From an uncultured Thermomicrobiales bacterium (GTDB lineage Bacteria; Chloroflexota; Chloroflexia; Thermomicrobiales; CADCWN01), in NCBI GenBank assembly GCA_902806415.1, contig CADCWN010000292.1, positions 1 through 41,217 of the forward strand: a stretch of DNA of 41,217 nucleotides, given 5' to 3'. Shown here piece by piece: positions 1 to 41,217 of the stretch. Below the pieces are notes generated by a model, which was given only the letters and a program-made list of their open reading frames with translations, had not been told where the DNA came from and did not search any database. Position numbers and translations under genes: made by a program. Within the stretch, counting starts at the first letter, position 1; each line of letters opens with the position of its first letter.

Positions 1-2
1 AC

Positions 3-191
3 GCCTATCGGCGGCGCGCCCGGCACCTCCAGCGGTCCGTCGCCGCCCAGCGCCTGCCACACCGCGCCGAGCGGAGCAACCCACGCGTCGTCAAGCAGAA
101 GATGAGCAACTTCCGCGTCAAGACCGCCGCACACCGAGGCTGGCCCCAGCCGAGCAAACCCTTCGCCGAGGCCGTCGTCCTGCTTATCTGA
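3..191 (+). CDS. C-terminal fragment of a probable transposase, truncated by the window start
   Basis: Open frame from base 3 to TGA at 189-191: AYRRRARHLQRSVAAQRLPHRAERSNPRVVKQKMSNFRVKTAAHRGWPQPSKPFAEAVVLLI*. The NPRVVKxKMSxFxVK..WPQPxKPFxEAVVL tail resembles some IS4-like transposase C-termini (recollection, not searched). Confidence 0.5.
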   Translation, partial: AYRRRARHLQRSVAAQRLPHRAERSNPRVVKQKMSNFRVKTAAHRGWPQPSKPFAEAVVLLI

Positions 192-213
192 ACGGTCTTG
201 ACCCTAACACCCT

Positions 214-528
214 CTAGCCCCAGTAGCCTAGCTCCATCCGCGCATCCTCGGTCATGCGGGAGGGGTCCCAGGGCGGGGTGAAGGTCAAGGTCATCTTGGT
301 GTTCTTCACGCCCGGCAACGTGCCGACGACGCTCTTCACGTCGCGCTCGATCACCGGGCCAAGGGGGCAGCCCATCGAGGTGAGGGTCATGATCACCTCG
401 ATATTGCCACCATCATCGATATCCAGGCCGTAGACCAGGCCGAGATCGACGATATTAACCCCCAACTCGGGGTCATAGACGAGGCGCAGCGCCTCGATCA
501 CCTGCTCGTCATCTATCTGGGTCGCCAT
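214..528 (-). CDS. MIP18/DUF59 family metal-sulfur cluster assembly factor
   Basis: VIEALRLVYDPELGVNIVDLGLVYGLDI...TLTSMGCPLGPVI...PPWDPSRMTEDARMELGYWG, a typical PaaD/SufT-like DUF59 protein. Confidence 0.9.
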   Translation of the reverse strand: MATQIDDEQVIEALRLVYDPELGVNIVDLGLVYGLDIDDGGNIEVIMTLTSMGCPLGPVIERDVKSVVGTLPGVKNTKMTLTFTPPWDPSRMTEDARMELGYWG

Positions 529-699
529 CGTTTCTGCACTCCTTTGCCCTCCGCTATGGCTTGACTGCTAGCGGGCTTTTCGCAACGTTCTCGTAGCAAT
601 AGTAGCATGGCCCGCATCTCCAAACCAGCGCGGCGGACAGCGCGCCGATTTCGCCGCGCTCAGCCCCCTCAATGGCGGGACTGGGCGGCGGGGGGCGGG

Positions 700-1531
700 A
701 GATCCTCCCGCATGGCAAGCCGGGTCGCGGCACCCGGCCACGTCATTGCGGAAAGCCGACCATCCGGTCCGGTGCGAGTGACGGCGGGGGCGGGCCGGGA
801 TGCAGATCGGGCTCTCCGAGTAGGCGCGGGTGTAGCGCACGCCGTTGCGCGCGAGCTGATCGAGGGTCGGCGTCTGCACGGCCGGGTGCCCCGCGCAACC
901 GAGCAGGCCACCGGGCCACTGGTCGGCGGTCACGAGCAGGACGTTCGGTCGGTCGGCCTGTGTGTGTGTCATTCTCTCCCCCAACTCCGCACCACTCCGC
1001 CGCAAAGCGGAGCGATCTGCTCACGGCGCTGCCCCCGCACCTTGTCCATCATGCGCCGAGCGGTCGCGGGTAGCGGCGCTGCCAGCCCTCGCGACCGAAG
1101 GCCGGGTCTCCCGACAGGTCGCGGACGTAGACGCGCTCGGGGAAGTGCGACTCGACGGTCAGCCGCATGACCTCGGTTGTCAGCCGGGCGTCCAACTCGC
1201 GCGCGGCCGAGTCGCGACGTGCGGGAGGTACACCAGGCTGCGCGGGGCGGTGCCAGGCGATCCGTTGAGGCTCGCGTCGTGCGGCGGCGCGTCGGGGAGG
1301 CCGACGCGGGGAGTGCTCGCCGTGCGGGGGGCGATGCGAACGAGGGGCGCGTATACCGAGCAGTAACTGTGGAGGCGAACACCTGTCCCGCCGCGCGGCG
1401 CGAACGGCCCCTGATCGAGCGCTGCATCGGCGTACCCGGCTCCGGCTGGCCCGCTCGCGACCCAGCCAGCACCCCCGGCGCGGCCGCGCTTTCGCCCATC
1501 GCGCCGACGCGTCCAACCAGATCACGTACAC
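700..1531 (-). pseudogene. Sulfatase remnants, degraded and out of order
   Basis: N-terminal piece MTHTQADRPNVLLVTADQWPGGLLGCAGHPAVQTPTLDQLARNGVRYTRAYSESPICIPAR (from about 972 downward) lies downstream of a C-terminal-like piece LDARLTTEVMRLTVESHFPERVYVRDLSGDPAFGREGWQRRYPRPL (about 1060-1200). Frames are broken. Confidence 0.7.
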
Positions 1532-1594
1532 CCGTCAACAGAACCCAACCCAAAATGGGGGAAAGTGTCGTGCCGGGGATATTGCCGGAGGCGG

Positions 1595-1945
1595 CTATTT
1601 GCGCGGGGGTGGCGCGCCGCCTTTCGATGGTGCCGTGCCGCCTTTGGCCGGGGCCGTGCCTTTGCCGCCGAGATTGGGGGCACCCTGGCCGAACCAGTCC
1701 GGCATCTGCGCATCCTGCCCGAAGAAGAATTCGTCCATCTGCTGGCGGAGGAAATCCCGCCCAGCCTGATCGGCCAGGTTGAGGCGGTAGGAGCCGATCA
1801 GCGTCCGCGCGTGTTCCTGCCACAGGCCGAACGCCTGGGCCGAAATCCCATCATAAATCCGCTGGCCCAATTCGCCCGCGAACGGCGGCGCATCGAGCCC
1901 CGGGAGTTCGCGCCCCAATTTCGCGCACATGACCGACCGTGCCAT
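1595..1945 (-). CDS. YggX-like Fe(2+)-trafficking / oxidative damage protection protein with Ala/Pro/Gly/Lys-rich tail
   Basis: MARSVMCAKLGRELPGLDAPPFAGELGQRIYDGISAQAFGLWQEHARTLIGSYRLNLADQAGRDFLRQQMDEFFFG matches the YggX pattern, followed by a low-complexity C-terminus. Confidence 0.85.
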   Translation of the reverse strand: MARSVMCAKLGRELPGLDAPPFAGELGQRIYDGISAQAFGLWQEHARTLIGSYRLNLADQAGRDFLRQQMDEFFFGQDAQMPDWFGQGAPNLGGKGTAPAKGGTAPSKGGAPPPRK

Positions 1946-2083
1946 CACCATTCGCCCTTTCCCTCGACCCCAGCGCACCGCCAGGAAGTATCGTCCGTGG
2001 CGGGACAGCGCGTCAATCTGCGCGGGTCGTCCCGCCGCGCGCCGCGATGCCGCAGGCGATCGTTCGCCGTGACCGTGCGGCGC

Positions 2084-3682
2084 TCAGCGCCAATTCTCGA
2101 ACCAGATCCGCGACTCGAACTGCGGCTTAGTGAGGTTCACCGAGGAGTAGATCGGGTAGAAGAAGGCGAACGCCAGGAGGACGACCGCGACATAGCCGAC
2201 GGCCAGCGCCCGCCCCGCAGTCGCGCGCTTGCCCCACTCCCAGAGTTCGCCGACCACGACCGCCACGGCGAGGATACCGAAGATGGCGGCGGGCAGGAAG
2301 TGGTAGATGTAGGCGATCCGGGGGATGAGCGCCCAGGGGAGCCACTGGCCGAAGAAGCCGATCAGCAGGACCGGCAGCGCCGGGTGCCGGTCGGCCCACC
2401 AGCGGATCGTCACGTAGACGACCGCCGGGAGGAAGGCCCAGTAGAGGAGGGGATTGCCGTTGGCGTAGGTGTTCGCCACGACCCCCTCCCCATAGGTGAC
2501 CGAGTACCAGACCGGGCGCCAGGCGGCGGGCCACTGGAACCACGTCGATTGGTAGGCGTGGGTCGCCTTGAGGTTCGCGTGGTAGTAGTACATCTGCCGC
2601 TGCAATTCGATCAGTTGATCGGTGGTGTGCCCGGCGAGGAAGAACGGCAGATAGCTGAAGAGGTAGACCACGAGTGGCAGCGCGATCAGGCCGAGCGGCA
2701 CCCAGATGAGGTGCTGTACCAGCCTCTCACCGGCCTTCTTCGGCCCCGTCTGCCCCGTCGCGCTGAAAAATAGCGCGTAGAGCTGCCAGGCGATCAGCGC
2801 GCCGACGAGCAGCGCGATCTTCAGCCCCGACCCCGAGCGCAGGGCGGGGACGAAGAGGACCGCGAGCGGCAGGGCCACGGTCAGCACGCCGATGATCGCG
2901 CGCCGCGCGGCGAACGGCAGGAGGCCGAACGCCCGCCAGGAGGCGACGCCGCCGAGCAGGACCGAGGGATAGACGGCATTCCATTTGGTGGCGATCCCCA
3001 GGCCCATGAAGAGGCCGAGCCAGAGGAGCGGCGTGCGGATGCGCGTCGGCGGGGCGGTGAGGAAGGCGTAGAGGGCGATGAAGGCGCAGGCCATGAAGGC
3101 GGCGCCGAAGATGTCGATGACCCCGGTGCGCGACTCGACGAAGTAGAGCCCGTCGGCCAGGGTGAGGACGCTCGCCACGAGCGCCACCGCTCGGTTCCTG
3201 GTCAGCGTCAGCCCCAGCCAGTAGACCGCCGCCAGGCCGAGCGCGCCGAAGATCGCGCTCGCGAAGCGCCAGCCGAGCGGGGTATCCCCCCAGAGCAAAA
3301 TGCCGACCGTCATGATCAGCTTGCCGAGGGGCGGGTGGGTCCACTCGTAGGCGACCTTTTCTTGCGGAGCCTTGGTGCTCCAGAGCCAGGCGTCGGCGTT
3401 GCCGATCGCGTACTGGCTCGCGGTGTAGGCGTGGTAGACCTCGTCGTAGATATATTGCCGCGGCTCCTCGATCCGTATGAGATAGAGGCCGAGCCCGACG
3501 ATGACGAAGAGGGCGGAGATGAGGAAATCGACCCGCACCCGCGCCCACCAGCTTGTCCCGGCGGGGGCGACGCCGCCGCTCACCGCCTCGCCTCGATTAC
3601 CACGGGCCGCCGGGGGCGCTATCGCCCCATCGTGTGGCAGGGCCGTCGCCGCAAGACCCTCGCGCGCCGCGACCCGCGTCAT
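2084..3682 (-). CDS. Dolichyl-phosphate-mannose--protein mannosyltransferase (PMT) family, multi-TM
   Basis: YIYDEVYHAYTASQYAIGN...EWTHPPLGKLIMTVGILLWGDTPLGWRFASAIFG plus many TM helices. Start chosen at MTRVAAREG. Confidence 0.85.
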   Translation of the reverse strand: MTRVAAREGLAATALPHDGAIAPPAARGNRGEAVSGGVAPAGTSWWARVRVDFLISALFVIVGLGLYLIRIEEPRQYIYDEVYHAYTASQYAIGNADAWLWSTKAPQEKVAYEWTHPPLGKLIMTVGILLWGDTPLGWRFASAIFGALGLAAVYWLGLTLTRNRAVALVASVLTLADGLYFVESRTGVIDIFGAAFMACAFIALYAFLTAPPTRIRTPLLWLGLFMGLGIATKWNAVYPSVLLGGVASWRAFGLLPFAARRAIIGVLTVALPLAVLFVPALRSGSGLKIALLVGALIAWQLYALFFSATGQTGPKKAGERLVQHLIWVPLGLIALPLVVYLFSYLPFFLAGHTTDQLIELQRQMYYYHANLKATHAYQSTWFQWPAAWRPVWYSVTYGEGVVANTYANGNPLLYWAFLPAVVYVTIRWWADRHPALPVLLIGFFGQWLPWALIPRIAYIYHFLPAAIFGILAVAVVVGELWEWGKRATAGRALAVGYVAVVLLAFAFFYPIYSSVNLTKPQFESRIWFENWR

Positions 3683-3860
3683 CGCGCGCCTCGCGGCCTC
3701 CTGCCGGGCCGCGCGTTGTCCGCCGCCCGCCCTGCGTTTCCCATTCGCGCCCACGCGCCTACCTCCGCGTCGCAGCCCATCCGCTCCCTGGCTCTCCGAT
3801 GCGTTAAGGGTAGCACAGGCGACAGCACCCTCGCTATCGTCGCGCGGGTGGGCCAAATGG

Positions 3861-3897
3861 CGATCGCCCCGCCCCATTTTAGGGGGCGGGGCGATCG
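3861..3897 (-). terminator. Strong hairpin between the MutL-partner gene and the PMT gene
   Basis: Perfect 15-bp inverted repeat cgatcgccccgcccc / ggggcggggcgatcg with a 7-nt loop, downstream of the minus-strand stop at 3915. Confidence 0.6.
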
Positions 3898-3914
3898 TGG
3901 CGCGCGTGCGCCGC

Positions 3915-5060
3915 TCAGACGAGCACCTCGACGTTGGCGGTCGGCAGGTCCATCCGCTTGCCGTTCGCCAGGGTGACGGTGAGCGCGCTGAGCAGGAGAT
4001 CCCCTTCGAGGCGTCGCCGTCGCGGGGCCTCGGCCACGGTGGCGAGGACGCCGAGATGGTCGTGGTCGAGGAGGCGCACCGTCGTGCCCGGTTCGAGCGC
4101 GGCGAGCGGCACGGTCAGGTCCTCGCCAGCACGCCCCGCGCTCCGCGAGAGGACCACAACCTCCGGTCGGAGCAGCCCGCCGGAGAGGCGGGTGACGCCG
4201 CTGATGGCACCTTGCATCCCATCCGCCGCAGTGAGGGTGTCGTAGAGTGGCTGGGCCATCGCCGTCGCCCCGAACCCTTCGGTGAGGACGAGGGTCAGCG
4301 GCGCATCGGCGGTCGGGATCCGCCAGTCGGGCAGGCCCACGCGCCAGAGGGTCGCTTCTTTCGCGCCGAGCCAGCCGATTAACTCCGACTCCTCGATCGA
4401 GCCGGCAATGATCCCCCGGACGCCGACTTGCGCCGCCTTGCGGAGCGCGGCGGCGCTGACGGTGCCGCCGACCGCGAGGATCGCCCGCGCTGCCCGGTTG
4501 TCGATCAGCTCGGGGCCGAGGGGGCGCTGCCGATCGCCGCCGACGATCTTCAGCACGCCGAATGCCTCGTCGCCGACGCCGAACGCGCCGTAGAAGCGCG
4601 AGCCGAGGGTGCGAATCGTCACGCCGCGCCCCTGCTCGACTTCCTCGATCACCCCGCCGACATGGGCCACCAGCTCGGTCAATGTCGCGTGCGGGCGGAG
4701 GAGCGCGGTGCCGAGGTGCGCGTCGAAACGGACGAATGTGCCGTCGAACGGGCTGCGCACCGTCAGGCTGCGGAGCCCGCGACGGCGGCGGGCGATCACC
4801 TCGCCCGCGTGTACCGCCTGCCCGCGCTCCTTGGTGAGCCGACCTTCCGCCGCGCTCGGCTCGATGTCGAGGGCGCGCGCCACGTTGATCAGGGTGGCGG
4901 GCGGGGTCTGCTCGCCAGTGGCAACGAGGGTGCTCGCCTCGACGCGCTCCCCCACCTTGACATGGACCTCGCCCGCCACCGGCAGGCGGCGCTCGATCCG
5001 CAGATCGTTCTCGCGGACCAGGGTCGGCTGGCGCGTCGGGTTCTGGTGGAGCATGGACAC
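3915..5060 (-). CDS. Conserved hypothetical with barrel-sandwich/lipoyl-like and C-terminal KOW-like segments
   Basis: VRSPFDGTFVRFDAHLGTALLRPHATL resembles barrel-sandwich hybrid motifs. C-terminal VRLLDHDHLGVLATV...LANGKRMDLPTANVEVLV is KOW-like. Encoded directly downstream of the MutL-like gene. Confidence 0.5.
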   Translation of the reverse strand: MSMLHQNPTRQPTLVRENDLRIERRLPVAGEVHVKVGERVEASTLVATGEQTPPATLINVARALDIEPSAAEGRLTKERGQAVHAGEVIARRRRGLRSLTVRSPFDGTFVRFDAHLGTALLRPHATLTELVAHVGGVIEEVEQGRGVTIRTLGSRFYGAFGVGDEAFGVLKIVGGDRQRPLGPELIDNRAARAILAVGGTVSAAALRKAAQVGVRGIIAGSIEESELIGWLGAKEATLWRVGLPDWRIPTADAPLTLVLTEGFGATAMAQPLYDTLTAADGMQGAISGVTRLSGGLLRPEVVVLSRSAGRAGEDLTVPLAALEPGTTVRLLDHDHLGVLATVAEAPRRRRLEGDLLLSALTVTLANGKRMDLPTANVEVLV

Positions 5061-5108
5061 CTCGCTGCTACGGTCGAAAATCGCGGGGTCGGGGATGGGG
5101 GCGTGGGG

Positions 5109-6932
5109 CTATGCGGGGTCCGTCGGTGCCGGTGTCCCCTCCGCCCGGTCCTCGCCCGGTCGCTGCTCATCGCCCCCTGTGGCGCGCGAGACCGTCTGGA
5201 ATGCGGTCAGCCAACTGCCGACCCGCGCGATCCGCTCCTGCTCGTTTCGCGGAAAGGCGAACGGGCGCTCGCGCGCGTCGATCACCAGGCCGACCGGCCC
5301 GCCGTGCGGGGCCAGCTCGCCCTCGAACGTCGCGCCCGCGCCCGCGCCACCGTTGCCGATCCGGGCGCGTTTGCCGGGGGCGAAGTGCAGGGTGGCGGCG
5401 CGCTCGCCGCCGCGCAGGGGCAGGCGCAACACCTCGCCGCCGCGAACCTCGAAGTTCCGCCTGCGCCCATCCTGGTAGACGAGTTCGCCCTGCACTTGCT
5501 CATTCGCCGGGCAATCAACGACGACGCAGGCACCGAGATCGAAGAGGCTGTCGTGTTCGAAGAGTTCGGCCGCGCGGTCGGGCTCCAGGGTGCCGAGCGC
5601 GCCGATCAGCGGCATCAGCGCATCGCGGTCGAGGGCGATCTGCGCGATCCCGCTGGCGGGGCGCGGGTCGAGCCCGTCGATCAGCGCCATGAACGGCTCG
5701 GTCGGGTCCGGCCAACGGGCGAAGAAACTCCCGCCGACGAGCAGTTCGGCGGTCAGCGCGCCGGGACCGTCCCCCGCCAATTGCGTGGCCCCGGTGCGGA
5801 GGAGTTCGCGCGTCAGCGCCGCCTCGATCTGCCGATCCCGCGTCGTCATCGGCACGGTGAACGGGCGCACCGCCCGGTTGAGGATCCAGCCGCGCAACGT
5901 ATCTTCGCTCAGGCTGAAGGGGAGCCAGCGGATGACGTCCGGCAATGGCAGGGCGGTGAGGAGGTTCGTCGCGCCGAGCGCGAGATCGAGCGCCGGTTCG
6001 CTCAGCGCGCGCCCCTCGCCTCCGTGCGCCCAGCAGCAGGTGAACCCCTCGTCCAGATCGACGGTCACGACCGCGCAATCGAATTGGAGGGCCATGTACC
6101 GATTGACCAGATCGATCGCCCGCGCGCGCGCCAGCGGCGGCGCGGCCACCATCCATTCGAGGCTATCGAAGCCGGGCAAGGTCGCGGCGGCGCGGCGAGT
6201 GTTGAGCTCGAGGATCTCGGTCTCGACGGTCAGCGCGATATCGGTCGGGTCGTACTCGTTGGTGGCCAGGAAGCCGAACTCGTAGCCGTCGCTGAAGGTA
6301 CTCGTCGCGGCGTCGCGCCCGACCTCGCTGGCGATCACCAGGACGGCGGGCGGGGTCTCGGTCTCGCGCTGCGGGCTGGTGCCGACGATCTCCGTCGCCA
6401 GCCCGAGCAGCCGCTGGAGTCCACGCTGATCGTCGGTCGCGGCGACGATCAGCAGCAGGTCCGGCTGCAAGCGCGCGAGGGTCGCGACGGTGGCGCTCGT
6501 CGCCGCGTCGATCGGCGCGGTCGGCTCCACGGACAGCGTGGGCAGGGCGGTCACCGGCGAACGGCGAACGATCGGGAGGAGGGCGTTCAGGATCCCATCG
6601 CCGCCGGTCGCCAGGATCCCAACCCGCAGCGGGGGGGTGGCGGCCACGGTCGCCAGCAAGGCGTCGGTGCCGTCGCCGGAGTCCTCCTGGGGGATAATAA
6701 TCCGGGTGCGGTCCGCGAAGCGGCGACGGCTCGCCGCTTCAAGCGATTCGAGCGCGGCGCGCAGTCCCACGCCCAGGTCGTCGTAGGGGGGTTCGATGGT
6801 GCTGGCACTCGTCCCCTGGGCGATGAAGCGGCAGGCCCCCTCGACGAATTCGACCAGCGTGGCGCGCGTCAGCGTCCGGCCACAATCGGCCACGACGATC
6901 GACTCGCGCACCTGCTCTGCGTTCATGGCCAC
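5109..6932 (-). CDS. Glutamate mutase MutL-like ASKHA-fold ATPase family protein
   Basis: SIVVADCGRTLTRATLVEFVEGACRFIAQG... N-terminal ASKHA phosphate-1-like motif, and long two-domain architecture like MutL-family proteins. Confidence 0.6.
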   Translation of the reverse strand: MAMNAEQVRESIVVADCGRTLTRATLVEFVEGACRFIAQGTSASTIEPPYDDLGVGLRAALESLEAASRRRFADRTRIIIPQEDSGDGTDALLATVAATPPLRVGILATGGDGILNALLPIVRRSPVTALPTLSVEPTAPIDAATSATVATLARLQPDLLLIVAATDDQRGLQRLLGLATEIVGTSPQRETETPPAVLVIASEVGRDAATSTFSDGYEFGFLATNEYDPTDIALTVETEILELNTRRAAATLPGFDSLEWMVAAPPLARARAIDLVNRYMALQFDCAVVTVDLDEGFTCCWAHGGEGRALSEPALDLALGATNLLTALPLPDVIRWLPFSLSEDTLRGWILNRAVRPFTVPMTTRDRQIEAALTRELLRTGATQLAGDGPGALTAELLVGGSFFARWPDPTEPFMALIDGLDPRPASGIAQIALDRDALMPLIGALGTLEPDRAAELFEHDSLFDLGACVVVDCPANEQVQGELVYQDGRRRNFEVRGGEVLRLPLRGGERAATLHFAPGKRARIGNGGAGAGATFEGELAPHGGPVGLVIDARERPFAFPRNEQERIARVGSWLTAFQTVSRATGGDEQRPGEDRAEGTPAPTDPA

Positions 6933-6957
6933 TCCCGTCTATAGTCGCGCGTCGCGC

Positions 6958-7849
6958 CTAACCCGCCAGCGCCGGGCCGACGACGAAGATGCCGAGGACA
7001 ACAAGGAAGATGATGAAGGCGAGGATGAAGGCGATCGTCGCCACCCGCTGGATCGATAGGCTGGCGCGTTCCTGGCTCTTGGGCACCGGGCGATTCGCCC
7101 CGAGGCGTGCCGGCGTCGCCGATTTCGTGGTGACGGTCGGGAGTGGCGCGCTCGGCTTCGGCTCCGGCGCGGGGGCGACGGTGCGCTCCGGCTTCGTCGC
7201 CCTGGTGACCTTCGCCCCGCCTTCCTCCGACGCCCCGAAGACGGACACTGCGCTCGATCGCTGCGGTGTCGTAGTGCGGGCGGGGACTTGCCACGATTGC
7301 GCCAGATTCCCCGACAAGGTCTCCTCCGCCCCGCTGGTGCCGTTCCCAGTCACCCACGACTGATCGTCGGCCTGGGTCGCCTGCGCGGTCGTATCGGTCT
7401 CGCTGAAGGCGCGGAGCCAGGCGGGGAGGTCGTCCTCATTGATCAAGGAGGCGGTCTCGGCGGTGCTGTTGCTCGATCCTTTGGTCGGCCCCTCCGATGA
7501 TTGGGTGCTCGGCGGTGCCGACGCGCGCGGCGGCACCGCGCGACTCGGGGGGGTCGGCTGTGTCGCCACCAGCGTGTCGGTCCCGCCGGTCCCTGGGGCG
7601 GCGTTTCCACCACCGCCGACCATGACCGGCATGGGGGGCAGGGCGAGGGGTTCGTCTTGCGGCGCATCCTCCGTCAGCGACGCTGCGGGCGCGTCGGCGG
7701 CCTCGGCCTCTTGGCTCTGATCGGGCTTCAGCGCCTGGAGCCAGGGGGGCAAACCTTCGCTTGCTGCCACTGGGGTGAGCTCGTTGTCGCATGCCCGGCA
7801 CGCGTTTGCCTCGGCCTCATTCTCGGCCTGGCAATGTGGACAGCTAATC
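6958..7849 (-). CDS. Zinc-ribbon protein with disordered linker and C-terminal TM segment
   Basis: ISCPHCQAENEAEANACRACDNEL (CxxC...CxxC) at the N-terminus and IQRVATIAFILAFIIFLVVLGIFVVGPALAG at the C-terminus. Likely GTG start near 7849. Confidence 0.7.
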
Positions 7850-8107
7850 ACGCGATTCCCTCCCTCGTCGCGCGCCCCGCTGCGCCTATGCCTCGGGGCA
7901 GGCCGAGCGGCCGACCATACGATGTCAAGTTGGGTGATGGGCAAAGTACCAATGGCCCCTGCTCCCGAGTATAGCAGCGGACCTGGGCGGCGTATGTGGT
8001 ACTTTGGTGTGAAGTGCTGCGGGGCATCCCGCCCACCGCGCTGCGGCGCGCGCGGGTCTGCGGCCCGGCATGCCGCGACCGGTGGCGTGCGACCGGTCGC
8101 CTCGGTG

Positions 8108-8566
8108 TTACCGCGCGCCGCGCAGTTCGGCGGTGTCGAGCCAGAGGGTGACCGGCCCGTCGTTGTGGATTTCGACCGCCATGTGGCTGCGGAACCGACC
8201 GGCGGCGACGGTGATGCCGGCCCCCCGCAGGGCGGCGGCGAAGTGCTCGACCAGCGCCTCGGCCCGCTCGGGCGGCGCGGCGTGGACGAAGCTGGGGCGG
8301 CGCCCTTTGCGCGCGTCGGCGTAGAGGGTGAACTGCGAGATCACCAGCGCCGCGCCGCCGCTATCGAGGAGCGAGAGGTTAAAGCGCCCCTCGGCATCGC
8401 CGAAGATCCGCAGCCCGGCGATCTTCTGCGCCAGGAACTCGGCGTCGGCCTCGCCGTCGCCGTCGCCCACGCCGATCAGGATGACCAGCCCGGCGTCGAT
8501 CGCGCCGATCACCTCACCATCGACCCGCACCGCGCCCCGCGTCACCCGTTGTAGCAGCGCTCGCAT
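8108..8566 (-). CDS. dtd: D-aminoacyl-tRNA deacylase
   Basis: [37 protein letters not shown]...[21 protein letters not shown]...[27 protein letters not shown], full-length Dtd. Confidence 0.95.
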
Positions 8567-8580
8567 GGTGGCCCCTTCGG

Positions 8581-8691
8581 GGAGTCGATAGTCGGTAGTC
8601 CGTAGTCCGTAGTAGAGGTCCGGTTGCTGGCACGGTGCTGCAACACTATCGCTCAGCCACTACGGACTACGGACTACCGACTACCGACTCC
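8581..8691. repeat. Heptad-unit hairpin, locus A
   Basis: Left arm 8581-8614 ggagtcgatagtcggtagtccgtagtccgtagta; right arm 8658-8691 is its reverse complement at about 32-33 of 34 positions; 43-nt loop. Confidence 0.9.
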
Positions 8692-9173
8692 CTCGCTAGC
8701 AGCGCCACGGCGATCGCGGCGATCCCTTCCTCGCGGCCGATGAAGCCGATCCGCTCGTTCGTGGTCGCCTTGATGCCGATCCGGTCGGTGGCGAGCCCCA
8801 ATGTCTCGCCGATCGCCGCGCGCATCGCGGCGGTGTGCGGCGCGATCTTCGGGCGCTCGGCAACGATCGTGCAGTCGATGTTGACGATCCGCCACCCCTC
8901 CCTCGCGAGGAGGTCGCGCACATGGGCCAGCAGGCGGCGGCTGTCGATGCCGCGATAGGCCGGATCGCTCGGCGGGAAATGCTGGCCGATGTCGCCCAGG
9001 GCGACCGCCCCCAGCAGCGCATCCATGATCGCGTGGAGGGCGACGTCGGCATCCGAGTGGCCGAGGAGGCCCCGCTCGGCGGGGATGGCGACCCCGCCGA
9101 GGACGAGCGGTCCCCCCGCGACCAACTGGTGGACATCGTAGCCGGTGCCGACGCGCATCTCTGGGGCGCTCAT
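8667..9173 (-). CDS. ispF: 2-C-methyl-D-erythritol 2,4-cyclodiphosphate synthase
   Basis: MRVGTGYDVHQLVAGGPLVLGGVAIPAERGLLGHSDADVALHAIMDALLGA...KATTNERIGFIGREEGIAAIAVALL. Its stop codon lies inside the locus A hairpin. Confidence 0.95.
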   Translation of the reverse strand: MSAPEMRVGTGYDVHQLVAGGPLVLGGVAIPAERGLLGHSDADVALHAIMDALLGAVALGDIGQHFPPSDPAYRGIDSRRLLAHVRDLLAREGWRIVNIDCTIVAERPKIAPHTAAMRAAIGETLGLATDRIGIKATTNERIGFIGREEGIAAIAVALLARESVVGSP

Positions 9174-9859
9174 CCGCAGACCCCCGCCGCGAGGAGCGCC
9201 GCCGCCAGGATCAGGTCCTCGGGCGTCGTCACCTTGATGTTGGTGTAGGCACCGGTGAAGACGGTCACCGGCTCGCCCGCCGCTTCGAGCGCCGCCGCCT
9301 CGTCGGTGAGCGTCTGGCCGCGCTCCTGCGCCCGATCGAGCGCCCTTGCCAGGGCGACGCGGCGGGCGAATTGCGGCGTCTGCGCGGCCCAGAGGGTTTC
9401 GCGCGGCGGCGTGTCCAGGATCAGCCCGTCGTCGCGCACCCGCTTGATCGTCTCCTTCACCGGCATCGCGGCCACCGCCGCGCCGCGCGCGGTCGCCGCT
9501 TCGACGCCGCGCCGGATCAGCTCGGTGGTGACGAACGGGCGCGCGGCGTCGTGGACGGCGACGAGATCGCACCCCGGCAGTGCCGCGATACCGGCGCGCG
9601 TCGAATCCTGTCGCCGCGCGCCGCCAGTGATCACCGCGACGACCTTGTCCCAGCGGCCCTCGCGGACGAGCGCGCGCCCCTGCTCAACGTTGCGCTCATT
9701 CAGCACGACGACGATGGACCGGATGAGGGGGCTGGCCTGGAATGCGGCGGTGCTGTGGGCCAGGATCGGCCTGCCACCGAGCGGGGCGAAAACCTTGTCC
9801 ACCCCGCCCATCCGCTCGCCACGCCCCGCCCCGACGATGATCGCCCCGACCGTAGCCAT
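9170..9859 (-). CDS. ispD: 2-C-methyl-D-erythritol 4-phosphate cytidylyltransferase
   Basis: MATVGAIIVGAGRGERMGGVDKVFAPLGGRPILAHS...VAVHDAARPFVTTELI...LWAAQTPQFARRVALARAL...TDEAAALEAAG; overlaps the ispF start. Confidence 0.95.
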   Translation of the reverse strand: MATVGAIIVGAGRGERMGGVDKVFAPLGGRPILAHSTAAFQASPLIRSIVVVLNERNVEQGRALVREGRWDKVVAVITGGARRQDSTRAGIAALPGCDLVAVHDAARPFVTTELIRRGVEAATARGAAVAAMPVKETIKRVRDDGLILDTPPRETLWAAQTPQFARRVALARALDRAQERGQTLTDEAAALEAAGEPVTVFTGAYTNIKVTTPEDLILAAALLAAGVCG

Positions 9860-10127
9860 TGCCCTCACCCCGCGCCGCGTCAACTCGCCGAGCGAGGATA
9901 CCACAACGGGCATGACCGGGACGCTGCGGTGAGCAGCGAGCGCGGATAGGTATGGGCGTTGCCATGACGGCTCGAATAATGGAGAGGGTGAGGCTGATTT
10001 CTATCACCCGAATTGCGCGAGGTTAGTTATTGCACGTCATACCCACCTGTATACCCTTGAGGTAGACGCTCCCGATGAGTGTTTGCTGTGCCGAGGCGTT
10101 CCCGGAACTGCGCCTATCGCGGCCTTT

Positions 10128-11189
10128 CTACCGCCCGCCCGCCGCGAGAATCTGTCGCCCGAATTGGCCGAGCAGCACATTGTAGGGCGGCGCATTCGCC
10201 GGGTGATACTCGAAGCGGGCGCGCTCGAAGTACTGCACCGTGTAGACGTTGCCATCCTCCAACCGCTCGGGGAACGGCTCGGTCAGCGGCTGGCCGAACT
10301 GCGAGATGCCGCCGTTCTGTTGCCAGTAGTCGAGGAAGGGACCGCTGAGGTTGTGACCGGTTTCGGTGAAGTAGCTCGGCCCTGTTTGTGGGACGGGTGG
10401 GTCGGACTCGCGCCCGCTGCGCTCCCGGAAGACGCGCCGTCCGAACTGCCCGAGTTGGACCTGATCGAACGGATCGTTCTCCGGGTGCCACTCTAGCCGC
10501 ACCCGCTCGAAATACTGCACCGTGTATTCCTGGCCGTCCTCCAGCGTCTGCCGAAACTCGTCCGTCAGCGGGTAGCCGTTGCGCGCCAGCCCGCCGTAGG
10601 CCAGCCAGCGCGCCAGGAAGCGCCCGCCGATGCACTGGCCGGTCGCCGCGAAGCACCGCGGCGCGACCGCGCCATCCGCGCCCACAGGGGCGAGGCTATC
10701 GACGATTAGGACCAAATCCCCGCCAGCCGAGCCCGGCTGGCGGGAGTTGTCCAGCCGCACGCGATAGCTCGTGCCCGCCTCGTGCCAGCCGATCTCGAAG
10801 ACGAACGGCGGCGCGAGTTGCCTATCGGGTCCGATCGCGGGCAGCAGGATATAGGCGGGCAGTCCGCGCACCGTGTACGGCGCGGCATTGGGCGGGACTT
10901 GCAGTGGCGCGTCCGCGGCGTTGAGCGAGAAGGCGAAGGTCAGCCGCTCGTCCCCCTCGCCCCGGTAGACGATGCCATACGGGTTGGTGTTGTACTGCGG
11001 CGCGCCGAAGCGCCTGGGCAACCAGGTCGCGCGGTAGAGCGGCTGGTCCGCCGGGTAGCCCCGGCGAATCGCGGCCCAGGCGGCGTCGCCGTCATCGGCG
11101 GTCACCGCGACCGGGCGCGCGCCGAGCAGCGTGCTGACAACGATCAGCCAGGACAGTGAGGCGCGGATGAACAGCCGGGACATCGTCAC
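10128..11189 (-). CDS. Secreted hypothetical protein with two repeats of an 'xxFYWQxxGGxxxxGxPLTExF...YTVQYFERxRxEYHPE' type
   Basis: Signal-peptide-like N-terminus. Two repeats: CIGGRFLARWLAYGGLARNGYPLTDEF...YTVQYFERVRLEWHPEN and NLSGPFLDYWQQNGGISQFGQPLTEPF...YTVQYFERARFEYHPAN. Confidence 0.75.
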   Translation of the reverse strand: MTMSRLFIRASLSWLIVVSTLLGARPVAVTADDGDAAWAAIRRGYPADQPLYRATWLPRRFGAPQYNTNPYGIVYRGEGDERLTFAFSLNAADAPLQVPPNAAPYTVRGLPAYILLPAIGPDRQLAPPFVFEIGWHEAGTSYRVRLDNSRQPGSAGGDLVLIVDSLAPVGADGAVAPRCFAATGQCIGGRFLARWLAYGGLARNGYPLTDEFRQTLEDGQEYTVQYFERVRLEWHPENDPFDQVQLGQFGRRVFRERSGRESDPPVPQTGPSYFTETGHNLSGPFLDYWQQNGGISQFGQPLTEPFPERLEDGNVYTVQYFERARFEYHPANAPPYNVLLGQFGRQILAAGGR

Positions 11190-11415
11190 CTCCTTGCAGC
11201 GCGCTTGCCAGCCATCGGCTACAACGGCCTAATTTTGCCCCGGTTTTGTCCCCTCAATACTATGAGGATACGGTACTCCCTGCATCTCTTAACACGCAAA
11301 AATAGCCGCGTTCGCCCCGCAGCGGCTGTGGATAGCAGCCAGCAGTCGGCGGTTCTCAATTGGGTATCGGGTTTATTGCCGATGGGGTCTCGTGGATTGA
11401 GTTATATGTGGCGAC

Positions 11416-12117
11416 TCACTCGTCGCGCCGTCGGCGCAGCTCTGCTTCCAACTCGGCGATACGACGCTGCTCGGTGGCGAGTTGTGCGCGCAGTTCCCCG
11501 TTCTCGTCGCGCAGTTCCCCGTGCAGCGGCACGAGCGCGCCATCCTGGTCGTAGACGCGCAGCAGGAAGCCTTGCGGGGCGAAGGCGATCCCGAGGGTTT
11601 GGCTGTGCCAGCGACCATCCTCATCCGGTGTCCAGGGCACGTAGCCGTGCGGGCCAAGTCGCCGCGCCCAGACCTGCTTGCCCAGATACTCACCGTGCGG
11701 GTCGAAGACGAGGTATTCCGGCACGCCGATCGCCTCGTAGAGGAGCGGCTTGCCAGTCTCGGAGTGCATGTTCAGGTCGCGCGCGAGGGCGGTCGAGGGG
11801 CTGGTGACCTCGATGATCAGCGCGGGCGGACCGTCCACCGCGACGAGCAGCGAGGTGCGCGGGGCGCGCGTGAGGGTCGGGTGGAGGCAGATGTCGGGCG
11901 CGGGCTGCGCGGGCGGGCGCTCGCCCTGGCGCGGGAAGACGAGCGTGAGTTGGTTCCCCACGAACCACGGCAGCTCGCGCCGCGCGGCGCAGTCATCGAT
12001 CCCCTCGTTGATCGCCACGATCGCGCCCTGGTGGACGGAACTGCCCACGAGCGTCTCCTCCGAATCATCCTCGAAAACGTCGAACTCGGGGCCGAGTACG
12101 CGGGAATAGGTGACCAT
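11416..12117 (-). CDS. Uma2 family (DUF820) endonuclease-like protein with C-terminal coiled coil
   Basis: PDICLHPTLTR...ALIIEVTSPSTALARDLNMHSETGKPLLYEAIGVPEYLVFDPHGEYLG, ending in a Glu/Arg-rich coiled coil. Confidence 0.85.
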   Translation of the reverse strand: MVTYSRVLGPEFDVFEDDSEETLVGSSVHQGAIVAINEGIDDCAARRELPWFVGNQLTLVFPRQGERPPAQPAPDICLHPTLTRAPRTSLLVAVDGPPALIIEVTSPSTALARDLNMHSETGKPLLYEAIGVPEYLVFDPHGEYLGKQVWARRLGPHGYVPWTPDEDGRWHSQTLGIAFAPQGFLLRVYDQDGALVPLHGELRDENGELRAQLATEQRRIAELEAELRRRRDE

Positions 12118-12264
12118 CGCCAGTTCCTTCGCGAGGGCAAAACTGCCGGGACTGCTTTGCTTCTATCCTAACATGTGGGCAGAGTGGTGGCGGGGATTGT
12201 ATTGGCTGCGGGTAGGATCACCATCTCCCTTCAGGGGAGAGGTCGCCCGTCCCATAGACGGGCT

Positions 12265-13110
12265 TTACTGCGCGCGGCGCGCGGCGAGCACCTCGACCGT
12301 TTCCGGTGGGAGCCAGGTGCCGCCGAGGGGGCGGCGATGGGCGACGCCGGTGCCGTGGAAGTCGGTCCCGCCGGTGGCGACGAGATCGTGGTGTGCCGCG
12401 AGCGCCAGGTAGTCGGCCTTGCGCGCGTCGTCGTAATCGCCGTAATAGCATTCGATCCCCGCCAGCCCGGCGGCGACCAGTTTCGGCAAGAGGCTGTCCA
12501 GATCGTCGGCGGAGTGCGGGTGCGCCAGGACCGGCACGCCGCGCGCCGCGCGGATGAGGCGCACGGCGTCGGCGGGTGTCAGGCGGAAACGCTCGACATA
12601 CCCCGGTCGGCTACGGACCAGCCAGCGCTCGAACGCCTCATTGATCGACGTCGCGTGCCCGGCCTCGACGAGCGCCCGCGCGACGTGCGGGCGACCGATC
12701 GAGCCCCCGGCGAGGGCCAGCACCCGCTCCAGGCGGATCGGCGCGCCCGCCGCCGTCAGCCGCTCGACCATCGTCGCCGCGCGTCCCTCGCGGGCATCGC
12801 GGAACCGCGCGAGGGCGGTGAGCAGGGCCGGGTCGGTCGGATCGATGAAGTAACCCAGGACGTGGACCTCACCACGCTCGACGTGGGTGCTCAGCTCCAC
12901 GCCGGGGATGAAGCGCAATCCCGCCGCCGCCGCCGCCGCCGCCGCCTCCGACAGCCCGGCGATCGTATCGTGGTCGGTCAGGGCGAGGATACGCAGCCCC
13001 CGCTCAACGGCCAGTGCGACCAATTGAGCGGGGGCGAGCAGTCCGTCCGAGGCCGTGGAGTGGGTGTGCAGGTCGATCCCGCCCGTGCCCGCAGCGGCCC
13101 CGGCGCTCAT
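12265..13110 (-). CDS. PHP domain phosphoesterase (YciV/RnaAM-like)
   Basis: GIDLHTHSTASDGLLAPAQLVALAVERGLRILALTDHDTIAGLSEA...FIPGVELSTHVERGEVHVLGYFID, ending in VATGGTDFHG. Confidence 0.92.
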   Translation of the reverse strand: MSAGAAAGTGGIDLHTHSTASDGLLAPAQLVALAVERGLRILALTDHDTIAGLSEAAAAAAAAGLRFIPGVELSTHVERGEVHVLGYFIDPTDPALLTALARFRDAREGRAATMVERLTAAGAPIRLERVLALAGGSIGRPHVARALVEAGHATSINEAFERWLVRSRPGYVERFRLTPADAVRLIRAARGVPVLAHPHSADDLDSLLPKLVAAGLAGIECYYGDYDDARKADYLALAAHHDLVATGGTDFHGTGVAHRRPLGGTWLPPETVEVLAARRAQ

Positions 13111-13637
13111 CGCGTCTCGACCACCAGCCGGATCGCGGTGCGATCGGCCTCGTCGATTTGCAAGTCCACGAGCGACGGCAGGCAGATCGCCTCGATGCCG
13201 GTCTCGTTCAGGTAGTCGCGGGCGATCGCCACCGCCTTGATCGCCTGGTTCGCGGCCCCCGCGCCGATCGCCTGGACCTCGGCGCGACCACTCTCGCGCA
13301 CCACCCCGGCGATCGCGCCGGCCACGGCGCTCGGCCGCGAGCGCGAGGAAACTTTCAGGATCTCGCCCCGGTTCTCGGGGACGCCCTTGCCGTAGCCGGG
13401 CCGATATTCGCGCGCGGTCTGCGACACGATGCGGTCTTCGCCTTCCGCGACCGGCACTACGCTAGTCGTTGGTTCCGCCGCAGCTTCCGTGGCCGCGAGC
13501 GGCGCGCTTTCAGCCGGGGCCGGGGCCGCTGCTGCGGCCTGCCCCTGGTGTTCCTCCTGCTCGGCGTCCGGCGGGAAGCTTGATTTCTCCCCCACCTTGA
13601 TGTCGCCGAGCTGGAACTTGCTGAAGAGTCGGTCCAT
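13107..13637 (-). CDS. spoVS: SpoVS-domain protein with ~90-residue N-terminal extension
   Basis: EILKVSSRSRPSAVAGAIAGVVRESGRAEVQAIGAGAANQAIKAVAIARDYLNETGIEAICLPSLVDLQIDEADRTAIRLVVETR. ATGA overlap with the downstream PHP gene. Confidence 0.88.
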   Translation of the reverse strand: MDRLFSKFQLGDIKVGEKSSFPPDAEQEEHQGQAAAAAPAPAESAPLAATEAAAEPTTSVVPVAEGEDRIVSQTAREYRPGYGKGVPENRGEILKVSSRSRPSAVAGAIAGVVRESGRAEVQAIGAGAANQAIKAVAIARDYLNETGIEAICLPSLVDLQIDEADRTAIRLVVETR

Positions 13638-13783
13638 GTTTCCAGATCCTTTCCCGGTTTGCCGGCCCCCGCCGACGTAGATTGATCGCCCCCTTGCAGT
13701 ACCACCCGATCCCCATCGGGCGACCGGACCCTTGCCCGGCGTGGATGTCTGGCAGGGTGGTTGGTACTCTCCGCCGCTCGCCC

Positions 13784-14581
13784 TCACCCCTCCATGCGGT
13801 CGATCCGGCGGATACTCACGGCGCGCCCGCTCGCCCGGTCGATTTCGATCAGCACGGCATTAAAGTCGAGTGGCCCCTCCGTGGCGACCTCGTAGCGGGT
13901 CGGTCTCCCGGTGCGGAATCGTTCGAGACTCGGCGCGATCGCCATGCCGATCACCGAATGGCGCGGGCCGCACATCCCCAGGTCGGTCACGTAGGCCGTC
14001 CCGCGCGGGAGGACTTGCGCGTCGGCGGTCGGGATATGCGTGTGCGTGCCGACCACGGCGGCGACCCGCCCATCGAGGAACCAGCCCAGCGCGCGTTTCT
14101 CGCTCGTCGCTTCCGCGTGGAAGTCTACGATGATAACGCCCAGAGGGGTTGTCGGGTTGCCAATTAGCCGGTCGAGCGCCGCGAATGGGTCGTCGAGCGG
14201 CTCCATGAAGGCGCGTCCCTGCGCGTTCACCACCGTCACTCGCGTCTCATCGACGGTCGTCGTCAACCAGCCTTGCCCGGGTGTCCCCGGCGGGTAGTTG
14301 AGGGGGCGGATGATCGGCAGCCGCCCCCGCAAGCCTTCCTCGATGTCGCGCCCGCGCCAGACATGGTTGCCGGTGGTGATCACATCCACCCCCGCAGAGA
14401 CCATATCCTCGGCAGTAGCAATTGTGATGCCGCGCCCATCGAAGCTGTTCTCGCCGTTCGCGACGATCAGATCGACGCGGTACTGCTGGCGCAACGGGCG
14501 GAGCAGCCGCCGGGCCAGCTTGCGCCCCGCCGTGCCGATCAGATCGCCGACAGCGAGGACACGGAGATGCGGCGTCGCCAT
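13784..14581 (-). CDS. ymdB: YmdB family (TIGR00282) metallophosphoesterase
   Basis: LRVLAVGDLIGTAGRKLARRLL...VANGENSFDGRGITIATAEDMVSAGVDVITTGNHVWRGRDI...VVGTHTHIPTADAQVLPRGTAYVTDLGMCGP. Confidence 0.93.
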   Translation of the reverse strand: MATPHLRVLAVGDLIGTAGRKLARRLLRPLRQQYRVDLIVANGENSFDGRGITIATAEDMVSAGVDVITTGNHVWRGRDIEEGLRGRLPIIRPLNYPPGTPGQGWLTTTVDETRVTVVNAQGRAFMEPLDDPFAALDRLIGNPTTPLGVIIVDFHAEATSEKRALGWFLDGRVAAVVGTHTHIPTADAQVLPRGTAYVTDLGMCGPRHSVIGMAIAPSLERFRTGRPTRYEVATEGPLDFNAVLIEIDRASGRAVSIRRIDRMEG

Positions 14582-14677
14582 GATCTTTCCCTCCACCCCA
14601 CGGCGAGCGCCGCGCGAGATATCGTCCACCAAACGGCCCGATGTCGAGCAGGGGGACACGAATCGGCGGCAAAGAGA

Positions 14678-14710
14678 AACCGGCGCGATCGGCCCCCGAT
14701 CGCGCCGGTT
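14678..14710 (-). terminator. Intrinsic terminator downstream of rny
   Basis: Perfect 15-bp stem aaccggcgcgatcgg / ccgatcgcgccggtt with 3-nt loop; on the minus strand it is followed by tttctcttt. Confidence 0.7.
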
Positions 14711-14749
14711 CCCTTGCTGGCTCGTCCCTGTCCAACCGGGCCAACCACC

Positions 14750-16291
14750 CTAGCGGGCGTAGTCGACCGAGCGGGTCTCGCGGATGACCGTGACTTTGAT
14801 CTGCCCCGGATATTCCAGCGTCTCCTCGATCTTCTTGGCCACATCGCGCGCCAGGCGCGTCGCCCCCAGGTCGTCGATGTTGTCCGGGCGGACGAGGATC
14901 CGCACCTCGCGCCCGGCCTGGATGGCGAAGGACTTGTCGACCCCATCGAAGGAGTTCGCCACCCCTTCGAGTGCCTCCAGGCGCTGGATGTAGCGCTCAA
15001 GCATATCGCGCCGCGCGCCCGGTCGACCGCCGCTGATCGAGTCGGCGGTGGCGACGATGAACGCCTCGACTGTCGCCGGCTCTTCCTCGCCGTGGTGCGC
15101 CGCGATCGCGTGGACGATCCGCGCGGAGCGCCCCAGTCGCTTGGCGATCTCCGCGCCGATCAGCGCGTGCGGCCCCTCGACCTCGTGATCGACCGCCTTG
15201 CCGATGTCGTGCAGCAACGCCGCCGTCTTGGCGACATTGATGTCCGCACCGAGTTCGGCGGCGATCCCGGCGGCGATGAACGAACACTCCAGGGAGTGTT
15301 GCAAGACGTTCTGTCCATAGCTGGTGCGGTATTTCAACCGTCCGAGCAAGCGGATGAGTTCGGGGTGGAGTCCCTGTACGTTCGCTTCGTACGCGACCTT
15401 CTCCCCCTCCTCCTGCATCACCTGCTCGACTTCCTGCTGCGCCTTGAGGACCACCTCCTCGATCCGGGCCGGATGGATCCGCCCGTCCTGGACCAGCTTG
15501 GTGATCGCGCGGCGCGAGACCTCGCGCCGCACCGCGTCGAAGCAGGAGACCATGATCACTTCCGGCGTGTCGTCGATGATGATGTCGACGTGCGTCGCCG
15601 CTTCGAGCGCGCGGATGTTGCGCCCCTCACGCCCGATGATTCGACCCTTCATATCGTCGCTCGGCAGGGAGACGACCGAGACGGTCGACTCCGCGACGTA
15701 CTCGGGGGCACAACGCTGAACGGCGGTGGCGAGGATCTGCATCGCCCGCCGATTGGCTTCTTCTTTGGTTTCCTGCTCGATCTGCCGGATCTTGCGCCCG
15801 GCGATCTCGCGGACTTCGGTCTCGATCTCCCCCAGGAGGAAGTTCTTGGCATCGTCCGTGGTCAGGTTGGCGACCCGTTCGAGTTCCCGGCGTTGCTGTT
15901 CGCGCGACCCATCCAACTCGATCCGGATCGTTTCGAGCTCTTGCTCGCGATTTTGCACACCGCGTTCGCGGCGTTCGAGGGCTTCGACGCGCTTATCGGC
16001 CGTTTCCTCTTTCTGCTGGAGACGCCGCTCGAGCCGGGTGAGCTCCGTTCGGCGGTCCTTCATCTCCTGATCGACTTCGCTGCGGAAACGCAGGGCATCG
16101 TCCTTGCCCTGCAAGATCAGTTCTTTCTGCTGGGTTCGTGCCTCTTCCAAAATGGTGTCCGCGTCCCGTTGTGCCTGTTTCATCCGCGACGCTTCCCGCG
16201 CTTGCAGCCAGAAGTAGGTGGCTGCAAAGGCGAGTCCCGCCGTGACGAGCATAGCCAACAACAGGACGAGAACAGTCGCTACTGGTGACAT
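14750..16291 (-). CDS. rny: Ribonuclease Y
   Basis: N-terminal TM, coiled coil, KH ([33 protein letters not shown]) and HD ([27 protein letters not shown]) motifs. Confidence 0.96.
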
Positions 16292-16553
16292 CTGTTCCCT
16301 TCCCTCCGCAGTACATTCGGTTGTTAAGGTCCATCGACGTTCGGGAGCGCCCTGTGCGACGCGCCACCCTCATCACAAGTGTCGCGTCATCCAACGCCGC
16401 CCCGCAGCACCAATGATCCATCTTGTCGATGATACCGAATCGGTGTTTGGGGTGTCAAGCAACGGGATGTGGCCGATCGGGTGTGGATTGTCGTCCGGAT
16501 AGACGGCTTACACCCGCGCGGCGGCGCGCTCACGCCAATCCGCCCGTGGCATT

Positions 16554-16583
16554 TTCGACACCCCCCGCGCGATCCGCTATACT
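16554..16583 (+). promoter_or_regulatory. Possible sigma-70-type promoter upstream of the flippase-like gene
   Basis: TTCGAC, 18-nt spacer, TATACT upstream of 16703. Confidence 0.3.
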
Positions 16584-16702
16584 ACGCCGCCGGAGCGAAT
16601 CGATCACTTCAAGCACTTCAATCTGGAGAAACGTGACGACGATCCTGGGAGTGGATGTCGCTCCCGGCGATGTTGATGTTGATAAGGTAGGGCTGGCAGC
16701 GC

Positions 16703-17761
16703 GTGGGCAAGTACGGGCGGATCCTTGGCGGTGTGGCGCTGACGGCTTTTTTCCTCTGGTTAGCCCTCCGCAACGTGGATGTGTCCGCCGTGCGCGACGC
16801 CCTCCGCCACGCCTCCTACGGCTTCCTGCTCCCCGCGGCCCTCTGCGGCGCGCTCGGCTACTGCCTGCGTACCTGGCGCTGGGGGCGAATCCTGGCGACG
16901 ACGAAAGCGATCCCCTTCGCGCGCCTCTTCCCGATCCTGATGACCGGCTTCGCCGCGAATAACCTCCTCCCGGCGCGCGTCGGGGAGTTTGTGCGGGCCT
17001 ATCTGCTCAGCCGCGAGGAGGGGATCAACCCCAGCCTGGCGCTGGCGACGATCGTCGTCGAGCGGGTCTGCGACGGTCTGACCCTGATCGCGCTGATGGC
17101 CCTGACGTTAGCCCTCTTCCCCATCCCCGTCGCCGACCCGAGACTGCAGGCGGTCGAACTGGCCGCGACCGTGATCTTCGGCGCGGCGGCGCTGGCGCTC
17201 GTCGCCCTCCTGCTTTTCCCGCGCCCGATCCTGACCCTGGCGTACCGCTGCCTGCGACCGCTGCCGGAGCGACTGGCGGCGCGGATCACCGGCCTGCTCG
17301 ACCAGTTCATCGCCGGGCTCGACGCGCTGCGCAGCCCGCTCGCCCTGGCGCGCATCGCCGGGCTGTCACTCCTGGTCTGGATGTGCGAGGGCGGCACGTT
17401 CGCGTTCGTCCTGCTGGCCTTCCCGCTCGGCCTCGCCGGGGGTGAATGGCTCGCCGCGACGATCTTCCTGCTGGTCTTCGTCAACCTGGGGATCATGATC
17501 CCCTCGGCTCCGGGCTATGTCGGCACCTATCAGCTGTTCGCCAAGTTGGCGCTCGGCGCGTTCGGGATCGCCGCCTCGGCGGCGGTGGCCCTCTCCTTCG
17601 TCGCCCACGCCCTGCAATACACGCTGATCACCAGCGTCGGCCTCCTCTCGCTCTGGCGGCTCGGTTTCTCGCCGCGCAATCTTGGGCAGATGGCGCGCGC
17701 CGAGCAGGCCACCATCTCGAACGCGCCCACGCCCACGCCACTCTCCGAGGCGGCGGATTGA
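16703..17761 (+). CDS. Flippase-like domain / UPF0104 (lysylphosphatidylglycerol synthase TM region) protein, copy 1
   Basis: GFAANNLLPARVGEFVRAYLLSREEGINPSLALATIVVERVCDGLTLIALMAL...PSAPGYVGTYQLFA. Confidence 0.88.
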   Translation: MGKYGRILGGVALTAFFLWLALRNVDVSAVRDALRHASYGFLLPAALCGALGYCLRTWRWGRILATTKAIPFARLFPILMTGFAANNLLPARVGEFVRAYLLSREEGINPSLALATIVVERVCDGLTLIALMALTLALFPIPVADPRLQAVELAATVIFGAAALALVALLLFPRPILTLAYRCLRPLPERLAARITGLLDQFIAGLDALRSPLALARIAGLSLLVWMCEGGTFAFVLLAFPLGLAGGEWLAATIFLLVFVNLGIMIPSAPGYVGTYQLFAKLALGAFGIAASAAVALSFVAHALQYTLITSVGLLSLWRLGFSPRNLGQMARAEQATISNAPTPTPLSEAAD

Positions 17762-17788
17762 CCCCCCGGTGGGGGGCGGCTCCGGCCC

Positions 17789-17870
17789 CAGTCGTCAACA
17801 GTCGGTCGTCGGTCCTCAGTAGCGGTATCCCACTCGTCATGCGTCATGCGTCATGCGTCATGCGCTGTCC
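17789..17870. repeat. Degenerate heptad-repeat tract between the two flippase-like genes, locus E
   Basis: GTCGTCAACAGTCGGTCGTCGGTCCTCAGT... then cgtcatg iterated about four times (cgtcatgcgtcatgcgtcatgcgtcatgcg). Confidence 0.75.
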
Positions 17871-17885
17871 CCTCCGGGGTCGCCC

Positions 17886-18890
17886 ATGGTGAGGAACTGG
17901 CGCCTCTGGCTCGGGCTCGGGATCAGCGTCGTCTTCATCGCCCTGGCCCTGCGCGGGCAGGATCTGGGGCAGATTCGCGGTGCGCTCCAGGCGGCGGACT
18001 ATCGCTTCCTCCCCCCCGCGCTCCTCCTCTACTTCGCCGGGGTCTGGGTGCGGGCGCTCCGCTGGCGCGCGTTGCTGACGCCGGTGCGCCGCCTCCGAGC
18101 GCGCGATCTCTTCCCGGTCGTGGTGATCGGTTACATGGCGAACAATATCCTGCCGTGGCGGATCGGCGAGTTCGTGCGCGGCTACGTGCTGCGCGAGCGC
18201 GAGGGGATCCCGACGAGCGCGTCACTGGCGACGATCGCCGTCGAGCGGATCTTCGACGGCCTGACGATGCTCGCTTTCTTGCTCGTCGCCTCTCTCTTCA
18301 TCCCGCTCGACGCGGCGGTGCGCCGGGTCGCCGGGGCGGCGACGATCATCTTCGGCCTGACCCTGCTGGTCCTCTTCGTCGTCGTCTTCTCGGACCACTT
18401 CCGCAACCGACTCCTGGCGCTGGTGCTGCGGCCCCTGCCCGCCGCTCTGGCGACGCGCCTGGGCGCCCTGGTGGAGAGTTTCGTCGGCGGCCTGCGGATC
18501 CTGCGATCGGGGCGCGAACTGGCGATCGTGGCCCTTTGTTCCCTGCTGGCCTGGGGGCTGGAGAGCGCGATGTACCTGACGATCGCCCCGGCGTTCGGGT
18601 TGCCGCTCGGCCCGGCGGGGTCGCTGATGACGACCGCCGTGGCGAACCTGGCGACGCTGATCCCCTCGACGCCGGGGTATATCGGCGTCTTCGAGACCGG
18701 CGTCGGCTTGGTGGTGAACGGCGTGCTGGGGTACGAGAAAGCGTTGGCACTGAGCTACGCGATCGTCGTCCACGCGGCCCTCTACTTCCCGATCACCCTC
18801 TGGGGGCTCTACTACTGGTTCCGCGCGCACCTGTCGTTCGGGGCGGTGCGCGCCGGGGCGGCGCGGGAGCGCGAGAATGCGGGGGCCTAA
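17886..18890 (+). CDS. Flippase-like domain / UPF0104 protein, copy 2 (tandem paralog)
   Basis: GYMANNILPWRIGEFVRGYVLREREGIPTSASLATIAVERIFDGLTMLAFLLV...IPSTPGYIGVFETGVG. Confidence 0.88.
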   Translation: MVRNWRLWLGLGISVVFIALALRGQDLGQIRGALQAADYRFLPPALLLYFAGVWVRALRWRALLTPVRRLRARDLFPVVVIGYMANNILPWRIGEFVRGYVLREREGIPTSASLATIAVERIFDGLTMLAFLLVASLFIPLDAAVRRVAGAATIIFGLTLLVLFVVVFSDHFRNRLLALVLRPLPAALATRLGALVESFVGGLRILRSGRELAIVALCSLLAWGLESAMYLTIAPAFGLPLGPAGSLMTTAVANLATLIPSTPGYIGVFETGVGLVVNGVLGYEKALALSYAIVVHAALYFPITLWGLYYWFRAHLSFGAVRAGAARERENAGA

Positions 18891-18934
18891 TACGGTGGGG
18901 GACGCGGCCCCTCGCCCGGTATCTTCGAGGTAAG

Positions 18935-19807
18935 GTGGCGGTGTTCATCCTGGCGGAGACGGTGGCGCTGGAATGGTGGAAGGCGGTCATCCTGGGCGCG
19001 GTCCAGGGGGTGGCCGAACTGTTGCCGATCAGTTCCTCGGCGCACCTCGTCCTCGTCCCCTGGTTCTTCGGCTGGCCCAATCCGGGACTGACGTTCGACG
19101 TGGCGCTGCACATCGGCACCCTGGCGGCGGTGCTGATCTACTTCTGGGGCGACCTCTGGGGGATGCTGACCGCGCTCATCCGGGGACTCGCCCGGGGCAG
19201 GCCGCTGGCCGAGCCGAATGCGCGCCTGGGGTTGATGGTCGTCGCCGCGTCGATCCCCGGTGCCGTGATCGGTGTCGTCCTCAACGATCGGATCGATGCC
19301 TCCTTCCACGCGGCGAGCGCCAATCGCTCGGCGATCGCGATCATCGCGGTCGCCCTGATGGTGATGGGCGTCCTGCTGGCGCTCGCCGAGCGCGCGGCGC
19401 GGCACGTCCGCGACCTGAAGGAGGTCACCTTCCGCGATGCGCTGATCGTCGGCGCGGCGCAGGCGTTCGCCCTCATCCCCGGCGTCTCGCGCTCCGGCTC
19501 CACGATCACCACCGGGCTGTTCCTGGGGTTGCGGCGCGAGACGGCGGCGCGCTTCTCGTTTCTCCTCTCGGTGCCGATCACCGCCGGGGCGGCGCTGAAG
19601 CAGATGTACGACCTCTTCAGAGAGGGCGGGCTGACCGCCGCCGAGCGCCTGCCGTTCCTGATCGGTATCCTCACCGCCGGAATTGTCGGCTACGCTTGCA
19701 TCGCCTGGCTGCTGCGCTACCTCCAGCGCGCCACGACGATCATCTTCACCGTCTACCGCGTCGTGCTCGGCCTGATCGTGCTGGTGTTGCTGTTCATCCG
19801 CTCGTGA
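18935..19807 (+). CDS. uppP: Undecaprenyl-diphosphatase (UppP/BacA family)
   Basis: WWKAVILGAVQGVAELLPISSSAHLVLVPWFFGW...LIPGVSRSGSTITTGLFLGLRRETAARFSFLLSVPITAGA. GTG start assumed. Confidence 0.93.
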   Translation: MAVFILAETVALEWWKAVILGAVQGVAELLPISSSAHLVLVPWFFGWPNPGLTFDVALHIGTLAAVLIYFWGDLWGMLTALIRGLARGRPLAEPNARLGLMVVAASIPGAVIGVVLNDRIDASFHAASANRSAIAIIAVALMVMGVLLALAERAARHVRDLKEVTFRDALIVGAAQAFALIPGVSRSGSTITTGLFLGLRRETAARFSFLLSVPITAGAALKQMYDLFREGGLTAAERLPFLIGILTAGIVGYACIAWLLRYLQRATTIIFTVYRVVLGLIVLVLLFIRS

Positions 19808-20001
19808 GCACGCCAGACGTTCCGCTTCCCTTATGTAATTGCTATACACTATCGGTCGAGCAGATTGCTTCCGACGAGTGAAGTTTGGGGTGATTCTCGT
19901 GTGGGAATAGCCGCTCGCCCCACTCGTCAAAACTGTTGGGCGGCGAATCCGCCCGATTTTCTCGCGTTATCATTCCTTGGAGCGCACAAAAGGAGGGCGT
20001 G

Positions 20002-20610
20002 ATGGGGCACCGCATGGTTGGGCTCGTTGTGGTGTCGCTGCTTGTCGCCATCCTGACCGTTGCGTCTGGACACGAAACTCGCGCGAATGCCGCGACCGAT
20101 TGGCCTGCGTTCACCGCCGTCTATCGCGCGGAAGGATTATCGCGCGGCCATGAAGGAGAACCGGTCACAACTATCTGGCGGCTGACCTATCGCGATCTGC
20201 GGCACTGGCGCAAAGAAGTAATCGCCAGTGATGATCCGCGCGCGATCGGCACGGTCAGCGAGATGGCCGACACGGCCTACACGCAGGATTCGGCGATAAC
20301 CCGACACGCTGCAACGAGTGAGTACCCGGATGCGCCTGTAGTGCCGGAGCGTTGGCTGGTCCCCAACCGCGAACGTTTCTTGGTTGCGCAAGGGTATACC
20401 AGGGCGATAGATGCCAAGAGGCAGCAGGCGCGCTACACGAAGTCGGCGCGCTATCCCTGCTCGATCGCGTCCTGCGCGGCGACACCTACCTTCCTGGCGA
20501 CCGAGACAATTGTGTACCGCCTCGATCTCGGCCTGCCGGTCGAGGTGATCTCGGAGGTTGAGGGTATGGTCAGGGAGCGGATCACCCTGGTCGAGCTGAC
20601 CTTGCCATAG
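20002..20610 (+). CDS. Secreted hypothetical protein
   Basis: RBS-like aggagg upstream of ATG; signal-peptide-like MGHRMVGLVVVSLLVAILTVASGHETRANA. Confidence 0.65.
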   Translation: MGHRMVGLVVVSLLVAILTVASGHETRANAATDWPAFTAVYRAEGLSRGHEGEPVTTIWRLTYRDLRHWRKEVIASDDPRAIGTVSEMADTAYTQDSAITRHAATSEYPDAPVVPERWLVPNRERFLVAQGYTRAIDAKRQQARYTKSARYPCSIASCAATPTFLATETIVYRLDLGLPVEVISEVEGMVRERITLVELTLP

Positions 20611-20674
20611 GTCCTTGAGGGAGGGCACTATAGCGCGCTGGAGTCGAGGAAGAAGGTGGTCACCCCCTCGGTCC

Positions 20675-21037
20675 TCACTGCTCGATCACGATCTCGCTTA
20701 GGGGCTTGCCGCTCGCCCGGTCGAGCGCTTCCCGCACCTCTTCCAAGGCCACATCGACCGTCCCAGCCCACGCAAGCTGCTCGGGTGTGGATTCGACCAG
20801 CACCCCGGCGGCGCGCAACGCGGCACGCACCCGTTCACGATCGCGCGGTGGGTTCGCTTCCTCGCCGGGGAGGGCAGCGGTGAGTGGCACCAGTCGCTCG
20901 GCCAGCCACTTCCGCGCGACGCGCTCGGGCAGCTGGCCCTGGCGCTCCGCCTCTGCGTGCAGCAGGGCATACAGGTCGGGCTGCAAGGGGTAATATCTGC
21001 AACGACGCACGCCTATGGCAGCCGCCCGCCTCGACAC
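20675..21037 (-). CDS. Small hypothetical protein, antitoxin-like
   Basis: LQPDLYALLHAEAERQGQLPERVARKWLAERL...VREALDRASGKPLSEIVIEQ resembles RHH-type antitoxin-like small proteins; no toxin ORF adjacent. Confidence 0.45.
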   Translation of the reverse strand: MSRRAAAIGVRRCRYYPLQPDLYALLHAEAERQGQLPERVARKWLAERLVPLTAALPGEEANPPRDRERVRAALRAAGVLVESTPEQLAWAGTVDVALEEVREALDRASGKPLSEIVIEQ

Positions 21038-21143
21038 GGGGAGTGCGGAACCCCCCCGACTGACCGTGTGGGCGATGGTGAAACGCGCCGCCGGGCGGTG
21101 TTGGGCAGTCGAGAAGTTTGGCCTCAGCGTGCGGGAGACGCGC

Positions 21144-22451
21144 TCAGCGCATCTCCGCCACGATCTCCCGCGCCGCCGCCAGGGTCGCGTCCACGTCGCC
21201 CTCGGTGTGCGCCGTGGAGAGGTAGAACTTCTGGACGGCGGGGTTGACGAGGAAGCCGCGCGCCAATAAGCCCTCGTACCAGGCGCGCATCTTCTCGGGG
21301 TCGGCGGTCTGGGCCGAGCGGTAGTCGGTCACGGGCGTCGCGGTGAAGAGGACGGTCATGATCGGGCCGTCCCAGAGGACTTGCGCGGGGATCGCGGCCT
21401 CGGCGAGGAGTGCGCGGAAGCCGTGGCCGAGGCGGTCGCAGACGGCGCGCAGGCGGTCGTAGGTGCCGGGGCGGGCGAGCTCGTCGAGGGCCGCGACCCC
21501 GGCGGCGGCGGCGAGCGGATTGCCGCTGAACGTCCCGGCGAAGTAGGCGTAGCGGTCGTCGGTGTCGCGGCGGCGCGGGTCGGTCAGGTCGATCAGGTCG
21601 GCGCGCCCGGCGAGCGCCGCGATCGGGTAGCCGCCGCCGATCGTCTTGCCGTAGGCGGCGAGGTCGGGGACGACGCCGTAGTGCTCCTGCGCGCCGCCCT
21701 GGGCGAGGCGGAAGCCGGTCACGACCTCATCGAAGATCAGCAGCACATCGTTCGCCGCCGTCGCCTCGCGCAGCGCCTGGAGGAAGCCGGGTTGCGGCGG
21801 GATGACGCGCTGGTACGGCTCGACGATCACCGCCGCCAGCTCGTGTCGATAACACTCGATAATCTCGCGCGCCGCCTCGGCGTCGTTGAACGGCGCGACG
21901 AGGACCGTGTCGACCACGGCGCGCGGCACCCCGGCGGAGTCGGCGTGCCCGACCGGGTAGTCGCTCGGCACCCGCGGCGCGTAGGCGACAACCGCGTAGT
22001 CGCCATGCCCGTGGTAGCCGCCCTCGAACTTGAGGATCTTGTCGCGCCCGGTGTGGGCGCGGGCGAGGCGCAGGGCGAGGCCGGTCGCCTCCGAGCCGGT
22101 CGAGGCGAACTTGACCTTCTCGGCGCAGGGGACGGCGGCGACGATCCGCTCGGCCAGCTCGATCGCCGGGGCGTTGAGGGCGTAGAAGTGCGAACCGAGC
22201 GCCGCTTGCCGCGTCACCGCCTCCACGATCGCCGGGTGGGCATGGCCGAGGATCAGCGGGCCGGAGCCGAGGACATAGTCGAGGTAGGCCGCGCCATCGG
22301 CGTCGTAGATCGTGCTCCCCGCGCCGTGGGTCGCCACGAACGACTTGCCTGCCGGGAGTTGCGTCCCGATCGCCCCCCAGGGCAGGACCGCCCCTGCCCG
22401 CGCCGCCCAGGCCGCGTTGCCGTCCCCACGGGCCTGCTCGCTGCTCACCAT
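21144..22451 (-). CDS. Class III aminotransferase, glutamate-1-semialdehyde 2,1-aminomutase-like
   Basis: YLDYVLGSGPLILGHAHPAIVEAV...FASTGSEATGLALRLARAHTGRDKILKFEGGYHGHGD...LLIFDEVVTGFR...GKTIGGGYPIAALAG. Confidence 0.85.
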   Translation of the reverse strand: MVSSEQARGDGNAAWAARAGAVLPWGAIGTQLPAGKSFVATHGAGSTIYDADGAAYLDYVLGSGPLILGHAHPAIVEAVTRQAALGSHFYALNAPAIELAERIVAAVPCAEKVKFASTGSEATGLALRLARAHTGRDKILKFEGGYHGHGDYAVVAYAPRVPSDYPVGHADSAGVPRAVVDTVLVAPFNDAEAAREIIECYRHELAAVIVEPYQRVIPPQPGFLQALREATAANDVLLIFDEVVTGFRLAQGGAQEHYGVVPDLAAYGKTIGGGYPIAALAGRADLIDLTDPRRRDTDDRYAYFAGTFSGNPLAAAAGVAALDELARPGTYDRLRAVCDRLGHGFRALLAEAAIPAQVLWDGPIMTVLFTATPVTDYRSAQTADPEKMRAWYEGLLARGFLVNPAVQKFYLSTAHTEGDVDATLAAAREIVAEMR

Positions 22452-22464
22452 CGTGTTTCCTCCT

Positions 22465-22555
22465 AGTCGTCAGTCGTCAGAAAGGGTAGCGCGAGGCTAT
22501 TGGCTCACTGGCTTGCCTTTTCTCACTGACGACTGACGATTGACGACTGACGACT
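22465..22555. repeat. Heptad-unit hairpin, locus B
   Basis: agtcgtcagtcgtcag...aaagg (22465-) versus cctttt...ctgacgactgacgattgacgact (-22555). Confidence 0.8.
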
Positions 22556-22558
22556 CGT

Positions 22559-23317
22559 CTACCTCGTCGCCCACGCCCGCCGCGCCGCGCTGTTGTGGGC
22601 GGCGCGTTCGAGATCGTCCGCCAGGGGCGGGAGTTCGACCGGGCCGTGGCGGCGCGCGAGGGCCTGGGTCAGCAGGAGGTCGGTGAACCAGGGGTTCTTG
22701 GGCAGCAGCGAGCCGTGGAGATAGCAGCCGTAGGCGTGGCGATAGCGTGCGCCGCCGGTGCCATCCCGCCCGTTGTTGCCCGCCCCGACCGTCACGGTGC
22801 CGAACGGCGCGGCCCCCGGCCCGACGAAGGTGAGCGCGCTGTGATTCTCGAAGCCGACGAGGTCGCCATCCGGGGTGGCGATGATGCTGTTGCCGATGAA
22901 GCGATCCGGCCCTGCCTCGCTCGTCACGTCGATGATGCCGATGCCGGGGAGTTCGGGGCCGTTGTGCGGGCGGTAGTGGTGGCCGAAGAGTTGGTAGCCG
23001 CCGCAAATCGTCAGCGCCACCGCGTCGGCCTCGATCGCCTCGCGGATCGTCGCGCCCTTGTCGCCGTTGTCGCGCCGCGCCAGGTCGGCGGCGACGGCGA
23101 TCTGCTCCTTGTCCTGCCCGCCGCCGAAGAAGTAGAGATCGTGATAGCCCGGCGTCAGGCGCTCGCCGATCCCGACCTGCTCGATCGTGACGGCGAGCCC
23201 GCGCCACTCCGCCCGGCGCGTCAGGGCGATGATATTCCCCCGATCGCCGTAGATATTCATCTCGGCACCGTAGAGGAACGCGATTCGCAAATCCAAGCCG
23301 GTGAGAGTGGCGGGCAT
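22559..23317 (-). CDS. gatD: GatD-like type-1 glutamine amidotransferase (CobB/CobQ-like GATase)
   Basis: LRIAFLYGAEMNIYGDRGNIIALTRRAEWRGL...YFFGGGQDKEQ...ALTICGGYQLFGHHY...IGNSIIATPDGDLVGFENHSALTFVG...YGCYLHGSLLPKNPWFTDLLL. Confidence 0.85.
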   Translation of the reverse strand: MPATLTGLDLRIAFLYGAEMNIYGDRGNIIALTRRAEWRGLAVTIEQVGIGERLTPGYHDLYFFGGGQDKEQIAVAADLARRDNGDKGATIREAIEADAVALTICGGYQLFGHHYRPHNGPELPGIGIIDVTSEAGPDRFIGNSIIATPDGDLVGFENHSALTFVGPGAAPFGTVTVGAGNNGRDGTGGARYRHAYGCYLHGSLLPKNPWFTDLLLTQALARRHGPVELPPLADDLERAAHNSAARRAWATR

Positions 23318-23890
23318 CTCTTCCCCCTGTACGAATAGCGTGCGGCGACGATGCGCCCTCACCATGGCTACACCTGATAGAATGAAGGGTAGCAGCGGTT
23401 CGGCATGAGATGCAATCGGGGCTGCCCCAATCGCGGACTGAGGCGAAGTGATCTGGTCGGACGATGGCATGGCTCTTGCCAACTCTGCTCGTGAGTCGCG
23501 CTGGCTCCCGTGCCCAATGCGGGTACAAGTCGCCGCCTCCCTAACGATAGTGTAACCGGAGCAGTGGCACTCTCGTTAAATGACCAGGTTGTTCCTCCCG
23601 AGGGCAGCCCTACGGGTCGCCGAGGCGGCGCGTAGGCGACGATGAGGAAGGACTCGGGGTCGGTAGCCTTGGCTGCCGCGAATTGGTACCAATGCTGGCT
23701 AGCCGGAAGAGGCGAGTCGAGGGAGAATAGGGGGAACACCCGCGCTCCGTGCCCCTATTCATTATCCGTATCCTCCCGACGATCGTAGTACAGATCAGGG
23801 CCGATCTCAGGAACAGGCGAGACCCCTCTGGCGTTATAGTTGGTGGAGATTCCTCTCATCGGGGATCGCTAGCACAAAGGAGCGTAAGAG

Positions 23891-24091
23891 ATGGCCGACA
23901 ACGAGCAGCGCGACATCGCTACCCGGATGACTGATTCAGAGGCGCTGACGCAGCAGATCGACGAAGTGACCCCCGAGCAACAGGAATGGTTCCGGCTCGC
24001 GGGGTTCAGCCGCATCGAATGGCAGCGATTGGTGTACGCCCGCTGGCGCCATCGCCAGGGCTTGCTGACGGATAATCCCCAGGGGCAATAG
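23891..24091 (+). CDS. Small hypothetical protein (66 aa)
   Basis: aaaggag RBS-like sequence upstream; MADNEQRDIATRMTDSEALTQQIDEVTPEQQEWFRLAGFSRIEWQRLVYARWRHRQGLLTDNPQGQ. Confidence 0.5.
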   Translation: MADNEQRDIATRMTDSEALTQQIDEVTPEQQEWFRLAGFSRIEWQRLVYARWRHRQGLLTDNPQGQ

Positions 24092-24164
24092 AATCGTATA
24101 CCCGCCGGTGATGCCATCGTTGTCGCTCGACGCGTTGGCCGGGGTGTGAATAAGAGAGTGACCG

Positions 24165-24350
24165 ATGGCTGGAGAAGAGCGCCGTGGGGCGAATAAGCTG
24201 ATCGAGCAGGCGAAGGAGACGGTCGATCGTCTCGCGGAGGCCCTGGATACGCTGCTCAATGGGCAGCGCCCGGCTCCCGCCCTGGTGCCGGTTCGGCGGC
24301 CCTCCCCGGAAGAGATCCGCCGCCACACTCGTCGCCAGCGCGGTTACTGA
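24165..24350 (+). CDS. Small hypothetical protein (61 aa)
   Basis: MAGEERRGANKLIEQAKETVDRLAEALDTLLNGQ..., amphipathic helical N-terminus. Confidence 0.45.
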   Translation: MAGEERRGANKLIEQAKETVDRLAEALDTLLNGQRPAPALVPVRRPSPEEIRRHTRRQRGY

Positions 24351-24520
24351 TCGCGGGGTTGCGAATGGACAATCGAAGGATCGCCGAGGTGCGCGGGTAC
24401 GACCGTTAGAGGTCGCGCCCGCGCGCTGTTTCTCCCACTAGCGCGACGAGCGACGTCCCGCCACTCAGTAGCCCTACCCCTGTCTCCGTGCCACCTCAAA
24501 GGTTGGTCCTGTCCGGGTGG

Positions 24521-25240
24521 TCAGTCATCGATCGCGCGTTCGCCCGCACCATAGATGAAGTAGGTCGCCGTCTCGCACACCGCGACCGCGAGTCCGGCGG
24601 CGGCACAACGGGTGGTGAGTTCTTCGGGTTCGTAAAAATTCTTGACAATTCGGTATTCGCGACCGTCGTTGAGGCGGCGGATCATCGTCTGCTCCGTCGC
24701 TGCGGGGAGTTGGTGATCGGCGGCGGTGCTGCTCGGCTCCCGCCGACCGTCAACGAAAAAGACCTTACCGCCCGGCCGGAGCCCAGCGCGACCGTCCACA
24801 AGAACTGATCGAGCCGTTCGAGCGGCACATGCGAGATCCAGAAGCCGAAGCAGACGGCGTCGTGTTGCCGATCGGGTTGCCACGCGAAGGGGTCCCCATT
24901 GACGTAGGCGACGATCTCCCCGACGCGACCGGCCAGCTTGGCGCGATTGATCGCGATCATCTCCGGCGAGGCATCGACCGCCGTGACCGAGCGCGCCGTA
25001 CGGACAAGCCGCTCGGTCCAGATGCCGGTTCCCGGCGCGAGCTCGAGAATGTCGCCGCCCGCCCCGAGCGCGTCGAACGCCGCGAAGACCGCCTCCGTCT
25101 CCGCGTGCCAGCGACCATTCGCCTCCGGCCCGTGATCGTAACGCCCGCGACGGGAGAACCACTCGTCGTATTCGCCGACGCACTAGCGGTAATACTCGAC
25201 CATCTCGGTGAGCGTGTCGGCGGGGACGTTGGGGTTCATT
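24521..25240 (-). pseudogene. SAM-dependent methyltransferase with a premature TAG and a -1 frameshift
   Basis: MNPNVPADTLTEMVEYYR*CVGEYDEWFSRRGRYDHGPEANGRWHAETEAVF...GDILELAPGTGIWTERLVRTARSVTAVDASPEMI...FLWTV | shift | GLRPGGKVFFVDGRREPSS...YRIVKNFYEPEELTTRCAAAGL. Confidence 0.82.
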
Positions 25241-25249
25241 GGCTCCTCC

Positions 25250-25360
25250 AGTCGCGAGTCGTGGGTCGTGAGTCGTGTGTGCATTACTGTGGCACGGCGC
25301 TTGGATCACAAGCACATTGTCTGAGGGACGATCTCATGACTCACGACCCACGACTCGCGA

Positions 25361-25362
<2 letters not shown>
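25250..25362. repeat. Heptad-unit hairpin, locus C
   Basis: agtcgcgagtcgtgggtcgtgagtcgtg (25250-25277) versus catgactcacgacccacgactcgcgact (25335-25362), 27/28 complementary. Confidence 0.92.
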
Positions 25363-27334
<1,972 letters not shown>

Positions 27335-27459
27335 CGCCGTCCCTTCACCATCCTAGCGCCCGTTGTCGCGCCGCTGTCGTGGGCGACGTTGCGCGCGACA
27401 GGGTCGGGGGTATTGTCCGCCCGGCTCGGGGGGGGCGTCAAGCGCGAGGGGGGCGGGTG

Positions 27460-27545
27460 ACCCGCGGAGCGCACGGAGAGAACGGAAGAGGGGACGAGGT
27501 TGAACCACAGAGCGCACAGAGGACACAGAGACGAGAGGGAGAGGA
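27460..27545. repeat. Purine-rich CACAGAG-type intergenic repeat
   Basis: cgcggagcgcacggagagaacggaagag...aaccacagagcgcacagaggacacagagacgagag: two diverged related blocks. Confidence 0.6.
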
Positions 27546-27607
27546 GAAAAGACGTGGGCGGGATAGGTGTTGTCGGCGGCAGCTGTAGGCGGTGAGGATG
27601 GCAGGCG

Positions 27608-27635
27608 GTTGAAACCCCCAGCCGGGGGTTTCAAC
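27608..27635. repeat. Perfect short hairpin gttgaaaccccc-agcc-gggggtttcaac
   Basis: 12-bp perfect stem with 4-nt loop, downstream of cobQ. Confidence 0.8.
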
Positions 27636-27701
27636 CCCTCGGCTACCCACGTTTACCGCAAGGCGTCCATCGACATCTATCCTCCGCCCCTCCCAACCAC
27701 T

Positions 27702-29225
27702 TCACAGCCCCAGCAGCCCATAAATCCTCGGCATATCCAGGTGCTCGCGGAGGTGCGCGGCCAGGCGGTCGAACGGGTCGTCGGCGGTTGCGCGGCCCCA
27801 GTCGCGCGGAGCAACCCCCTTGCGGCGGGCGAGGTTGGTCAGGATGGTGGCGCGCAGGGGCGAGCTGTCGAAGAAGCCGTGCATGTAGGTGCCGACGATC
27901 AGCCCGTCGGCACTGATCGCGCCATCCGGCTCGTCCACGGCGACGCCCTGGCGTTCGTTCAACCGGAGAGTCGCGGGCAGGGGGCCGACCGTCTGGCCCA
28001 TGTGGATCTCGTAGCCGGTCGCGGGCAGGCCCCGCGCCCCGGCGAAGAGGCCATGATTGGCGCTGACAACGCCGCTGGCGCGGTCGGTCGTCTTCTCGCG
28101 CGCGAAGATGGTGCGGAGGGGCAGCAGGCCGAGGCCGACTGTCGCCGCCTCGTCCGACTCCACGCCGAACGGGTCGGCGATCGTCTCGCCGAGGATCTGG
28201 AAGCCGCCGCAAATCCCGATCGTCGGCGTGCCGCCGCGCGCCAGGGCGACGATCGCGCGGTCCAGCCCGCGCTCGCGCAGGGCGGCGAGGTCGGCGATCG
28301 TGCTCTTCGTGCCGGGGAGGATCAGGAGGTCCGGTGTGCCGAGTTGCGCGGCCTCGCCGACGAAGCGGACCCGCACCCCCGGTTCGTTCGCCAGCGGATC
28401 GAAGTCGTCGAAGTTACTGATCTGCGGCAGGCGGATCACCGCGATGTCGAGGACGGTCGGCCCGTTGGCGGCTTCGGCGTTCGGGCGGCGATCGAGCGCG
28501 ACCGAGTCCTCCTCGGGCAGTCCCAGCCGTGACAGGTGGGGGATGACGCCGAGGACCGGGACGCCGACCCGCGCGGTGATCATGTCGAGGCCGGGCCGCA
28601 GGAGCGCCACGTCGCCGCGAAACTTGTTGATCAGCAGGCCGCGCACGCGCGCTCGCTCGTCCGGTTCGAGCAGTTCCAGCGTCCCCAGCAGGGCGGCGAA
28701 GACCCCGCCGCGATCGATGTCGCCGACGAGCAGGACCGGCGCGTCGGCGAGGGCCGCGACCCGCATGTTGACGATGTCGCCCGCCCTGAGATTGATCTCC
28801 GCCGGGCTGCCCGCCCCCTCGATGATGACGATGTCGTGGGCGGCACGCAGCGTGTCCAGGCTCGCGGCGATCGTGTCGAGCAGGGTCGCGCGGTGGGTGT
28901 AGTAGTCGCGCCAGGGGAAGGTGCGCCAGACCTTGCCGCGCACGATCACCTGCGAGCGCATCCCCGCCTCCGGCTTCAGCAGGATGGGGTTCATGTCCAC
29001 GGTCGGCTCGATCCCGGCGGCGCGGGCTTGCGTCGCCTGCGAGCGCCCGATCTCACCACCGTCGATCGTCACGGCGGCGTTGAGCGCCATGTTCTGCGCC
29101 TTGAACGGGGCGACCCGGTAACCATCCTGGTGCAGGAGGCGGCAGAGCCCCGCGACCAGGACACTCTTGCCGACATCCGAGGCGGTCCCCTGGATCATCA
29201 GCGTCGTCGCCGGTCGTTGGCCCAC
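27702..29225 (-). CDS. cobQ: Cobyric acid synthase
   Basis: LMIQGTASDVGKSVLVAGLCRLLHQDGYRVAPFKAQNMALNAAVTIDGGEIGRSQATQARAAGIEPTVDMNPILLKP...GTKSTIADL...GICGGFQILGETI...YEIHMGQT...GTYMHGFFDS. Confidence 0.97.
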   Translation of the reverse strand: MGQRPATTLMIQGTASDVGKSVLVAGLCRLLHQDGYRVAPFKAQNMALNAAVTIDGGEIGRSQATQARAAGIEPTVDMNPILLKPEAGMRSQVIVRGKVWRTFPWRDYYTHRATLLDTIAASLDTLRAAHDIVIIEGAGSPAEINLRAGDIVNMRVAALADAPVLLVGDIDRGGVFAALLGTLELLEPDERARVRGLLINKFRGDVALLRPGLDMITARVGVPVLGVIPHLSRLGLPEEDSVALDRRPNAEAANGPTVLDIAVIRLPQISNFDDFDPLANEPGVRVRFVGEAAQLGTPDLLILPGTKSTIADLAALRERGLDRAIVALARGGTPTIGICGGFQILGETIADPFGVESDEAATVGLGLLPLRTIFAREKTTDRASGVVSANHGLFAGARGLPATGYEIHMGQTVGPLPATLRLNERQGVAVDEPDGAISADGLIVGTYMHGFFDSSPLRATILTNLARRKGVAPRDWGRATADDPFDRLAAHLREHLDMPRIYGLLGL

Positions 29226-29280
29226 CCTCGCCCCCTCGCTCCGTGCGCATCGTCTCAGCGCGGGATGATACCACCGGGGG

Positions 29281-29396
29281 TGGGCGGTCCGTAGTCCATA
29301 GTCCGTAGTCTGTAGAGTCTGGTTGCGGCACCACGCCTGTCTTCTGGCGATGAGCCGGAACGCGCGCTCTACAGACTACGGACTACGGACCGCCCA
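29281..29396. repeat. Heptad-unit hairpin, locus D
   Basis: tgggcggtccgtagtccatagtccgtagtctgtagag (29281-29317) versus ctctacagactacggactacggaccgccca (29367-29396). Left arm carries one extra 7-bp unit. Confidence 0.92.
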
Positions 29397-29480
29397 CTGC
29401 GTAGACAGAACGACCGCGCAGCGCCTACAATCCCACGGCACATAATGTGGCTAAGCTGGATGCGACGATGAGGGAGTGGC

Positions 29481-30140
29481 ATGGTACGATCGGCGGCTCA
29501 GGAGACGAATCTCTGGCTCGCGCAGGCGCTCTTCGATCTGGGGGGCGTGACGCTCGGCGACTTCACGATCGGTCGCACGACCGTCAACTCGCCGGTCTAC
29601 GTCAACCCGCGCGTGCTGATCAGCAATCCCGAGGTTCTGCGGCGCGTCGCCCGCCTGATCGACCGCGAGATTCAGGCCGGGATGTCGCGGAAGCGCGACC
29701 CGATCCCGCCGTTCGACCTGATCGCTGGCGTGCCGCTCGGCGGCCTCCACCTCGCCACGGCCTACGCGCTCGCGACGAATACGCCGATGATCTACGTGCG
29801 ACCGTCAGGCAGCCTGGCTGAGGGTGGCCCGAACGGGCATGAGATCGAGGGGCGTTTTAAGTCGGGGCAGCGGGTCCTGCTGATCGACGACCTGATCACC
29901 ACCGGCGGCAGTATCCTGCACACCCGCGCGATCCTCGAAGCGGCCGATCTGGTCGTCAAGGACGTCGTGGTGCTGATCGATCGCGAGCAGGGCGGCGGCG
30001 AGCAGTTGCGGCATCAGGGCTACGATCTGCTGCATATCTTGACCTTGCGCGCGATGCTGACCTACTACGTGAATACGAACCGGATCAGCGATGAGGACTA
30101 CGAGCGCTGCCTCGCCTATCTGGAGCGCACGCGGGAGTGA
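29481..30140 (+). CDS. Orotate phosphoribosyltransferase-like protein
   Basis: PPFDLIAGVPLGGLHLATAYALATNTPMIYVRP...GQRVLLIDDLITTGGSILHTRAILEAADLVVKDVVVLIDREQGGGEQL. Confidence 0.88.
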   Translation: MVRSAAQETNLWLAQALFDLGGVTLGDFTIGRTTVNSPVYVNPRVLISNPEVLRRVARLIDREIQAGMSRKRDPIPPFDLIAGVPLGGLHLATAYALATNTPMIYVRPSGSLAEGGPNGHEIEGRFKSGQRVLLIDDLITTGGSILHTRAILEAADLVVKDVVVLIDREQGGGEQLRHQGYDLLHILTLRAMLTYYVNTNRISDEDYERCLAYLERTRE

Positions 30141-30227
30141 GCAGCGGCATAGCGGGGATGGAGAGTCCTGGAGCGGGAGCGATCGCCACCGCCGCGCGTC
30201 GTCGATCTGTCGCAGGGGTGTGACTGA

Positions 30228-30377
30228 ATGCAGCGCGGATCGTTAAGGAAGATGGACGGCGACCCGGTCTCCGAGGCGCTCTGGTGCGCGATCGGGCAGA
30301 CGCTGCGCTTGCTGGTGGCGTTGCTGCTGGTCACCGCGCTCGTCGTCATGCTCCTGCACGGCTTGAATCTGCTCTAG
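30228..30377 (+). CDS. Small single-TM protein (49 aa)
   Basis: Manual translation: MQRGSLRKMDGDPVSEALWCAIGQTLRLLVALLLVTALVVMLLHGLNLL*. Confidence 0.45.
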   Translation: MQRGSLRKMDGDPVSEALWCAIGQTLRLLVALLLVTALVVMLLHGLNLL

Positions 30378-30464
30378 CCCGGTTTCGGCGGGCAAATGAA
30401 ACTCGTGTAAGTCGTTACCTTATGGGCAAGGCACAAAGTTGCACGGAACCGCACCGATCGCGAT

Positions 30465-31013
30465 ATGCTCGCGCGACGGGGTGTGGCGACGCGAGACTAT
30501 AGGGATGTTGGCGACGTGAGGGATCCGTATCTGGCGCAGCGCTACGGGGGACGGCTCACATCCGCGCACTCCGACCTCGGCGATCTCTTCGCGATTAACC
30601 CGATCCGGCGCTCTTTCGGGACGATCGTGGTCTGCCTGCTGATGATCGCCCTGCCCTTGCTGACATTGCAGGGCGAGGCGCGGATGGCGGTGGAGATCGT
30701 GACCGGTTGGTTCGGGCTCACCGGCCTGATCATCTGCACGCCGATCTTCCTCTGGTCGCTCGGCGAGGAGGGCTGGCGACTCCTGGAGCGGCACCTCTGG
30801 CCGACGATCGAGGAATTGGAACTCACCCCGCGCGCCCACAATCTCCTGCGTCGTCACGGCTTCGTGACGATCGCCAGCGTCGAGCGCGCGCCCGATACGA
30901 CCCTCCTCCTCCTCTCCAACATGGATACCCGCGCGCTGCACGAGATTCGGCGCGGGGTCAGCCTGTGGCGCTACCGACGCTGGCAGGAGCGTGGCTTTCG
31001 GGGCGCAGCGTAG
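30465..31013 (+). CDS. Membrane protein with two TM segments and an RNA polymerase alpha-CTD-like (helix-hairpin-helix) C-terminal domain
   Basis: TM: TIVVCLLMIALPLLTL and TGWFGLTGLIICTPIFLWSL. Then IEELELTPRAHNLLRRHGFVTIASVERAPDTTLLLLSNMDTRALHEIRRGV, resembling alpha-CTD 'I.ELELSVRA.NCLKRAGI.T..DL....E.DLL...N.G.KSL.EI'. Start uncertain (GTG at 30516 possible). Confidence 0.6.
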   Translation: MLARRGVATRDYRDVGDVRDPYLAQRYGGRLTSAHSDLGDLFAINPIRRSFGTIVVCLLMIALPLLTLQGEARMAVEIVTGWFGLTGLIICTPIFLWSLGEEGWRLLERHLWPTIEELELTPRAHNLLRRHGFVTIASVERAPDTTLLLLSNMDTRALHEIRRGVSLWRYRRWQERGFRGAA

Positions 31014-31074
31014 CCCTCGCAAACGTTTGGCCCTTTCCTTACGTTGATCATCGAGTAGGGCGTTCGGGGATGGC

Positions 31075-31163
31075 GGGGCGTATTGCCTACGCCCGATCGA
31101 TGCCGGGGCTGTCTACAAACGTTTGCAGATAGGAGAGGTGGAAGGGCGTAGGCAATACGCCCC
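31075..31163. repeat. Inverted repeat ggggcgtattgcctacgccc / gggcgtaggcaatacgcccc
   Basis: 20-bp perfect inverted repeat, arms 31075-31094 and 31144-31163; caaacgtttg palindromes nearby. Confidence 0.92.
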
Positions 31164-31256
31164 TACCTCCGACTGTTGGGGGCATTCGTACACGCCGCAT
31201 TCTCCCCGAATTTGATTGCTGCAATGGCCCGTACCGTTTATCCATGAGGTGGAATA

Positions 31257-32441
31257 ATGCGCGTGCCGCTGGCCCAGACCGCTTCCGAGACGTTCATCAA
31301 TCTCTTGCTCGGCGAATTGGGCCTCGCGATCCTGGTCGGCGGCGGGGTCGGATTGTTGCTACTATGGTACGTTCGGGGTCGCGACCGACCGCACGGACTG
31401 GTCGCGGAATATTTGCGCGAACCGCCAGGCGACCTCCACCCCGGTCTGATCGGCACGTTGCTCGACGAGCACGCCAATTCGCACGACATCGTCGCCACCC
31501 TCATCAACCTCGGGCATCGCGGCGTCTTGCGGATCACCGCGCCCGGTCCCGGGCAGCCCGATTACGAACTCGCCCTGCTGCGCCGCGATCTGCCGCTTGC
31601 GCGGGTCGAGCGGCTGCTGATCGAGCTGCTCTTCGGCACGGCGGCGCGACCGTTCGTGCAGCGCGTGCTGCTGGGGGATGTGCGCGCGCGGTTCATCGCG
31701 GCCATCCCGCGCTTCAAGGTCGCGCTCTACGAGGAGGTCGTGGCCGAGGGCTACTTCCTCGCTAGCCCGCGCGCGACGCGCCTGCGCTACCGTCGCTGGG
31801 GCGCGACGATCATGGTCCTCGCGCCGCTGCTCGGCATCTCCGGCGCGTTCCTCATCCCCGGTTTGCGCCTGCTGCTCCTCCCGGCGGCGACGCTGACCGT
31901 GATCGGTGTCGCCCTCTATCGCCTGGCGAAGGTGATGCCGGCCAAGACCCCGAGCGGGGTCGAGGCGACCGCGCGGTGGCGCGCATTCCGGCGTTACCTG
32001 GAGCAGATCGAGCGCTACGAGGATCTGGAAACGGCGCGCGGGATCTTCGATCGTTACCTCCCCTACGCGATCGCCTTCGGGCTGGAAAAGGAATGGGTCG
32101 GCAAGTTCACCCGCGCGCACGCCGCCGCACCGTCCTGGTTCGACTTCTCCACGCCCCCGTTGCGCGCTGGGCGAGGGGGGCGTGGCGGCAACACCTACGT
32201 CGGCGATCTACCCAGCTTCGGCAGTTCCGGCTCGTCGGGTTCGTCGGGGTCGCTCAGCTTGCCCGACATGCCCGATCTTGGCGGGGTGACGGATGGGCTC
32301 GGCGGCGCGGCGGGCGCCTTCGGGGGACTCGCGTCCAACCTGCCCGATCTCGCCAGCGACGCGGGCGGGGCGGGCTTGGAGGCGGCGAGTGACGCGCTGG
32401 CCGGGCTGCTCGACGCCGCGTCGAGTATTTTCGACTGGTAG
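31257..32441 (+). CDS. DUF2207-like membrane protein lacking the usual N-terminal region
   Basis: LLLLWYVRGRDRPHGLVAEYLREPPGDLHPGLIGTLLDEHANSHDIVATLINLGHRGVLRI...ERYEDLETARGIFDRYLPYAIAFGLEKEWVGKF, Gly/Ser-rich tail. Confidence 0.82.
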   Translation: MRVPLAQTASETFINLLLGELGLAILVGGGVGLLLLWYVRGRDRPHGLVAEYLREPPGDLHPGLIGTLLDEHANSHDIVATLINLGHRGVLRITAPGPGQPDYELALLRRDLPLARVERLLIELLFGTAARPFVQRVLLGDVRARFIAAIPRFKVALYEEVVAEGYFLASPRATRLRYRRWGATIMVLAPLLGISGAFLIPGLRLLLLPAATLTVIGVALYRLAKVMPAKTPSGVEATARWRAFRRYLEQIERYEDLETARGIFDRYLPYAIAFGLEKEWVGKFTRAHAAAPSWFDFSTPPLRAGRGGRGGNTYVGDLPSFGSSGSSGSSGSLSLPDMPDLGGVTDGLGGAAGAFGGLASNLPDLASDAGGAGLEAASDALAGLLDAASSIFDW

Positions 32442-32556
32442 GGGTGAGGGCAAGATTTCGTGTTCCCTTATCCCCACTATTCCACAGTCCGCGCTGGAGA
32501 ACTTCAACGGGGTGCAACGGGCGGCTTCAGCCGCTCGCCAACGCTGCCAAGCAGCC

Positions 32557-34323
32557 TCAACGTCCCAACTCATCGATCCACGGATAATCGAGATACTCCT
32601 TGAAGAGCGGGCGCAAGTCGGTCGGCGAGGCGGCCTGCCAGGCGGCGAGGATGTCGCGCGGGGTGATGATCCCGTAGCGATGCTCGCGGTAGAGGCCTTG
32701 GAGAGCCGACCAGAAGGCCGGCTCGCCCATCTGCCGCATGACCCGTGCGTAGAATTCGCCGCCCTGAGTGTAGATCGCGGCGGTCGCGGCCCCCTGAAAT
32801 CTGCCCGGTGGGATCGCCCAGACCGGCGTGCTGAGGCGGTAGGCGAAGGACGAAGGCGGGGCGGGGGTGGTAGTGACGCTCCCGCCGAGATATTCGGCCA
32901 GGAACGTCGCGCCGCCCTCGTCGATCCAGGGGTCTTGCTGAGTCCGCGTGCCGAGGAGCCCGTAGAACCACTCGTGGCCGACCTCGTGGTAGATTAGCTC
33001 GGTTGAGCCGTAATTCAGGTTGACCATGATGAGCGCCGGGAACTCGATCCCGCCGCCGAGGTTCGCGCCGCCATCGACCACCCGCAGGAACGGGTAGGGG
33101 TAGGGGCCGATCAGCGCGCTGAGTCGTTCCTCCGCGAGGACGGCGTCGTCGAGTGCGCGGGTGACCAGGTGCTGCACGATCTCGGGGCGCTGCGCGTTCG
33201 CCCCGAACGATTGCGGGCTGTAATAGACCTCGACCATAACCCCGTTCACCGTCTGCCGCCGCGCGACCTGATAGTTCGGCGAGAGGGCCAGCACGAAGTC
33301 GCGGACATTGCGGGCCTCGATCCGGCGAGTAACCGTGCCGTTGGCGTTCCGGCGCTCGTCGGTGATCGCGCCGGTGGGGGCGACGACGACCTCGGGCGGC
33401 GTGGTGAGGGTGACATCGTAGTCGGCGCTGGCGGTGTAAGCGGGATCGAGATAGGGCGGGTACTGGTGATCGTCGGAGAGGATCGGGAACCAGTAGGCGA
33501 GGCGGAGGATGTCGCCCGTCTGGGTCGTGCCGGGGAAGCCGCCCGGCGTGTACGGATCGACCGCGATACCGACATCGAGCCGGAAGTCGATCGCGATCTC
33601 AGTCGTCGCGCCCGCCGCCAGCGGCTGCGGCAGGGCGATCGGCAGGACGGTCCCGTTCAGCGCCGCCGCCACCGGCTGCCCGGCGACTCGCACGCCGGAG
33701 AGGGAGAACCAGCCCCAGCGGGCGGCGGTCACGCTGAAGGTGAGCCGATCGAGGGCGCAACTTTCACGGTTGGTCACGTGCACCGTCTGGGCGGTGCGCA
33801 GGCGACCCTCCGCGAAATCGAATTCGTCGATGGCGAGGGTGTAGCGGGCGGCGAGGTTCGGCAGGGGGATCGTCGGCGGCGTCTGCGTCGGCGCGCCCGC
33901 GTCGGTGACGGTCGGGAGGGCGACTGATGGGCTCGGGCGCGCGCCGGGCGTGGCGCTCGTCCCGGCGAACGGTGGCGTGAAGGCGCAGACCGCGCCCGCT
34001 ACCGGGGTTGCCGCCGCGCTCGGCGTGCCAACGGGCGGGCGTGTCGCCGTGCCAGCGGCACCCGCCGGTATCGCGCGCGTGGCCGTCGCCAGGGCGCCGA
34101 TCGTGCCGGGCGCGATCGGAGCTGGTGTATTCGCCGCCGTGCGTGTCGCGGCGGCGGTTGCGGCTGCGGGGACACCAGTTGGCGGCGGGGCGGTGGGCGT
34201 TGCGGCCGGGCCGAGCTGGCACCCGGCCAGGGCGGTGAGCATTAGGAGCAGGAGGAGGATGGGTTGCCGACTGCGCGATCGGCGGCGGGCAGGTGGCGGG
34301 GTGACGCGGGCCGGGCGGAACAT
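32557..34323 (-). CDS. M1 family (aminopeptidase N-like) metallopeptidase, lipoprotein
   Basis: LIYHEVGHEWFYGLLGTRTQQDPWIDEGGATFLAEYLG (HEXXH plus downstream Glu), lipobox LAGC near the N-terminus. Confidence 0.92.
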   Translation of the reverse strand: MFRPARVTPPPARRRSRSRQPILLLLLMLTALAGCQLGPAATPTAPPPTGVPAAATAAATRTAANTPAPIAPGTIGALATATRAIPAGAAGTATRPPVGTPSAAATPVAGAVCAFTPPFAGTSATPGARPSPSVALPTVTDAGAPTQTPPTIPLPNLAARYTLAIDEFDFAEGRLRTAQTVHVTNRESCALDRLTFSVTAARWGWFSLSGVRVAGQPVAAALNGTVLPIALPQPLAAGATTEIAIDFRLDVGIAVDPYTPGGFPGTTQTGDILRLAYWFPILSDDHQYPPYLDPAYTASADYDVTLTTPPEVVVAPTGAITDERRNANGTVTRRIEARNVRDFVLALSPNYQVARRQTVNGVMVEVYYSPQSFGANAQRPEIVQHLVTRALDDAVLAEERLSALIGPYPYPFLRVVDGGANLGGGIEFPALIMVNLNYGSTELIYHEVGHEWFYGLLGTRTQQDPWIDEGGATFLAEYLGGSVTTTPAPPSSFAYRLSTPVWAIPPGRFQGAATAAIYTQGGEFYARVMRQMGEPAFWSALQGLYREHRYGIITPRDILAAWQAASPTDLRPLFKEYLDYPWIDELGR

Positions 34324-34474
34324 CGGACCTCACAGTTCTCGTGTGGCACAGGACGTTGTCGAGAGTATAGTGGCGGGAGCGCGAGTAGAGGCGCGGTCAT
34401 CCCCGCTATGTTATAACCGCTGAGGTTGCGTTTGGGCTGCATCGGTGCGTGGCGGATATTTACTGCGGTCGGTT

Positions 34475-34565
34475 GTAGGGGCGTATTGCATACGCCCGCA
34501 CGTCGTCCGCCCGCCCGCGTTCGCGAATCCCTCGGCGTGGGTGGGCGTATGCAATACGCCCCTAC
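34475..34565. repeat. Inverted repeat gtaggggcgtattgcatacgccc / gggcgtatgcaatacgcccctac
   Basis: 23-bp perfect inverted repeat, arms 34475-34497 and 34543-34565. Confidence 0.95.
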
Positions 34566-34624
34566 GCCCGACGGTGATCGGCGTCCGGCGAATGGTATCG
34601 ACATTTCATGGCGGGAGGGGCGCA

Positions 34625-35569
34625 ATGGCGAGCGAGTCGGGGCGGGTCGAGGAGACGCGGGCGCGGGTTGCGGAGGTGGCGGACGGGGTTGAGGGGATCG
34701 TCGGTGTTTATGCCAAAGATTTGGCGAGTGGGGCGGAGATCGCGCACCACGCCGACACGATCTTCCCGACCGCGAGCGTGATGAAGATCCCGATCCTCTA
34801 CGAACTCTATCGCCAGGTCGAGGCGGGCAAGGTCGATCTCGCCGCGCGAACGACGCTCGACGAGGCGCACCTCGTCCCCGGCTCCGGCATCTTGCAGGAT
34901 CTCGAACCCGGCCTCGCGCCGACACTGAAAGACCTCGCCACGCTGATGATCACCATCAGCGACAATGTTGCCACCGACCTCGTCCTCGACCGGATCGGCC
35001 TCGACGCCCTGGCGGCGACCTTGAGCGAACTCGGGCTCCCGCGCACCACGATCCCGATGACGACCCGCGCCCTCCTCTACAGCACGGTTGGGTTGGACGC
35101 GGCGAACCCCGCGCACACCCACGCCCTCTACGGGGAACGGTCGCGCGCGGGGGTGATCGACTGGGGCTGCCGGGCCTATGCCGACGAGGACAACAACCTC
35201 ACGACGCCGCGCGAGATGGCGGCGCTGCTCGAACGGATCGAGCGTCGCGAAGGGCTCGCCGCCGCCTCCTGCGCCGCGATGCTCGACATCCTGAAGCGCC
35301 AGAAGTACGGTGATCGGATCCCGCAGCAGTTGCCGGAGGGGACCGACGTGGCCCACAAGACCGGCAGCATTCGCGGCGTGCGCAACGATGCCGGGATCGT
35401 CTACGCGCCCGCCGGCCCCTACACCCTCAGCCTCTTCGCGAAGCGCCTCGCCGATCCGGTCGCCGGGGTCGCCGCGCTCGCCCGGATCAGCCGGATCGTC
35501 TGGGAAGGGTTCGTCGGGCCGATCCCGAGGACGGTCTATGGTCCGGCGTCGGAGCGGGAGACAGCGTGA
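34625..35569 (+). CDS. Class A beta-lactamase-like serine hydrolase
   Basis: SxxK (TASVMKIPIL), SDN (TISDNVATDLVLD), KTG (AHKTGSIRG) motifs present; no clear omega-loop ExxLN. Confidence 0.85.
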   Translation: MASESGRVEETRARVAEVADGVEGIVGVYAKDLASGAEIAHHADTIFPTASVMKIPILYELYRQVEAGKVDLAARTTLDEAHLVPGSGILQDLEPGLAPTLKDLATLMITISDNVATDLVLDRIGLDALAATLSELGLPRTTIPMTTRALLYSTVGLDAANPAHTHALYGERSRAGVIDWGCRAYADEDNNLTTPREMAALLERIERREGLAAASCAAMLDILKRQKYGDRIPQQLPEGTDVAHKTGSIRGVRNDAGIVYAPAGPYTLSLFAKRLADPVAGVAALARISRIVWEGFVGPIPRTVYGPASERETA

Positions 35570-35991
35570 GCGCCCGACGACGGCGTCCGGCGACGATGCG
35601 AAGTGACGCGGCTGGAGACGGATTGCGCTTGTCCCCTGCGCGAAGCGCGTCTCTACTGGGGTGGCAACCGTTGAAATATTGCGGTCCGCAGCAGATGGGC
35701 GGGCGGGCGCACATCGCGTCGCGCATCAGCCGCCTGCCAGAGTCTTGCGCCTCCCTTTCCCGCCGCTGTCGCGTACGGTAGGATGCTCGCGGCACACTAT
35801 TACTGTTGCGGCGCGGCGCGCCGGGAAGCCGTGGGACACGTCCGCTCGCCAATCGGCCCGGGGTTTGTGGTGGGCGCGCTCGATGCTCGTCGCCCCTGAC
35901 AGCGCGTCGCTGCGGGGGGGCGCACATGATTGAGGCGCACCGCCACGGTGATGGGGTGGGGGCGAGCGGGCAAGCGGCCTACGGTGGGGGA

Positions 35992-37982
35992 ATGATGAGG
36001 AGGCGCAGGATGTCCGACGAGCCCGGCAGCAGACCGACCGACCGCAGGATCGTCCACGACCGCCCGACGACCAGACGCCCGACCGTCGCGGGGCGCGCGC
36101 TCCGCGCAACTTTGTTCCTCAGCATCCTCTGGAGCCTCGGTTTCGCCGCCCTGCCCATCGCGCCCGCGACCGCCGCCCCCGCCGCGCCGATCCCGATCAC
36201 CACGGGTGTCCCCCGCTTCGAGGCCGCGCCGTGAGTCTACGAGCTCGGCGAGGGGCAGATCGAGGGGCAGACGGTGAATTGCGGCTTCGTCGTCGCCGCC
36301 GCCAAGCACGCCGCGCCGGGCGGCGCGACCGTCCGCCTCCCCGTCGCCGTTTTCAAGGCGATCAGCGCGACCCCCGCCGCCGAGCCAGTGATCTACCTGG
36401 AGGGCGGGCCGGGCGGCAGCAGCCAGGGGATCGTCAGGGCGTTCAGCACCGACAGCCCCCTTTACAAGGGACTCGCCGCGAACAATGACGTGATCGCGTT
36501 CGACCAGCGCGGCACCGGCAAGGCGCAGCCGTCGCTCGTCTGCGACGAACTCTCGAACATGACCTTGCGGGGTCTTTATATCGAGGCGTTCGCCGACTCG
36601 CCGTTCGTGACGGCAGCGAACGCGTGCCGGGATCGGCTCGTCGCGGCGGGGATCGACCTCGGCGCCTACACCACCACCGAGAACGCCGCCGATGTCAACG
36701 ACATCCGCCTCGCTCTCGGTTACCCGGCCCTCAACCTCTTCGGCGGCTCCTACGGCTCCGAACTCGGTCTCGCCGTCGCGCGCGACTTCGGGCCGTTCGT
36801 CCGCAGCAGCACCCTCGCCTCGCTCGTGCCGATCCAGACCGCCTGGTTCTTCGAGCCAGCACAGAATTTCGACCGCGCCATCCGGGAGTTATTCCGGGCC
36901 TGCGCCGCCGATGTCGCCTGCAACGCCGCCAATCCTGCTCTCCAGGCGGCCTATCAGTCCACCGTGGCGCGGCTAACGCCACCCCGTACCCGCTGACGCT
37001 GAAAGACCCGTCGAGCGGCCAGACGGTCCAGGTGCCGCTCGACGGCGACACCTACACCAGCATCCTCTTCGAACTCTTCTACGTCACGCAGTTGACGATC
37101 TTCCTGCCGGATATGATCACGCGCGCCTCGCGGGGTGACTTCGTCTGGCTGGAGAACCTGTTGCCGCTGCTCCTCGGCGATGGCAGCGATCCGCTGGCGA
37201 TCGGGATGCACTTCTCGGTCATCTGTAGCACGAACGCCTCGCGGGAGCGCTTGGATGCCACCCTCGAAGCCAACAAGTCCGTCTTGCCGGAGGTCCGCGC
37301 GGCTGCGGAGCAGCAGAGTCTCGATTACTTCGCCATCTGCCAGAATTGGCCGTCGCAGGGCGCGGATCCCAAGGGGGTGAGCCCGGCGATCAGCGACCGC
37401 CCGACCGTCCTGATCAGCGGCCAGTTCGACCCGGTCACCCCGCCCCGCTACGCCGACATCGCCAAGGAGACCCTCAGCAATAGCGTCGCCGTGACGCTGC
37501 CGGGCGGCGGGCATGTCCCGGTGCTGCCGTTCGATCCGATCGGCACCTGCGGCTTCTCGATCCTGCTCAGCAACGTGGCTAATCCGGGCCATCCGGACAC
37601 CGCTTGCGTCGGCGCGCTGCGGGTCACCTATCAGCAGTTGCCGCCCTCGATCGCCGGTGGCCCGACCCCGCCGCCGAGTGCATCCCCCGCGCCGAGCGCG
37701 ACCCCGGCCCCCTCGGCCACGCCGCGACCCTCGGCCTCCCCGACCCCCGCGCCGAGCGCCCCGCCGACCCCGCGCCCGTCGTCCTCGCCCGCGCCCTCGA
37801 CCAGTCCGATTCCGTCGCCGCCGCCGACCGGCAACGGCGGCACCTTGCCGGGTCTGCCGAACACCGGCGCTGGTGGGATGGATGACGGCGATGGGCCGTC
37901 GCCCTGGCTCATCGCCCCGTTCCTGGCCTTGGCGGTCGGTTTGGTGCCGGTCGCCCGCCGGGTTCGTCGCCGGGCGGTGTAG
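35992..37982 (+). pseudogene. TAP-family alpha/beta hydrolase with an in-frame TGA and a frameshift; C-terminal Pro/Ser-rich linker and TM anchor
   Basis: ...PRFEAAP*VYELGEGQIEGQTVNCGFVVAA...VIYLEGGPGGSSQ...VIAFDQRGTGKAQPSLVCDE...LNLFGGSYGSELGLAVAR...VARL | shift | NATPYPLTLKDPSSG...VLISGQFDPVTPPRYADIAKETL...GGGHVPV. Confidence 0.88.
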
Positions 37983-38034
37983 CGCGGCAGCTTTCAGCTG
38001 CCCGCCGCGCTTCGAGCGAGTTCGCAACGCTCAA

Positions 38035-38070
38035 CGGCGTCCCCCGCACCGGTCGGCGCGGGGGACGCCG
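38035..38070. terminator. Hairpin between convergent genes (1)
   Basis: 13-bp perfect stem cggcgtcccccgc / gcgggggacgccg, 10-nt loop. Confidence 0.65.
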
Positions 38071-38154
38071 TGTTCGTCGCGCGGCGCTGGGCAACGTGGC
38101 TCGGGCTTGTTCGCGCCCGGTGGCGCTTGTCCGGGGGGAGCGCGATCGTAACGA

Positions 38155-38193
38155 CACGGGGGCGCCCGGTCGTAGTGACCGGGCGCCCCCGTG
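38155..38193. terminator. Hairpin between convergent genes (2)
   Basis: 17-bp perfect stem cacgggggcgcccggtc / gaccgggcgcccccgtg, loop gtagt. Confidence 0.7.
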
Positions 38194-38214
38194 GGGGAGG
38201 ATATCCGCGACGGA

Positions 38215-39417
38215 TTACTGCGTCAGGCCCTGCTTCTTCGCCTCGGTCTTGGCCGTCTCGGTGACCGTCTCGGTGACCTCGGCGGCGACCCCCTGGACCT
38301 TCTCGACCGTCTCCTGCGCGAAGTCCTGCGCGCGCTCGAGGAGGCTGTCGCGCGCCTCGCCCATCAGCTGATTCTCGCGCGTGGTCTGCGGCAAGGCGAG
38401 GCCGACGGCCGTGCCGAGGGCCAGCGTCACCGCGCCGACCGCCAGCGGGCTCTCACGCAGCACGCGCTGGAAGCCATCCTCCAGCCGGGTCGCCTGGTAC
38501 TGCGCCTGCCCGGCGATGTTGCCCGCCGTCTCCATCGTCCCGCTGGCGATATTGCCCGCGGTCTCCCCAACTTGGCCGACGATATTGCCGGCCGTCTGCC
38601 CGACCTGGCCGACCGCGTCGCCGACCGCGCCGCCGGCCCGCCCGGCCAGGTCGCCGACCTGACCGGCCGCGTCGCCGACCGCACCGCCAGCCCGCCCGGC
38701 GAGGTCGCCGGCCTGGGCGGCAACATTCCCGGAAGTCGCCTGGGAACGCTCGCTGGTCGAACCGAATGCGCCGCGGCCCGCTGATACGTTGCCGCTTCCC
38801 TGATACGCGCCATACGCCGACGACGCGCCGGTCGGGGCGAAGCGCTGCTCCCGGTACCCGGCCTCGTAGGCCCGCGAGTCCATCGAGCCGCGCGCGGCCG
38901 CGCTCCGACTATTGATGAAAAGCCAGCCGAGGCCGAGCCCGGTCAGAGCCGCCGGCAACGGATTCGCCTTAATCGTCGCCACCAAGCCGTGTCGCGCGGC
39001 GTTGGTCGTATCGTTCGCGCTGCGGACCATCGTCTCTACCTTTCCGATTGTCGCCCCCCGGACGGCGGCTTTAACCTGCGTGGTGGCGTCCTCGACCACT
39101 TCGCGCGCGGTAACTCGCGCTTCTTCTAGGACCTCGCGCGCCTGGCCCAGGACCTCTGTTGCCTGTTCCTTCACCTCCGCGAGAGCATGGTCGACAACTT
39201 CCAGCGCGGCCTCTTTCGCCTGCGCCGTGATGTCGCTCGCCGTGTCCTTGGCCTGCTCGCCGATCGTTTCCGGGCTGAGCCGCTGTTGGATCGCGTCGAG
39301 GGTCTCACTCATGTCGGTGCGCGTATTCTCGATATCGCGCCGGATATGCTCAGTCTCTGGCGTGACGGCGATATCGTCGTTATCCTCGTTGGCGCCGGAC
39401 TGGCCGGACCGACTCAT
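38215..39417 (-). CDS. DUF3618-domain protein with LEA-like Gly/Ala repeat region
   Basis: PETEHIRRDIENTRTDMSETLDAIQQRLSPETI, then repeats AGDLAGRAGGAVGDAAGQVGDLAGRAGGAVGDAVGQVGQTAGNI. ATGA overlap with the upstream gene. Confidence 0.82.
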   Translation of the reverse strand: MSRSGQSGANEDNDDIAVTPETEHIRRDIENTRTDMSETLDAIQQRLSPETIGEQAKDTASDITAQAKEAALEVVDHALAEVKEQATEVLGQAREVLEEARVTAREVVEDATTQVKAAVRGATIGKVETMVRSANDTTNAARHGLVATIKANPLPAALTGLGLGWLFINSRSAAARGSMDSRAYEAGYREQRFAPTGASSAYGAYQGSGNVSAGRGAFGSTSERSQATSGNVAAQAGDLAGRAGGAVGDAAGQVGDLAGRAGGAVGDAVGQVGQTAGNIVGQVGETAGNIASGTMETAGNIAGQAQYQATRLEDGFQRVLRESPLAVGAVTLALGTAVGLALPQTTRENQLMGEARDSLLERAQDFAQETVEKVQGVAAEVTETVTETAKTEAKKQGLTQ

Positions 39418-39809
39418 CGGGTTTGCGCTTTGGCCCATTCGGCGTCCTCCTTCAGCGTGTCGATCGTCTGTTGCGGCAGCGGTGTCTCCTGGCGCAGCGC
39501 GCTCAGGCCGCGCATGACCAGGAAGCCGCCGATCCCGGCGACGACCAAGCCGACGAGCAACGCCGCCAGCCACCACGGCACGCCCAGCTCGCCGAGCCCG
39601 ATGGCGATCGCGGCGAGGATGGCGAGGAAGCCGGCGTAGGCGACCGCGCCGCCGGCGATGAGGAAGCCGATGTCCTTGCCGACTCGCGTCGCCTTCTGCG
39701 TCATCTCGGTCTTGGCGAGCTCGACCTCCTGGCGTACCAGCGTGCCGGTGTCACTGGCGAGGGCGGAGAACAACTCGCCGAGCGAGCGATTATCCTGCTG
39801 CCCGCTCAT
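39414..39809 (-). CDS. Phage holin family / DUF1469 (Holin-X-like) membrane protein
   Basis: RSLGELFSALASDTGTLVRQEVELAKTEMTQKATRVGKDIGFLIAGGAVAYAGFLAILAAIAIGL. Confidence 0.88.
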   Translation of the reverse strand: MSGQQDNRSLGELFSALASDTGTLVRQEVELAKTEMTQKATRVGKDIGFLIAGGAVAYAGFLAILAAIAIGLGELGVPWWLAALLVGLVVAGIGGFLVMRGLSALRQETPLPQQTIDTLKEDAEWAKAQTR

Positions 39810-40744
39810 CGTTGGCCCCCCCGACCCGGCTCACGCGGCGGCCCACCAACGATAACGTCCGAGGGCAGCGGCGGTCCGCCGACGATCACATCACCGCTCG
39901 GTTGGGTGCCCGGCGTGGTGCCGGTACCCGCCGCGCCCGTGCCACCAGTCGTTGGGGTGGGGCGGGCGGAGGAGATGCCGGAACCGGTGGTCGCAGCGCT
40001 CGTCCCAAGACCGCTCGTCATGGGGGCGGGTCGCCCGGCGGTGCTACCCATCCCGGTGGAACTGCCGGTAGAAGCGGTGTGGGCCGGCAACTGCGGCGGC
40101 GGGGTGACTGCCGGGGAGGGGCGCTGGCCGTACCAGTCGGCCTGGCCCTGCCAATTGCCCTGGCTCCCCTGGCCGCTCATCTGACCACCCTGGCTCGAGC
40201 TCTTCAGGAAGCGCGCGGCGAACAGGCCGAGCGTGAACGCCCCACCGAGGAAGAGGGCCGGCTCGCGCCGCGCGAACTGCTCAGTGTCGCGCGCGAGCTC
40301 GCGGAGATCGCGCTTGCTCAGATACCCGGCGAATTGCTCCACCTGGCTGGCGGCGCGGTCGATATATCCGGCGATGCCCGCCTGATCGTTGTCGCGCAAC
40401 TGCTCGCCGGTCTGTCGGAAGGCGTGCGCCACCGTGTTCAGGCCGCCAGCCGCCGCCTCTTTTTGGCCTTCGAGTCGCCCGGTGGCTTGCTCGGTGACCG
40501 TATCCTTCAGCTGCGTCGCCTTCTCCTGGACCTGCTCCTTCATCTGGGTCGCCTGCTCGTGAGCCATGCCGCCCGGAGTCGTCGCCTGCCCTTGTGACGG
40601 CGTATTGCCCGCGCTCATGCCGCCCATCTGTCCGGCACCGCTGCCACCTGCTCCCGGTGTCTGGCCCGTCGAGCCGCTGCTACTGCCACTCGGCGTCTGG
40701 CCGGTTCGTGCGGTCCCCATGTTGTTCCGATCGCGATCAACCAT
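39806..40744 (-). CDS. Gly/Ser/Thr/Gln-rich hypothetical protein of the DUF3618 operon
   Basis: MVDRDRNNMGTARTGQTPSGSSSG...LEGQKEAAAGGLNTVAHAFRQTGEQLRDNDQAGIAGYIDRAASQVEQFAGYLSKRDLRELARDTEQFARREPALFLGGAFTLGLFAARFLKSS. Confidence 0.72.
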   Translation of the reverse strand: MVDRDRNNMGTARTGQTPSGSSSGSTGQTPGAGGSGAGQMGGMSAGNTPSQGQATTPGGMAHEQATQMKEQVQEKATQLKDTVTEQATGRLEGQKEAAAGGLNTVAHAFRQTGEQLRDNDQAGIAGYIDRAASQVEQFAGYLSKRDLRELARDTEQFARREPALFLGGAFTLGLFAARFLKSSSQGGQMSGQGSQGNWQGQADWYGQRPSPAVTPPPQLPAHTASTGSSTGMGSTAGRPAPMTSGLGTSAATTGSGISSARPTPTTGGTGAAGTGTTPGTQPSGDVIVGGPPLPSDVIVGGPPREPGRGGQR

Positions 40745-40997
40745 GCCCGCTACTCCCTCCGTATGACGAACGCCGTCCTCACGCTGCGAGGTTCCACCCT
40801 GCCCACGCGGGAAGGGCACCCGCTGCTCTAGGATTCTGAACACTGGCAATTGTTGTGCCAAGGCTCAGGGGGCGGCGTAGGGAAACCATGGTCGGGGAGA
40901 AACCGGTGACCATTCCTGACTCTTAGCTCGACTTTAGCCCTTTGACAGGATAAGCCGGGCGGTTATGCTCGGCATCGCTTCGTGAGGAGGGGTGCCG

Positions 40998-41217
40998 ATG
41001 TCGTGTCTGCCGCCAACGATCGCTGCCGTCATGATGCCATTTGCCGCGCTGTTCTCGCGGCGCGTCTGGGCGCATGTCCAGGTGCTGCTCGCCGGGGCGC
41101 GCCTCGCCCCCGCGCAGCGCACCGTCGCGGCGGCGCTGCGCGCGACCGGACACGACCAGTGCCCGCAGTTCCACCGCTACCACCGTGCCCTGAGTCATGC
41201 GCGCTGGTCCGGCCTCG
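40998..41217 (+). CDS. N-terminal part of a transposase (IS4/IS701-like DDE), truncated by window end
   Basis: gaggagg RBS then MSCLPPTIAAVMMPFAALFSRRVWAHVQVLLAGARLAPAQRTVAAALRATGHDQCPQFHRYHRALSHARWSGL. Confidence 0.8.
   Translation, partial: MSCLPPTIAAVMMPFAALFSRRVWAHVQVLLAGARLAPAQRTVAAALRATGHDQCPQFHRYHRALSHARWSGL

Follow-up and report, generated by a model that had tools for sequence, protein, structure and literature searches.

Why does a long hairpin built of seven-base units stand between two divergent genes in this window (the whole stretch of 41,217 nucleotides that was analysed), and is it a regulatory structure belonging to these genes or one copy of an element dispersed through the genome?

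Anatomy and surroundings of locus D

Locus D is a hairpin with heptad arms at 29280-29397 (118 bp), in the region where a preliminary description had placed it and reaching one base further at each end than the 29281-29396 given there. Its left arm (29280-29317) reads GTGGGC GGTCCGT AGTCCAT AGTCCGT AGTCTGT AGAG, and thus holds an outer clamp (29280-29285), which by its sequence pairs with GCCCAC at 29392-29397, and four heptads (29286-29313, no strand assigned). A 49-nt core of subfamily D occupies 29318-29366, followed by a right arm of 31 nt (29367-29397; three heptads and the clamp) that matches, base for base, the reverse complement of the left arm minus AGTCCAT. This heptad (29293-29299) has no counterpart on the right and forms a 7-nt bulge in the fold. 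Once it is taken out the arms are complementary at 31/31 positions, and the extra 7-bp unit, correctly assigned to the left arm from the outset, is therefore a clean one-unit indel. The two arms share the variant unit AGTCTGT. As RNA, the + strand of D folds at -86.3 kcal/mol compared with -47.9 +/- 3.7 in dinucleotide shuffles (z -10.3) and the - strand at z -9.4, a stability far beyond chance, which bears out the heptad hairpin first described.

The divergent position also holds. To the left lies cobQ (27702-29225, - strand; 507 bits, above cut-off), and to the right an OPRT-like gene (29481-30140, + strand), for which the best OPRT model gives 117 bits, below cut-off. Just right of the hairpin is a promoter-like TAGACA-18-TACAAT of the OPRT-like gene (29402-29431, + strand). 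A homologue scan of the genome contigs for this gene returned distant organisms only. In G001, the only genome of the same family that we found, its orthologue is also preceded by both promoter-like hexamers, spaced further apart; cobQ is not adjacent to it there, and the site has a different neighbour and no heptads.

A simple terminator role had been judged a poor fit from the start, and our scan for a T tract or terminator at D found none; an intrinsic terminator (a G+C-rich stem followed by a T run) is ruled out by the missing T run. Searched against Rfam, D gave nothing at gathering level, its best sub-threshold match being a microRNA model far below that model's cut-off; no known structured RNA was thus recognized.

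A regulatory hairpin specific to the cobQ/OPRT-like promoter region, whether a putative binding site, an attenuator or a regulatory RNA, would agree with the very stable fold on either strand and with a place between divergent genes beside a promoter-like element. We consider it very improbable in view of the lack of a terminator or Rfam match, the heptad-free G001 orthologue with its different neighbour, and the recurrence of the D core at unrelated loci. The likeliest view of D is that of an insertion tolerated close upstream of a promoter-like element; it need have no function.

Heptad hairpins across the genome

The pattern GTCCGTAGTCCGTAGTC, with up to 3 mismatches, matches the 5.16-Mb genome 538 times and the reversed pattern 16 times, while the exact two-arm pattern gives 66 register matches per strand and its control none. 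By a strict rule, 74 heptad hairpins were found in the 0.89 Mb inspected, a sample partly picked by repeat matches, and the density carries that bias; a looser rule, applied to 81 kb of contigs that had been taken irrespective of hits, gave five hairpins, one of them a run of N. Arrays of 7-base units are mostly located in hairpins, and their classes include AGTCCGT, AGTCGGT, AGTCGGC, AGTCGTC, AGTCGTG, AGTCAGT, AGTGCCG, AAGTACG, AAGGTCG, GACGAAT and GGAACGC. AGTCNNN-type heptads occur in 51 of the 400 genomes sampled from the phylum, which gene content, relatives and replicon sizes lead us to regard as Chloroflexota, a survey in which the reversed pattern is an unclean control because other heptad classes match it.

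The window itself holds further hairpins of the same class, namely locus A (8580-8692, between ispF and a D-aminoacyl-tRNA deacylase gene), an AGTCGTC-type hairpin (22465-22555) and an AGTCGTG-type hairpin (25250-25362). The ispF frame apparently enters the right arm of locus A (8667-8692) and stops there, so that the C-terminus of the protein may be heptad-encoded. A single unpaired CGTCATG array with 4.3 perfect copies lies at 17829-17866. A second palindromic repeat, GGGGCGTATTGCATACGCCC, present at 31138-31176 and 34468-34572, is unrelated to the heptads and recurs on many other contigs. Nested hairpins were seen at L105:705-844, L097:2377-2500 and L069:3317-3437; their outer arms are of one heptad class, and the inner left and right arrays that these enclose belong to two further classes, ordered similarly at the different loci.

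On clustering, 46 of the 82 cores fell together into a loose group in which subfamilies can be made out and both orientations occur. The closest relatives of the D core are those at C303:6874 (locus L075; 32/39 identical, score 25) and C236:2269 (31 identical positions, score 20), against a maximum score of 18 in 5000 shuffles; C166:5410 and C175:10269 resemble it by inspection. The close match of the D and A loops noted in the preliminary description is real but short, at 15 aligned columns, and the alignment test finds it no stronger than chance alone can produce; the D core is closer to other loci than to A. Weaker core alignments extend to elements of other unit classes, and core and arms are separable parts.

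Within unit classes, the arms of one element match at 0.934 compared with 0.893 for arms taken from class-mates, the maximum of 2000 shuffles being 0.911. Both arms are of the same unit class in 69 of the 74 hairpins, and some elements pair an arm of one class with an arm of a near class, as might be expected of intermediates. To judge from these sequences, the two arms of an element evolve together.

Genomic positions and in-frame copies

By the simple gene calls made in this analysis, 59 hairpins have two called neighbours, which are codirectional at 45, convergent at nine and divergent at five, D included; set against all gaps of at least 60 nt, codirectional sites are in excess (p 0.015) and divergent ones in deficit (p 0.033). 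Many hairpins start no more than about 10 bases from a stop codon and leave 10-20 bases up to the start of the following gene. This tight spacing, together with the strong folds, could speak for resident structures under selection, in which a hairpin would be needed at gene junctions (for example, for protecting the upstream mRNA or decoupling translation) and pairing would be kept while the sequence drifts. The same spacing is also expected from insertion into short operon gaps, and cores that stand in both orientations argue against such a role.

A few hairpins lie in frame inside genes, where a junction role is also hard to reconcile with their presence. In this genome, a pair of paralogous membrane proteins is interrupted at one shared position by in-frame hairpins, built of GGAACGC units in one protein and of AGTCCGT units in the other; one of the two has a second insert that is missing from its partner. 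In GlyS, the loop after RYFPV is six residues long, and thus empty, in seven genomes of another family of the same phylum; many other genomes have it filled, in frame, with repeats or palindromes of diverse and unrelated units, which differ even within a genus (G115 versus G180; G088 versus G219). The linker upstream of GlyS has species-specific units in many of the genomes.

Homologous sites in related genomes

Homologous junctions in G001 were compared by joined junction queries, since reciprocal-best-hit synteny overlapped in 11 pairs only. A fixed rule recognizes a tandem-unit hairpin at 4 of the 11 homologous junctions, compared with a base rate of 12.8% among G001 spacers (p 0.04), and inspection by eye gives about six; under the rule, sites are shared with G001 only marginally more often than the base rate predicts. 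The units in G001 are other 7- or 8-mers than those at the same junctions here. With gene pairs named from the sequences and not from a family search, the sdhA-sdhB junction has AGTCGTC here and the 8-mer TAGTCGGG in G001, tal-zwf has AGTCCGT and AGTCGGCT, pgk-tpiA has AGTCGTC and AGTGCTG, and sufB-sufD has GACGAAT and GCGGATT, respectively; two more homologous junctions in G001 also have hairpins. At the G001 loci L200 and L203, 8-base units (AGTCGGGT and AGTCGGCT) stand where this genome has 7-base units, the unit length itself having changed in every repeat. The two sufB-sufD junctions have a conserved inner hairpin in common (alignment score 34, against at most 20 in 100 shuffles) and differ in their arms, which would make them the best single case for rewriting in place. 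At most sites the hairpins could instead be independent insertions into a tolerant spot.

Other sites are empty. One homologous junction in G001 is a 17-nt spacer without an element, a paralogous junction in G001 is empty as well, and G001 lacks heptads at the ispF site where locus A stands here; in three genomes of other families, spacers measure 10 nt or less at 9 of 13 compared junctions. The preliminary description had taken occupation of every sister-genome site by the same element, with no cognate transposase, as favouring a resident regulatory structure. The outcome is mixed: in the same-family genome the sites are often, not always, occupied, and the hairpin units differ. Such same-site occupancy is neither classical fresh insertion nor conserved regulatory sequence.

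Hairpins with compensated arms at several homologous G001 junctions do lend something to the idea of resident structures under selection. Empty homologous and paralogous sites, and the short spacers at 9 of 13 junctions in other families, weigh against it, and together with the in-frame copies and the two core orientations lead us to think it rather unlikely. A related idea, that the class is defined by its shape, its hairpins being long fixed in place while a dedicated writing or copying activity swaps the unit of both arms lineage by lineage, we hold to be unlikely as well, and a shade more so.

Mobility and turnover of the arms

The earlier suggestion of a MITE-like insertion element fared well in part: cores are dispersed and lie in both orientations, homologous sites can be empty, and in-frame copies have empty homologues. 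The empty homologous sites occur in another genus and in paralogues; no empty site was found within one species. Neither a target-site duplication nor a cognate transposase was found. Matches between the flanks equal those of shuffled pairs; the borders are estimated, and arm turnover might mask a short duplication. The RAYT link that had been proposed did not materialize, the genome's two Y1_Tnp genes having no heptads in their flanks. These genes (L031 and L032, at C215:11954 and C122:43725) are flanked by palindromes of their own, such as GCCGATTGAAATCGGC, and form a REP-like system separate from the heptads. No autonomous transposon with heptad ends was seen in the 0.9 Mb inspected. No reverse transcriptase was found in the assembly, and retron, DGR and group II intron routes are therefore unlikely.

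For a classical MITE or REP-type element with a specific transposase, the same-site hairpins of relatives would be independent insertions into hot spots. Dispersed cores, lineage-specific units and a single GlyS loop filled time and again, with units unrelated to one another, are what it would lead one to expect. It sits badly with the different palindromes beside the two Y1 transposase genes, with the absence of a target-site duplication and of a reverse transcriptase from what was searched, and with sufB-sufD, where the inner hairpin is homologous and the arms are different; we find it distinctly improbable.

The account we favour, and believe to be probably correct, treats D as a single copy among many miniature hairpin elements that are dispersed and probably non-autonomous, and whose arms turn over by slippage and inter-arm copying. 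Dispersed cores, mirrored arms, the one-unit indel, homologous sites both empty and filled, and different units at the same site are seen directly. An element, as proposed, consists of a core of about 45-60 nt and two flanking arms, each a tandem array of short units of 7 bp or sometimes 8. The elements would occupy tolerant DNA, that is, gaps between a stop codon and the next RBS, gaps between divergent genes, and in-frame linkers of proteins. Copies have spread within the genome, as cores common to unlinked loci show, presumably with the help of an enzyme, and resident elements would persist while their units change. Slippage within an arm may bring gains and losses of one unit, and hairpin-mediated template switching may then copy the change into the other arm, giving the same new unit in both; the extra AGTCCAT at D would fit one slippage event not yet mirrored. 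In operon copies, a strong RNA hairpin could alter message stability.

If this is true, heptad hairpins form a natural record of slippage and of copying between arms, palindrome rewriting becomes measurable in genomes, and the hairpins account for a patchy but sizeable share of intergenic and linker DNA in the phylum. Conserved position and conserved pairing need then not imply a conserved regulatory RNA. Of interest beyond the window are hairpins that retain their place and shape and not their sequence.

Comparison with known systems

REP/REPIN sequences with their RAYT (TnpA-REP) transposases, in GTAG- and CGTC-tagged families (PMC3733652), are likewise abundant, dispersed and mostly intergenic palindromes, and occur in some Chloroflexota. 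A REP has a stem of 5-13 bp, a loop of 2-20 and an unpaired tag, GTAG or CGTC (PMC3733652), whereas heptad elements combine tandem-heptad arms of about 20-40 bp with loops of about 45-60, lack a constant tag and showed no association with a RAYT. D itself has 31-bp arms and a 49-nt core, and other unit classes are without GTAG. We rejected REP/REPIN membership on stem, loop, tag and transposase.

MITEs (reviewed in PMC10969869) are also short, non-coding and dispersed, intergenic or in frame, and have terminal inverted repeats, as do the dispersed heptad copies. They differ from the heptad elements in that the latter have neither a target-site duplication nor an autonomous partner that was found, and in that the inverted repeats here are tandem units varying by copy and by species. 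MITEs are the nearest known kind; with one defining feature not seen, the elements are not filed among them.

The TAACTGA heptamer repeats of Beggiatoaceae and Cyanobacteria (PMC4679880) are many-copy, intergenic 7-bp tandem repeats as well, but they are direct repeats, inverted in hardly any case (one indirect repeat among 169 sets), with one fixed unit, in contrast to the paired arms and many units found here. Template-switch (quasi-palindrome) mutation (PMC8794818, PMC7202029) resembles our proposal in that the two arms of an imperfect palindrome are made identical in one event, and is a published route to perfect stems (PMC8794818); it is a mutational process and not an element, and leaves dispersal unexplained.

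Rickettsia palindromic elements (PMC10969869) share with the heptad elements the habit of standing in frame in housekeeping genes. In-frame insertion of this type into conserved protein genes is seen in GlyS and the two membrane proteins, not at D itself. The Rickettsia families are about 150 bp long, with conserved sequence and peptide, whereas the heptad units differ between species at the same site. The heptad elements work like dispersed, tolerated palindromes of the kind that the Rickettsia elements represent; units replaced in both arms at sites that are kept are unusual among known mobile palindromes.
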